Shown one piece after another: positions 1 through 54,805 of a stretch of DNA of 54,805 bases (positions within the stretch are counted from its first letter, which is position 1; each line of letters opens with the position of its first letter). The stretch spans positions 1 through 54,805 of the forward strand of contig JAIKZM010000213.1 of assembly GCA_024682215.1 (NCBI GenBank). Direction: 5' to 3'. Source of the stretch: Saccharofermentans sp. Lineage in GTDB: Bacteria; Bacillota; Clostridia; Saccharofermentanales; Saccharofermentanaceae. Made by a program: the position numbers and the translations under genes. The notes under the pieces are model-generated. The model did not search any database and had not been told where the DNA came from. It saw only the letters and a program-made list of their open reading frames with translations.

Positions 1-65
1 TATTCTTCATCCTGTACAGGTGTGAACATGCTGCCGAAGAAGTTCTTAACGTTGAAATTACCCAT
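1..65 (-). CDS. sepF: Cell-division protein SepF, N-terminal fragment (cut by window edge)
   Basis: The reverse strand starts an ORF at 65 (ATG) nine bases after a perfect AGGAGG (75-80) and runs off the window. The 21 visible residues begin MGNFNVKNFFGSMF and end in VQDEE. SepF polypeptides start with a short amphipathic membrane-binding helix followed by an acidic linker, and this fits. The main support is position: yggS directly followed by sepF is the standard Firmicutes ylm order. SepF would polymerise on the membrane and tether FtsZ. Too little is visible to confirm the core domain. Confidence 0.6.
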   Translation of the reverse strand, partial: MGNFNVKNFFGSMFTPVQDEE

Positions 66-122
66 TTGTGTTTTCCTCCTTAAAATTTCGCCCGACCAAG
101 GACTTTCGTAAAACATAAGTGG

Positions 123-151
123 AGATTACCGAACTTATAGAAGCAGTTCAA
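123..151 (-). promoter_or_regulatory. Predicted sigma-A promoter of sepF
   Basis: Reading the minus strand, TTGAAC (146-151) and TAATCT (123-128) are separated by exactly 17 bases, giving a start near 116 and a leader of about 50 bases before the sepF ATG. SepF would therefore have its own promoter after yggS. Inference from consensus only. Confidence 0.45.
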
Positions 152-194
152 TAGATTTGGGCAATATGACACAAGAAGGTAACTGAAACAGGGG

Positions 195-217
195 TTTTGT
201 TACAAAATGTAACAAAA
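195..217. repeat. Perfect inverted repeat in the yggS-sepF gap
   Basis: TTTTGTTACA (195-204), three bases, then its exact complement TGTAACAAAA (208-217). It lies about 45 bases upstream of the predicted sepF -35. A ten-base perfect dyad with a three-base centre could be an operator or a weak hairpin. It has little GC and no clear unidirectional U-tract, so a strong terminator is unlikely. No regulator family is assigned. Confidence 0.5.
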
Positions 218-242
218 ATCAAAGGTTTTTAATGTATCAGTG

Positions 243-980
243 TTACACGGAAATATATTTGGATCTATCGCCAAATATAGCTGTACCAATCCTTACATGG
301 GTTGCGCCTTCCAATATGGCGCTCTTGTAATCCTGACTCATGCCCATTGAAAGAACCTTCCATGAATCAGAACGGACATACGATGATAGATCCTCGTATA
401 TAGAACGCGTGCGCGCGAAAACTTCTCTGGCTTCGCCTTCATATGTTTCAATGGGAGCCATTGTCATGAGACCGCAGACTTCGATCCCGGGCATATTCAT
501 TATGTTGTCCAAAGCAGGCTTCAACTGATGCGGAGCAAAGCCGTGCTTTGATTCTTCGCCTGATACATTTGCCTGCAGCAGAATGCGCGTCGTAACATTG
601 TTACCGGAAGAACGCCTGGATATTTCCTCTGCAAGCTCTACCGTATTAACGGAATGGATGAGTTTCGTCTTCCCTATTACATATTTGACTTTATTCTTTT
701 GGAGCGTTCCGATAAGATGCCAGTTTACATCGATGTCGAGAGCCGAAAACCTCTCAACCTTCGGCATAAGTTCCTGGACCCTGTTTTCACCGAGATCTTT
801 TAAACCGGCCATAACGGCAGCTTCCGCATACTGGACGGGGAATACTTTTGACACACCTATCAGTGTGATCTCTTCAGGATCTCTTCCTGCAGCAATGGCA
901 CAGGATCTTATTTCGCTTCTGACTTTTTCAATGTTTTCTTTAAGCTGAGCCAACAGCCCATCATCGTAATCGTATTCCAT
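243..980 (-). CDS. yggS: YggS/PROSC-family pyridoxal-phosphate homeostasis protein
   Basis: Cytosolic PLP-binding protein of the alanine-racemase-like TIM-barrel fold that buffers free PLP; no catalytic reaction is established for the family. The Schiff-base lysine is in IGVSKVFP (about residue 45). GENRVQEL, IHSVN and the C-terminal SMGMSQDY and GTAIFG signatures are all present, and length (245) is normal. I chose the ATG at 980. A TTG at 989 has a slightly better GGGAG spacing and would overlap the upstream stop by 8 bases. The gene sits between the HlyD-like gene and sepF, as in the ylm division cluster. Confidence 0.93.
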   Translation of the reverse strand: MEYDYDDGLLAQLKENIEKVRSEIRSCAIAAGRDPEEITLIGVSKVFPVQYAEAAVMAGLKDLGENRVQELMPKVERFSALDIDVNWHLIGTLQKNKVKYVIGKTKLIHSVNTVELAEEISRRSSGNNVTTRILLQANVSGEESKHGFAPHQLKPALDNIMNMPGIEVCGLMTMAPIETYEGEAREVFARTRSIYEDLSSYVRSDSWKVLSMGMSQDYKSAILEGATHVRIGTAIFGDRSKYISV

Positions 981-981
981 A

Positions 982-3231
982 TCAGTCAACCTTATCTCCC
1001 GGTTTAACGGTCTTAGGATTTGTGATTATTACAGTATTGAGATCAGGCACCTTGGAACTGCCTGCGCGGTCGATTATCGCAAACTCACGGTCGTTGTCCA
1101 TCATGATGACCCTGACTTCTTCAACAAATCCCTGATTATTCGTATAGACGGATGCCATACCCGTATATCTCGTGATCTTGACGTTGTCGGTAGAAGCTCC
1201 AAGACCCGAGGATGAATTTACAAAGCCTGCCGTATATCCGTCAGGACAAAGCCTTGAAAGCCTCAGGAGGCTGCCGAAATCATTCTGCGTCGTAAACGCA
1301 ACAATAAATCCGCCGCTGCTTAAAGTCTCGGTATGGATGACCGTGCATCCGGGAACGTTTATTGTCTTTCTCGTGGGTGTCTGGCCGTTCTCATCAGGCT
1401 TTCCGGGATTCGGTACGACATTGACATTAAACATATCGCCGTTTGTGAAAGAACTTACGGAAGCGCCTGTCTTAGGTCCGAAATAAACGCAGAATGCCGA
1501 AGATCCCTTAGGAGCATATTCCTGATTCATAAGACTTGCTACCGATGTCTTCATTCCGCTGGATTCACTTATGACGATCTCGATGTCTACCGTACGGCGG
1601 TCCAAAAGCGACTCTACGGCGCGCGCGGTATTGAATGTGATAAGCATGCCCTGTGCGTCTTCCTCACAGCGTACGACCTCACAGTCATCTATTGAGATGC
1701 CTTCAGACCTGACATTTATATCGTGCTTGGTCCCTACCGCAAAGTCTGACATTGCCGCGTCATTCTTTGAAAGATTGACGGTAATATACTGGTTCTCGTT
1801 CTGCGCGATCCTTACTGCTCCCTGTCCTTCCTTTACATAAAGGTCGGAAGTGATAGCACCCTTGGAATCGTTAATGAGTTTTCTTACATCGGCGAGGGGC
1901 ATATTGAGGAACGAAGAGTAATTGATCGCACTCTCATTTCCGTCAAGCCTGAACGAAACGATACCGGGCTTATGTGCGCTGATCATTGCGGCATCACGCT
2001 GGATCTGTGACTGGTAGAGTTTCTCATCGTTACGGAGAACTGTGAGCCTGTCATCACTGAAAGAGATCTTGGACATTTCCGATTCGCGCTCTTCAAGGAC
2101 AACGTTGACCGAAGCACCGTAAGTTGCCGAGTTGGTAAGATTTCCGTTCATGGCATCGAACCTGACGGAATCCATGAGGGATGAAATATTCGTGTTGTAT
2201 TTTCTGTAAAGCGTATCAGCTTCGGGTACGTCACCGCTTAATATCAGTTCCTGCTGAACATCCGAGATCTGCGACTGAACATTACGAAGATCGGTAACCA
2301 CGGACTTCATCGATTCGGGAACGACCATGGCGAGAGCCTGATCCTTAGCAACTCTGGATCCTTCCGTGATCTGCGTAACGAGGTCACCGGCATTGGCGGA
2401 ATTTATAACCTCTTCATCACGTACCACCAAAGCCTTTGCACCGATGGAGTGTTCCACGGTTCCCATGGTTACAAATGCGAAACGAGGCTTCTCGGCGATA
2501 TAGTCGTAAAGGTGATGAACAACAAACGAAAGGACAACAAGAGCCGCGACCACAACGATGGTTCCTAAGAAACCGTTCCTGATCGCCTTATTCTGTGCAC
2601 TTTTCTGAGAAGGATTCTTGCGCGACGCAGTCTTGCCTTCAATCTTGGCCTGCTCGATTTCAGCAAGCTTTTCAAATTTCTTTTTCTTTTCCTCCGGCGT
2701 CAGTTTACGCTTTCCCTTGGGCGGAACACCGTCTTTTGCCTGCGGATGCTTTTTGGCAACATAGTCCTCAGGATAAGGAAGATTGCTCTTCTTGGCATTA
2801 TTCTGCTTTGAAGGCTTCTTATGGGGAGCATTCTTCATGTCCTTTCGGATATCATGCGGCCTGCCGGAAAGCTTCTGCTGGATTCCCTGAGGTTTAACGG
2901 AAGGTTTCTGCTGTTCGCTTTGAGGCTTTCCGCCCGTCATCTGCTGTGACATGGCAGGATTGACACGCTTCTTGGGATAACCCTGCCCCTTTTTGCCGGA
3001 AGGCGCAGAACCGTTTACAGGCCTCTGCCGGCCGTTTACGGGAGCTGTTCCGTTAACCGGTCTCTGAACACCCTGAGCTGGTCTTTCAGGCCTCTTACCG
3101 CCTCTTGCCGGGACATTGCCTGCATTACCTCTGACAGGTCTTCCTGAAGGCTGCCTGCCGGAATTGGCGGGCTTGCCCTTTTTTCTGCCGTTATTCTGCG
3201 GAGCATTGTACCATTTCTGATCATCAGGCAT
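982..3231 (-). CDS. Membrane-anchored HlyD-like periplasmic-adaptor protein with long basic N-terminus
   Basis: 749 residues. Residues 1-215 are low-complexity, rich in Pro, Gly, Gln, Lys and Arg, with a repeated RPVNG element near 57-75. A single membrane span lies at about 219-241, and the rest is extracytoplasmic with a HlyD/RND-adaptor-like beta core (AKALVVRDEEVINS) and coiled-coil stretches. Proteins of this kind are annotated as HlyD family efflux adaptors next to yggS-sepF in Clostridia, but no ABC or RND partner is present here, so an envelope or divisome role is more plausible than export (inference). The ATG at 3231 is chosen because GGAGG (3241-3245) sits upstream; the longer in-frame reading lies inside the preceding gene. 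Confidence 0.75.
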   Translation of the reverse strand: MPDDQKWYNAPQNNGRKKGKPANSGRQPSGRPVRGNAGNVPARGGKRPERPAQGVQRPVNGTAPVNGRQRPVNGSAPSGKKGQGYPKKRVNPAMSQQMTGGKPQSEQQKPSVKPQGIQQKLSGRPHDIRKDMKNAPHKKPSKQNNAKKSNLPYPEDYVAKKHPQAKDGVPPKGKRKLTPEEKKKKFEKLAEIEQAKIEGKTASRKNPSQKSAQNKAIRNGFLGTIVVVAALVVLSFVVHHLYDYIAEKPRFAFVTMGTVEHSIGAKALVVRDEEVINSANAGDLVTQITEGSRVAKDQALAMVVPESMKSVVTDLRNVQSQISDVQQELILSGDVPEADTLYRKYNTNISSLMDSVRFDAMNGNLTNSATYGASVNVVLEERESEMSKISFSDDRLTVLRNDEKLYQSQIQRDAAMISAHKPGIVSFRLDGNESAINYSSFLNMPLADVRKLINDSKGAITSDLYVKEGQGAVRIAQNENQYITVNLSKNDAAMSDFAVGTKHDINVRSEGISIDDCEVVRCEEDAQGMLITFNTARAVESLLDRRTVDIEIVISESSGMKTSVASLMNQEYAPKGSSAFCVYFGPKTGASVSSFTNGDMFNVNVVPNPGKPDENGQTPTRKTINVPGCTVIHTETLSSGGFIVAFTTQNDFGSLLRLSRLCPDGYTAGFVNSSSGLGASTDNVKITRYTGMASVYTNNQGFVEEVRVIMMDNDREFAIIDRAGSSKVPDLNTVIITNPKTVKPGDKVD

Positions 3232-3235
3232 AGGT

Positions 3236-4510
3236 TCAATCCTCCAGCGCGAGCATGCAGGCAAGCTTGACCTGCTCACGTGCAAGGCCGCCCTGCATGT
3301 ATGCAATATACGGAGCTTTCATCGGGCCGTCACAGGAAAGCTCGGTCGTAGCTCCCTGTACGAAAGCTCCGGCCGCCATTATTACCTGGTCCTGATAACC
3401 CGGCATATCCCACGGTTCTGGAGTTACAAACGAATCAACCGGTGCGCATGACTGTATCGCGCCGACAAACTTCTTCATCTTTTCGGGTTCACCGAAAGTC
3501 AGTGTCTGAACGATGTCCCCTCTGGGTTCTTCTGCAGAAGGACTGGTGACAAAGCCTGCAAGCTCAAAGAGTTTTGCTGCAAAGACCGCACCTGCCAGAC
3601 ATTCGCCTACGCACTGCGGAGCTGTGAAAAGCCCTCTTGCGATCATGCCGTTAAGGCCCAGCGTAGGACCGACCTCACTGCCGAGTCCGGCTGTTGTAAG
3701 GTGTCTTGCCGCATTTTCAACGAGATCAGCCCTTCCCGCGATATATCCGCCGGTCTTGCAGATACCGCCGCCCGGATTCTTGATAAGCGAACCTGCAATG
3801 ATATCCGCACCGTTCTGAGTAGGTTCGGTCTTTTCGGTGAATTCGCCATAGCAGTTATCAACAGCAACTATGACATCGGGTTTTATCTTTTTGGCACATT
3901 CCGCGATCTTCTTTATGTCACTGCAAAGAAGCGCTCTGCGTCCGGAATATCCTCTGGATTTCTGAATGAATACCATCTTGGTCTTATCGGTTATGGCAGC
4001 TTTAATGGCCTCAAGGTCAGGCTCCCCCGATTCCTTAAGATCGACCTGCTTGTAACTGATGCCGTAAGATACCAGTGACATGTCATTGTCACCGCTGCCG
4101 ATGCCTATGGTCGACATGAGCGTATCGTAAGGGCGGCCGGTAACGGAAAGCATTTCGTCTCCGGGTCTTAATACAGCCCAGAGCAAAGCGGATATGGCCT
4201 GCGTACCGGAGCTGATCTGGATCCTTACATATGCCTTCTCGGCACCAAAAACACGGGCGAAGATGCTTTCGATCTTCTCCCTGCCTATGTCATCGTATCC
4301 GTAACCGGTGGTCTGTCCCATGTGAACATCGGAGAATCTCTCCTGCCTGAACGCATCAAGGACCTTAAGCTGGTTATATGCAACAATGTCTTTTATCTCG
4401 TTATATGCATCAGCACATGCCTCTTCCGCCTTGGCGGCAAGCTCGAGCACACGTGTTCCGACGCCGTAAGCGCCGTAGTTTTTTAATATGTCAGTGTCAG
4501 TTATTGTCAA
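3236..4510 (-). CDS. Methionine gamma-lyase-like PLP enzyme (aluminium-resistance family)
   Basis: 424 residues, full length for the PF06838-type (YnbB) branch of Cys/Met metabolism PLP enzymes. Visible landmarks: cofactor-stacking region SSGTQAIS (about 100-107), Asp218 in VAVDNCYGE, and the internal-aldimine Lys244 in SLIKNPGGGICKTGGY. The family is thought to cleave sulfur amino acids such as methionine, but the true substrate is often unproven. Translation starts at a TTG (4510) preceded by AGAAGG at eight bases; the next Met is at residue 64, so TTG is the likely start. The stop lies 4 bases before the HlyD-like start, implying co-transcription. Confidence 0.88.
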   Translation of the reverse strand: MTITDTDILKNYGAYGVGTRVLELAAKAEEACADAYNEIKDIVAYNQLKVLDAFRQERFSDVHMGQTTGYGYDDIGREKIESIFARVFGAEKAYVRIQISSGTQAISALLWAVLRPGDEMLSVTGRPYDTLMSTIGIGSGDNDMSLVSYGISYKQVDLKESGEPDLEAIKAAITDKTKMVFIQKSRGYSGRRALLCSDIKKIAECAKKIKPDVIVAVDNCYGEFTEKTEPTQNGADIIAGSLIKNPGGGICKTGGYIAGRADLVENAARHLTTAGLGSEVGPTLGLNGMIARGLFTAPQCVGECLAGAVFAAKLFELAGFVTSPSAEEPRGDIVQTLTFGEPEKMKKFVGAIQSCAPVDSFVTPEPWDMPGYQDQVIMAAGAFVQGATTELSCDGPMKAPYIAYMQGGLAREQVKLACMLALED

Positions 4511-4566
4511 AGGATCTGCCTTCTTATTGCTTTATTAAAATATAATTATAGCATAAAGGCGAAAAA

Positions 4567-5547
4567 TCAATCGTAAAATGCAAGATTTAGCGCGCCCCTT
4601 ACACAAGTAAACTTAACCTTGCGTCCGGAGAAGTCCTCGCCGTCGTAGTTTCCGTTGAGATCACGGTATCCTGTAGCCTCCACGGTAATCTCGGTCGTCC
4701 TGAAACAATCGACATATTTCCTGCCCTCGTGGAGTCCTTTTTTATACTTGGTAATGAGGAATACAGCCCTCGGCAGGCTCACCTGTCCGATGGCGCATAC
4801 ATCCAGCAGACCGTCTTTGACATCCGCTCTCGGAGCAGGACAGAAGCCGCTGCCATAATAAGAACCGTTGCAGATGCTTATGAGAGTAAATCCGGGCTTC
4901 TTGGCAAACTCCGGGACCTCGCTTCCCCTTGTACATTCATATTTGAAATCGAATTTCCTGTTTCCGAAAAGAGCTCCTGCAGCAGAGATCGGATAAGACA
5001 TCTTCCTGATAAAAGCCGATTTCGGATGTCTTAAAACGCGGGATTTCGCTCTGAGCTGCACTTCGGTATCAAGTCCGATTGAAGCGACGTTGTTGCACCA
5101 TGCAGAACTTTCAGGTATCAGATTTCCCTTTGAATCGAACGATTCCACACGGATCAGGTCAATCGGCCTGACAACATAATCGTTCTTGGTAATCTCGCTG
5201 ACGCAGTATTCACAGTCGCCTCTGTGATGTTCATCCATAACTGACCTTGCGAAATCATTGCCGGTACCCAGTGGGATTATCGCCATCGGCAGACTGCTTC
5301 CGGCAAGCACATTGGCAACCTCATGAACCGTTCCGTCACCTCCGCAGGCAATGACAAGAGTATCACCGTCATCCTGTTCAAGGATCTCACGCGCTATTTC
5401 TGAGGCGTGTCCGGCATGCTCTGTATAACGGATCTCACAGCCCTTCATGCTCTCGGTAAAAAGACCGGCCGCGGCTTTGAATCTTTCCATTCCGCGCGAA
5501 TCCGCCCTGCTGTTGACTATGAAAACTTTCCTGCTGTAGCTTTTCAT
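4567..5547 (-). CDS. Diacylglycerol-kinase-family lipid kinase (YegS/BmrU/DgkB-like)
   Basis: 326 residues. The catalytic-fold signatures GGDGTVHEV (69-77) and PLGTGNDFARS (92-102) identify a DAGK_cat-domain lipid kinase that uses ATP to phosphorylate diacylglycerol or a related lipid at the inner membrane face. The C-terminal beta-sandwich (GSYYGSGFCPAPRADVKDGLLDV) is also present. Its ATG (5547) overlaps the acp stop in an ATGA junction, so it is translationally coupled to the acyl carrier protein. Together with the FabT-like regulator this suggests a phospholipid-recycling or precursor step under fatty-acid control. Exact lipid substrate cannot be read from sequence. Confidence 0.88.
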   Translation of the reverse strand: MKSYSRKVFIVNSRADSRGMERFKAAAGLFTESMKGCEIRYTEHAGHASEIAREILEQDDGDTLVIACGGDGTVHEVANVLAGSSLPMAIIPLGTGNDFARSVMDEHHRGDCEYCVSEITKNDYVVRPIDLIRVESFDSKGNLIPESSAWCNNVASIGLDTEVQLRAKSRVLRHPKSAFIRKMSYPISAAGALFGNRKFDFKYECTRGSEVPEFAKKPGFTLISICNGSYYGSGFCPAPRADVKDGLLDVCAIGQVSLPRAVFLITKYKKGLHEGRKYVDCFRTTEITVEATGYRDLNGNYDGEDFSGRKVKFTCVRGALNLAFYD

Positions 5548-5822
5548 TTTCCTTCGGTGAGCCGCATTATGAGGTTAACGATGTCATCAACTGTTTTCAT
5601 CTGATCGAGCATCTCATCCGGAAGCTTGATGTTATAAGCCTCTTCAAGATCGATAACGAACTCGTAAAGCTGAAGCGAATCAAAAGGAAGCTCCGTATTG
5701 AGATCCATGTCCCTCTCTATATCATCTGCGGACACCTCAAGGTCGGAACTCAGGATGCGTATGACTTCGTTATAGATCTGTTCACGTCTGGAATCAGGAT
5801 TCTTGGCATTTCCCATGATCAC
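5544..5822 (-). CDS. acpP: Acyl carrier protein
   Basis: 92 residues; four-helix acidic carrier domain with the phosphopantetheine site Ser49 in PFDSLQLYE, followed by the acidic helix FVIDLEEAYN. It carries acyl chains during fatty-acid and phospholipid synthesis. No fab condensing-enzyme genes are adjacent, so this may be a dedicated or second ACP. Start is GTG (5822), overlapping the MarR stop as GTGA, with AGGAG five bases upstream; an ATG at 5816 is the alternative. Placement directly after a FabT-type regulator is meaningful because FabT of streptococci uses acyl-ACP as corepressor. Confidence 0.9.
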   Translation of the reverse strand: MIMGNAKNPDSRREQIYNEVIRILSSDLEVSADDIERDMDLNTELPFDSLQLYEFVIDLEEAYNIKLPDEMLDQMKTVDDIVNLIMRLTEGK

Positions 5823-6334
5823 TCATTCTCCTTTTTGCTGTCCTTGGCGACCTCCATGGCCGTCTTCCTGACATTATCCGCTCCGTCATATCGTCTGAGC
5901 TGCTGGGCGACATACAAGTCAACCTCGTTTACGAGATCAAGAAGATGTTTTCTGTCCGCTTCGTTGTAACCGCTCAGGATGTGCTTTGCCAGCACTCTGT
6001 GAAACTTGCTGTTCATCCTGCAGGCAAGTTTTCCGTTTCTCGTAAGACTGATCCTTACAACGCGCTTGTCATTGGTATCACGCTGTCTGATGACATAACC
6101 CTTCTTAACAAGCCTGTCGATGGCAACCGTAAGGGTTCCTGTAGTAATTCCCAGGTCCTCGGCGGTCTTCGTCATAGTTCTGGATTCATAGGGACCAATA
6201 GCAGTGAGTGTATGCATTTCTGCTATGGAAAGGTCAGAAAAATAACCGGCCTGAAGGGATTTTTCTTCAGTAAGAACAACGTTTTCAAAGATCCGGACAA
6301 GCGCCTCGGACATTACTTCTTCTTCGATCTTCAA
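5819..6334 (-). CDS. fabT: MarR-family regulator, FabT-like
   Basis: 171 residues with a complete MarR winged helix: recognition-helix region ITTGTLTVAIDRLVKKGYV and wing RDTNDKRVVRISLT. The opening segment (SEALVRIFENVVLTEEKSLQ) resembles FabT of lactic acid bacteria, a repressor of fatty-acid synthesis. Two further facts support that call: the gene is followed by acp, and a near-consensus FabT operator lies at its own promoter. A C-terminal tail of roughly 20 charged residues is extra. Start is TTG (6334) after GGGGGA at seven bases; an ATG at 6313 is possible but lacks a clear ribosome binding site. The orthology call is an inference; MarR function is secure. Confidence 0.72.
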   Translation of the reverse strand: MKIEEEVMSEALVRIFENVVLTEEKSLQAGYFSDLSIAEMHTLTAIGPYESRTMTKTAEDLGITTGTLTVAIDRLVKKGYVIRQRDTNDKRVVRISLTRNGKLACRMNSKFHRVLAKHILSGYNEADRKHLLDLVNEVDLYVAQQLRRYDGADNVRKTAMEVAKDSKKENE

Positions 6335-6365
6335 CTTAAAGTCCCCCGTAAAATGCGTTTTAAGT

Positions 6366-6394
6366 ATTTTACACTAACAGGCCATTTACCACAA
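6366..6394 (-). promoter_or_regulatory. Predicted promoter of the fabT-acp-lipid kinase operon
   Basis: Minus strand TTGTGG (6389-6394), 17 bases, TAAAAT (6366-6371). The FabT-like dyad begins one base upstream of this -35, so a bound regulator would contact or block the polymerase site. Predicted start near 6359. Confidence 0.5.
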
Positions 6395-6395
6395 A

Positions 6396-6408
6396 TTTGA
6401 ATATCAAA
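6396..6408. promoter_or_regulatory. FabT-like operator at the fabT promoter
   Basis: TTTGAATATCAAA is a dyad TTTGA-3-TCAAA. The published FabT site core is TTTGATTATCAAA, so 12 of 13 bases agree, and flanking AA and GT bases also resemble the extended site. It directly abuts the -35 of the fabT operon, as expected for autoregulation. An identical copy occurs at 32447-32459. Confidence 0.65.
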
Positions 6409-6411
6409 GTA

Positions 6412-6606
6412 TCAGTTTGTTTTTCCGGGAGACCTTTTGCGGGAACCGTTGCAGCCGCTTGAATAAACGCAATTTTCACAACCACAGGAACAGGTCTTTC
6501 CCTTTTTGTGGTCTTTAACAAGCCTGATCACAGCGAGTACGGCAAAAAACGCTATGACCATAACGATCAGAACGGAAACAATATTCCTGATTATCCAATC
6601 AATCAT
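6412..6606 (-). CDS. FeoB-associated Cys-rich membrane protein
   Basis: 64 residues: one N-terminal membrane helix (about 6-29) followed by a basic stretch and a compact cysteine cluster (Cys39, 41, 43, 46 and 52), then a basic tail. This is the layout of the small FeoB-associated Cys-rich proteins that accompany ferrous-iron transporters and may bind iron. Here no feoA or feoB lies nearby; the divergent neighbour is a DtxR-like metal regulator, which keeps the iron theme. Function within Feo uptake is presumed, not proven. Confidence 0.8.
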   Translation of the reverse strand: MIDWIIRNIVSVLIVMVIAFFAVLAVIRLVKDHKKGKTCSCGCENCVYSSGCNGSRKRSPGKTN

Positions 6607-6706
6607 AAATTATCACCATGCTCTTTACATTTAGCGGTTTTTCTTAAACCCATATTGTAGTATTCTATCAATTGGTGGACGGAAAATATATAAGGCAGGT
6701 ATTGTT

Positions 6707-7072
6707 ATGGAACTAAAAGAATCAGGCGAAATGTATCTTGAGACCATCCTCGTTCTTTCCCAGAATCAGAAGAATGTCCGTTCTCTTGATATAGCAAAAT
6801 ATCTTCATTATTCCAAGCCCAGCATTTCCCGTGCCATGGGAATCCTCCGCAACGCTAAATACATCTCCATAGATGAATCCGGTTACATCACACTTACAAA
6901 CTCAGGCCGTGAGATCGCAGAAAAGATCTATGAGCGCCATGTTGTCATTTCCGGTGTTCTTGAATCCATCGGCGTTGACAAGGAGACGGCAGCCGAGGAT
7001 GCTTGCCGCATCGAGCATGTAATCAGCGATAAGTCTTTTGAGGCTCTTAAGAAAAGCCTCAACATGTCTTAA
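6707..7072 (+). CDS. DtxR/MntR-family metal-dependent transcriptional regulator
   Basis: 121 residues: N-terminal winged helix (about 6-62, recognition helix SKPSISRAMGILRNA) and the iron-dependent-repressor dimerisation domain. Likely metal ligands are His78 (ERHVVISGVL) and the Cys100-x2-Glu103-His104 group (DACRIEHVIS), matching the conserved DtxR/MntR ligands. There is no SH3-like third domain, as in MntR-size members. It is divergent from the Cys-rich Feo-associated peptide, so it probably controls iron or manganese acquisition; which metal it senses cannot be told. Its stop codon overlaps that of the convergent CPBP gene on a shared TTAA. Confidence 0.88.
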   Translation: MELKESGEMYLETILVLSQNQKNVRSLDIAKYLHYSKPSISRAMGILRNAKYISIDESGYITLTNSGREIAEKIYERHVVISGVLESIGVDKETAAEDACRIEHVISDKSFEALKKSLNMS

Positions 7073-7974
7073 TCCAAAGTCTGCGTTTCTTCTTTTTCTT
7101 TAAGATACAAAGTATTGTCCTTTGCAGCAACAATAAAGAGGACAACGGTTATCGCCGCGGCAACCGCGGCGAATATTATTTTCTGCATAGAGGAAATGCC
7201 CGCTCCCTCAAGAAACAGTTCTACGCTCGTGCCGAAGAAATTGAAAACAACATGAGCTGCAACCGTAAGGATCAGCGTCTTGTATTTGTACCTGATATAG
7301 CCAAGTGCCATTCCAAGCATAAACGCGTAAACGCCCTGAACAAGATTCATGTGCATCACACCGAACAACAGTCCCTGAATGACGATTACAGGCATATAAC
7401 TCATATTCGATTTCTCAAGCAATCCCTGCATTACGCCTCTGAAGCAAAGTTCCTCGGTTACGGGGCCCAATAAGTAACCGTAGATAACGGTGATGAACAC
7501 ATTGGTCCCAAAAGATGACATTTTCATCAGTTCATTGTATTTTTCCATGACTGAAGGGATCACATTGTCGGCGATGATAAACAGACCGCTGATGACAAAA
7601 TACAAACATACAAGGATCGAAACAGTAATCACCACAGGCCTGAACCCGAGAGCTTTTCTGTAATCTGTCTTCGCCCCTTTCTTGACGATTCCCTTGTAAT
7701 ACCAGGGAATAAACACCGCCATGCAGATCAGGCAGTAAAGAACATAACAGAAAGCTGCATATTTCTGATTGAAAACATCCATCATCGCGGAAATCTCCAT
7801 GGGCATCCCCTGCCTGTTCATGTCAACCATTGCAAGTATCATGCCCGGCGTAGTCGCAGCCGTCTGCACCGCCACGATAATGGAAAAAGGAATAAATGAA
7901 AGGAAAAAATACGCTTTGCGGAATCCCTTCTTCTCTTCAGTCATGTTATTCACTTCAACGTTGTTTTCTGCCAT
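7069..7974 (-). CDS. CPBP-family intramembrane metalloprotease
   Basis: 301 residues with about seven or eight membrane helices. The CPBP (Abi/CAAX-protease-like) motif 1 EELCFRG is at 174-180 and motif 2 FGVMH at 204-208, giving the Glu-Glu and His residues expected for the intramembrane active site. Bacterial members process or protect membrane peptides; the substrate is unknown. The gene follows mutS2 by 14 bases and is probably the last cistron of the uvrB operon. It ends convergently against the DtxR-like gene with no recognisable terminator. A second CPBP gene lies at 49123-50010. Confidence 0.88.
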   Translation of the reverse strand: MAENNVEVNNMTEEKKGFRKAYFFLSFIPFSIIVAVQTAATTPGMILAMVDMNRQGMPMEISAMMDVFNQKYAAFCYVLYCLICMAVFIPWYYKGIVKKGAKTDYRKALGFRPVVITVSILVCLYFVISGLFIIADNVIPSVMEKYNELMKMSSFGTNVFITVIYGYLLGPVTEELCFRGVMQGLLEKSNMSYMPVIVIQGLLFGVMHMNLVQGVYAFMLGMALGYIRYKYKTLILTVAAHVVFNFFGTSVELFLEGAGISSMQKIIFAAVAAAITVVLFIVAAKDNTLYLKEKEETQTLD

Positions 7975-7988
7975 CAGAACACCTTTTC

Positions 7989-10463
7989 TTATCTGAGTTT
8001 GGCGATCGTAACGCCTGCATCGCCCTCGCCCTGTTCACCTGCACGGTAAGACTCCACCCTGTCATCTCTGTTGAGGACATCCTGAACGCACATCCTCAGA
8101 GCACCGGTTCCCTTTCCGTGAACTATCCTTATATCTTTAATGCCGGACATCGCACAGTTCTCAAGATATCTGATAAGTGCCGACTCCGCTTCCGCCGTTG
8201 TCATACCAATGAGCATGAGTTCAGACTTTGTCCTTGAAGATGCCTCAAACCTGGCCTTGGCCATGTTTGAAGGACCTTTCTTCTGCAGATTGTTCTTCTT
8301 TCCTCCGGCATAAGCCCCGCGCTGTTCTCTGGTAGGCACACGAAGATCAGAAACCTTTACTGTATAAGACATCGAACCGGCACGGATGGTGACCCTTCCG
8401 CTCTTTGAAACTCCGGACTGTGCAGTTCCGGTAATATTGAAAGACGGGATAAAGTAAAGCTCACCCGTGACGACATCTTTGACAGGTTCACCGCTCTGAA
8501 CGGCTTCGGGATTGTTGTCGTCTTCGGAATCATCTTCAAGATCCTTGATCCCGGCACGCAGACGGCGCCTGATCTTCTCCATTTCCGCAAGAGTTTCCTG
8601 CCTGTCCATCTTCTCGCTCTTTTTGCGGAATTCACGGAGCATATCATCGATCTCTTCTTCACGTTCCTCAAGAAGTTTTTTCTGCTCACTGCGTGACTCG
8701 TTGAGTATCCTGGTCTTAGACTGCTTGAGTGCTGCTTTCTCCTCTTCAAGCGCCTTGGCTGCCGCAGAAAGTTCCGCCTTAAGTTTCTCATTCTCTTTAA
8801 GCGCGTCAGCTGCAGCCTTCGCATCCTGTTCAGCCTTTGCAAGGAGCGTCTCATATGCGATCTCTTCGGTGGAAAGGTTTTCCTTAGCACTGTTAAGTAC
8901 ACGTTCAGGCAGACCCAGACGCTTCGAAATAACAAATGCATTTGAAGAACCCGGTCTTCCGATAATGAGTCTGTATGTCGGAGCAAGCGTTTCAGTATCG
9001 AATTCGCACGATGCGTTCATTACGCCTTCAGTCTCAACGGCATAGCTCTTGAGTTCCTTATAGTGCGTAGTCGCCATGGTAATACAGTTTTTGGAACGGA
9101 GTTCATCGATAATGGCTACAGCCAGCGCTGCGCCTTCAGCAGGATCAGTTCCTGAACCAAGCTCATCAAGGAGTACCAGAGATCTGCCCCTGATATTCTT
9201 CAGGATGAAAACGATGTGTGACACATGAGCAGAAAAAGTTGAAAGACTCTGCTCTATGCTCTGCTCATCGCCGATGTCGGCAAGCACTCTGTCATAAACG
9301 CAGACTTCACTTCTGTCACCCGCAGGAATCGCAAGACCGGCCATAGTCATCAGCGCAAGCAGTCCGCATGTCTTAAGCGAAACTGTCTTACCGCCGGTGT
9401 TCGGTCCGGTGACTACAAGCGTATTGTATTTCTCGCCGATATTGATATCAACGGGCACTACCTTGTCTTTATCGATCAGCGGATGTCTCGCCTTCCTGAG
9501 CGATATCACACCGTTAGAGTTGAGTCTTGCGCACGCGCTTTCCGTTTCTATGCCGTATTCGCCCTTCGCAAAAGCATAATCAAGTCCTGATACGATATCT
9601 ATGTCTTTTACGAATATCTCTTTGTCTGCAATGAAATCCGCAGTGAATTCACCGAGTATCCTCAATATCTCGGCTTCTTCCTGAGCATTGAGTTCGGAGA
9701 TCTTGTTATTGGCCTCAACAACACTCATGGGTTCGACAAACAAAGTCTGCCCAGTCGATGAGGCTCCGTGGACGATGCCTTCGATCCTGCCTTTAAAATC
9801 CGCTTTTACGGGAATGCAGTATCTGCTCTCACGGATCGTAATGATGCTCTCCTGAAGCATGTCACCGCCGTTTTCAATTACGCGCTCGAGCAAAGACCTG
9901 ATCCCTGCAGCCGTACTCTTTTTCTCACGCCTGATCTCAGCCAGCGTTCTGCTCGCGCGGTCAGAAACCTCATTATCTCCGAGGATCGCTTCATCGATCG
10001 CTTTGAGAAGCCTGTCATCGGTACCTGTTTCCTCTATCGCCTTGACGATATGCGGTTCGGTCTCATCAACGAAAGGAGAACCCGCAGAACGGGCCTTTGA
10101 AAGCGCATCCCTGACAGCATCTGCGCTTCTCAGAAACGAAGCAATGGAAAGGAGCTGTGCGCATGAAAGCGTGCCTCCCGCTTCAGCATAAGACAAAGCT
10201 TCGGTAAGGTCGCGGAAACCTCCGAGCGGAAGGCATCCGAACCTCATGATGTGAGTCATTGCCTCGCCTGTCCACGCCAGGTTTTCTTCAACATATCCGT
10301 AATCGGTACAGGGCGCTATATCAGCGCATATCTTTTTACCGTATGCGGTCCTTGCCTTTGAACTTACCTTGTCTCTGATCTTGTTGAACTCGAGTGTCTC
10401 CAGGACCCTGCCGCGTATCATGCGTCGTTCGAGTTCCTCATCAGTTGTCAAATATTCATACAT
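7989..10463 (-). CDS. mutS2: MutS2 ATPase/endonuclease
   Basis: 824 residues. MutS-type core with Walker A TGPNTGGKT (352-360) and Walker B LVLLDELGSGTDP, a long coiled coil at about 510-640, and a C-terminal Smr nuclease domain with IVHGKGTGALR (780-790). MutS2 lacks the mismatch-recognition domain of MutS; it acts on recombination intermediates and, in Bacillus, on collided ribosomes. The ATG at 10463 is used although its ribosome binding site is weak; Met15 (10421) is an alternative closer to the family's usual start. It lies between pfkA and a CPBP protease in one transcription unit. Confidence 0.95.
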   Translation of the reverse strand: MYEYLTTDEELERRMIRGRVLETLEFNKIRDKVSSKARTAYGKKICADIAPCTDYGYVEENLAWTGEAMTHIMRFGCLPLGGFRDLTEALSYAEAGGTLSCAQLLSIASFLRSADAVRDALSKARSAGSPFVDETEPHIVKAIEETGTDDRLLKAIDEAILGDNEVSDRASRTLAEIRREKKSTAAGIRSLLERVIENGGDMLQESIITIRESRYCIPVKADFKGRIEGIVHGASSTGQTLFVEPMSVVEANNKISELNAQEEAEILRILGEFTADFIADKEIFVKDIDIVSGLDYAFAKGEYGIETESACARLNSNGVISLRKARHPLIDKDKVVPVDINIGEKYNTLVVTGPNTGGKTVSLKTCGLLALMTMAGLAIPAGDRSEVCVYDRVLADIGDEQSIEQSLSTFSAHVSHIVFILKNIRGRSLVLLDELGSGTDPAEGAALAVAIIDELRSKNCITMATTHYKELKSYAVETEGVMNASCEFDTETLAPTYRLIIGRPGSSNAFVISKRLGLPERVLNSAKENLSTEEIAYETLLAKAEQDAKAAADALKENEKLKAELSAAAKALEEEKAALKQSKTRILNESRSEQKKLLEEREEEIDDMLREFRKKSEKMDRQETLAEMEKIRRRLRAGIKDLEDDSEDDNNPEAVQSGEPVKDVVTGELYFIPSFNITGTAQSGVSKSGRVTIRAGSMSYTVKVSDLRVPTREQRGAYAGGKKNNLQKKGPSNMAKARFEASSRTKSELMLIGMTTAEAESALIRYLENCAMSGIKDIRIVHGKGTGALRMCVQDVLNRDDRVESYRAGEQGEGDAGVTIAKLR

Positions 10464-10526
10464 AAGATATATGGCGGCAACTTGCCGTCCTTTCAGTCAA
10501 TTTTCAAGACTACGGAATAAACCGTA

Positions 10527-11582
10527 TCAGCCGAGTCTCTTGATGCTTTCGATCGTTTCGGGAGAAATGGTCTTTGTCATCTCAAGACCTGCCTCAATAT
10601 CCACATCGGAGATCTCGCCATGCTGTCTGACTATGAGTCTGTTGAATCTCTTTTCAACAAGGCAGTCTATAGCCTTGATACCCATAAGGCTTGCCATTGT
10701 TCTGTCTATCAGCGTCGGAGAACCGCCTCTCTGCAGGTGTCCGAGGATCGTAGGACGTGCTTCGATACCGGTTGCCTCTTCGATCTGCTTGGCAATGATA
10801 TCAGCATGACCGACACCTTCGGCAACGATGACGATATAGTGCTTCTTGCCTGTATTTCTTCCGTCAAGGATGACTCTTAAGACATCCTTGTTGAAATCGT
10901 AAGGAACCTCCGGAATGAGGATGCTCTCAGCACCTGTAGCGATACCGACATTAAGAGCGATCCAGCCCGCATGTCTTCCCATGACTTCAATGACACTGCA
11001 GCGCTCGTGAGATGAAGCAGTATCCCTGAGCTTATCGATGCACTGCATTGCGGTGTTCATTGCCGTGTCATAGCCGATAGTATATTCGGTTGAAGCGATA
11101 TCGTTGTCGATAGTACCCGGGATTCCGATAACGGGCATGCCGATCCTGGCAAGCGCCCTGGCGCCCTTATATGAACCGTCGCCGCCGATAACGATCAGAG
11201 CATCAAGCTCGTAAGCTTCCATCATCCTGGCGCCCTTGAGAACGCCCTGGTCAGTCATGAATGTCTGTGATCTTGCCGTCATGAGGAATGTTCCGCCGCG
11301 CTGAAGCGTCTCGGAAACTGATCTTCCGTCGAGCTGCTTGATCTCACCCTTCCAAAGGCCGTGATAACCTCTGGTGACACCGTACATTTCAAAACCGGCA
11401 TTGATTCCCGCTCTGACTACGGCTCTTATGGCCGCATTCATTCCCGGAGCATCACCGCCGCTCGTAAGGATGCCGACGCGCTTAACAGGCTCAACAGTCG
11501 ATTTATCGACTGTATCGTAATTCGCAGCCCTAAGCGTGCTGATCTCAGGTAAATTGCTCTCATCATATAAAAGTCGGCCCAT
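10527..11582 (-). CDS. pfkA: ATP-dependent 6-phosphofructokinase
   Basis: 351 residues. Converts fructose-6-phosphate to fructose-1,6-bisphosphate, the committed glycolytic step. The canonical opening RVGILTSGGDAPGMNAAIR begins only at about residue 35, so the protein carries a roughly 32-residue N-terminal extension. The extension is likely real, since GGAGG sits seven bases before the ATG at 11582. Substrate motifs GGDGSYKGA, PGTIDNDI and EVMGRHAGWIA are intact, and the Gly rather than Lys after GGDGS is as in ATP-using enzymes. It follows dnaE and the sirtuin in the operon. Confidence 0.96.
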   Translation of the reverse strand: MGRLLYDESNLPEISTLRAANYDTVDKSTVEPVKRVGILTSGGDAPGMNAAIRAVVRAGINAGFEMYGVTRGYHGLWKGEIKQLDGRSVSETLQRGGTFLMTARSQTFMTDQGVLKGARMMEAYELDALIVIGGDGSYKGARALARIGMPVIGIPGTIDNDIASTEYTIGYDTAMNTAMQCIDKLRDTASSHERCSVIEVMGRHAGWIALNVGIATGAESILIPEVPYDFNKDVLRVILDGRNTGKKHYIVIVAEGVGHADIIAKQIEEATGIEARPTILGHLQRGGSPTLIDRTMASLMGIKAIDCLVEKRFNRLIVRQHGEISDVDIEAGLEMTKTISPETIESIKRLG

Positions 11583-11619
11583 AAATAGTCCTCCGAATAT
11601 TCAAAAATAACAAACTAGA

Positions 11620-12369
11620 TTATACACCAAGTTCGATGGTATCTAAGACTTTACTTATACTTTCGTGAAATACGAGAGCCGCGTTCCTGTCTGCTGCGGT
11701 CTTATCCCTGTTGATGACCACCAGATACTTGCCGGGGAAATCATAAGCGAGCGATGCCGCAGGCTGCACCACAAGCGAAGTTCCGCCAACGATGAGGCAG
11801 TCAGCGCGGTAGACCAGTCTCTTTGACTCGATCCAGGCTGTCTGGGGAAGGCCTTCACCGTACAGAGTAACATCAGGTCTGACCATTCCTCCGCACTTGG
11901 GGCATTTAGGTATCGGGCCTTCGCTCTTGAATATGAAATCCGCCGGGTAAGGTTCATGACACTTCATGCAGTAATTCCGGAGCGTTGAACCATGCACTTC
12001 CTGAACATTCCTGCTTCCGGCGCGCTGATGGAGCCCGTCTATGTTCTGGGTAATTATGCCATCGAGCTTTCCTGCTTTTTCCATTTCGGCAAGCTTATAA
12101 TGAGCCCTGTTTGGCATAATGTCTTTGGTATCGAGTTTCTGTCTGTAGAACTCATAGAAAACATCAGGATGGTCCAAAAGACAATCAATGCTCAGAAGAT
12201 ACTCGGGTGAATACCTGTCAAACTTGACGTCATGCTGGTTATAAAGACCGTCCTTGCTCCTGAAATCAGGGATCCCGCTCTCTGTTGAAACGCCTGCGCC
12301 TCCGAAGAATACGATGTGCTCACACTCTCTGATGATCTCATTAAGTTTCCCGTAATCGCCTTCAGCCAT
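11620..12369 (-). CDS. NAD-dependent protein deacylase, SIR2 family
   Basis: 249 residues, class III sirtuin. Rossmann motif GAGVSTESGIPDFRS (24-38), NAD pocket TQNIDGLHQRAG (107-118), catalytic His126 in VQEVHGS, and a structural zinc site Cys134/Cys137/Cys156/Cys159. It removes acetyl or acyl groups from lysines while consuming NAD. It starts three bases after the dnaE stop and is followed by pfkA, so it probably shares the uvrB transcript. Residues that would mark it as a desuccinylase (Tyr/Arg pair) are not evident, so deacetylase is the default call. Confidence 0.92.
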   Translation of the reverse strand: MAEGDYGKLNEIIRECEHIVFFGGAGVSTESGIPDFRSKDGLYNQHDVKFDRYSPEYLLSIDCLLDHPDVFYEFYRQKLDTKDIMPNRAHYKLAEMEKAGKLDGIITQNIDGLHQRAGSRNVQEVHGSTLRNYCMKCHEPYPADFIFKSEGPIPKCPKCGGMVRPDVTLYGEGLPQTAWIESKRLVYRADCLIVGGTSLVVQPAASLAYDFPGKYLVVINRDKTAADRNAALVFHESISKVLDTIELGV

Positions 12370-12372
12370 AAC

Positions 12373-15300
12373 TTAACCCTCCCGGATTATCTCCGTGTTT
12401 CCGTTTCCGACCAGTTCATTCAGCTTTTCGATAACAATATCATCAAACATTATATCGCAGACGGGATCAAGCCTCGCGATGCTCCCGTCAGAAACAAACC
12501 TTACTTCAACGGGAAGGTTTCCGTGAAAATACGCCAGGAAGTTCAAGAGCCTGTTAAAGCCTTCAGAGCCCGGACTTCCTGCGTAATTGATCCTCAGGAG
12601 CTGCGGCGGGTTATCAGCCGCAGGCTTCTGTTCTGATGAAGCCTGATCTGCTGCACTGACCTGTTTTTCCCGCTCAGGTTCTTTCCGGACTGCATCTGCT
12701 TTCCCCCCGGCTTCCCTGACAGCAGCCGCATAAGCCCTGTCATTCATGACTGATCTCACGACATCGCAGTCATTGCTCAGAAGATAGCAGGCATCAGCAA
12801 ACATTGTAAGGCCGCTGTCTTCGCGCATCTGCCTTCTGCCGATGAAAATATAAGGCTTGTTCTTCTCGACGATCCGGTTAAATGCATCAAAGCTCTTTCC
12901 GTACAGCATAACCTCAAACCGTCCCGTAAGATCTTCGCATCCTATGGTGGCGATCATTGTCTTTTTCTTCGTATAGCTGGTCTTCTTTGAAGTAACCATT
13001 CCGCACATTACGACCTCACGGTTATCATCAAGATAATCAGCGCCGTGAAGTTCAACGATATTTTCAGCTTCAGCAGTATCAAACGTAACGAGCTTTGATA
13101 TCAGATCGTGATAAGGAGCCAGCGGGTTGCCCGAAATATAAATGCCCACCATTTCCTTCTCGTATCCGAGTTTGGTTTCCTGCGGATATTCATCGATATC
13201 GGGAATGAATATTCCGGTATCTTTACCGACATCTCCTCCGAGATCAAAAAGAGACAGCTGTCCTTCGATATTGCGGTTGGCAGTCTGAGACAGTTTCTCG
13301 AGTTCGGTCTGCACACATGCAACCATCTGTGCCCTCGTAAGGCCAAAGCAGTCCATGCATGACGCAAGGATAAGAGCTTCGGCAACATTGCGCTTAACAC
13401 CTATCTTCGCTGCCCTGACGACAAAATCGTCAAAGGTCTTATATGGTCCGTTCTTTTCCCTGTCAGCGATTATATCAAGCACGGCATTCTCACCGACATT
13501 CTTGACGGTGGACATTCCGAACCTTATCTTCCTGTCACCTTCTGTCGTAAACTTCTCACGGCTCTTATTGATATCAGGCGGAAGCACTTCAATACCCATA
13601 TCCGCACAGCAGCTTATGTAATGCGATGCCTGAGCAAGCTCTGTCCTAAAAGAGTTGATATTCGCTGCCATGAATTCAGTCGGATAGTAGTATTTGAAAT
13701 ACGCAGTCCAGTATCCGACAACAGCATAACAGGCTGCATGGGATTTGTTGAACGCATATCCCGCAAACCCGGCAACATCGTCGAAGATCTTTGCGGCCGT
13801 ACTTTCAGGCACACCGCGTTTTACGGCACCGTCGATCTGCCTTCCCTTGTCATCGGTACCGCCATACATGAAGAGCTGTCTGTAGTTCTCCATCATGGAC
13901 TTTTTCTTCTTGCTCATTGCACGGCGGATATTGTCAGACTGTCCCATCGAAAAGCCTGCAAGATCCCTTACAATCTGCATTACCTGCTCCTGATAGATCG
14001 CGCATCCGTAAGTAACGTTAAGGATAGGCTCAAGAAGCGGATGATCATAAGTAATGTGCGAAGGATTATGTTTGCAGTCGACATACTTAGGGATCTGGTC
14101 CATAGGGCCGGGTCTGTAAAGAGAGATACCTGCGATGATATCCTCAAGACTCTCAGGCTCAAGCTGCTTCATAAAAGAAGTCATTCCGCGGCTTTCAAGC
14201 TGGAACACACCTGCAGTGTCACCCCTGCTTATCATCTTGAAGATATTCGGATCATCAAGAGGTATCCTTTCAAGATCTATGTCTTTGCCGTAGTTTTGTT
14301 TTACGAGGTCCCTCGCCTCCTGAAGAACAGTCAATGTCCTGAGGCCGAGGAAGTCAAATTTAAGAAGTCCTATGCTCTCAACATCAGCTTTGGCAAACTG
14401 AACCACTACGGTATCGTCGTTGACGGAAAGCGGAGCTATATCGGTAATGTCCGCACCTGAAATGATGATCCCCGCAGCATGTGTTCCGGAGTTTCTCGGC
14501 AGGCCTTCGATCCGCATGGCCATATCAACGACTTTTTTGGCTTCGGCATCAGTTTCGTAGCACTCACGAAATTCACTGCTGATCTCAAGAGCCTGTTTAA
14601 GAGTCATTCCAGGTGAGAACGGGATCATCTTTGTTATCTTGTTGCTCTGGGCGATCGGCATGTTAAGTACACGCGCGACATCCTTCACGGCCTGACGCGC
14701 TGCGAGCGTACCGAACGTGATAACATGAGCCACCCTGTCCCTTCCGTATTTTTCGGTTACATAATCTATCGCAATCTGTCTTCTTTCGTCATTGAAATCG
14801 ACGTCAAAGTCCGGCATCGAAACACGTTCGGAATTGAGGAATCTTTCGAAGACAAGTCCGTATCTGATCGGATCGATATCGGTAATCCCGATTGCATAAG
14901 CAACAAGCGATCCGGCTCCGGACCCTCTTCCCGGACCGACAGTGACCTCGTGCGTTTTTGCATAGTTAATGAAATCCCAGACTATAAGATAATAATCTGT
15001 GTATCCCATGCTGTTTATTACCGACAACTCATACTCTGCTCTCTTGCGGTAATCCTCAGGGTCTCCTGTCGGAGGAGTAACTTCAAAGCGCCTTTCAATT
15101 CCCTTGTAAGTCAGTTCGGAAAGATATTCCGCATGTCCGGAATATCCTTCAGGAATCTCATATACAGGAAGATGGATGGTATCAAAATCATAAGACGCAT
15201 TACACATCTCAGCGATCTTTCCGGTATTCTCTATGGCATCAGGTATCTCGGAAAAGAACCTTCTCATCTCAGTCTCGGATTTCACATAGAACTCGTTGCA

Positions 15301-16026
15301 GGACATCTTCATCCTGTTTTCATCATCGATCCTGGCCGCAGTCGAGATACACAAAAGGATATCCTGTGCCTCGGCATCCTCCTGTTTCAGATAATGACAA
15401 TCATTGGTTGCGGCAAGCGGGATCCCGGTATCGCGTGACATCTTTACTAATGCGGAATTTACAACCGCCTGTTCAGACGTCGTATTCGCCTGGATCTCAA
15501 GATAATAGTTGCCCCTTCCGAAAAGCGCGTCATATTTCTGCGCACATTTCAGTGCGCCTTCAAGATCACCCGCCTGTATCAGACACGGGAGCTTTCCGGC
15601 TACACAGCCGGAAAGACAGATAAGTCCTTCATGATATTTTTCAAGGAGTTCCTCATCTATCCTCGGTCTTCTGTAGAAACCGTCTGTAAAACCGGCTGAT
15701 ACGAGCTTGTTAAGATGAACGAGTCCCGTATTGTCCTTAGCGAGAAGTATCAGATGGTGATAGTACCTCTCATGCTGATACGAATTGGGATCCTTATTAA
15801 ACCTGGAACCCGGCGCAACATAAACTTCGCATCCGATAACGGGATGAATTCCTGCCGCCTGCATAGTCTTGTAAAAAGACACTGCACCGTACATGACTCC
15901 GTGATCCGTGATCGCACAGGAAGTCATGCCCATCTCCTTAAGACGTTCGGCAAGTTCAGTGATCCTTATAGCACCATCAAGAAGACTGTATTCGGTATGA
16001 AGATGCAGATGGCAAAAACCTGACAT
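12373..16026 (-). CDS. dnaE: DNA polymerase III subunit alpha (DnaE)
   Basis: 1217 residues. N-terminal PHP domain (CHLHLHTEYSLLDGAI, AITDHGVMYG), catalytic palm with the Asp pair in MPDFDVDF (404-411), FLGLRTLTVL and GYAFNKSHAACYA motifs of the fingers, then an HhH and OB-fold (MCGMVTSKKTSYTKKK) and a short C-terminal domain. Non-PolC replicative polymerase; in Firmicutes DnaE extends primers and works beside PolC. Its ATG overlaps the uvrB stop by one base (TAATG), so the two are translationally coupled, and expression may rise with the SOS box upstream of uvrB. Confidence 0.97.
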   Translation of the reverse strand: MSGFCHLHLHTEYSLLDGAIRITELAERLKEMGMTSCAITDHGVMYGAVSFYKTMQAAGIHPVIGCEVYVAPGSRFNKDPNSYQHERYYHHLILLAKDNTGLVHLNKLVSAGFTDGFYRRPRIDEELLEKYHEGLICLSGCVAGKLPCLIQAGDLEGALKCAQKYDALFGRGNYYLEIQANTTSEQAVVNSALVKMSRDTGIPLAATNDCHYLKQEDAEAQDILLCISTAARIDDENRMKMSCNEFYVKSETEMRRFFSEIPDAIENTGKIAEMCNASYDFDTIHLPVYEIPEGYSGHAEYLSELTYKGIERRFEVTPPTGDPEDYRKRAEYELSVINSMGYTDYYLIVWDFINYAKTHEVTVGPGRGSGAGSLVAYAIGITDIDPIRYGLVFERFLNSERVSMPDFDVDFNDERRQIAIDYVTEKYGRDRVAHVITFGTLAARQAVKDVARVLNMPIAQSNKITKMIPFSPGMTLKQALEISSEFRECYETDAEAKKVVDMAMRIEGLPRNSGTHAAGIIISGADITDIAPLSVNDDTVVVQFAKADVESIGLLKFDFLGLRTLTVLQEARDLVKQNYGKDIDLERIPLDDPNIFKMISRGDTAGVFQLESRGMTSFMKQLEPESLEDIIAGISLYRPGPMDQIPKYVDCKHNPSHITYDHPLLEPILNVTYGCAIYQEQVMQIVRDLAGFSMGQSDNIRRAMSKKKKSMMENYRQLFMYGGTDDKGRQIDGAVKRGVPESTAAKIFDDVAGFAGYAFNKSHAACYAVVGYWTAYFKYYYPTEFMAANINSFRTELAQASHYISCCADMGIEVLPPDINKSREKFTTEGDRKIRFGMSTVKNVGENAVLDIIADREKNGPYKTFDDFVVRAAKIGVKRNVAEALILASCMDCFGLTRAQMVACVQTELEKLSQTANRNIEGQLSLFDLGGDVGKDTGIFIPDIDEYPQETKLGYEKEMVGIYISGNPLAPYHDLISKLVTFDTAEAENIVELHGADYLDDNREVVMCGMVTSKKTSYTKKKTMIATIGCEDLTGRFEVMLYGKSFDAFNRIVEKNKPYIFIGRRQMREDSGLTMFADACYLLSNDCDVVRSVMNDRAYAAAVREAGGKADAVRKEPEREKQVSAADQASSEQKPAADNPPQLLRINYAGSPGSEGFNRLLNFLAYFHGNLPVEVRFVSDGSIARLDPVCDIMFDDIVIEKLNELVGNGNTEIIREG

Positions 16027-18038
16027 TATTTCTTCCCCTTGAGTTCGATGATGATATCCCTGATCTCGGCAGCTTTCTCGAATTCAAGATTCTTGGCGGC
16101 ATTCGTCATCTCTATCGTAAGCTGGGCGATCATCTTCTCATTATCTTCAGCGCTGCCGCCTGATACGCCTTCATTGATGAGGCGAGCAGGATCGATGCCT
16201 CCGCGCTTGCCCTGAGATGACTTTGAAGAAACCTTCTCTGCGCTTCCTGCAACGATATCGAAGATATCACGGACGGCTTTCTTAACCGTCTTAGGTACAA
16301 TTCTGTGTTCTTCATTGTATGCCTTCTGGATCGAACGTCTTCTGTTGGTCTCGCCGACTGCGTTCATCATGGAATCCGTTACCTCATCGGCATACAGGAT
16401 TACACGGCCGCGCTCATTTCTCGCGCACCTTCCGATGATCTGAATAAGAGAACGTTCAGACCTGAGGAAACCTTCCTTATCAGCATCAAGGATCATGAGC
16501 AGCGAAACCTCAGGCAGGTCGATTCCTTCCCTAAGAAGATTAATACCGACTATTACGTCGACCTCATCGTTACGCAGCTTGTTTAAGATCTGCATCCTTT
16601 CAACGGCTTTGATGTCGGAATGCAGATAAGTGACCCTGATGCCCTCCTTCTCAAGAAATTCCGTAAGATCTTCAGACATCTTCTTTGTAAGCGTCATGAT
16701 AAGGCTCTTGTCACCACGCTTCTTCTGTTCGGAAAGCTCATGAAGAATGTCTTCGATCTGTCCTTCAACAGGGCGTACGTATATCTCCGGATCAAGAAGA
16801 CCCGTAGGTCTGATCATCTGTTCAACGACCTGCTCACTGTGCTCTTTCTCATAATCTGCAGGTGTGGCGCTTACGAATACCGTCTGCCCCATCTTCTGCT
16901 CAAACTCGGCAAACTTAAGCGGACGGTTGTCGAAAGCGGAAGGAAGTCTGAAGCCGTATTTGACGAGCATCTCTTTCCTTGATCTGTCACCGTTATACAT
17001 AGCTCCGACCTGAGGAATAGTCTGATGCGACTCATCGATAAACATCAGGAAATCATCGGGGAAGAAATCCATAAGCGTGCATGGAGGCTCCCCGGGAGCT
17101 CGTCCGGAAATGTGTCGGGAATAGTTCTCAATGCCCTTTACAAAACCGGTCTCGCGGAGCATGTCCATATCATATCTGGTCCTCTGCTCAAGTCTGTAGG
17201 CCGCGATCATATCTCCCTGGTCACGAAGCTCTTTAAGCCTTTCCTCAAGCTCTGCATCGATAGTCTCAATAGCGCGGTTGAGCTTAGCTCTTCCGGTTGC
17301 ATAATGCGATGCCGGGAAGATCTCTATGTAATTCTTAGTAAACTCGGTCCTGCCGCTGACACTGTCGACATAACTGATCTTGTCGATCTCATCACCGAAA
17401 AAACTGATCCTCGTGAGAGTATGTTCAGAATCAGGCGTCCATATGTCTATGGTGTCCCCTTTAACTCTGAAAGAACCTCTTTCCAATGCAAAATCATTAC
17501 GGTTGTACTGCATGTTCACCAGCTGTCCGATCACGTTCTCCGGCGAGATCTCAAGACCTGTCTCAAGGTTTAAGACGAGAGACATGTAATCGCTCTTCTC
17601 ACCGATACCGTAGATACAAGAAACAGATGCAACGATTATCACGTCATCACGTGTCAGGAGTGACTTTGTCGCCTCGTGGCGCATTCGGTCGATCTCCTCA
17701 TTGACGGACGAGTCCTTCTCGATATAAGTGTCGGAAGCAGCTATATAAGCTTCAGGCTGATAATAGTCGTAATAAGAAATGAAATACTCAACCGCATTCT
17801 CGGGGAAAAGCTCCTTAAACTCGGCATATAACTGTCCTGCAAGGGTCTTATTGTGGGCAAGCACCAAAGTGGGCCTCTGGACACGCTGGATGACATTTGC
17901 CATGGTAAATGTCTTTCCCGATCCCGTAACGCCAAGGAGTGTCTGGCCACGCATGCCGCTCTCAATGCCCTTTACGAGAGCATCGATTGCCTGAGGCTGG
18001 TCGCCCGAAGGTTTGTAATCAGATACCAGTTTAAACAT
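16026..18038 (-). CDS. uvrB: Excinuclease ABC subunit B (UvrB)
   Basis: 670 residues, normal length. Walker A GVTGSGKT (36-43), the damage-probing beta-hairpin segment YYDYYQPEAYIAASDTYIEK, helicase motif VFIDESHQTIPQ-like (MFIDESHQTIPQ), helicase-2 motif IQIIGRCARN, and a C-terminal UVR domain (NLEFEKAAEIRDII) for UvrC contact. Acts in nucleotide excision repair with UvrA and UvrC, neither of which is in the window. AGGAG precedes the ATG. The promoter carries a LexA box. Confidence 0.98.
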   Translation of the reverse strand: MFKLVSDYKPSGDQPQAIDALVKGIESGMRGQTLLGVTGSGKTFTMANVIQRVQRPTLVLAHNKTLAGQLYAEFKELFPENAVEYFISYYDYYQPEAYIAASDTYIEKDSSVNEEIDRMRHEATKSLLTRDDVIIVASVSCIYGIGEKSDYMSLVLNLETGLEISPENVIGQLVNMQYNRNDFALERGSFRVKGDTIDIWTPDSEHTLTRISFFGDEIDKISYVDSVSGRTEFTKNYIEIFPASHYATGRAKLNRAIETIDAELEERLKELRDQGDMIAAYRLEQRTRYDMDMLRETGFVKGIENYSRHISGRAPGEPPCTLMDFFPDDFLMFIDESHQTIPQVGAMYNGDRSRKEMLVKYGFRLPSAFDNRPLKFAEFEQKMGQTVFVSATPADYEKEHSEQVVEQMIRPTGLLDPEIYVRPVEGQIEDILHELSEQKKRGDKSLIMTLTKKMSEDLTEFLEKEGIRVTYLHSDIKAVERMQILNKLRNDEVDVIVGINLLREGIDLPEVSLLMILDADKEGFLRSERSLIQIIGRCARNERGRVILYADEVTDSMMNAVGETNRRRSIQKAYNEEHRIVPKTVKKAVRDIFDIVAGSAEKVSSKSSQGKRGGIDPARLINEGVSGGSAEDNEKMIAQLTIEMTNAAKNLEFEKAAEIRDIIIELKGKK

Positions 18039-18057
18039 ATTGAACTCCTATAGAGTC

Positions 18058-18086
18058 ATTTTAGAACAATTGTTCGGGCGTTACAA
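18058..18086 (-). promoter_or_regulatory. Predicted uvrB operon promoter
   Basis: Minus strand TTGTAA (18081-18086), 17 bases, TAAAAT (18058-18063). Predicted start near 18051, just 13 bases before the ATG but leaving room for AGGAG. The SOS box fills most of the spacer, an ideal place for repression. Confidence 0.55.
18064..18075. promoter_or_regulatory. LexA/DinR SOS box
   Basis: GAACAATTGTTC is a perfect match to the Gram-positive SOS (Cheo) consensus GAAC-4-GTTC and is fully palindromic. It lies between the -35 and -10 of the uvrB promoter. uvrB is a core SOS gene in Bacillus, so the assignment agrees with known biology. Confidence 0.85.
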
Positions 18087-18100
18087 CATAAAGTCGGGAT

Positions 18101-19021
18101 TTATAAGCGTATGATCCTTATCTTGTCCTCAAAACCTGCGATCGAACCTGCAGAAGGTGCCTGGGTTCCGTCAGTAAGAGCAGCCGCCGTACCGCACGCG
18201 CATGCAATCTTCATAGTGTCTTCAGGTGAAAGGTTGTTTGCGATACCATATGCAAGGCCTGCTGTCATTGCATCTCCGCATCCTGTCGTGCACTTGACGT
18301 CAACCTTCATGCCTTCAGCAAACATCCTGACACCTCTCCTGTCGCAATAAACAGCGCCCTTTTCTCCAAGAGACACCATCGCGATCGATGTTCCTACGGT
18401 AAGTATCCTTGAGCAGACTTTTACGGCAGATTCAACGTCTTCATTTATCCCGACCTCAGAGGCGTTGGGCTTGACTGCGAAAGGAATGGATCTCAAGCCG
18501 TTTTCAAGAGCTTCGCCCGAAGCATCGAGAATGACTCTGATGCCTCTGTGCGAGATCTCCCTTATTATCGTTCTGTAGATATCGGTAGGTGCAGAAGGCG
18601 GTATCTTTCCCGATATGACAACAACATCCTGCGGAGTCGCCATCTCAAGAAGCCTCTTCCTTATCGCGGCACTTGCCTGAAAGTCAAATGCGGGGCCTTC
18701 TTCGTTGATCTCGGTCGTATATCCTTCAGAATCCGTGATCTTGAGGTTTGTACGGGTATTTCCGGTACCGATCTCTGCACATACGCACTGGATGTCAGCT
18801 TCAACGAGCATATCGTACAGCACCTTTCCTGCAGAGCCTCCGGAAAGGAAGCATGCGCAGGTAGGCTCACCGAGATTTCTCAATGTCTTGGAAACATTGA
18901 TACCCTTTCCGCCCGGATCTCTTCTGATTCTGTTGATACGGTTAAGTCCGCCCCTTGCGAAAGGAACGGAAATATGAGCACTGGCGTCAATAGCGGGATT
19001 AAGAGTAAGCGTGTATATCAT
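18101..19021 (-). CDS. fruK: 1-phosphofructokinase-family hexose kinase (PfkB superfamily)
   Basis: 306 residues from the ATG at 19021. Opening IYTLTLNPAIDASA, substrate loop DPGGKGINVSKTL and the C-terminal anion-hole/catalytic motif TTGCGDAMTAGLAYG are typical of the FruK/LacC branch. It phosphorylates fructose-1-phosphate or tagatose-6-phosphate; without an adjacent PTS the sugar is uncertain, and FruK is the default. The start is fixed by AGAGGTGG just upstream and by an ATGA overlap with the preceding PAP2 gene. Confidence 0.85.
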   Translation of the reverse strand: MIYTLTLNPAIDASAHISVPFARGGLNRINRIRRDPGGKGINVSKTLRNLGEPTCACFLSGGSAGKVLYDMLVEADIQCVCAEIGTGNTRTNLKITDSEGYTTEINEEGPAFDFQASAAIRKRLLEMATPQDVVVISGKIPPSAPTDIYRTIIREISHRGIRVILDASGEALENGLRSIPFAVKPNASEVGINEDVESAVKVCSRILTVGTSIAMVSLGEKGAVYCDRRGVRMFAEGMKVDVKCTTGCGDAMTAGLAYGIANNLSPEDTMKIACACGTAAALTDGTQAPSAGSIAGFEDKIRIIRL

Positions 19022-19491
19022 GTTCCACCTCTTAAAAACAAATAACAAACTGAAGCTACGATAAGGCCAAGCATACAGCCCGCAATGACCTGAAGAGGAG
19101 TATGCCCGAGGAGTTCCTTGAGTTTCTCGTCATTGGGCAGATCCGTTCCGGTTACCTTCTCAAAAGTTTCAGCCATAACATTGAGCAAAGCCGCCTGTTT
19201 TCCTGCCTGAAGCCTGACATTCATCGCATCATGCATGACGATAATCGCAAGTATGAATGCAACTGCGAAAACCGGTGACGAGAAACCTTCAAAGAGTCCG
19301 CACGCGAGTGCGACAGAAGAAACGGTAGCGGAATGTCCGCTCGGCATACCTCCGTCTCCCCACATCCGTTCTATGCTGAACTTGCCCGTGATTATTACGT
19401 TATTTATGGTCTTAAATATCTGTGCTATAAACCAGGACAGGACACCTACCCACAATATCCTGTTGCCTAATATCTGTCTTAAGATCTCCAT
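19018..19491 (-). CDS. Divergent PAP2-family membrane protein (DUF212, YuiD-like)
   Basis: 157 residues with four to five membrane helices. The conserved MPSGHSA motif and the downstream HDAMNVRLQAGKQA are diagnostic of the divergent PAP2 group, distantly related to lipid phosphate phosphatases. The active-site His in SGHSA is kept. Substrate is unknown, perhaps a polyprenyl or phosphatidyl phosphate. Its stop overlaps the start of the sugar kinase by four bases. Confidence 0.85.
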   Translation of the reverse strand: MEILRQILGNRILWVGVLSWFIAQIFKTINNVIITGKFSIERMWGDGGMPSGHSATVSSVALACGLFEGFSSPVFAVAFILAIIVMHDAMNVRLQAGKQAALLNVMAETFEKVTGTDLPNDEKLKELLGHTPLQVIAGCMLGLIVASVCYLFLRGGT

Positions 19492-19549
19492 GAATCCCTC
19501 CTGCTTATCCGTAAACTATTTTACGACATGAAACAGGTGAAATACAATA

Positions 19550-19647
19550 AAAAAGGACCGCGGTATTTTCCGCGGTCCTTTCCAAACACAAACTCAAAAC
19601 CTATTTAGGACTACCTTGATGGTTTTATACTACAGAAACATCAAGGC
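19550..19647 (-). ncRNA. Candidate small RNA downstream of obgE
   Basis: A promoter-like pair sits on the minus strand right after the obgE stop: TTTACA (19675-19680), 18 bases, TATGGT (19651-19656), predicting a start near 19645. The transcript would open with a stem of CCTTGATG against CATCAAGG (19614-19621 with 19639-19646, 17-base loop) and end in the strong terminator at 19552-19581, about 100 nt in all. There is no convincing ORF. It may instead be only the 3' end of the obgE message. I do not recognise it as a known family. Confidence 0.4.
19552..19581 (-). terminator. Rho-independent terminator
   Basis: Twelve-base stem AAAGGACCGCGG / CCGCGGTCCTTT with a six-base loop; on the minus strand it continues into TTTTTTATT. 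It ends the rplU-prp-rpmA-obgE unit and/or the candidate small RNA. Confidence 0.9.
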
Positions 19648-19694
19648 GTGACCATAGCAGAAATTTTAACAATTTGTAAATAAGTCACCCGAAT

Positions 19695-20969
19695 TTAGTC
19701 ATAGTAGTCAAATTCCAGATCTTCAATCCTGACCGTATCGCCCTCTTTAACGCCTAATTTACGCAGTTCTTCAAATACTCCGGCGCCTTCGAGCGTTCTC
19801 TGGAAGAAGTTCGTGGATTCTGTATCTTCAAAGTTTGTCGAATTGAAGATCTTCTTTATCCATGCTCCCTTAACAACATAAACCTTTCCTTCGATCTCGA
19901 TATCGAACTTCTTGGCTTCCTCAAACTTGTAAGTCTTCTCATCAGATCTGATGATGTCGTGAAGCACCGTGGGAGGAAGTTTTGAAACCATCTCCGTGAT
20001 CTTATCGGTAAGTTCCTTAAGTCCGATGCGGCCGGCAGCGGAAATGACATACACATCCTCATAGCCGAGCTTCTTTACTTCACTGACGAATTTCTCCACG
20101 GCTTCAGGATCAGCTGCATCGCATTTGTTTGCAACGACTATCTGAGGTCTTGATGCAAGCTCGCTGCTGAACTCCTTGAGCTCATGGTTAATGGCATTGA
20201 AATCATCGATGGGCTCCCTTCCCTCACTACCTGACACATCAACTACGTGAACAAGAAGTCTCGTACGCTCGATATGCCTTAGGAAATCATGTCCAAGACC
20301 AGCACCCTGATGAGCGTCCTCGATGATTCCCGGAATATCCGCGATAACATATGAGAAATCATCGTTTGTTACTACTCCCAATACAGGTTCGAGAGTGGTA
20401 AACGGATAGTCGGCGATCTTGGGTTTTGCTCTGGTGATCACGGACAGGAGTGTGGATTTGCCTGCATTAGGGAATCCTACGAGACCGCAGTCAGCGATGA
20501 GTTTTAACTCCACATAGAGATTAACTTCCTCACCGGGAGTTCCCGGTGTTGCAAACTGAGGAGCCTGACGGATGGAATTTGCATAATGCATGTTGCCGAG
20601 GCCGCCCTTGCCGCCATGAGCGACAACAACCTTCTGGCCGTCTTCCGTAAAGTCCGCAATGACCTCGCCAGTATCGGCGTTCTTTATCACGGTACCGACA
20701 GGAACGCCGATCTCAAGATCTTCACCGCATCTTCCGTACATCTTGCGGTTACCGCCCTTTACACCGTTCTCAGCAACGAACTTGTGCTTAAAGCGGAAAT
20801 TCTGAAGGCTCGTAAGATTCTTGGCGGCAACGAAAACAACATTTCCGCCGTTTCCGCCGTCACCGCCATCCGGTCCGCCGTTAGTGATGTACTTCTCGGT
20901 ATGGAAACTGAGGGCTCCGGCTCCGCCGTCTCCCGCCTTCACATATATTTTTGCGTGATCGATAAACAT
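19695..20969 (-). CDS. obgE: Obg-family ribosome-assembly GTPase
   Basis: 424 residues from the ATG at 20969, chosen because MFIDHAKIYVKAGDGG is the universal Obg start and AAGG lies eight bases upstream. Glycine-rich Obg fold (1-160), GTPase domain with P-loop GFPNAGKST, switch DIPGIIE, NKCD and SAAGR motifs, and the C-terminal OCT domain typical of Gram-positives. Acts in 50S maturation and stress response. It is separated from rpmA by an intercistronic hairpin terminator, so its level may be set below that of L27. Confidence 0.97.
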   Translation of the reverse strand: MFIDHAKIYVKAGDGGAGALSFHTEKYITNGGPDGGDGGNGGNVVFVAAKNLTSLQNFRFKHKFVAENGVKGGNRKMYGRCGEDLEIGVPVGTVIKNADTGEVIADFTEDGQKVVVAHGGKGGLGNMHYANSIRQAPQFATPGTPGEEVNLYVELKLIADCGLVGFPNAGKSTLLSVITRAKPKIADYPFTTLEPVLGVVTNDDFSYVIADIPGIIEDAHQGAGLGHDFLRHIERTRLLVHVVDVSGSEGREPIDDFNAINHELKEFSSELASRPQIVVANKCDAADPEAVEKFVSEVKKLGYEDVYVISAAGRIGLKELTDKITEMVSKLPPTVLHDIIRSDEKTYKFEEAKKFDIEIEGKVYVVKGAWIKKIFNSTNFEDTESTNFFQRTLEGAGVFEELRKLGVKEGDTVRIEDLEFDYYD

Positions 20970-20981
20970 TTCTGATACCTT

Positions 20982-21019
20982 AAAAAAGAGAGCAGCCGTC
21001 ACATAATGACAGACTGCTC
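20982..21019 (-). terminator. Intercistronic terminator/attenuator between rpmA and obgE
   Basis: On the minus strand GAGCAG pairs with CTGCTC (21014-21019 with 20990-20995), with an inner GTCA/TGAC pairing, then CTCTTTTTT. The U-tract ends just before the AAGG ribosome binding site of obgE. It likely allows partial read-through and lowers obgE relative to the ribosomal protein genes. Confidence 0.75.
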
Positions 21020-21052
21020 TTCGTAAATCGCTTAATAATCCTTAGCCTTAGA

Positions 21053-21334
21053 TCAAGCTACGGGATAAACGCTTACCTGCTTCTTGTCCTTGCCCTTGCG
21101 CTCATACTTGACGGTGCCGTCGATAAGAGCGAAGAGTGTATCGTCAGAACCGATGCCGACATTTGTGCCGGGATGGATCTTTGTTCCGCGCTGTCTGACA
21201 AGAATATTACCGGCTAAAACGGTCTGTCCGTCGCCTTTCTTCGCACCTAATCTCTTGGACTGGGACTCACGGCCGTTCTTGGTGGAACCCATTCCCTTCT
21301 TATGAGCGAAGAGCTGTAAATTCATTCTGATCAT
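21053..21334 (-). CDS. rpmA: 50S ribosomal protein L27 with cleavable N-terminus
   Basis: 93 residues. The N-terminus [14 protein letters not shown] contains the Firmicutes extension ending LQLF before AHKKG, the site cut by the protease Prp to expose the L27 tail that reaches the peptidyl-transferase centre. The core [15 protein letters not shown] and [15 protein letters not shown] is canonical. GGAGG lies seven bases before the ATG at 21334, preferring it to the internal ATG at 21325. The matching protease gene is immediately upstream. Confidence 0.97.
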
Positions 21335-21336
21335 GT

Positions 21337-21711
21337 TTACACCTCCGGTGTCTTCTTATTGTTGATTTGTAAGTACTTTTTGCCTTTACCGTTGTATTCG
21401 GCCGCTATCGATATGATACCGAGCTCTGCCATCCTCAAGATGACCTGCGCCCTGTCGCGGACATCAGCTTCGCCTTTATCGGGAACCGTTATGTTGAGAT
21501 CAACATCCTCGGTGCCTTCGCCTTTGATAACGAGAAATTCTTCGTTGTCATATCCGCAAATGTCTTCTAAAGCATTGGCGGCTGCGTAGCATAAGCTTGA
21601 TACTCCCGCACAGATGATATCACTTCCAGCTTCTGCGTATCCTGAATGACCGCTTACACGTAAACTGCGTATGCTGCCCTTCTGATCACGCTCTATCGCG
21701 GCGGTAATCAT
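21337..21711 (-). CDS. prp: Ribosomal-processing cysteine protease Prp
   Basis: 124 residues, DUF464 fold. Catalytic dyad His22 ([11 protein letters not shown]) and Cys34 (IICAGVSSL) are both present. Prp removes the N-terminal extension of L27 and is essential in Staphylococcus. The order rplU-prp-rpmA with gaps of 8 and 2 bases is the classic arrangement and couples enzyme to substrate. Confidence 0.96.
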
Positions 21712-21719
21712 AACGGAAC

Positions 21720-22022
21720 TCAGGCGTTGATAGCCGAAACCTTAACGCGGGTATAGGGCTGTCTGTGTCCGTTCTTACGACGGTAACCCTTCTTAGCCTT
21801 GTACTTGGAAACGATTACTTTCTTGTTCTTACCCTGCTTTACGATCTCACCGGTAACTGTAGCCTTGAGATCACCGGCCTGAATGCCGTTGTCATCAGCA
21901 ATAGCAAGTACTTCATCGAAAGTAACCTGAGTTCCCTCCTCGCCTTCGAGCTTCTCTACGAAGATCTCGTCGCCGACAGAAACCTTGTACTGCTTTCCGC
22001 CTGTCTTAATTACTGCGTACAT
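21720..22022 (-). CDS. rplU: 50S ribosomal protein L21
   Basis: 100 residues, full length. [20 protein letters not shown] at the N-terminus and the [20 protein letters not shown]-terminal RNA-binding segment are unmistakable. Binds 23S rRNA near L20. AGGAGGAAT lies upstream of the ATG. It heads the rplU-prp-rpmA-obgE operon. Confidence 0.98.
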
Positions 22023-22132
22023 GTTTATTCCTCCTGTTCTTCCAGTCTCGCTGCTTAAACCAAGGCAACGCCCGAATTTATTAGCTTTACGCCTAATTCA
22101 AAGCGTGTTTAAGAGCCCGTTGCATGCGGTCA
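22023..22132 (-). promoter_or_regulatory. rplU 5' leader, possible L21 leader element
   Basis: From the predicted start near 22132 to the rplU ATG there is about 110 nt of untranslated RNA, long for this genome. Low-GC Gram-positives often carry a structured L21 leader here for autoregulation. I can see short complementary segments but have not verified the Rfam fold, so this rests on position and length. Confidence 0.4.
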
Positions 22133-22139
22133 CCCGCGT

Positions 22140-22169
22140 ATAATAACACCTATGGAGTCTGAAAGTCAA
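22140..22169 (-). promoter_or_regulatory. Predicted rplU operon promoter
   Basis: Minus strand TTGACT (22164-22169), 18 bases, TATTAT (22140-22145). A near-consensus sigma-A promoter lying in the gap after the membrane-protein gene, right for a strong ribosomal-protein operon. Confidence 0.65.
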
Positions 22170-22181
22170 TAATTAATTGCA

Positions 22182-23744
22182 TTAAAGAGCAATATACACG
22201 AGAATTCCCATCAATATCCCGTATACAACTCCCGCAAACTCGAAAAAGTCCGAGAAGCGCTTAATTGTCACCGCGGCAAAATAAGGTATCATTCCACATA
22301 TGACAGCCATAGAAGCATAGCATATATTGGCACTGTTTACACGCATTATCGAAATGACGAGCAGTGCCGCGGGCGGGATCAACGTTTCCAGGAAATATGC
22401 CGGGTTTCCGAAATACGAAGCCGGTCCCTCCCCTGCAAACCTGGATTTCCTGTCCGCCCTGGCCAGCGCAAACGCAGAAAGGCTCGATATGACAAATACG
22501 ATAAGCGATGCCGCAAGCTTAACATTTCCACGGTCGAATCCCGATATGTCGGTAAACGCAAATACAAGAGCCGATACATATGCGATCTCACAAAGCCCCA
22601 TCACCAACGGAACGAGGACCATATTTCCCTGAAGCTTGTCACGCTTGTAAGCGATCTTGCGTGAAAGGAGGAACGGTACGCGCATCAGCGCCATGGCCGC
22701 AACAAGAGCAGCAGGAGCCATTACCACCGCATATTTCACGTATCCTGCCAGAGAAGGAATGAACGTCATTACACATATGGTAAGTCCGATCCACGCCGAA
22801 AGACCGAAAAAGATGATCGTTCCAAGACTGTCCCTTCCTTTGAGTTCCTTAGAGCCCTTGTCCGAATCCCTGACAGATATAAGAAATACAAAAAGAGACA
22901 AAAAGCACAAAGCCGCAAAAGCCGTAAACGGAGCCAATGTAAACCATGCCGTCAGTCTGAATGTCGAGATGCCGCTGCCGTAAGTAATGCCCAGGTATCT
23001 CGCCAGTTCGTTTTCGAAAAGAGGAGAATATCGAAGGACATGTTCCTCTAGTGAAAGCGAAGAGACCGACATGTATCTGCTCTGGTCAGGCGTAATGTAT
23101 ACTTTGCTCTTGAAGACGGTTCCGCTTACCGCAGGTACGCCGTACAAGGTATCAGCACCGGACAGTTTCTCGTAAAGCATCGAGAGACCGCCCTCCCCGG
23201 CATTATCACCGTATTTATCCTCACTGCCGAAGATCGCAACGGGGGTCTTGGGGAAATAACGCCCGTAGCCTTCAAGTGCCGCGTTGCCCGGATATTCCGG
23301 ATTGATCAGACAGTAGCCGATAACGTCAGCATTGCCTGATCTTGCAACGTTATCCATCACCTTGAACGCATCTTTGCCGAATGCCGCAACAACGATCTTT
23401 CTGCCGCTGTACTGACCGGGTATCTCATAGTTATCTGACCCTGTTTCCTCATGCTTCTCCTTTATATCGATAACGTCGTAATCGAAATCCGCAGACAGAA
23501 GCGCATTGTTCATGGAAACATAAGGAAAGAACCGTTTATCACAAAAGAAAAGAACTATCTTTTCCTTTTCTCCGGCACCGGAATATGCAAGATTATAAAG
23601 GCCGAACAACGCCAGACTCATTACCAGAGACAAAGCGGCTGCTATCCACGCTTTGGCGGAAACCTTTCTGACTCTGGTCGTTCTGTTAAGCTCAGGAGCC
23701 CTTCCGGTAAACTCCTCCTGAGGCGTGACGGTCCTTTTCTTCAT
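22182..23744 (-). CDS. Polytopic membrane protein of unknown function, murC-linked
   Basis: 520 residues, family not recognised. After a cytoplasmic N-terminus (1-30) comes one helix (about 31-50), then a soluble extracytoplasmic domain (about 55-255) with alternating beta/alpha segments (KIVLFFCDKRFFPYVS, GRKIVVAAFGKDAFKV, TPVAIFGSEDKYGD), reminiscent of a sugar-binding or flavodoxin-like fold. Then seven or eight more helices to the C-terminus. Starts six bases after the murC stop with GAAGGG upstream, so it is co-transcribed with murC; a cell-wall role is an inference only. Confidence 0.6.
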   Translation of the reverse strand: MKKRTVTPQEEFTGRAPELNRTTRVRKVSAKAWIAAALSLVMSLALFGLYNLAYSGAGEKEKIVLFFCDKRFFPYVSMNNALLSADFDYDVIDIKEKHEETGSDNYEIPGQYSGRKIVVAAFGKDAFKVMDNVARSGNADVIGYCLINPEYPGNAALEGYGRYFPKTPVAIFGSEDKYGDNAGEGGLSMLYEKLSGADTLYGVPAVSGTVFKSKVYITPDQSRYMSVSSLSLEEHVLRYSPLFENELARYLGITYGSGISTFRLTAWFTLAPFTAFAALCFLSLFVFLISVRDSDKGSKELKGRDSLGTIIFFGLSAWIGLTICVMTFIPSLAGYVKYAVVMAPAALVAAMALMRVPFLLSRKIAYKRDKLQGNMVLVPLVMGLCEIAYVSALVFAFTDISGFDRGNVKLAASLIVFVISSLSAFALARADRKSRFAGEGPASYFGNPAYFLETLIPPAALLVISIMRVNSANICYASMAVICGMIPYFAAVTIKRFSDFFEFAGVVYGILMGILVYIAL

Positions 23745-23750
23745 GCAAGA

Positions 23751-25211
23751 TCAACCCTTCGGGCAAAGCGTATCGCCGAGCGTTCTTATATCTTCAGGTC
23801 CTAAGATCAGGATTATGTCACCGGGCTCGATAAGCTCGTCTATCCTTTTCCTGAGTTCTTCCCTGTCCTCATAAAACTCTGAATCACCGCCGCGCTTATT
23901 GATCTCATCAGAAATATCCTTGGAAGAGATATCATGCATATTGATCTCACGGTCGGAGAAGATCTCGGCAAAGAGTACTTTTCTGCAAGGCAGAAGGCTC
24001 GTTACATAATCCTCGAAGAGCTTCTTTGTCCTGTCGTATGTCAGAGGCTGGAACACAACGAGGATGTTGTTGTGAGGCATGTTTGAAGCTGCTTCGATAG
24101 TGGCTCTTGCCGCTGTCGGATGATGCGCATAATCAACTACGACATCGCATCCTTTGTACTTTCCCTTTACCGTATATCTTCCATCGGCACCTCCGAAGCC
24201 GTTCAGCGCGGCAATAATGCTTTCCGGTGAAGCGCCGTTGAGGTAAGCGGCTGCCGCAGCATTAAGCGAATTCGAGATGTTATGCGTTCCGGGAATGCGC
24301 AGATGCACTTTACCGAAAGAAACGCCATCGTGAATGATCTCGAATGACGGAAGTCCCTGTTCGAAAGAAATGTCTTTTGCATAGAAATCAGCAACCTTGC
24401 CTGAGACTTCGCAAGGAGCATCATCGGTGGAACATGTCACGACATTCGGGAAAGTTCTGCCTGACGAGGCAAATGCTTTACGCGCTTCTTCTACCGATGA
24501 GGCAATGTGCCTGTCATGTCCTGAAACCACAATGTTTCCGTCATCACTTACAAGGCACATGAATTTCGCGAAAACATCAATAACATCCTGAATGGTCGGA
24601 TAACAGTCAACATGATCGTGATCGATATTCGTGATAACTGCAGTCGTTGAAGAGAAATTCAGGAAAGACCTGTTGAATTCGCAGGCTTCTGATACAAGAA
24701 CGCCCCTGTCCGCAGAGCCTGTCCTTACAGTTCCCTTGAACAGATCGAGATCCGCGCCGAGATGCACGGTCGGATCCGCACCGGCCTCGATCATCATGAG
24801 CGAGATCATTGATGTGGTCGTAGTCTTTCCGTGTGTTCCGGAAACGTTGATCACGCGTTTATAAGTTCTCGTGAAAGCGCCGAGGAACTCAGCCCTGTCC
24901 AAAACCTGAAGCCCGAGTTCTGCAGCTCTGCTGACTTCTTCATTCTGAGGAAGGATGGCAGCTGTCTTAACAAGAACATCCGGCTTGAAATCATCTATGT
25001 TTCCGGCCACCTGCGTGCCGTAGACCTTAATGCCCTCTTTTGCGAGGATATCAGTTCTCTCACCGGGATGGTTATCGGAACCGCCAACAACGAATCCCGC
25101 AGCTTTCGCAAGCTTGGCCAGGCCGTTCATCGAAATACCGCCTATGCCGATAAAATAGATCCTTGCACCGTTTTGGAGATCATCGAGTTTAAATTTCTTG
25201 CTGTCTAACAT
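23751..25211 (-). CDS. murC: UDP-N-acetylmuramate-L-alanine ligase
   Basis: 486 residues. Rossmann UDP-binding start IGIGGISMNGLAKLA (21-35), ATP P-loop SGTHGKTTTT (124-133), and Mur ligase central and C-terminal domains (NISNSLNAAAAAYL, VVDYAHHPTA, VFQPLTYDRTK). Adds the first L-alanine to UDP-MurNAc in the cytosolic stage of peptidoglycan synthesis. It has its own promoter overlapping the ybaK end. Partner mur genes are not in the window. Confidence 0.97.
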   Translation of the reverse strand: MLDSKKFKLDDLQNGARIYFIGIGGISMNGLAKLAKAAGFVVGGSDNHPGERTDILAKEGIKVYGTQVAGNIDDFKPDVLVKTAAILPQNEEVSRAAELGLQVLDRAEFLGAFTRTYKRVINVSGTHGKTTTTSMISLMMIEAGADPTVHLGADLDLFKGTVRTGSADRGVLVSEACEFNRSFLNFSSTTAVITNIDHDHVDCYPTIQDVIDVFAKFMCLVSDDGNIVVSGHDRHIASSVEEARKAFASSGRTFPNVVTCSTDDAPCEVSGKVADFYAKDISFEQGLPSFEIIHDGVSFGKVHLRIPGTHNISNSLNAAAAAYLNGASPESIIAALNGFGGADGRYTVKGKYKGCDVVVDYAHHPTAARATIEAASNMPHNNILVVFQPLTYDRTKKLFEDYVTSLLPCRKVLFAEIFSDREINMHDISSKDISDEINKRGGDSEFYEDREELRKRIDELIEPGDIILILGPEDIRTLGDTLCPKG

Positions 25212-25245
25212 AATGAACCACTTTCCTCTATATATTTAGAAAGAC

Positions 25246-25275
25246 ATTATACTTCAATTCAGTCTCTGACGGCAA
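25246..25275 (-). promoter_or_regulatory. Predicted murC promoter
   Basis: TATAAT (25246-25251) lies just after the ybaK stop; the best -35 is TTGCCG (25270-25275) with an 18-base spacer, inside the last codons of ybaK. GAGGAAAG then precedes the murC ATG. Confidence 0.45.
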
Positions 25276-25744
25276 AGTCGCCGACTTTGGCTTCCGTGAA
25301 ACTGACCAGATCCACAGGCTTGAGCGTGATCTGCAGTCCCCTTTGTCCGCCGCTTACGCTCACGCTGTCAACAAGTTCTATCATCTCATCGATGAAAGTC
25401 CTGTATTTCTTTTTCATTCCGATCGGTGAACAGCCGCCCCTGATATACCCGGTAACGTTAAGAAGGTCTTTAACATGGATCATGTCGACACGCTTTTCGC
25501 CGGCAAGCTTTGCCGCCTTCTTAAGATCAATCTCGTCATCGACGCAGATGCAGAAGACAAGATATTCTCCCTTGTCGGAAACAGCGACCAGAGTCTTAAA
25601 AACTTCCTCATACGGGACGCCGAGGTACTCTGCCACATGATGACCGTCAAGGTCATTTTCGTCGTACTCGTATTCCTTATATTCATAATCGATGCCCGCC
25701 TTGTCGAGCATCCTCATTGCATTGGTCTTCTTAAAAGCCGGCAT
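25259..25744 (-). CDS. ybaK: Cys-tRNA(Pro) deacylase YbaK/EbsC
   Basis: 161 residues from the ATG at 25744, which follows AGAGG at nine bases; the longer in-frame reading runs back into the divergent gene and is not used. YbaK/ProX editing fold: KKTNAMRMLDKAGIDYEY start, FKTLVAVSDKG, Lys in KKAAKLAGEKRVDM, and RGGCSPIGMKKKY, the substrate loop with GxxSP. Hydrolyses Cys mis-attached to tRNA-Pro in trans of ProRS. Divergent from the VOC-domain gene. Confidence 0.93.
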   Translation of the reverse strand: MPAFKKTNAMRMLDKAGIDYEYKEYEYDENDLDGHHVAEYLGVPYEEVFKTLVAVSDKGEYLVFCICVDDEIDLKKAAKLAGEKRVDMIHVKDLLNVTGYIRGGCSPIGMKKKYRTFIDEMIELVDSVSVSGGQRGLQITLKPVDLVSFTEAKVGDFAVRD

Positions 25745-25760
25745 TATCTTTAACCTCTTA

Positions 25761-25812
25761 TTCTTCCAAAAACTATGTCTGATATAATAAGTCAAATTCA
25801 TTCTTTTGAAAA
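25761..25812. promoter_or_regulatory. Overlapping divergent promoters, ybaK / VOC gene
   Basis: Plus strand: TTCTTC (25761-25766), 16 bases, TATAAT (25783-25788). Minus strand: TTTTCA (25807-25812), 17 bases, TATTAT (25784-25789). The two -10 elements occupy the same bases, so the genes may compete for polymerase. Confidence 0.4.
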
Positions 25813-25832
25813 CATCAGGAGGCGTTCCCATA

Positions 25833-26687
25833 ATGCTTGAAAAGGAATATCCCGCACACGACATCAACGCGGTCTTTGACATGCTGCAGTCTACCATCGA
25901 GGCAGGAGGAACCGACGAAAAGGCTCAGGACGAGCTTTTATTCCTCAACCACCTCTTTGCTGCTCTTCCGCCGGAAGCCGTCGAATACGGAATGATGTTC
26001 CTTCACGGCGAGAAAAACCTTCCTGAATCAGTCAGCGAAATAGTTCCTTTGTTCATCCGTTTTGCAAGCCTTGCCGAATACTGCGAAAAGGTAGACAGAT
26101 TAAGGGCGATTCCTTCCAATATGACGACACATGAAATCCTTGACCGCAAAGCGCTGATGGATTCTCTTGAAGATCATGAAAAGGCATTCTGCAAGCCTCT
26201 TCTGGGTTACCAGTTCAACAGCAGAACGCAGGTCACCGCACCTGACTGCTCCGGTAAAAAAGATGAAGAGGAAGAAGGCAACGGCAGACTCCTTCTTATG
26301 AACAACCAGGCAGCCGTTTTCGTCTGCCCTGACCCTTATAAGACTTCCATTTTTTATGAGACAAAACTCGGATTCAAAGCCGCACATCTCGATGATGAAG
26401 CTATGCCGCATATCAGGCTTACACGTGACAACATCGCGGTCATCCTGGTCAAAGGAAGCGGCGATATAGCAAGGCCTCTGCGCAAGTTCGGCATCAAGTA
26501 CGACATGTATATCTACTGTTCGGAGCCTTACCTTCTGCAGAACGAGCTTACCGGATCAGACGTAAAGATCATCGAACAGCTTCCTGACGCTCACGAAGCA
26601 AAGCAGATGAAAGTCAACAGACAGTTTGTCTTCGAGGACTGTGACGGAAGGCATATCTGCGTATCGCAGAGCCTTGAAAAGCAATGA
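25833..26687 (+). CDS. Hypothetical protein with C-terminal VOC (glyoxalase-like) domain
   Basis: 284 residues from the ATG at 25833, ten bases after AGGAGG (25817-25822). The N-terminal 140 residues are helical and acidic and not recognised. After a charged linker (KKDEEEEGNG) comes a VOC-type beta-alpha module, AAVFVCPDPYKTSIFYETKLGFKA then MPHIRLTRDNIAVILV, as in glyoxalase and bleomycin-resistance proteins. Metal ligands cannot be placed with confidence, so enzymatic function is open. Single-gene unit, convergent with DUF951 with only six bases between stops. Confidence 0.7.
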   Translation: MLEKEYPAHDINAVFDMLQSTIEAGGTDEKAQDELLFLNHLFAALPPEAVEYGMMFLHGEKNLPESVSEIVPLFIRFASLAEYCEKVDRLRAIPSNMTTHEILDRKALMDSLEDHEKAFCKPLLGYQFNSRTQVTAPDCSGKKDEEEEGNGRLLLMNNQAAVFVCPDPYKTSIFYETKLGFKAAHLDDEAMPHIRLTRDNIAVILVKGSGDIARPLRKFGIKYDMYIYCSEPYLLQNELTGSDVKIIEQLPDAHEAKQMKVNRQFVFEDCDGRHICVSQSLEKQ

Positions 26688-26693
26688 TAAGGA

Positions 26694-26903
26694 TCAGGAC
26701 TGTTCAGCCGGCTTAACGGCGACAGTTGCTTTTTCGAGGGCTTCACGGCCCAATGTCATAATATGTCCGCAGCCGCAGCATTTAAGCTTCATGTCGGCGC
26801 CTGCACCGGCAACGGTCCAGTCCGCGTTTCCGCACGGATGCTTTTTCTTGAGGGTTACAATATCGCCTTCCGCAAACTTGTATCTGTAGAATTTACCCGG
26901 CAT
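26694..26903 (-). CDS. DUF951 small protein
   Basis: 69 residues. The FAEGDIVTLKKKHPCGNADW opening and the GADMKLKCCGCGHIMTLGR segment are diagnostic of DUF951. Four Cys (HPCG and CCGCG) could bind a metal. It overlaps the prmC end by 11 bases. Function unknown; the family is widespread in Firmicutes, often near translation or replication genes. Confidence 0.88.
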   Translation of the reverse strand: MPGKFYRYKFAEGDIVTLKKKHPCGNADWTVAGAGADMKLKCCGCGHIMTLGREALEKATVAVKPAEQS

Positions 26904-27738
26904 TTTTTATCCCCCACGTGACACGTTCATTGCCGCCGTAATCCCTTACGGTTGCAACCATTTCAAAGCCTGCATCCTTACAAAGCCTTCTCACTGATCC
27001 GCCCTGGAGATAACCGTGCTCGACAAACACGGCGCCTCCCGGAACGAGAGAAGCAAAAGCCTTTTTGAATATGCTCTCATAAAAGTCCAGACCTTCATAG
27101 CCTGCCCTGAGCGCAAGTTCAGGTTCATATTCCCTTACCGAGCTATCGAGCTCTTCCATCTCGGCATCAGTTATATAAGGAGGATTGGAAATAATGAAAT
27201 CAAACTTTCCCGGAAGGTCATCCTTAAGGATATCGTTTTTTATGACCTCAAGAGAAGACGGATCCCTTAACTGATGCAAAACGTTATATCCTGCCGTTTC
27301 CAAAGCCGTCCCGCTTATGTCGGTGATAATTCCGTTAACACTGTAACCATGCGACAAAAGTTCGTTGGCAACAGAGATCCCCGCACAGCCTGTACCCGTG
27401 CAGATGTCTGCAAAACGGATTTCCTTCCGTCCGCTTCCTAAAGGTATGTTCAGCACGTCGCCCGTCGCAAGATCGTGACACCCGCAGTATCTTATCGCAC
27501 ACTCGACAAGAAGTTCCGTATCAGGTCTCGGAATAAGGACTCCGGGCACGACGCGGTAGTCTTCACGCCAGAAATGCCTGTGTCCAAGGATATAAGCCAG
27601 AGGCTCCCCTTTTGCACGCCTTGCGGCAGCAAGAGAAAGAGCCTCCCCTTCTAATTCTTCACACAATATGCGTGCATCGATCTGAGCTTCCTCATCACCT
27701 GATTCAGTGAGAAGTCTTAAAACATCACCAGATGTCAT
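26893..27738 (-). CDS. prmC: Release-factor glutamine methyltransferase
   Basis: 281 residues. N-terminal helical release-factor-binding domain (GEPLAYILGHRHFW), SAM site ADICTGTGCAGIS (110-122), and catalytic NPPY (185-188). Methylates the GGQ glutamine of RF1 and RF2. A stretch of about 15 residues before the SAM motif (ATGDVLNIPLGSGRKE) is extra compared with typical members. Overlaps yqhQ by 14 bases. Confidence 0.96.
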   Translation of the reverse strand: MTSGDVLRLLTESGDEEAQIDARILCEELEGEALSLAAARRAKGEPLAYILGHRHFWREDYRVVPGVLIPRPDTELLVECAIRYCGCHDLATGDVLNIPLGSGRKEIRFADICTGTGCAGISVANELLSHGYSVNGIITDISGTALETAGYNVLHQLRDPSSLEVIKNDILKDDLPGKFDFIISNPPYITDAEMEELDSSVREYEPELALRAGYEGLDFYESIFKKAFASLVPGGAVFVEHGYLQGGSVRRLCKDAGFEMVATVRDYGGNERVTWGIKNAG

Positions 27739-28762
27739 CTTCCTTGTTCTCCGGAATTACGGCCTGAAGTGATGCGATAGCTACTTCAACGATAGCAGCA
27801 TCAGGTTCAGCGGTCGTGAACTTCTGAAGCCAGAGTCCCGGTTTGCAGAGCAGTCTGCAGAAACCGTTTTTGTCATGGCGACCGACAAAACGCAGGAGTT
27901 CATATGAAATACCGCAAATAAAAGGTATCGCAACAAGGCGGATCAGGAGATTGACCCACATAGGCTGTGTTCCCGTAAACACACTGATGACCGTATAGAT
28001 CATGATGGAAATGGCAAGAACGATAAACATGAATGCAGTTCCGCAGCGGGGATGGAATCTGGGGTACTTAAGAACATTCTCTGCAGTAAGATCTTCACCT
28101 GCCTCATAGCATGCAATGGTCTTATGCTCAGCTCCGTGATACTGCCAGACACGCTTTATGTCCTTGATCTTTGAAGCGTTGATGAGATAGAGCAGGAAGA
28201 TCAGGATCCTCAATATGCCCTCGACGAGATTGAGGATAATGTTCATCCAGGTCAGCTGCACAATACGCTCGGGAATGAATTTGGTTGCAATGTCAACAAT
28301 AAGACGCGGAAGGAGTATGAAGAGTCCGACGCTGAGAAGTATGCCGAGAATAGCCGCAAAAGTAACAACAACGTTGCGGTGACGGTTAAGAAACTCATCA
28401 AGCTTTGAAGGTTTCTGTTCCTCTTCTTTTTCATCCTCGGGCTTTCCCTCTTCGGATATATCCGCGGACCTCATCAGAGCTCCGGTACCCGTAACGAGCA
28501 TCTTATAGAACCTTATGCAGCCTCTGATGAAAGGTATCTTATCGAAATAAGACACTTTCTCGCTCTGCTTGATCTCTTCAACGTGTATCGTGCCGTCACC
28601 TTTGCGGACAGCGAGCGCAGTCCTGGAAGGACCGACCATCATGACTCCCTCGATCAGAGCCTGACCGCCGATAGTCGTCTTCTTGCAGGGCTTACCGGTC
28701 TCGCATTTGACCGCATCCTCTGCCGACCTGACGGCAGGTTTATTCTCTTTTTTCTTAGACAT
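27725..28762 (-). CDS. DUF1385 membrane protein (YqhQ-like)
   Basis: 345 residues from the ATG at 28762, set by GGGGAG seven bases upstream. Conserved start GGQALIEGVMMVGPSRTALAVRKGDG and later YHGAEHKTIACYEAGEDLT with PRFHPRCGTAF, all hallmarks of DUF1385, plus four membrane helices. The His/Glu/Cys-rich motifs suggest metal binding, but no activity is established. yqhQ-prmC is a common Clostridia pair. Confidence 0.92.
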   Translation of the reverse strand: MSKKKENKPAVRSAEDAVKCETGKPCKKTTIGGQALIEGVMMVGPSRTALAVRKGDGTIHVEEIKQSEKVSYFDKIPFIRGCIRFYKMLVTGTGALMRSADISEEGKPEDEKEEEQKPSKLDEFLNRHRNVVVTFAAILGILLSVGLFILLPRLIVDIATKFIPERIVQLTWMNIILNLVEGILRILIFLLYLINASKIKDIKRVWQYHGAEHKTIACYEAGEDLTAENVLKYPRFHPRCGTAFMFIVLAISIMIYTVISVFTGTQPMWVNLLIRLVAIPFICGISYELLRFVGRHDKNGFCRLLCKPGLWLQKFTTAEPDAAIVEVAIASLQAVIPENKEDDIW

Positions 28763-28803
28763 ATTCAATCTCCCCACAGGGTTACTTATTCATTAATATG
28801 CTG

Positions 28804-28812
28804 ATTATATCA
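28804..28812 (-). promoter_or_regulatory. Extended -10 element for yqhQ
   Basis: Minus strand TGATATAAT is a perfect extended -10 (TG, one base, TATAAT) with no good -35. It lies between the rpmE terminator and yqhQ and starts the yqhQ-prmC-DUF951 unit. Confidence 0.5.
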
Positions 28813-28854
28813 TTATTGCTCCGGGAATTAGATGCACAGTAGCGGCAAAAAGAA

Positions 28855-28882
28855 AAAGAGCCGCGCATTTGCACAGCTCTTT
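28855..28882 (-). terminator. Terminator after rpmE
   Basis: Minus strand stem AAAGAGC-TGTGC / GCGCG-GCTCTTT with a short loop followed by TTTCTTTTT. Isolates rpmE from yqhQ. Confidence 0.8.
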
Positions 28883-28911
28883 GGTTATTCTTTCTAACCC
28901 GGGTAAAGTGA

Positions 28912-29112
28912 TTAAGCCTTGCCCATTCTCTTGTTGAACTTATCAACACGTCCGCCTGTATCAACGAGCTTCTGCTTACCCGTATAGAACGGATGGCAGT
29001 TAGAGCAGATATCTACTCTGAGGTCGCTCTTCGTAGACAGTGTCTCGAATGTGTTACCGCAAGCACATCTTACAGTTACAACCTGTGCCTGAGGATGGAT
29101 GCCTTCTTTCAT
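28912..29112 (-). CDS. rpmE: 50S ribosomal protein L31, zinc-binding form
   Basis: 66 residues from the ATG at 29112; AGAGGTG lies six bases upstream, whereas the GTG at 29121 is itself part of that ribosome binding site. Cys16, Cys18, Cys36 and Cys39 form the zinc ribbon of the C+ type, which can be displaced by a C- paralogue during zinc starvation in other bacteria. MKEGIHPQ and [23 protein letters not shown] are canonical. Lies directly downstream of rho with its own promoter. Confidence 0.97.
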
Positions 29113-29193
29113 TGTTTTCACCTCTCAATCAAAGATATGACGCGTAATGTTGGTATCACGTATGCCATACCGGATTACTAAATCAGCCTTGCT

Positions 29194-29218
29194 ATATTAC
29201 TTGAATAAAAACCCGTTG

Positions 29219-29222
<4 letters not shown>
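29194..29222 (-). promoter_or_regulatory. Predicted rpmE promoter
   Basis: Minus strand perfect TTGACA (29217-29222), 17 bases, TAATAT (29194-29199). The -35 overlaps the rho stop codon. A strong match, giving a leader of about 75 bases. Confidence 0.75.
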
Positions 29223-31084
<1,862 letters not shown>

Positions 31085-31201
31085 GAATACCTCTCATGTA
31101 TAGTTTTAGATATCAAAATTCAAATCGTGGAAATTGGGATCAGTTACAAAAGATCAATCGAATTACCAAAGGAAATATCTATTGTCAGGATCAACCCGAC
31201 T
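31085..31201 (-). promoter_or_regulatory. Long rho 5' leader
   Basis: About 115 nt between the predicted start and the rho ATG, without an evident ORF or strong hairpin. Rho commonly terminates its own leader, so this is a plausible autoregulation region. GAGAGG precedes the ATG. Confidence 0.35.
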
Positions 31202-31207
31202 GCGTGA

Positions 31208-31236
31208 ATTTTAACATTACGTTTTTTACTCGTCAA
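31208..31236 (-). promoter_or_regulatory. Predicted rho promoter
   Basis: Minus strand TTGACG (31231-31236), exactly 17 bases, TAAAAT (31208-31213). Five of six and five of six matches to consensus; placed after the mreB terminator. Confidence 0.7.
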
Positions 31237-31275
31237 CACTTATTTTGTGCATATTTCGGTCTCTGTAAACCGCGA

Positions 31276-31315
31276 ATAAAAATAGACGCCCATCAATAGA
31301 TAGATGAGCGTCTAT
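31276..31315 (-). terminator. Terminator after mreB
   Basis: Minus strand stem ATAGACGCTCATC / GATGGGCGTCTAT (31303-31315 with 31282-31294), one G-U pair, eight-base loop, then TTTTTATT. Separates mreB from the rho promoter. Confidence 0.88.
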
Positions 31316-31335
31316 AAAGTTAAAAACCGGTAAGA

Positions 31336-32349
31336 TCAAACGTCGCTTGAAAGTGCGGCAAACTTGTCCATCATGTCGAGCGCCTTACCTGTTCCGATAA
31401 CAACGCACGATACAGGATCCTGAGCGAGATAGACATCGATGCCGATCCTGTTGGAGAGCATGTGATCAAGACCGTAAAGCATTGCACCGCCTCCTGTCAT
31501 AACAATACCTCTCTGCGAGATATCAGCCATGAGTTCCGGTGGTGTTCTCTCGAGAACGTTATGCACTGCTTCAAAGATCTGTGTGATAGGTTCCTCAAGA
31601 GCTTCGAGCATCTCTGTTGAAGAAACGGTAACTGTTGAAGGAAGACCCGTGATGATGTTTCTTCCCTGGACATCCAATGTAAGCTCCTCGTCTCTCGGAT
31701 AAGCGCATCCGATCTCGATCTTAAGCTTCTCGGCGGTCTTCTCACCAATGAGGATGTTATGTCTCTTTCTGACGTGCTTGATGATGGCTTCATCGAACTT
31801 ATCGCCTGCCACCTTAAGTGATGCGTCAACAACAGGCTCGCAAAGCGAGATAACGGAAATATCCGTCGTACCGCCGCCGATATCAACTACCATTGAACCG
31901 CATGCCTTTGTAATGTCGATACCTGCACCGATCGCTGCGGCGATAGGCTCCCTGATAAGGAAAACGTCCTTTGCACCGGCATGACGGCAAGCATTCTCAA
32001 CTGCCTGTTGCTCTACAGGTGTGATAACAGAAGGAACGCAAACTACGATAGTAGGCTTAAAATATGTTGCACGAAGTCCTGTGCAGACACGGCCGATAAA
32101 TGCCTTAAGCATAACTTCGGTCGCACGGAAGTCTGAGATAACGCCTTCACGGAGCGGCCTGATGGCTTCTACGATTCCCGGAGTCCTTCCGAGCATGAGG
32201 CTTGCGGATTCACCGACTGCCAAAACTTTACCTGTTCTGCTGTTTACTGCGACTACAGAGGGTTCTTTAAGGACTATTCCTTTGCCCCTGATATATATCA
32301 ACACGCTGCTGGTGCCGAGATCGACACCAATCTCCATGCCTAATGCCAT
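31336..32349 (-). CDS. mreB: MreB/Mbl-family rod-shape actin homologue
   Basis: 337 residues. Actin-fold phosphate-1 GVDLGTSSVLIYIRGKGIV, phosphate-2 VVDIGGGTTDISVISL and adenosine motif GIVMTGGGAMLYGL are all present. Forms membrane-bound filaments that guide lateral wall synthesis. It is monocistronic, with no mreC or mreD, which often marks an Mbl/MreBH-type paralogue. The MALGMEIGVDLG start lacks a strong amphipathic helix. GAGGTG lies seven bases before the ATG. The promoter carries a FabT-like dyad next to its -35. Confidence 0.93.
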   Translation of the reverse strand: MALGMEIGVDLGTSSVLIYIRGKGIVLKEPSVVAVNSRTGKVLAVGESASLMLGRTPGIVEAIRPLREGVISDFRATEVMLKAFIGRVCTGLRATYFKPTIVVCVPSVITPVEQQAVENACRHAGAKDVFLIREPIAAAIGAGIDITKACGSMVVDIGGGTTDISVISLCEPVVDASLKVAGDKFDEAIIKHVRKRHNILIGEKTAEKLKIEIGCAYPRDEELTLDVQGRNIITGLPSTVTVSSTEMLEALEEPITQIFEAVHNVLERTPPELMADISQRGIVMTGGGAMLYGLDHMLSNRIGIDVYLAQDPVSCVVIGTGKALDMMDKFAALSSDV

Positions 32350-32414
32350 AAATTATCACCTCAAAATATATAGAAACGCCGATTTTTAGCGTATTATTAC
32401 AAAATCAACGCCCT

Positions 32415-32443
32415 ATTATTACATCACATTACCCAAAAATCAA
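32415..32443 (-). promoter_or_regulatory. Predicted mreB promoter
   Basis: Minus strand TTGATT (32438-32443), 17 bases, AATAAT (32415-32420). A FabT-like dyad starts three bases upstream of the -35. Confidence 0.5.
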
Positions 32444-32446
32444 TTA

Positions 32447-32459
32447 TTTGAATATCAAA
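32447..32459. promoter_or_regulatory. FabT-like operator between mreB and leuS
   Basis: TTTGAATATCAAA, identical in sequence and orientation to the dyad at 6396-6408; the shared block extends to 15 bases (ATTTGAATATCAAAG). It abuts the mreB -35 and lies 16 bases upstream of the leuS -35, so it could act on either gene, more likely on mreB. Confidence 0.5.
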
Positions 32460-32475
32460 GCTAATTACAACTGTG

Positions 32476-32504
32476 TTTCATTTTTATTCCTCTGGTGCTA
32501 AAAT
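32476..32504 (+). promoter_or_regulatory. Predicted leuS promoter
   Basis: TTTCAT (32476-32481), 17 bases, TAAAAT (32499-32504); start near 32511 and a short leader with AAGGAG before the ATG. The leader is too short for a T-box. Confidence 0.5.
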
Positions 32505-32539
32505 TAGTTGTTATTTTTTAAGTATTAAGGAGCAGTGTC

Positions 32540-35023
32540 ATGAGTTATTCAATCGAGACCGACAAAAAATGGCAGGCAAAATGGGCGGAGACCGGACTTT
32601 ATAAGTTCAATCCGGATGCAGAAGGCAAAAAGCTTTATTGCCTTGAGATGTTCTCTTATCCTTCCGGCGCCAACCTACACCTTGGTCACTGGTATAACTA
32701 TTCCCTTACTGACTCCTGGGCAAGGTTCAAGCACATGCAGGGCTTCAACCTCTTCCACCCCATGGGATTCGACTCATTCGGACTCCCCGCTGAGAACTAT
32801 GCGATCAAGACAGGTATCCATCCCCAGGACTCAACTCTCAAGAACATCGCTACGATGGAAGGCCAGCTCAAGGCCATGGGCACTACAGTAGATTGGGATT
32901 ATGAGATCAAGACATGCATGCCTGACTACTACAGATGGAACCAGTGGTTCTTCATTGAACTCTACAAGAGAGGTCTTGCTTACCGTAAGAACGCACCCGT
33001 AAACTGGTGCCCTTCATGCAAGACCGTTCTTGCCAACGAGCAGGTCGTTGACGGCGCTTGCGAGAGATGCCATACGGAAGTTGTCAGAAAGAACATGACT
33101 CAGTGGTTCTTCAAGATCACAGAGTATGCTCAGGAACTCTTAGATGATCTTCCGAAGCTCGACTGGCCTGAAAAGACCAAGAAGCTCCAGAAAAACTGGA
33201 TCGGCAGATCCGAAGGTGCTCAGGTAGCCCTCTACGTCGAAAAGGACGGAAAGAGACTTACGAACGAGGACGGTTCTCCCATGAAGCTCGAAGTGTTCAC
33301 CACGAGAGTCGATACTTTCATGGGTATCACATATGTCGTTATCGCTCCTGAGTCAGAGCTTTGCGCTAAGCTTACCACCGATGAGTGCCGCGAAGCCGTT
33401 GAAGCATACCGCCAGGCTACTGCAAAGGTCAACGAGATCGACCGTATGTCCACGACACGTGAGAAGACAGGCGTCTTCACTGGTGCTTATGCAATCCATC
33501 CTCTGAACGGCAGAAAGGTTCCTATCTGGGCAGCAGATTATGTTGTCGCAGGCTATGGTACCGGCGTTGTCATGGCTGTTCCTTCACACGATGAGAGAGA
33601 CTACGATTTCGCTCACAAGTACGGTCTTGACATCATCCGTGTAATCCAGCCCGAAAAGGGTGTTGATTCCGAACTTCCCTACTGCGAGAAGAAGGGTTAT
33701 CTCACTAACTCCGATGAGTTTGACGGCATGGAAATGCACGATGCCCAGAAGGCCATCGTCGCAAAACTCGCCGAGATAGGCATGGGTGAATGGAAAGTCA
33801 ACTTCAGGCTCCGTGACTGGCTCATCTCCCGTCAGAGATATTGGGGAACTCCGATCCCCATGATCCACTGCCCTTCATGCGGCGTTGTACCCGTACCCGA
33901 AGAAGAGCTCCCCGTTCTTCTCCCATACGACGTGGAATTCACACCTGACGGTGAAAGCCCGCTCGCCAAGTGCGAATCATTCATGAACTGCAAGTGCCCC
34001 AAGTGCGGCGGTGATGCAAGACGTGATCCCGATACGATGGACACCTTCGTTGACTCTTCCTGGTATCAGTTCAGATATCCTGATAACAAAAACGACAAAG
34101 CGATGTTCTCAAAGGAAAAGATCGACAAGTTCTGCCCTGTCGACAAGTACGTCGGCGGCGCCGAGCACGCATGCATGCATCTGCTCTATGCAAGGTTCTT
34201 CACAAAGGCCATGCGTGACATGGGCCTTCTCGATTTCGACGAGCCTTTCACAAGCCTCGTTCACCAGGGAACCATCTTGGGACCTGACGGACAGAAGATG
34301 AGTAAATCCAGAGGCAACACTGTTGCACCTGACGATTACATCAGCAAGTACGGTTCAGACGTATTCAGAACATATCTGGGATTCGGATTTGCTTACATCG
34401 AAGGCGGTCCGTGGGCAGATTCCGGGCTCCAGGCGATCGTCAAGTTCTTCAGAAGGATCGAGACATGTGTATCCGAATGCGCAGGCACGGATGCTTCCGC
34501 GGTTCCCGCTAAGGCAGACATGACATCTGCCGACAAGGAACTCAACTATGCTGTCAACTACGCTATCAAGAGTTCAACGGCAGACATCGAGAAGTTCCAG
34601 TTCAACACTCCTATCGCAAGAATGATGGAACTCTTGAATGCTATCACCAAGTACAGCCAGGATAGTTCCTGCAAGGCTGAGTTCAAGAGATATGCAACAG
34701 AGAAGCTCGTTCTTCTCCTCGCACCTTTCGCTCCCCACTTCACTGAAGAACTCTGGTGTGAAGTACTCGGCAACGGCTATTCCGTTTACAACCAGAAGTG
34801 GCCTAAAGTCGATGAGAGCGCACTCGTAAAGGACGAGATCGAGATTGCAGTCCAGATCAACGGTAAGGTCCAGTTCAAGGTCAACATCCCTGCAGAAGCT
34901 GATCAGGATGCAGTCGAAGCCATCGTAAAGGCTGACGACAGACTTGAAGGCGCTCTCGCCGGCAGATCTGTCATGAAGTTCATCTACGTTAAGGGCAGGA
35001 TCGCAAACATCGTAGCTAAGTAA
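32540..35023 (+). CDS. leuS: Leucyl-tRNA synthetase
   Basis: 827 residues, class Ia. HIGH-type motif HLGH (47-50) and KMSKS (about 586-590). Zinc-ribbon cysteines occur in CPSCKTVL...CERC and CPSCGVV...CPKC, and the CP1 editing domain includes the conserved [11 protein letters not shown] threonine-rich region and [15 protein letters not shown]. The C-terminal NGKVQFKV domain is typical. Charges tRNA-Leu and edits norvaline or isoleucine. Monocistronic, own promoter and terminator. Codon use is strongly biased to preferred codons, as expected for high expression. Confidence 0.98.
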
Positions 35024-35046
35024 ACTCAACAGTTTCCAAGGATCCT

Positions 35047-35080
35047 AAAGGCTGCCGCTCAAACGGCAGCCTTTATAGTT
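35047..35080 (+). terminator. Terminator after leuS
   Basis: Eleven-base stem AAAGGCTGCCG / CGGCAGCCTTT with a CTCAAA loop, then TATAGTTTATT. Strong stem with a moderate U-tract. Confidence 0.88.
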
Positions 35081-35106
35081 TATTAACGGATTTTATATGT
35101 AAAGTG

Positions 35107-35115
35107 TGCTAGAAT
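35107..35115 (+). promoter_or_regulatory. Extended -10 for the GGDEF gene
   Basis: TGCTAGAAT is an extended -10 (TG, one base, TAGAAT) with no clear -35. AAAGGAG lies before the ATG at 35152. Confidence 0.4.
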
Positions 35116-35151
35116 AATATCAAGTAAACTTTAGATGTAAAGGAGTGTACT

Positions 35152-36558
35152 ATGAACTTTAAGAGTTTTGTCGATATGATCGACGTTATGACATGTATAC
35201 TCTCCGTCGAAACTAAAGAAGACGGTTCTTATGGCGAGATCAGGATCGTAAACGGCAACCCTTCTTATATTGCATCTATTGAGGTTCCCAATCCTGAACT
35301 GCCTCAAATGATCACAAGCAAATTCATCCCAAACAGCCTGTATCAGAAATACATTCCGAAAGATCTGAATTTCGAGGACTTCTGCTACAGATGTGCTGTT
35401 TTGAAACAGCCGATGCACACTTACGTTCATCCGGAAAGATTCGACTTCTGGTTCAACCTTTACATGATCCCTCTGCAGAGTGTCGGAAACATTCACTACT
35501 GCACTTATTCACAGATAATCTCCAGGAATGCCGACAGCGAGCAGATGAGCAACACATCGGCTTCCACCGCATCGGCAGTCCTCAACACCTGCATCAAGCT
35601 CAGGGGCGCTACAAACTTCCAGCATACGATGGATGAAGTTATTTCGGATATCAGAAAGATCATCGACGCACAGTCATGCGTTGTACTCCTTACCGATCAT
35701 GAGACGAGATCATGTTCCGTCTTAGGCGAATCACGCAACGAGTATTCAATGCTTCCGAGCATGAACAGGCTCCTTGACGACAAGTTCTACGATCTTACCG
35801 CATCCTGGAAAGATACGATCGGCGGAAGCAACGGTCTGATAATCAAGAATTCCAATGACTGGCAGTACTTAAAGGAAAAGAATCCCGCATGGTACGAATC
35901 ACTCAAGAAAGAGCATGTTGAAAGCCTAGTCCTCTTCCCTCTCGATGTCGGAAGCGAAAACCTCGGTTACATCTGGGCATGCAACTTTGATATCAACAAT
36001 ACCGTGAAGATCAAGGAAACACTTGAACTCACCATCTATTTTGTTGCATCGGAGATCGCAAACCACAAGCTTCTCGAAAGGCTTAAGAGATTAAGCTCCA
36101 TAGATATGCTCACCGGTGTTCTCAACAGGAACGAAATGAACAACAGGATCGACGGTTTAAGGACGGGTGCGTCACCGGCGCTTAAGGGTGTGGGCATTAT
36201 CTTTGCGGATCTCAACGGACTTAAGAAAGTCAATGACAATGGCGGGCACACCGCAGGAGACCTGCTGCTCAAGAATGCTGCCATAGTTCTCCAGAACGTT
36301 TTTATCGGCGATGAGATCTACAGAGCAGGCGGTGATGAATTCATGGTCCTTCTTTCCTACACCAGCGAAGATGAGATAATCGAAAAGTGCAAGCGTGTCA
36401 GATCACTTTCAAAACAGTATAAAGATGTCAGCTTTGCCTTGGGTTACAGTTATCAGAACAACTCATCTGACATCACCGAAGCACTTAAACTTGCAGATCA
36501 GAGAATGTACGCAGATAGAGAGGAATTCTACAAAACCCATCCCGAATTCAGAAGATAA
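35152..36558 (+). CDS. GAF-domain diguanylate cyclase (GGDEF)
   Basis: 468 residues, soluble. An N-terminal PAS-like sensor (about 1-125), a GAF domain (about 145-305; SCVVLLTDHETRSCSVLG), and a GGDEF domain (310-465) with intact active site RAGGDEF (391-397) and metal site FADLNGLKKVND (351-362). An RxxD inhibitory I-site is not present upstream of GGDEF, so product inhibition by c-di-GMP may be absent. Makes cyclic di-GMP from GTP. Stand-alone gene, bounded by terminators on both sides. The signal sensed is not evident. Confidence 0.92.
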   Translation: MNFKSFVDMIDVMTCILSVETKEDGSYGEIRIVNGNPSYIASIEVPNPELPQMITSKFIPNSLYQKYIPKDLNFEDFCYRCAVLKQPMHTYVHPERFDFWFNLYMIPLQSVGNIHYCTYSQIISRNADSEQMSNTSASTASAVLNTCIKLRGATNFQHTMDEVISDIRKIIDAQSCVVLLTDHETRSCSVLGESRNEYSMLPSMNRLLDDKFYDLTASWKDTIGGSNGLIIKNSNDWQYLKEKNPAWYESLKKEHVESLVLFPLDVGSENLGYIWACNFDINNTVKIKETLELTIYFVASEIANHKLLERLKRLSSIDMLTGVLNRNEMNNRIDGLRTGASPALKGVGIIFADLNGLKKVNDNGGHTAGDLLLKNAAIVLQNVFIGDEIYRAGGDEFMVLLSYTSEDEIIEKCKRVRSLSKQYKDVSFALGYSYQNNSSDITEALKLADQRMYADREEFYKTHPEFRR

Positions 36559-36564
36559 AAAAAT

Positions 36565-36594
36565 AGGTGCAGGTTGAGTTCCTGCACCTTTTAT
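36565..36594. terminator. Bidirectional terminator, GGDEF gene / FMN-oxidase-like gene
   Basis: Nine-base stem AGGTGCAGG / CCTGCACCT with a seven-base loop. U-tracts occur on both strands: TTTTATTT on the plus side and TATTTTTTT on the minus side. It serves both convergent genes. Confidence 0.88.
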
Positions 36595-36615
36595 TTGCTG
36601 TTATAACAGACTGCT

Positions 36616-37512
36616 TCAGGTCATGACGATACAGCTGTCATCGATCTGATCAGGCGTCTTAAACCCGGTGCAGCTCATGACGAATCTGAGTTCGTTGTTC
36701 ACCTTGGCAATGAACTTCTCCACACCTTCCGTGCCGCCCTCTTCAAGTGAAGGAATCATGGCCCTTCCTACGGCAGCAGCATCTGCTCCGAGTGCAAGGC
36801 ATTTATAAACGTCAGCACCTGAACTGATACCGCAGTCTACGATTATCTTAACGTCTCTTCCCTCAAGCGCTTTCTTTATCGAAGGAAGTACCATAAGCGG
36901 CGGAACCGCATAAGGAAGCCTTCCGTGATGATGGCTGACGATGATCGCCTTCGCGCCGAGATCTGCGCACTTAACCGCTTCTTCCTCACTCAGGACACCC
37001 TTGATAAAAAAAGGCAGTTTTGTTGACTCGATATAGGAACGGATCATGTCGGATGTCTGAACCGTCATGAGTTCTCCGATGACAACATCAAGGCCTTCGC
37101 TGCCGAAGATGTGATCGATGTCCATTCCGATACCGAATGCGCCTTCATCTTCAGCAAACTTCATCTGATCTCTTACCTTCACATTGTCTGCATACGGCTT
37201 TACGATGCGGACGGTCCTTGCGCCTGTATCCGCTATGCGCTTATACATATCATTTTCCATCATGCCGACGAAGTTAAGTATTCCCATGTTCTTAGCAGCA
37301 AAAGAATATTCCTCAAGACCTGTCTTGCCGCGTCCGCCAAACTCTTTGAGATGAGAAAAAGCAGGCATCATGACGGGGCTGGAAAAACTTGTCCCGAACA
37401 TTTCGATCCCTGTATCCGCGACAACGGAATCTATCAGTCTTTCCTTGAAAAGAATGCTGTCCAGATAGCGCTCGGTTATCTCATTTGCATCCGATATCCT
37501 ACTGTATGCCAT
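36616..37512 (-). CDS. FMN-dependent alpha-hydroxy-acid oxidase-like protein
   Basis: 298 residues, short for the family (about 350-370). TIM barrel with FMN-contact KGVLSEEEA (Lys171), VDCGISSGADVYKCLALGADAAAVGRAM (phosphate site), and SSPVMMPAFSHL. The catalytic block normally reads SNHGGRQ; here it is SHHHGRLP (193-200), keeping the catalytic His but changing the flanking Asn and Gly. It may use a different substrate or be a dehydrogenase. Its start overlaps the neighbouring isomerase by 14 bases, suggesting one pathway for a hydroxy acid or sugar acid. Confidence 0.8.
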   Translation of the reverse strand: MAYSRISDANEITERYLDSILFKERLIDSVVADTGIEMFGTSFSSPVMMPAFSHLKEFGGRGKTGLEEYSFAAKNMGILNFVGMMENDMYKRIADTGARTVRIVKPYADNVKVRDQMKFAEDEGAFGIGMDIDHIFGSEGLDVVIGELMTVQTSDMIRSYIESTKLPFFIKGVLSEEEAVKCADLGAKAIIVSHHHGRLPYAVPPLMVLPSIKKALEGRDVKIIVDCGISSGADVYKCLALGADAAAVGRAMIPSLEEGGTEGVEKFIAKVNNELRFVMSCTGFKTPDQIDDSCIVMT

Positions 37513-38323
37513 AGAGAACCTCCTTGAGGTAATTCATATAATTTATATAGTCTTCATCGGTATTTAAATGTTCAAGGATAACCGGCATGTCAGGATCGAT
37601 GGCACTCATCTTCTGGACATAATAACGCAGCGGATATTCCCCCCTGCCCGGCGCACATTCCTCAAGCTGGAAAGTATATTCTTCCTTAAGGTGAATGTCT
37701 TTTATGTGACAGCTCCTGATCCTGTTTCCGAGAAGTTCCGCGCAACGGTCAATAAAACACTCGGCCTTGTAATAGCGGTCAAAGGAATTGGTCATGTTTA
37801 TAATGTCCATGTGCACCGCAAAACGGTCACGGTCAACATCTTCAATTAGCCTTACATAATCTTCCGGACCTGTCGGTATCATCCAGGGCATCGGTTCCAA
37901 TGTGAAATACGTATTGGTTATCTCCGCCCTGTCGATAATCTCCTGAACCATTTTAACGATCTCTGATCTGGTTTCTTCAGTGAAGTTTTCCTTATAGTGT
38001 CCGTCCCATCTCGGGCCCATAGCGCCTGCTACATTTACTGCACAACGTGCACCGATGCGGTCTGCGAGCTGAAGCTGTTTTACACAGTAATCACGCTGTG
38101 CTTTTCTGTCTCTTGCATCTAAAGACATGGCGTTTCTCCAGATACCGACTTCTGCTATGAGAAGGTCATTCGCCCTGGCAGCTTCAACATATTCTTTTAT
38201 CTTCTCTTCCGCATCATCTGAAGACAGCGGGAACACGACAGCTCTGCATCCTAACAAGACCTGGTTCTTCGCCCATTCTTCTGCCGAATCATGTTTAAGG
38301 GGACTTGATGTACCGAGCCTCAT
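37499..38323 (-). CDS. Sugar phosphate isomerase/epimerase (xylose isomerase-like TIM barrel)
   Basis: 274 residues, AP-endonuclease-2 superfamily. Probable metal ligands are Glu in FTLEPMPW, Asp in AVHMDIINM, His in RSCHIKDI and Glu in PVILEHL, the usual four-residue set. These enzymes isomerise or epimerise keto sugars or inositol derivatives. GGAGG lies just before the ATG. Co-transcription with the FMN enzyme suggests carbohydrate-acid catabolism, but no transporter is adjacent to identify the sugar. Confidence 0.85.
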   Translation of the reverse strand: MRLGTSSPLKHDSAEEWAKNQVLLGCRAVVFPLSSDDAEEKIKEYVEAARANDLLIAEVGIWRNAMSLDARDRKAQRDYCVKQLQLADRIGARCAVNVAGAMGPRWDGHYKENFTEETRSEIVKMVQEIIDRAEITNTYFTLEPMPWMIPTGPEDYVRLIEDVDRDRFAVHMDIINMTNSFDRYYKAECFIDRCAELLGNRIRSCHIKDIHLKEEYTFQLEECAPGRGEYPLRYYVQKMSAIDPDMPVILEHLNTDEDYINYMNYLKEVLYGIQ

Positions 38324-38425
38324 ATCGCCTCCTGGATCATGTCTTTTCGATTATGTTATCACCTTCTCTTCTCAAAGACCCTGAATGGACGAAGGTTCAC
38401 AATGAAAGTGACAGATAAGACCGAA

Positions 38426-39061
38426 TTATGTTGTAAGACCGAAAGCTTTTTCCACCAGCTCAAGAGTCTGATCAATGCTTCTTCCGTCATCTCTTTTGAT
38501 AACCGTAAAACCGGAATTAAGATACCGGTCATAGCGCTCCCGGGAATTGATGAGCATGAGTCCCCGGCGGTAATTCTCCAATGCCTTTTCAGGATCGGGT
38601 TCTTCCATTATCAGCTTGTATAAATACTGCTTTTCCTTATCGGGACGCTCAAAAAATCTGTTAACCGAGATCATGGGATCCGCAAGCATAACAAGAACGT
38701 GATCATGCGGCGTGATCTTCTTGAGCGTTTCAAGTGAGATGTTCGAATCTACAAACACCGGCTTTCCTTGTGTGCACAGATCATTTAAGATACGCAACTC
38801 GAGTATCTCGCACTCTTTTGCAACACCGTCTATCCACGCCAGATATTCTTCAGGCGTGCGCCTTATAAAATCATGCCAGTCTTTAAGATCGCGGGTGTAT
38901 GTAAGACAGGGAAATTCTTTGCTGTCCAATTCAACTGAAAAACGGTCATGGTAATTCTCTTCACACAAAATGCCGTCATGCTTTCCGGCAAGAAGTTTTA
39001 CCATCGTTGATTTGCCGGCATATGCCGAGCCTTTTATGAAGTATGCATTATCGAAAAACAC
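38426..39061 (-). CDS. P-loop NTPase/kinase-like protein
   Basis: 211 residues. Walker A GSAYAGKST (11-19) opens a small-molecule-kinase-like fold: hhhhD segment KPVFVDSNIS, HVLVMLADPMISVNRFFERPDK as a lid-like region with Arg, and a C-terminal VIKRDDG motif. The layout resembles chloramphenicol phosphotransferase or nucleoside kinases, but I cannot name the substrate. Start is GTG (39061), ten bases after GGAG. Lies 30 bases after two zinc-ribbon paralogues and is probably in their operon. Confidence 0.7.
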   Translation of the reverse strand: MFFDNAYFIKGSAYAGKSTMVKLLAGKHDGILCEENYHDRFSVELDSKEFPCLTYTRDLKDWHDFIRRTPEEYLAWIDGVAKECEILELRILNDLCTQGKPVFVDSNISLETLKKITPHDHVLVMLADPMISVNRFFERPDKEKQYLYKLIMEEPDPEKALENYRRGLMLINSRERYDRYLNSGFTVIKRDDGRSIDQTLELVEKAFGLTT

Positions 39062-39091
39062 TCTTTGTTATCTCCGTATATTAAACGCCTG

Positions 39092-39691
39092 TCATTCTTC
39101 AGGATCAGGCGTTTTGTCGAGTCCGAATTCTATGTCCATTAAGTTCAGTACCTTGCGGGTAGTTTCAAATGCAGTTCCCAGCATTCCCTTGGAATAGGTA
39201 ACAGTGTCACGTTTTCCTGATGGTTCATCGTTCTCTTTGATAAGAGACCTGAGTTCAAAACTCTTTCCCTGTATCTGAGCAAGGATATTCACAAGCTTAT
39301 TAAACGAAATAAAGTACTCACTGTATTTCTCATCCGCATGGGCCGCACCTTCAGCGATCCTCTCGTAGAGATTGTTAAACCTGATATCAGACATCTTCAA
39401 CGAGGTGCTGATATCGGCAGGTCTTTTCCATTTTCCCGCACAGAGCACGCGTCCGCGGAGCGCATATACATTGCCCGGATCACGCATCAGCATGCAGCTG
39501 TACCACACGTCTGCTTCGTTGTACTCTCCTATGACCAGTGCTTTGTGCGCCTTAGTGTGAGCATCCTTGTTAAACAGAACGGTACTGCCGAAAGCAACGC
39601 CGCAATACATGCATCTGTATATCTTCCCTTCCTGATCAGGAAGAAGTTCACCGCCGCATTTTGTACAGATAACTTTGATATTGTTTTCCAT
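39092..39691 (-). CDS. Zinc-ribbon/TPR-like protein, paralogue 2
   Basis: 199 residues. An N-terminal zinc ribbon Cys9-x2-Cys12 ... Cys27-x2-Cys30, then a single TPR-like helix pair with YALRGRVLCAGKW. The same ribbon spacing and the same ALRG-VLC-G signature occur in the upstream gene. Contains no membrane segment. Its ATG shares one base with the preceding stop (TGATG), so translation is coupled. Function unknown. Confidence 0.75.
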   Translation of the reverse strand: MENNIKVICTKCGGELLPDQEGKIYRCMYCGVAFGSTVLFNKDAHTKAHKALVIGEYNEADVWYSCMLMRDPGNVYALRGRVLCAGKWKRPADISTSLKMSDIRFNNLYERIAEGAAHADEKYSEYFISFNKLVNILAQIQGKSFELRSLIKENDEPSGKRDTVTYSKGMLGTAFETTRKVLNLMDIEFGLDKTPDPEE

Positions 39692-40626
39692 CAGAAACTC
39701 CTGCCGTCAGAACGTTTTGGTGTGTATTTCACTTCAGCCGCCTTGCTGGTCTTCGGTTCCATTTTCACAAGCGCCCTATATGCCTGGGAATACTTATTAC
39801 CTGTCTCAGCAAGTTCAGTTGCGACTGCTCCGCTCTTGCCGTTATTTACTTTCATCCGCTCGCTGATCTCAGCCTGTCTTTTCTCATCCGATCTTTTATT
39901 GAAGATCAGGACGGCAATAACAATGGCGGCGACGCCTGCAATTACTGCGAAAGCCCACAAGCTCAGGAAATAGATAAGCACAATAATGATGGTAAAACCA
40001 CCGATGACCAGACCATACACACCTCTGGAATCATCGTCCCCGTAACTGTGTTTGGAGGTCACCGCGGCTATTACCCTGCCGGCAGACTTAGCCTTTTCCC
40101 AGGCTTCCTCATTAGCTTCTTCACGCTCAAGTTCGACCTCGACTATCTCACCGAATCTTCTGTTCGATTCACCGGAAAGCCTGGCCTTTTCTTCAGATGC
40201 AGCCTTATGTTTCTGAGCAAGATCGACCAGTTCATAAAGCTTCTCAAAATACGGCTGATCAGCCTCTTTCGCCTGCTCTTTGACCTTATTAAGACAGTCC
40301 TTCATCTGATCAAAAGAACAGTCCGTCAGCTTTTCGGGTTTCTTAAATGATTCAGTCGAAATAACGGGACCGCTGCAAAGCACAAGACCGCGGAGCGCAT
40401 AAAAATCCTGCGGATCGCTTTCAAGGATCGCGCTGTACTTCTCTTTTGCTGAAATGAACTCCAGCTGACGCATGTTGGTTTCCGCGTCTGCCAGAAGTTC
40501 ATCGTGATGCATCTGAACAAAGTCATATGCATTGCCGCAAAACGGGCACTCATAGACTTCCTGACTCTTATCGACGGTCAACGCACCGCCGCATGACGAA
40601 CACGTATAACTGACTAAATCTCTCAT
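39691..40626 (-). CDS. Zinc-ribbon/TPR-like membrane protein, paralogue 1
   Basis: 311 residues. Zinc ribbon Cys9, 12, 27, 30; TPR-like segment with YALRGLVLCSG; a helical coiled-coil region (about 110-185); two membrane helices (about 203-247); and a basic C-terminal tail. The layout recalls zinc-ribbon sensor or scaffold proteins. No ribosome binding site is visible before the ATG, so translation may be weak. First gene of a presumed three-gene unit with the shorter paralogue and the P-loop protein. Confidence 0.75.
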   Translation of the reverse strand: MRDLVSYTCSSCGGALTVDKSQEVYECPFCGNAYDFVQMHHDELLADAETNMRQLEFISAKEKYSAILESDPQDFYALRGLVLCSGPVISTESFKKPEKLTDCSFDQMKDCLNKVKEQAKEADQPYFEKLYELVDLAQKHKAASEEKARLSGESNRRFGEIVEVELEREEANEEAWEKAKSAGRVIAAVTSKHSYGDDDSRGVYGLVIGGFTIIIVLIYFLSLWAFAVIAGVAAIVIAVLIFNKRSDEKRQAEISERMKVNNGKSGAVATELAETGNKYSQAYRALVKMEPKTSKAAEVKYTPKRSDGRSF

Positions 40627-40746
40627 TTTGTAATTGGAAAGCTATCCAGGTTCAAACGCAAATTCCACCCCTACCAATATAAATATATATCAAAGAAGTT
40701 TGCGTTGCTATATGAATCGTATCAGGAAGTATACAGATATTGCTTT

Positions 40747-41682
40747 TTACTTTTTTGGAGTTCCTTTAGAAACTGGCTTTTTAGCCGTCCCAGCCGGAGT
40801 TTTAGGTGCTGCCTTGGGAGGCGCCTTCGGAGTAATGACTTTTCTCTTCTTGATGTGATTTCCGACGATCTCAGAAACGTCCGAGATCGTCATGAACGCA
40901 GACACATCCGCATCGTTGATTATCTTCTTTATCGCAGGCACTTCGACTCTCGTGATGACGCAGTAAAGCACGGTCTTTATGCCGTTGCTGACCATGCCCT
41001 TTCCTTCCATCTGCGTGCAGGTTCTGCCGAGCTGTGAATAGATGGCATCAGCGATGTCCTTGCCGTGATCAGTGATGATCATGACGGACTTACCCTGCTC
41101 CATGCCGTTTTCAACGATGTCTATGACCTTGGAAGTTATGAAATATGTAAGCAGCGAATAAAGCGCCCTGTCTGGTCCGAAAAGAATGCCTGCCACACCG
41201 TATATGATTATGTTGAAGAACAGAACGATCTGGCCTACCGAGAATTCAACGTGTTTTGAAAGGAACATCGCAACGATCTCGGTACCGTCAAGACAGCCGC
41301 CGTAACGCAGGATCAAGCCGACACCGATACCTAACAGTACGCCTCCGAACGCCACAACAAGTATCTCCTTGTCGGTTACTTCCTTCATATCCTTGAAGAC
41401 ACTTAAGAATACAGAAAATATAACCATCGCATATACCGCTTTGACAAGGAATCTCATGCCCAGGCGTTTAAATCCCATGATCACAAACGGAACATTGAGG
41501 ACAATGGTAAGGATTCCCAGCGGAAGCACTGTAAGCTGGCTGATTATCATCGAAACACCTACAATACCGCCGTCCAGTATCTTAAAAGGAACAAGAAACT
41601 CCTCGAGAGCGAAAGCAGCGATAACTGCTCCGACAGTTATAAAAAATAATGGAACTATCCAATGTTTGAAGATCTTGTTCAT
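40747..41682 (-). CDS. YitT-family membrane protein (DUF161-DUF2179)
   Basis: 311 residues. Five or six membrane helices with LDGGIVGVSMIISQL and FGGVLLGIGVGLILRYGGCLDGTEI (DUF161), then the soluble DUF2179 domain (SVMIITDHGKDIADAI, KTVLYCVITRVEVPAIKKII). The tail of about 30 residues is Lys/Pro/Ala-rich and unusual. The family is common in Firmicutes; a role in transport or signalling is suspected but not established. Confidence 0.9.
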   Translation of the reverse strand: MNKIFKHWIVPLFFITVGAVIAAFALEEFLVPFKILDGGIVGVSMIISQLTVLPLGILTIVLNVPFVIMGFKRLGMRFLVKAVYAMVIFSVFLSVFKDMKEVTDKEILVVAFGGVLLGIGVGLILRYGGCLDGTEIVAMFLSKHVEFSVGQIVLFFNIIIYGVAGILFGPDRALYSLLTYFITSKVIDIVENGMEQGKSVMIITDHGKDIADAIYSQLGRTCTQMEGKGMVSNGIKTVLYCVITRVEVPAIKKIINDADVSAFMTISDVSEIVGNHIKKRKVITPKAPPKAAPKTPAGTAKKPVSKGTPKK

Positions 41683-41723
41683 GTTCCGTAGCCAGTCCAG
41701 TTTGTTTTAACTAATTATAATAC

Positions 41724-41750
41724 AAAAGCCCGGCGCATTGACCGCCGGGC
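41724..41750 (-). terminator. Terminator after pgi
   Basis: Minus strand stem GCCCGGCG / CGCCGGGC with a seven-base loop, then TTTTGTATT. High GC and compact. Isolates pgi from yitT. Confidence 0.88.
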
Positions 41751-41779
41751 AAGTTGTTTAACCGCAATGTAACAAGTGA

Positions 41780-43129
41780 TTACTTGGCAAGTCTCTTTTC
41801 GAGAGCTGCCTTCTGCTCCTCGTATCCGGGCTTGCCGAGAAGAGCGAACATGTTCTTCTTGTAAGCTTCAACACCGGGCTGGTTGAAAGGATTTACGGCA
41901 AGGATGTAACCGGAGATTCCGCATGCCTTCTCGAAGAAGTAGATAAGTTCGCCGAGAGCGTATGCTGACTGTTCAGACATGTGGATAAGAAGGTTCGGAA
42001 CCTTACCGTCAACGTGAGCGAGGATCGTTCCCTGCATTGCCTTAGCGTTAACTTCATTCATGTCCATGCCGGAGAGGAAGTTGAGGCCGTCAAGGTTATC
42101 GGGATCGTTCGGGATCTCGAAAGATCTTCTGGGCTGGTCGATCTGGACAACAGTCTCATACATGATCCTTGCGCCGTCCTGGATGAACTGGCCCATTGAG
42201 TGAAGGTCTGTCGTATTGTCAACGCCTGCCGGGAAGATTCCCCTGCCGTCCTTACCCTCGGACTCGCCGTAGAGCTGCTTCCACCACTCTGTCATGTAGT
42301 GGAAAGAAGGCTCATAGTTGACCATGATCTCTGTTGAATAACCTGAACGGAGCAGGCAGTTACGTACTGCAGCGTACTGATAGCAGGGATTCTCTGAAAG
42401 AGGAAGCTTCTTGTAAGCCTTGGAAGCATCCCTTGCGCCCTTCATGAGCTCTCTGATGTCGATGCCTGCAACAGCGATAGGAAGAAGTCCTACAGCAGTA
42501 AGAACGGAGAAACGTCCGCCTACGTCATCAGGTACTACGAATGACTCGTAGCCTTCCTCTGTAGCGAGGCCCTTAAGAGCTCCCCTTGCCTTGTCTGTTG
42601 TTGCATAGATACGGGATCTTGCTTCTTCCTTGCCGTACTTCTTCTCCATGTAAGCGCGGAGGATACGGAAAGCGATCGCAGGCTCTGTGGTTGTTCCTGA
42701 CTTGGAGATGATGTTGAGGGAGATATCTTTACCCTCGATAACATCCATGAGGTCAGCAAGATATGTGGCACTGATAGAATTACCGCAGAAAAGGATCAAC
42801 GGACTCTTTCTTACCTTCTTGGATACAGCATTCTGGAAGCTGTGGTTCAGCATCTCGATAACAGCTCTTGCTCCGAGATAGGAACCGCCGATACCGATAA
42901 CGATGAGAACATCGGAATCCCTTCTGATCTTCTGAGCAGACTTGCGGATCCTTGCGAACTCTTCCTTGTCATATGCTGAAGGCAGATCAAGCCAGCCGAG
43001 AAAATCGTTTCCCGGGCCGTTCTTCTTATGAAGCATGTCAGCAGCAGCCTTAACCTGAGGCTCCATTCTGTCGATTGCTTCCTGTCCGCCGATAAAACCG
43101 AGTGCGTTTGAATAGTCAAATGTAATCAT
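41780..43129 (-). CDS. pgi: Glucose-6-phosphate isomerase
   Basis: 449 residues, the short bacterial form. Signatures [31 protein letters not shown] and the C-terminal [25 protein letters not shown] are present, with the catalytic Glu in [11 protein letters not shown]. Interconverts glucose-6-P and fructose-6-P, feeding the PfkA encoded at 10527. AAGGAG precedes the ATG; monocistronic with a strong terminator. Confidence 0.98.
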
Positions 43130-43168
43130 CTCAATAACTCCTTGCAGATTATTTCAAAAGCATTACAA

Positions 43169-43197
43169 AGTATATCACCGCAAAGAGCGTTCTTAAA
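43169..43197 (-). promoter_or_regulatory. Predicted pgi promoter
   Basis: Minus strand TTTAAG (43192-43197), 17 bases, TATACT (43169-43174). The -10 is good and the -35 weak. Confidence 0.4.
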
Positions 43198-43263
43198 CAG
43201 GTTTTTGACTTGAAAATCATCAAATTTAATGTATTTTTGCCCGTAACAGCAATAAATGAAGTA

Positions 43264-45405
43264 TCAGTAATACCCGTTTATATCCGCGACGCCCTTAAAG
43301 AGCGTGAAAGACTCGAATATATTCTGGGGAGATCTGTCAGTAAGCGGTGACAGGATTACACCATAAGTGCTGCTCGCGGTCCATTCATATGCGATGCCGT
43401 CTTCACCGATCCCGGCATACATCGTCATATGCTGTCCCTTTGTCTTGTTCCAATCGTGATTGAACCAGACAAAGACATCACCGGGCTTAGCGCCTGTTTC
43501 CTTGAGATAATCGATCCATTCCTCATTCGACCAGCCGTGAACTCCGTCACTCCTGTCGGAAAGAGAGACCTGGGAATACTTGATCTTCCTGTTCTTGATA
43601 ATGGTATTGAGGAAATGACTGTTAACGGAAGCCGTACCGTTACGGCACCATCCGAACTTGTCCTTATAGCTCTTTATGCCGCAGTAATTGATACCGATGC
43701 CGTAGAGCTGCTTTCCGTTACTCAAAGTGCCTTTCTTGTACTTTTTCGTAAACTTAGCCGTACCAAGAGCAACCCTGAAAGCAAGTGACACGGAGCCCGC
43801 GCAGTCCGTATATCCCTGAACCATCTTTCCCATGTGGAAATAGCCCACGCCGTCCATATACTCGAAATTCTTTATCAGCTGCTTCCTGAACACATCAGGA
43901 TCAGTGTAGCCGCAGCTCAGTATATTCTTATATGTCATTATCGCACCGGCGTTTGAAGCTGCATAATAAGCATGCTCTTTCGTGCTGGTTATCCCCTCCT
44001 GGTTTCCGGGTTCTCCCGCTCCCTTTTCACGAAGCACGATCTGTATCTTGTCAATTCCGCAGAAACAGCCCGTAGAGCCTGAAGCCTGACCGTTTTCAGC
44101 CCAGCCGTGCCACCCGAAGGACTGCGTATATGTACGGTAATAGATATCATAATGTTCGGCCATCTCACCGGTAAGCTTCATCTGAATGCACTCAATCCGC
44201 TTTCCCTTTTTGCTGTTGCCGCTCATGGCTCCGGCAGATGTCCATCCTGTCCACTTTCCATCCTGGATATATGTCCTGTAAGTGATCCCTCCGGGATACT
44301 TTGAAGGGCCGAGCGAGATAGTGATAGCTTCGATACGCTTGGAAAAAGTACCGGATGCTTCTCCGTCCTTATTCCAGGTGGTCTGCCATCCGCTTGAGGT
44401 GATGCGGGGCCTGTAAATGACCGAAGACGTTAGATTCTCTCCTATCGGAACGAGTCTGACGCGAAGCTCCTCGATACGTTTCGTGTTATACATGGTTCCT
44501 GCGACAGTGCCGTCATGCACCCATCCCTGAGCATCTGAAAGTGAACTGACAGAAGCTTTGTATTCAACGAAATAATGCTTTGCGAGCTCGCCTGTGAGTT
44601 TTATCTGAACAGCTTCGATCCTGAGGTTTTTCTTTTTCGTGCCAACCACTTTGCCTGCATCTGCCCATTTGGACCAGCCCTTTTTCCTGATGTAGGCCCT
44701 GTATGTCAGGCTGCCCTCGTAACCGGTCTGATTCCTGATGCTGATCGAAAAAGCCTCAAGTCTCGTACCCTTCCGGCCAATGACGAGTTCACCGTCTTTA
44801 AACTGTGCGGTCGTTGATTTGTATTTCGGAAGATATCCTTTTCCGGACAGCGTGTATTTGATCTCTGCTGCAGGTTCTCCGGCGTTGCCGGCAGGATCCT
44901 GATTTAACTCGGGATCAGTCGCGGTCTCTTTTTCAGCAGGAGTTTCCGAAGGCTCCTCAGAAGAGGGTTCAGAAGGTTCTTCCGTTGTTTCAGGCACAGT
45001 CTCAGAAGGCCTTTCCTCCGGTGCTTCAGTCTCTGTTTCAGAAGGCGTTTCCTGTGTCGTTTCCGGAACAGTTTCGGATGGCTCTTCAGAAGAGGTTTCA
45101 GCTGTCGTTCCGGGTTCTTCAACCGTTTCTTCAGGTGCTTTTTCTTCCGGAGCCGTCTCCTCAGCAGCCTTTTCAGGCTTGGTTTCAGCTTCCTTCTCTT
45201 CTTTCTTTACAGAAGGTTTCGTTTCTTCCTTGCTGGACTCGTTTGTGTCTTCTTCAGTTGCAGTTTCAGTTACTTCATCTGCAAGAACGTATTCCAACGG
45301 CATCACTCCTGCAGACATGGAAAAGCAGGTCACCGCAGCCATTGCCGCAGCAGAAAGCCTTTTCCCGAACGATAAAAGATGTTGATTGTCCCACAGTTTT
45401 AGCAT
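43264..45405 (-). CDS. Secreted hydrophobic-W repeat protein with NlpC/P60-like domain
   Basis: 713 residues. Signal peptide 1-42 (cleavage likely at VLA|DE), then a Glu/Thr/Pro/Ser-rich linker (43-182) built from PSETVPETT-like units. Five clostridial hydrophobic-W (ChW) repeats follow at about 228-460, each with GW near the start and a ...GT...RIEAIQI... core, and a C-terminal papain-like domain has Cys535 in YTDCAGSVSLAF and His659 in GQHMTMYAG with PGDVFVW before it, as in NlpC/P60. Probably a cell-wall hydrolase or an adhesive surface enzyme. No ribosome binding site is seen; the ATG coincides with the predicted transcription start, implying a leaderless mRNA. Confidence 0.85.
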   Translation of the reverse strand: MLKLWDNQHLLSFGKRLSAAAMAAVTCFSMSAGVMPLEYVLADEVTETATEEDTNESSKEETKPSVKKEEKEAETKPEKAAEETAPEEKAPEETVEEPGTTAETSSEEPSETVPETTQETPSETETEAPEERPSETVPETTEEPSEPSSEEPSETPAEKETATDPELNQDPAGNAGEPAAEIKYTLSGKGYLPKYKSTTAQFKDGELVIGRKGTRLEAFSISIRNQTGYEGSLTYRAYIRKKGWSKWADAGKVVGTKKKNLRIEAVQIKLTGELAKHYFVEYKASVSSLSDAQGWVHDGTVAGTMYNTKRIEELRVRLVPIGENLTSSVIYRPRITSSGWQTTWNKDGEASGTFSKRIEAITISLGPSKYPGGITYRTYIQDGKWTGWTSAGAMSGNSKKGKRIECIQMKLTGEMAEHYDIYYRTYTQSFGWHGWAENGQASGSTGCFCGIDKIQIVLREKGAGEPGNQEGITSTKEHAYYAASNAGAIMTYKNILSCGYTDPDVFRKQLIKNFEYMDGVGYFHMGKMVQGYTDCAGSVSLAFRVALGTAKFTKKYKKGTLSNGKQLYGIGINYCGIKSYKDKFGWCRNGTASVNSHFLNTIIKNRKIKYSQVSLSDRSDGVHGWSNEEWIDYLKETGAKPGDVFVWFNHDWNKTKGQHMTMYAGIGEDGIAYEWTASSTYGVILSPLTDRSPQNIFESFTLFKGVADINGYY

Positions 45406-45411
45406 TTTTTA

Positions 45412-45441
45412 ATTATATTAAAGTCACTAAGTCCATATCAA
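45412..45441 (-). promoter_or_regulatory. Predicted promoter of the ChW gene giving a leaderless mRNA
   Basis: Minus strand TTGATA (45436-45441), 18 bases, TATAAT (45412-45417). A start seven bases past the -10 falls exactly on the A of the ATG at 45405. Confidence 0.55.
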
Positions 45442-45448
45442 TAAAAAA

Positions 45449-45479
45449 TTGAGTCAATTTTCAGACTTTCGATTATAAT
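45449..45479 (+). promoter_or_regulatory. Predicted DUF4364 promoter
   Basis: Plus strand TTGAGT (45449-45454) and perfect TATAAT (45474-45479) with a 19-base spacer, somewhat long. The two divergent promoters lie back to back, with -35 boxes eight bases apart. Confidence 0.4.
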
Positions 45480-45499
45480 TGAACACAAAGGAGACTCAA

Positions 45500-46042
45500 A
45501 TGGCTGATTTTTCAATTGCTGAAGCAAAGATAAGGATACTCTATCTCGTAAGCCGTGTTCCCGGCATCAGTTATCACCTGCTCATGAACAGGTGTATCGA
45601 CCAGCTCTACACGGATTTCTTCACTTTCAGCAGAGCCTATGAAGAATTGATCGCCGGCAATCTCATGGACCGTGAATACGATGAAGAAGACTCTTCTTCT
45701 GCAATAGGCGGCACAGAGACCCTGACGATCTCTGCAGGCGGAAAAGCACTGCTGGACGACGCAATGCCCGCGATCAATTCAACTGTCATCGCCAATCTCG
45801 ATGTATCCGTAAAGGAACTTACGGAGGAAATGCGTCTTGCCTCACTGGTTACGAGTTCCAAGACGCCTGCGCCAGGAGGACTTTGGAAAGTTACTCTCTT
45901 TTCGGATAATTCCGGCATGCCTTTCCACGCTGAGATAACGGTAAAAAGCGAATCTGAAGCGTCAGATCTCTGCAGAGCGTGGAAGTCTTCTTACGGAAAG
46001 GTTCCCGGCCTGTTCCCGGGACTTATAAAGGATAACTCCTGA
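45500..46042 (+). CDS. DUF4364 family protein
   Basis: 180 residues from the ATG at 45500, following AAAGGAG. ADFSIAEAKIRILYLVSRVPGISYHLLMNRC and FTFSRAYEELIAGNLMDRE are the DUF4364 signature, a winged-helix-like N-terminus, followed by an alpha/beta C-terminal region. Members are thought to be regulators but remain uncharacterised. Divergent from the surface hydrolase gene, which it might regulate (inference). Ends five bases from the convergent 1031-residue gene. Confidence 0.85.
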   Translation: MADFSIAEAKIRILYLVSRVPGISYHLLMNRCIDQLYTDFFTFSRAYEELIAGNLMDREYDEEDSSSAIGGTETLTISAGGKALLDDAMPAINSTVIANLDVSVKELTEEMRLASLVTSSKTPAPGGLWKVTLFSDNSGMPFHAEITVKSESEASDLCRAWKSSYGKVPGLFPGLIKDNS

Positions 46043-46046
46043 TCCC

Positions 46047-49000
46047 TTATTTCTTGATCCTTATGATGTAGTATTCACCCGGCTGGAGGTTATTTCTCCT
46101 GCTCTGTGATCTGAGCGGACTTTCCGTCAGGAGTGTTCCGTTTTGTGAATACCTGAAAACAGTACTTTTCGTACTTCTGATCGCATTGTCGTTTATCAGG
46201 AATGCCTGCTGTGAATTCGATGCATTCGTTATGATCATAAGATAATCCGTTCCGTTGTAGAACACCGCATAAGAACACAGGCCGCGGAATGCTTCAGCTT
46301 TGCCCTTGTTCGCCGCATCAAGAGGCTCGGCGATATCTACATACAGTTCTTTCCATCCGCGGAAAGAAGCAAAAACGTTCGATACTCTCATGGCTTCAAT
46401 GAACCCGGTGGAATTGATAAACATCGAATCATCAGTGTAAGCAGCCGGTCTGAAACTGACTCCCGCATCGAAAAGGAACATCTCGGCAAATGCCGATTTG
46501 TCGGATATCAGGAGCGATGCGATCTTACCGGCGTTAAGTCCGTCACCCACCGTGATCGAATTGATGTATTCGCCCTTGTTTCCGCTGGAGTCAACACGGG
46601 GCACATCGTACTGCGCAACCGAGAATGCAGTTTCCATATTGCCGATGAAAGTAGCGTTCTGATCATCGTTCTCGATCACAAGAGGCATCGTGTGGCTGTC
46701 TGCCGATGACATCATTACGCCGCCGTCATATTTCATTCCGTCAAGGAAGATTACCTTGTCCTTTATGTCGGTGAAGTATTCTGACTTCGAGAACATTGAT
46801 ATGACGAAATTGACGTATGCAGCTCTCTGTGTGTCGCTGATAAAGAAACCTTCACTGTCATTGATCTCAAAATAGATGTGATCGAAACGGCGTGTCCACG
46901 GCATTGCCGTACCGTTGTCGATCCTCTTTTTGCCGTAAACGGAAGATACGGAACCGCACAGATATTCCAGGAAGTTGTTCACGCTGCTTGCAGTCGCACA
47001 GGAACCTATCTTGAACCATGGCGAAGAACTGCAGTTATTGACCATTCTAAGGCTGTCCTCCAGCGAATTGCATACCGAAACACGCTTGAGCTTGCCTCCG
47101 ATCTCACATTCGGCTGAGATCGAGTTGTCGCTCATTCCGTAGAAAGAGGTCGCGGAAAATCCGGATGAAGCAAGATTCAGGTTTCCAAGCCTTATTGCTG
47201 CGGGGCTGCCGGTCTTGATGACTTCCTGATAATGCGTGGGTATTCCGGCCGTACGGTATGAATCCGGGCCGAGATATACGTTATCCGCATAGAGTGTTCC
47301 GTTGCCTTCAAAAGCAATGTTGACGCGGATCTCCTCGTTATTCTTTATCATCTGGTCATTAACGGCAAAAACATAGTCATACTGCTTATAAGACGTTGTC
47401 ACCTTGTTTACGGTCATGCCTGTCTTTCCGAAAGTCTTCCCTTCCAGCCAAAACTGAACCTTGCCCGAATGATCGGGTGACTTAAGCCATACGCTGAGCC
47501 TGTAGAAAATGTCGGCTTTGAAAGAATCAGATGAAAGACCGCTGAGCTTCTGAGAAAGGACATGTACGCCTCCGCCGTTTCCGGATATCCTCGCGCAGCC
47601 GGTACCGCTGTAAGACGAGTTGGACAGGGAAAGCACTGTTCCTTCGCCGTAAACATCCCACGAATCATTTCCCGCGATATGCCACTGATCCTTGGAGCCG
47701 TTTTCGACTGAACCTCCGAAAGAACTGCTCTCTTCTCCAATAAAGATAATGTCATCGGCCATTATGGCTCCCTCGGGAACGTTGCCGCTAACATCGATCT
47801 CAGAAAGGACCTGGGCCCTGTAGATACCCTTTCCCGAATCAAAGACAATCTTATCTGAATAGTGTCCGAGGATACGCTCTACCATGACGTTTTCGGAAGT
47901 AAACGTACTGACTGTTCCCGCATTACGGTCGATCGTGACTGCTTTCCCGTTATTGTGCGGTGCAACGATCAGACCTGAATCTGAAAGCGTGATCGAAACA
48001 GGAATGTCCGCATGCAAAAGAGGCGATGAAGATTCATTAATGCTTATACCGTCTTTTGAAACATCAACATAGACAACGATGCCGCTCTCATTGATGAAGC
48101 AGGCTTTGCCGTTTCTTCCCGCGGAAGCTGTGATCTTTTCCTGGAGCGCCTTTGATGAGCCAGCGTGTCCGAAAACGATACCGTTTGAAGATGTGTAAAG
48201 ATCACCGGAAACGGTTACCGCAATGAAACCTGTATCAAACGAAAGAAACTTCGAGATCCCGGATAATGACGAGATCTTTGAATAATAGACTTTGCCTTCA
48301 CACACGCTGACAACCGTACCGTCACCGAAGGCTGCAGCTGCCGTTTTCCCGACTGCGCCGCTGCCTGCAAAGACAGACTGGCTTAGATCCCTGGTTTCCG
48401 TAATGCTTCCTTCGGTCTTGGCCAGATTAAAGTTCTTTCCGTCCGAAGAAAGATATATCTTTCCGTCTTTGGAAATGGCCATGACATACGAATCTGCGCA
48501 TGCGATATCCATAAAGCTTTCATTGCTGCTTACCCTGCCGGCCAGCTGCTGGCTGGTAATGTCGTAAAGAATGAATCCTTCCTGCGTGAGTGCACAGACC
48601 GTACCGCCGAAACCGCATACTTTCACGATGGAATCTTCACCGTAAAGTCCCCTGATATCGTCAAGCGGAGTTACTGCTCCGAGCCTGGCAGGCTCAAACC
48701 CGGTTATGTTTCCCGAGTATTTCTCGTTCATGACTCCGTCAGCATCGATCGAGACGATACGAACAAGTGACCCTGTAGCTGTATTGCCGTCAAAGCCGCT
48801 GCTTAAGACCGAATCAGGTTTAAGATATACCGCGTTTCCGGAGTTGCCCGCAACGAGCATGCTGTAATACTTGCTGCAGCTCTCAAAAGACGGATCGCAT
48901 ATCATGTTTACATTGGGTATGAGTTCAGCATTCACGCCGGTTCCGGCAGCGGTATCACCGCCATCGGTCTCGGTAGCGGTAACCGTGACAAGTTCAGATC

Positions 49001-49142
49001 TGTAACTGAAGAAACCAATACCGACCATAAACACAGCGGCAGCGAGCAAAATGGCTACCACCGTGATCACATATACGGCAAACTTTCTTCTCTTTGAGTG
49101 CCCGATTCTGAAGAGATCCGACTTACTCAACGCTGACCACAC
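46047..49142 (-). CDS. Giant membrane-anchored protein with CBM-like and glycosidase-like regions
   Basis: 1031 residues, family not recognised. Cytoplasmic basic start, membrane anchor at about 21-46, then extracellular. Residues 90-450 show beta-rich repeats with Asp-box-like motifs (LSSDGKNF, TSSNGIVF), suggesting a propeller. Residues 474-626 resemble a CBM4/9-type jelly roll (YSGTGCARISG, YRLSVWLKSPDHSG, TLYADNVYLGP). Residues 640-945 look like a TIM-barrel glycosidase relative (SSPWFKIGSCATASSVNNFLEYL, FDHIYFEINDSEG), and the end resembles a glycosidase beta-sandwich (DYLMIITNAS, YYIIRIKK). Where GH51-like enzymes have an EIGNE-type acid/base, this reads EIND, so activity may be lost. 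GTG start after AGGG; it overlaps the CPBP gene by 20 bases. Confidence 0.7.
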   Translation of the reverse strand: MWSALSKSDLFRIGHSKRRKFAVYVITVVAILLAAAVFMVGIGFFSYRSELVTVTATETDGGDTAAGTGVNAELIPNVNMICDPSFESCSKYYSMLVAGNSGNAVYLKPDSVLSSGFDGNTATGSLVRIVSIDADGVMNEKYSGNITGFEPARLGAVTPLDDIRGLYGEDSIVKVCGFGGTVCALTQEGFILYDITSQQLAGRVSSNESFMDIACADSYVMAISKDGKIYLSSDGKNFNLAKTEGSITETRDLSQSVFAGSGAVGKTAAAAFGDGTVVSVCEGKVYYSKISSLSGISKFLSFDTGFIAVTVSGDLYTSSNGIVFGHAGSSKALQEKITASAGRNGKACFINESGIVVYVDVSKDGISINESSSPLLHADIPVSITLSDSGLIVAPHNNGKAVTIDRNAGTVSTFTSENVMVERILGHYSDKIVFDSGKGIYRAQVLSEIDVSGNVPEGAIMADDIIFIGEESSSFGGSVENGSKDQWHIAGNDSWDVYGEGTVLSLSNSSYSGTGCARISGNGGGVHVLSQKLSGLSSDSFKADIFYRLSVWLKSPDHSGKVQFWLEGKTFGKTGMTVNKVTTSYKQYDYVFAVNDQMIKNNEEIRVNIAFEGNGTLYADNVYLGPDSYRTAGIPTHYQEVIKTGSPAAIRLGNLNLASSGFSATSFYGMSDNSISAECEIGGKLKRVSVCNSLEDSLRMVNNCSSSPWFKIGSCATASSVNNFLEYLCGSVSSVYGKKRIDNGTAMPWTRRFDHIYFEINDSEGFFISDTQRAAYVNFVISMFSKSEYFTDIKDKVIFLDGMKYDGGVMMSSADSHTMPLVIENDDQNATFIGNMETAFSVAQYDVPRVDSSGNKGEYINSITVGDGLNAGKIASLLISDKSAFAEMFLFDAGVSFRPAAYTDDSMFINSTGFIEAMRVSNVFASFRGWKELYVDIAEPLDAANKGKAEAFRGLCSYAVFYNGTDYLMIITNASNSQQAFLINDNAIRSTKSTVFRYSQNGTLLTESPLRSQSRRNNLQPGEYYIIRIKK

Positions 49143-50010
49143 TTTCGCCCTGCTTTAGACGGCGCTTTCTGGATATGCGTGCCATTGCCAGCAAAGCAAG
49201 TCCTGCAGGGACCATCATGAGTATGCAAATTATGTTGAAGTTCATAATGACTTCGTTTCTGACATCTGAAGGAACGCCAAGCTGCCTGATCTTGAGGAGA
49301 TCGCCGATGCCGGATCCGACAATGTTGAAGATCGAATGCATGATGATGCTCGTAAAGATGTTTTCAGTGTAATAGTAGCATGCTGTGAGTATCATTCCGC
49401 AGACGATCGCGTATGCCGTATGGATCGAAACGCGGTGCATTATTCCGAAGATCAGGGCCGTAAACACCATTGAAAAAAACGGATTCATCTTTCTTCTAAG
49501 CACGCCGAATACTGCGCCTCTGAAGATAAGCTCCTCCTCTATGGGAACGATAAAGCAAAGTGTTATCAGATAGCAGATTGTATCCCAGAGAGGCACTTGA
49601 GACTGCTCGACACCGGAATATCTGTCAACAGCCTGCCTGTACTGGTCCATCTCATTCGAAAACGATTTGATGTACTCTGCTATCCTATCGGAAACCATGA
49701 TAAAGGTATCAACAAATCCGAGCATTCCGATGGCAACGACAACTGCCAGCAAAATCTCGACCCATGTGACCTTTTTCATCTGAAGGACAGGTCTTCTTAT
49801 CTTTTTGCATATTATGAAAAACGCACCGAAAAACAAGGTATTGGCTATAGCTGCCAATGCCGAATAGGCACCCTTGTAGATACCGGTGTCGATCCCGGCA
49901 TTCTTGAATCCCATCATTATGAAGAGATCAAGGCAAATAAAGATAAAAACAAGCGCTACAGCCAGTCCTATGGCAAAGAGCCATCCGGATGCTTTCTCCA
50001 TGAATTTCAT
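49123..50010 (-). CDS. CPBP-family intramembrane metalloprotease (second copy)
   Basis: 295 residues, about eight membrane helices. Motif 1 EEELIFRG (158-165) and motif 2 FGIMH (188-192) mark it as a CPBP protease. It starts in an ATGA overlap with the preceding DUF1292 gene and ends inside the start of the giant anchored protein, so translational coupling with that protein is likely. A role in its maturation is a reasonable guess only. Confidence 0.88.
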   Translation of the reverse strand: MKFMEKASGWLFAIGLAVALVFIFICLDLFIMMGFKNAGIDTGIYKGAYSALAAIANTLFFGAFFIICKKIRRPVLQMKKVTWVEILLAVVVAIGMLGFVDTFIMVSDRIAEYIKSFSNEMDQYRQAVDRYSGVEQSQVPLWDTICYLITLCFIVPIEEELIFRGAVFGVLRRKMNPFFSMVFTALIFGIMHRVSIHTAYAIVCGMILTACYYYTENIFTSIIMHSIFNIVGSGIGDLLKIRQLGVPSDVRNEVIMNFNIICILMMVPAGLALLAMARISRKRRLKQGESVVSVE

Positions 50011-50432
50011 TCGGCCGCACTTTCCGCTGACGCAACGCCGTTCCTGGTCTTGTCATCAGGTACACGCGAAGCATAAAACCTGCGCATGAAACATACGAAA
50101 GCGCGGTCAAGCTCATCCTTATCCTTTATCGAATACAGGATCTGGTCACCTTTCGGTGAACGGCCGGCGCGCATGATAACAAGTTCCGGCGGAGTATGGC
50201 TGCCATTATCCGGAACAAAATTGTACATGACGAAATACTCGGATTTCTGCAGTAGAAATGAATCTATAACCGAGAGATAGTACTCTTTGTGGCTGTATGC
50301 GTCACGTATTACCAAAAGGTCATCGTTGGTGTTGGACTTCAGGTTCTCACCGGCCTGTCTGGCCTTCTGAGCTTCCCTGATAGCCTTCTTCTTACGAAGA
50401 CCCGCGGGTTTGTTACTCGTCTGATTCTTCAT
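50007..50432 (-). CDS. DUF1292-like protein, divergent copy
   Basis: 141 residues from the ATG at 50432 (after GGGG). Shares with the upstream YrzB-like protein the order LLVIRDAYSHKEYYLSVIDSF ... PELVIMRAGRS ... ILYSIKDKDELDRAFVCFMRRFY, which matches DUF1292 but with a basic N-terminal extension (GLRKKKAIREAQKARQ). Overlaps the upstream gene by 20 bases. Function unknown. Confidence 0.7.
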   Translation of the reverse strand: MKNQTSNKPAGLRKKKAIREAQKARQAGENLKSNTNDDLLVIRDAYSHKEYYLSVIDSFLLQKSEYFVMYNFVPDNGSHTPPELVIMRAGRSPKGDQILYSIKDKDELDRAFVCFMRRFYASRVPDDKTRNGVASAESAAE

Positions 50433-50778
50433 CGTCCCCGTAGAGCTCATCGCAGAGCTTGTCGTAATAATCGTAGATTACGTCCGCTTCCTTATCCGTG
50501 AGGGTCTGGAGCATTTCATCACCGTCAACGGTAACTGTTTCCATGATCACGTATTCGTAATCGGCATCGGGATCCTCTGTAGGCTGGAGAAGAACGATGT
50601 ATTCCTTGCCGTTCATGTTGAATGTATCATTGACGATGAACTCGATATCCTCACCTGTCTCCTCATCGGTCAGGGTGATGGTGCGGTCCATGTCAACATC
50701 CATCTCGGCAATGGCGTTAAGGAGCTCATCCTTGCTGTTAACGGGCTCACTCTGGTTCATATCTTTATCTTCAGACAT
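50413..50778 (-). CDS. yrzB: DUF1292 protein (YrzB-like)
   Basis: 121 residues, very acidic. ITLTDEETGEDIEFIVNDTFNMNGKEYIVLLQP with DADYEYVIMETVTVDGDEMLQTLTDKE is the classic DUF1292 pattern. It is conserved next to ireB and ruvX across Firmicutes. AGAAGGAG lies eight bases before the ATG. Function not established. Confidence 0.92.
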   Translation of the reverse strand: MSEDKDMNQSEPVNSKDELLNAIAEMDVDMDRTITLTDEETGEDIEFIVNDTFNMNGKEYIVLLQPTEDPDADYEYVIMETVTVDGDEMLQTLTDKEADVIYDYYDKLCDELYGDDEESDE

Positions 50779-50814
50779 AATTATTACTCCTTCTCAAATA
50801 AAAAATAATAATTA

Positions 50815-51243
50815 TTATAGCATATCGAGATATTCCTGCAGAATTATCTCTGCGGCAACCTGGTCAATAACCTTTTTTTGCTTTTTTGCCTTGATGTTAC
50901 AGTCATGAAGATATCTTGAAGCGATCACCGTGGTGAAGCGCTCGTCCTTATATACCGGCTCGATCCCGCAGGCTTCCTTGAGCTTGGCGCCAAAAGCCTC
51001 GGCTTTTTCCTCTGTCTCGGACCTTGTGCCGTCAGTCCTGGAAGGCTTGCCGAGAACGATCGCGTTAACGTTCATTTCCCTGATGATCTCACAGATACGG
51101 TTGATTGCCCAAGAGTCGTCAACGCCGTTCCAGTTAACGGTCTCATATCCTCTTGCGATTATCCTGGTTTCATCAGAAAGTGCGACTCCGATATGTTTCA
51201 TACCGAAATCGATGCCCATAATACGCCCTGCGGGTTTAGCCAT
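50815..51243 (-). CDS. ruvX: Holliday-junction resolvase-like RuvX/YqgF
   Basis: 142 residues, RNase H-like fold. Asp12 in GRIMGIDFGMKHIGVAL, the conserved VLGKPSRTDGTRSE block, EPVYKDERFTT and the C-terminal Asp in KKVIDQVAAEIILQEYL are present. The family is tied to 16S rRNA 5'-end maturation and possibly DNA junction cleavage. Follows ireB by 23 bases. Confidence 0.95.
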   Translation of the reverse strand: MAKPAGRIMGIDFGMKHIGVALSDETRIIARGYETVNWNGVDDSWAINRICEIIREMNVNAIVLGKPSRTDGTRSETEEKAEAFGAKLKEACGIEPVYKDERFTTVIASRYLHDCNIKAKKQKKVIDQVAAEIILQEYLDML

Positions 51244-51266
51244 TAATTATTCCTCGTGAAAAAAGA

Positions 51267-51515
51267 TCACAGCCTTGAGCAGTAATCGTTGATTATGACC
51301 TCGAGAAGCTCGTCGCGGTCGATTCTCTTGATAAGGCCTCTTGCGCCCTTGTAATTCGTGATATAGGTAGGATCGCCCGAAATAAAATAACCCACCAGCT
51401 GATTGATGGGGTTATATCCCTTCTCTTTAAGGGCTGAAAGCACATAAGTCATCAGCGCATGTACATCCGCTGTCCTGTCGCCCGAGAGATTAAATTTTGC
51501 GGTACTGTCTTCCAA
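51267..51515 (-). CDS. ireB: IreB-family regulatory phosphoprotein
   Basis: 82 residues. DVHALMTYVLSALKEKGYNPINQLVGYFISGDPTYITNYKGARGLIKRIDRDELLE is nearly invariant in DUF965/IreB. IreB is a phosphorylation target of the PASTA kinase IreK in Enterococcus. The start is TTG (51515) with GGAGG six bases upstream. N-terminal Ser/Thr residues (EDSTAKF) match the usual phosphosite zone. Confidence 0.95.
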   Translation of the reverse strand: MEDSTAKFNLSGDRTADVHALMTYVLSALKEKGYNPINQLVGYFISGDPTYITNYKGARGLIKRIDRDELLEVIINDYCSRL

Positions 51516-51554
51516 AGCTGTCCTCCGGTGAAGGGAAAATCCTTCTACACTTGT

Positions 51555-51585
51555 ATATTAGCACATTTGGGCATTGAAATGTAAA
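51555..51585 (-). promoter_or_regulatory. Possible ireB promoter
   Basis: Minus strand TAATAT (51555-51560) with TTTACA (51580-51585) at 19 bases, or TACATT at 17. The 84-base gap after mtaB is otherwise without a gene. Confidence 0.3.
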
Positions 51586-51599
51586 GTTTCTTTATAAAA

Positions 51600-52910
51600 T
51601 TAAAGAGTGACTTTGAGGACAATACCGGCTCCGTTACTTCCCGTAACAGTGCCGCTGATGATGTCGCCCGGGGCAGGGATCCTTATTCCGTCAGGGATAA
51701 CCGCATCCGCCCTGACATAATTCCGGGTATAGCCTGAAGCAGTATTACCGCTCACTTTTTCAACAAGAATATCAGCCGAACTGCCGGTCATGTTTTCAGC
51801 AAATTTTGAAGAAAGATCAGATGCAAGAGCAAGAAGCCTTGTTTCCCTCTGCTTTTTGACCTCCGGACCGACCTGCTCCATTTCGGCGGCTTTGGTTCCT
51901 TTTCTGAGCGAATACGGGAAAACATGGATCCTTGCAAATCCCATCTTCTCCGCAAATCTCATGGTATCCTCGAACTCCTCATCCGTCTCGCCGGGAAAAC
52001 CTACGATTATGTCGGTCGTCAGTGACATATCGGGAAAACGCTCTCTGAGGCGTTCCACGCGCGATGCATAGCCTTTGGAGTCATAGTGCCTGTTCATCCT
52101 CTTAAGGACACTGTCAGAGCCGCTCTGGAGCGAAAGATGGAACGACGGGCAGAAATGCTTTAATCCGGCAAGCGCGTCAATGAATTCATCAGTCATGGAG
52201 ATAGGCTCAAGCGAACCGAGGCGCAGACGTTCAATCCCTTCTACCGAATCGATATCCTTTAGCAGCGATGCCAGAGACATGATGCCTTCCCCTCTTTCCT
52301 TGCCGTATGAACAAAGGTGGATGCCTGACACGATAATTTCTTTGAAGCCGCTCTTTGCAAGATATTCAGCTTCCTTAATGCAGGATTCCGGACTTCTGCT
52401 GGCTACCCTTCCCCTTGCGAAAGGAATGATGCAGTATGTGCAGAACGAATCGCATCCGTCTTCTATCTTCATGAATGCCCGGCAGCCTTCGGGAGACAAT
52501 ACGCTTCCGAAGTCATGGTATTCATCCTTCTTTGAAACTGCGGGTCTTATGTGATCCTGCTCATGAACGAGGGCCTTTTTCTCTGCGAAAAGCTTTTCCG
52601 CCCTGTCAACAATGGTAAGACGTTCCTTGGTACCGGCGATTATGTCCGCGGCGACCTTGCCGTCCGTGGTCTCTGCCGAGCATCCTGCGGCAACGACGAT
52701 AGTGCCGGGATTGAGCCTGGCCATTCTTCTGAGCATCTGCCTGGATTTCCTGTCTGCCTCGCTGGTGACCGAGCATGTGTTGACCACACAGCAATCGGCA
52801 TCTTCAGGTTTTTCGGCCAGTTCATGACCGCGCCCGAGGAACATGCTCCTCAAGGCGTCAGTCTCGTACTGGTTGACCCTGCATCCTAATGTCAGGAAAT
52901 AGACCTTCAT
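51600..52910 (-). CDS. mtaB: tRNA t6A37 methylthiotransferase MtaB
   Basis: 436 residues. UPF0004 domain cysteines Cys10 (LGCRVNQYE), Cys46 (NTCSVTSEA) and Cys77 (AAGCSAE), radical-SAM cluster Cys153-x3-Cys157-x2-Cys160 (CDSFCTYC), and a C-terminal TRAM domain. Inserts a methylthio group at C2 of t6A37 using two 4Fe-4S clusters. The C-RVNQYE form marks MtaB rather than MiaB. Follows aspS by 10 bases, with no obvious ribosome binding site of its own. Confidence 0.95.
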   Translation of the reverse strand: MKVYFLTLGCRVNQYETDALRSMFLGRGHELAEKPEDADCCVVNTCSVTSEADRKSRQMLRRMARLNPGTIVVAAGCSAETTDGKVAADIIAGTKERLTIVDRAEKLFAEKKALVHEQDHIRPAVSKKDEYHDFGSVLSPEGCRAFMKIEDGCDSFCTYCIIPFARGRVASRSPESCIKEAEYLAKSGFKEIIVSGIHLCSYGKERGEGIMSLASLLKDIDSVEGIERLRLGSLEPISMTDEFIDALAGLKHFCPSFHLSLQSGSDSVLKRMNRHYDSKGYASRVERLRERFPDMSLTTDIIVGFPGETDEEFEDTMRFAEKMGFARIHVFPYSLRKGTKAAEMEQVGPEVKKQRETRLLALASDLSSKFAENMTGSSADILVEKVSGNTASGYTRNYVRADAVIPDGIRIPAPGDIISGTVTGSNGAGIVLKVTL

Positions 52911-52920
52911 CAGCCAAAGG

Positions 52921-54669
52921 TTACTGTCTGACCTTGATGTGGACCTCCCTGAGCTGCTGCTCGGTTACGTCACCGGGCGCGCCGCACAAAAGATCCTGTG
53001 CATTTCCGTTCATCGGGAAAGCGATAACTTCCCTGATGTTCTCTTCGCCTCTTAAGATCATGATCATTCGGTCAACACCGGGAGCCATGCCTGCGTGCGG
53101 AGGTGCACCAAACTGGAATGCGCTGTAGAGCGCACCGAACTTGGTCTTGAGTTCTTCCTCGGAATAGCCTGCGATCTCGAATGCTTTCTTCATGATCTCA
53201 AGGTCATGGTTTCTTACAGCACCGGAAGAAAGCTCGATACCGTTGCAAACGATATCATACTGGTATGCGAGGATCTCGCCGGGTTCCTTTGTATTGAGCG
53301 CCTCAAGGCCGCCCTGCGGCATCGAGAACGGATTGTGCGTGAAGATGTATTTGTGTGTCTCGGGATCCTTTTCGTACATGGGGAAATCGTTGACGAAACA
53401 GAATCTGAAAGCATTCTTCTCAATGAGGTCGAGACGCTTTCCGAGCTCGTTTCTGATGGCTCCTGCGCACTCGTTTGCCTTAGCTTCGTTGTCAGCGATG
53501 AAGAAGATCGTGTCGCCTGCCTGAAGCTTTGCGAGTTCCGCGAACTCACCCTTCATTTCATCGGGAATGAACTTGTCGATAGGTCCCTTGTATGTCATGT
53601 CATCGAGGACCTCGAGGTAACCTAAGCCGCCCATTCCGAGGTCATCCTGTGCATACTTGAGCATCTTCTCATGCTGACCCTTGGAGAGCTTTGCATGAAC
53701 GTTGATCGCTCTTACCGTCTTGCCGTGGAAAGGCTTGAAAGTGCATCTCGAGAAGAATTCCGTTACGTCAATGATCCTGAGCGGGTTACGGAGGTCGGGC
53801 TTATCCGAACCGAATTCGAGCATAGCCTGCTTGTAAGGGATTACCGGGTAAGGTGCCGCGGTAACCTTTGCGCCCTCGGGTGCAAACTTCTCGAAAGCGG
53901 CTGTGAGGACTTCCTCACCTGCCCTGAAAACATCTTCCTGTGTAGCAAAGCTCATCTCAAAGTCGAGCTGGTAGAATTCTCCCGGAGACCTGTCTGCTCT
54001 TGCATCCTCGTCTCTGAAGCAGGGAGCGATCTGGAAATACTTATCAAAACCGGAAACCATGAGCAGCTGCTTGAACTGCTGAGGAGCCTGCGGAAGAGCA
54101 TAGAACTTGCCCTTGAACTTTCTTGAAGGAACGATGTAGTCTCTTGCGCCCTCAGGTGGAGAACTTGTAAGGATAGGAGTCTGGATCTCGAGGAATCCCA
54201 TCTCAGTCATCTTCTGTCTCAGGAAAGCGATGACGTTTGATCTGAAAACGATATTGTCCTTGACCTTCTGGTTTCTCAAGTCGAGATATCTGTACTTGAG
54301 CCTTACGTCTTCCCTGATCTCCTTGGATGTCATGATCTCGAAAGGAAGCTGAGTATAGACCTTTCCGAGAACATCCACCTTGTGAGCCTCAAGTTCGATG
54401 GTACCGGTAGCGATCTTGGGATTGTATGTCTCCTCGTCTCTGTGCTCGATCTTGCCTTCGATGGAAATGGCCTCTTCTTTTACGAGTCCGTCAAGAAGGC
54501 TTGTGTCACGCATAACTACCTGAAGTGTGCCGTACATGTCTCTGAGGTCGATGAATGAGACTCCGCCGTGGTCCCTGATGTTCTCGATCCATCCGCAAAC
54601 ACGTAGTTCGGTTCCGACATCCTGCTCCGTGAGCTCGTTGATGTACTTGTCTCTGTAGATGTTGCTCAT
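52921..54669 (-). CDS. aspS: Aspartyl-tRNA synthetase
   Basis: 582 residues, bacterial-type class IIb with the GAD insertion. OB anticodon domain VCGWIENIRDHGGVSFIDLRD, motif 2 region FRDEDARADRSPGEFYQLDFEMSF, and motif 3 near GAPPHAGMAPGVDRMIMIL. Charges tRNA-Asp. AAAGGAACGG precedes the ATG. Expression is controlled by the T-box leader upstream. Confidence 0.98.
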   Translation of the reverse strand: MSNIYRDKYINELTEQDVGTELRVCGWIENIRDHGGVSFIDLRDMYGTLQVVMRDTSLLDGLVKEEAISIEGKIEHRDEETYNPKIATGTIELEAHKVDVLGKVYTQLPFEIMTSKEIREDVRLKYRYLDLRNQKVKDNIVFRSNVIAFLRQKMTEMGFLEIQTPILTSSPPEGARDYIVPSRKFKGKFYALPQAPQQFKQLLMVSGFDKYFQIAPCFRDEDARADRSPGEFYQLDFEMSFATQEDVFRAGEEVLTAAFEKFAPEGAKVTAAPYPVIPYKQAMLEFGSDKPDLRNPLRIIDVTEFFSRCTFKPFHGKTVRAINVHAKLSKGQHEKMLKYAQDDLGMGGLGYLEVLDDMTYKGPIDKFIPDEMKGEFAELAKLQAGDTIFFIADNEAKANECAGAIRNELGKRLDLIEKNAFRFCFVNDFPMYEKDPETHKYIFTHNPFSMPQGGLEALNTKEPGEILAYQYDIVCNGIELSSGAVRNHDLEIMKKAFEIAGYSEEELKTKFGALYSAFQFGAPPHAGMAPGVDRMIMILRGEENIREVIAFPMNGNAQDLLCGAPGDVTEQQLREVHIKVRQ

Positions 54670-54694
54670 ATCCGTTCCTTTCTATCCGGGGATA

Positions 54695-54736
54695 AACAAA
54701 AACGCCCCGAACTTAAGCTTTCTTAAGTTCAGGACG
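54695..54736 (-). terminator. T-box leader terminator of aspS
   Basis: Minus strand 15-position stem CGTCCTGAACTTAAG (54722-54736) against CTTAAGTTCGGGGCG (54703-54717) with a four-base loop, then TTTTTGTTT. This is the intrinsic terminator that forms when tRNA-Asp is charged. Confidence 0.9.
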
Positions 54737-54805
54737 AACAAAACATGTCCGCGGTGCCACCTGATTTACTTCGCAAAACAGCGAAATCTCTTTATACCGG
54801 TATGC
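54695..54805 (-). promoter_or_regulatory. T-box riboswitch upstream of aspS (3' part; 5' end outside window)
   Basis: The diagnostic T-box AGGTGGCACCGCGG is at 54749-54762 on the minus strand, followed by the terminator stem and the aspS start. The antiterminator forms when uncharged tRNA pairs through its acceptor end with the T-box. The specifier loop (expected GAC for Asp) lies beyond the window. The visible upstream part includes a TTTCGC / GCGAA hairpin at about 54771-54787. Confidence 0.92.

Follow-up and report, generated by a model that had tools for sequence, protein, structure and literature searches.

A FabT-type palindrome between mreB and leuS in one lineage of Saccharofermentans, and the possible capture of mreB into an acyl-ACP-sensing regulon

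Background

How cells match membrane synthesis to the elongation of the cell wall is an open question. It is raised at the locus considered here by a short palindrome, TTTGAATATCAAA, which lies between mreB and leuS on a contig of Saccharofermentans sp. and recurs upstream of a gene for a FabT-like regulator. The initial annotation of this DNA had suggested a shared regulator linking fatty-acid supply to rod-shape synthesis, or to leuS. The window, by which we mean the whole stretch of DNA analysed, is contig C73 of 54,805 bp; the genome to which it belongs measures 2.63 Mb in 228 contigs and is 85% complete, and many of its nearest relatives are from rumen and gut. The genes and boxes under discussion are the following.

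4567..5547, minus strand: YegS/DAGK-type lipid kinase (DAGK_cat, YegS_C)
5544..5822, minus strand: acyl carrier protein, acp (Pfam PP-binding)
5819..6334, minus strand: FabT-like MarR regulator with a TTG start (best NCBIfam model FabT, 129 bits; structure 6jbx, 90.7 bits)
6396..6408, no strand: FabT-type box TTTGAATATCAAA preceding the fabT-like gene, with perfect arms in five of the nine clade genomes
31336..32349, minus strand: mreB (457 bits, cut-off 293)
32447..32459, no strand: FabT-type box TTTGAATATCAAA between mreB and leuS, its arms invariant and its centre variable across all eight clade genomes that could be read
32540..35023, plus strand: leuS (980.6 bits, cut-off 548.4)

Results and discussion

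Two copies of one palindrome in the window

The identical 13-mer has been confirmed at 6396-6408 and 32447-32459, in one orientation and within a shared block of 15 bases, ATTTGAATATCAAAG. The first copy precedes the minus-strand MarR gene by 61 nt; the second precedes mreB by 97 nt and leuS, on its other side, by 80 nt. The initial annotation expected such a 13-mer 0.002 times by chance; a first-order Markov model corrects this figure to 0.0045 for the window. By itself the shared 13-mer is weak evidence, because as many as 141 different 13-mers are repeated within the window. Nor is the relaxed motif TTTGANNNTCAAA, when at most one mismatch is allowed, enriched there (2 found, 3.33 expected from shuffles). 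Significance from the window alone was rejected on these two counts, and that of the motif is drawn instead from comparison across the genome and the genus. TTTGAATATCAAA is one of only three repeated stretches in the window of which the 13-mer copies are all intergenic.

The regulator and its gene neighbourhood

The regulator has a MarR winged-helix domain (Pfam MarR, 47.7 bits against a cut-off of 24.6). Among the NCBIfam models FabT is the best at 129.3 bits, the next reaching 46.3; this score is below the cut-off of 200, which is passed by none of the 118 genomes of the order, and Lactococcus lactis, the only control genome with a FabT match, also remains below it. The best solved structure is 6jbx, a fatty acid biosynthesis transcriptional regulator (90.7 bits, the next at 39.5). 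Matches to FabT at an E-value of 1e-30 or better are encoded in 82 of the 85 genomes of the genus.

The order fabT, acp, lipid kinase, as recognised by short motifs and not by a family search, has been found at four of six loci inspected in two other genera of the family and at four of five inspected loci of family f3. By the same short motifs, two loci of the family have fabT and the lipid kinase with no flagged acp; fabT and acp alone are seen at a short locus of f3 and at one of f4. The grouping of the three genes recurs across the order, in two families and several genera (loci L040-L044, L309 and L313-L337). Divergent to the fabT-like gene, the window also encodes a DtxR-type metal-dependent repressor at 6707-7072.

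Distribution of the motif

In the genome of the source bacterium 14 sites match TTTGANNNTCAAA, whereas the reversed pattern has 4. Six of the 14 have the form TTTGANTATCAAA, and all six are intergenic; the other eight comprise five within genes and three outside. One of the three is upstream of an alpha/beta hydrolase gene, and relatives of that gene elsewhere carry the motif in full. The six TTTGANTATCAAA sites are upstream of fabT, of mreB/leuS, of fabH (followed by a fabK-like gene), of a carboxyltransferase gene of the mmdA type that is cut by the end of its locus, of a gene for a CarS-like protein and of the gene for L-lactate dehydrogenase (ldh).

The initial annotation had proposed that the genome and its relatives be scanned for intergenic copies and the genes downstream listed; random placement, or placement in coding DNA, would have spoken against its reading. 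Across 24 genomes of the genus TTTGANTATCAAA has 94 sites, compared with 10 for the reversed pattern, and 92 of the 94 are intergenic when genes are called by codon usage, with the window as the training set. Non-coding DNA makes up 21% of the fetched stretches and 6% of the window. Even at 25% non-coding DNA the probability of at least 92 intergenic sites is 1e-52, a value which overstates the case because sites in related genomes are not independent. The recurrent targets, each family being checked on one or two of its members, are fabH (14), ldh (10), alpha/beta hydrolase (5) and acyl-CoA carboxyltransferase (4), and further boxes are found at fabT, acyltransferase and AMP-binding genes. 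Outside the genus a FabT-like box is present at the fabT promoter of G031 and G028. Palindromic sites at the promoters of fabH, of the carboxyltransferase and of fabT itself are, at the level of sequence, what a FabT regulon would be expected to show.

A cruder rule, by which a site is counted when it falls within an open reading frame of at least 150 aa, was applied to all genomes alike. It places 14 of 94 sites of the genus in such frames, compared with 15 of 18 in f2, a family of the order with no FabT match at E 1e-20 (Fisher p 2.6e-8). Since f2 has 18 sites against 4 of the reversed pattern, the reversed-pattern control is imperfect. For f3 and f4, where 11 of 17 sites were looked at, 4 of the 11 are in such frames. 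The length of the covering frame was used for f2 to f4 because the window-trained gene caller failed on those families.

Three genomes of the genus without a FabT match (G050, G055 and G089) bear on the identity of the binding protein. They contain 11 boxes, all intergenic and some at fabH and the carboxyltransferase, as would be expected if the palindrome were the operator of another regulator with a similar site and the FabT-like protein a bystander; the loss or degradation of fabT's own box in some members of the clade that keep the mreB box (described below) points the same way. Yet a full-length ortholog of the neighbouring lipid kinase was not found in these three genomes either, and an assembly gap or joint loss is therefore possible. 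Moreover, fabH has a box in 14 genomes, as does fabT in G000, G002, G006, G031 and G028, and the intergenic bias is missing in f2, which has no FabT. We regard a different regulator as quite unlikely.

Two other targets are recorded here. The FabT-type box about 128 nt upstream of the L-lactate dehydrogenase gene (L001:1501-1513 and relatives) is found in 10 of the 24 genomes and often takes the longer form TTTGATTATCAAATTATCAAA; no clear promoter lies beside it. A protein of about 500 aa (L141:2-1489, minus strand), which matched no Pfam or NCBIfam model at the chosen thresholds, has a box just before its promoter in several genomes of the genus.

Position of the box relative to promoters

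The candidate promoter elements around the two boxes are as follows.

6366..6394, minus strand: candidate fabT promoter TTGTGG-17-TAAAAT, 1 nt after the box
32415..32443, minus strand: candidate mreB promoter P1, TTGATT-17-AATAAT, TG-extended, 3 nt after the box
32443..32470, minus strand: second candidate mreB promoter TTGTAA-16-AATAAT, a consensus match only, its spacer containing most of the box
32499..32504, plus strand: candidate leuS -10 TAAAAT, TG-extended, read from the sequence and conserved in the clade

A stricter consensus scan recovers P1 of mreB and finds no promoter at fabT. Both hexamers of P1 are invariant in the eight genomes that have the mreB box, and the -10 of the second candidate is altered in G078. 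The box had been described as ending one to three bases upstream of the -35, and this holds for the candidate -35 elements of fabT (1 nt) and mreB (3 nt); at the CarS-like gene of the same genome the distance is 4 nt.

In each of the 14 genomes that have the motif at fabH, a box directly follows the -10, a place suited to blocking the promoter. The fabT box precedes the -35 in G000 and G002 and follows the -10 in G006, and at fabH of G004, G005 and G007 boxes flank one promoter on both sides. These placements at fabT and on both sides of the fabH promoter are the ground on which repression of mreB is favoured. Characterised MarR proteins are mostly repressors, although activators exist (PMC5487221); with the box upstream of the -35, an activator could also be conceived.

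On the other side of the same intergenic region is leuS, and the operator might act on that gene, with or without an action on mreB, at a distance of about 58 nt from the inferred leuS start site. The box is 80 nt from the leuS start codon, and the clade conserves the -10 of leuS. The box nevertheless lies about 17 nt upstream of the best -35-like hexamer of leuS, away from the position of a repressor, and it adjoins the -35 of mreB. No other annotated site of the genus has a tRNA-ligase gene as its target; the ldh site follows thrS but faces ldh. Regulation of leuS, with or without mreB, is a rather unlikely explanation of the box, although some effect on leuS may occur as well.

Other kinds of element were considered and rejected for this region. 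The only terminator-like call in 32340-32545 is in the mreB leader and not at the box, and a terminator role for the box was dismissed. An RNA element such as a T-box or riboswitch at leuS was set aside: 31000-33000 has no Rfam match, the inferred leader measures only about 30 nt, and the palindrome folded as RNA scores no better than shuffles. An FNR/CRP-type site was rejected on the consensus spacing of such sites.

The mreB leader itself (32376-32392, minus strand) contains a hairpin of 4-8 pairs, 10-16 nt before a ribosome-binding GAGG, in 36 of 38 genomes of the genus. Its stems covary (for example GCGCC/GGCGT, GCGTC/GACGT and GCGC/GCGC), and the mean best stem score, with stems scored one by one, is 9.0 compared with 6.4 in shuffles.

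Conservation of the mreB site

The region upstream of leuS was read in 43 of the 85 genomes of the genus, and mreB is within 600 nt in 38 of the 43. The box with perfect arms is present in eight of these 38 (G000, G002, G009, G018, G049, G078, G093 and G100) and absent from the other 30, G005 and G020 among them. Those eight together with G061 are the nine genomes whose FabT is at least 96% identical to that of the window, the next being 86% identical; the site of G061 could not be read because its leuS match begins at residue 52. The box is thereby kept in all eight readable genomes of the clade, namely the source bacterium and seven sister species. In a wider collection of contigs it was found at 6 of 74 loci with enough upstream DNA, apparently in genomes already counted. 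AB4001, YAD3003 and KHP2, whose records do not carry MAG in their titles, have no box at this position.

Its absence from most of the examined genus, like the recurrence of 13-mers and the lack of enrichment within the window, would suit a non-functional match that arose by chance or survives as a relic. The pattern of substitution argues against this: among the eight genomes all ten arm columns are invariant and all three centre columns vary (ATA, CTG, CCA, CTA), in an alignment of the mreB/leuS region of which 129 of 206 columns are invariant overall. Within the clade the box at mreB (8 of 8) is also better preserved than that of fabT itself. The latter has perfect arms in five of nine genomes; in G100 it has a single mismatch and a different location, and in G018, G009 and G093 it has decayed or disappeared. 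A chance or relic origin is accordingly highly doubtful.

Loss of the mreB copy in close relatives had been named as evidence that would tell against the proposal, and the outcome is divided: the copy is absent from 30 of 38 examined genomes of the genus and retained throughout the readable clade. Because those 30 have mreB beside leuS without the box, it appears that a single lineage of the genus gained it. In a leuS DNA tree of 42 rows seven of the box genomes group together and G093 groups with G023, so that two changes are needed on that tree; recombination at leuS or two gains could explain them.

A probable FabT operator at mreB

We consider it reasonably probable that the FabT-like regulator encoded at 5819-6334 has the palindrome at 32447-32459 as an operator and, with acyl-ACP, would likely repress mreB from there. 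Most likely the site is a FabT operator that was recruited by mreB in one lineage. The kind of operator is ordinary, and the target is unusual. FabT is likely to be the protein which binds the box, and repression is likely from the position of the box. The earlier idea of one regulator for fatty-acid supply and rod shape is thus supported in so far as a FabT-type operator is placed both at the fabT-acp-lipid kinase row and at mreB; in the choice left between mreB and leuS, position favours mreB without being decisive.

Known FabT is a repressor helped by acyl-ACP (PMC13046290, PMC9083066), and in Enterococcus faecalis AcpB is the carrier of FabT's ligand (PMC9083066). By analogy with AcpB, the ACP neighbouring fabT may carry the ligand here. 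The co-repressor would be a long-chain acyl-ACP, possibly formed on that ACP, and FabT bound to it would sit against the predicted -35 of mreB and cause repression. A surplus of acyl-ACP would then lower both fatty-acid synthesis and the supply of MreB, and a shortage would relieve both. The fuller proposition, that mreB has been captured into an acyl-ACP-sensing FabT regulon in one Saccharofermentans lineage and that the supply of MreB, the actin of rod elongation, depends directly on the lipid pool, is plausible and falls a little short of being probable.

If true, such a link would show a simple way in which one lineage matches membrane and wall at the level of transcription, a single step wiring membrane synthesis to cell-wall elongation. 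It would represent a recent gain of an operator for which box-free sister species are natural controls. The range of FabT-type regulons, for which Lactobacillales are the best-studied case, would also widen to include uncultured Clostridia of the rumen and targets such as ldh. PMC full text, which does not cover subscription papers, yielded no report of FabT control of mreB, nothing that combined the mreB promoter and transcription with fatty acid, and nothing on a FabT box.

Comparison with known systems

Control of lipid synthesis at the level of transcription by an intermediate of the pathway would be a trait shared with the FapR regulon of Bacilli. FapR belongs to a protein family other than that of FabT and senses malonyl-CoA. 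The closer likeness is to the FabT regulon of Lactobacillales (Streptococcus, Lactococcus, Enterococcus), in which a FabT-related MarR regulator is likewise associated with palindromes at the fabH and fabT promoters. The operator letters of the Lactobacillales FabT are close to TTTGATTATCAAA. Unlike the fabT-fabH operon of that order, fabT is here followed by acp and a lipid kinase gene and not directly by fabH, which is found with the fabK-like gene on another contig (C130). The sites described in the current analysis also differ from the Lactobacillales regulon in extending to ldh, the CarS-like gene, acyltransferases and, in one clade, mreB.
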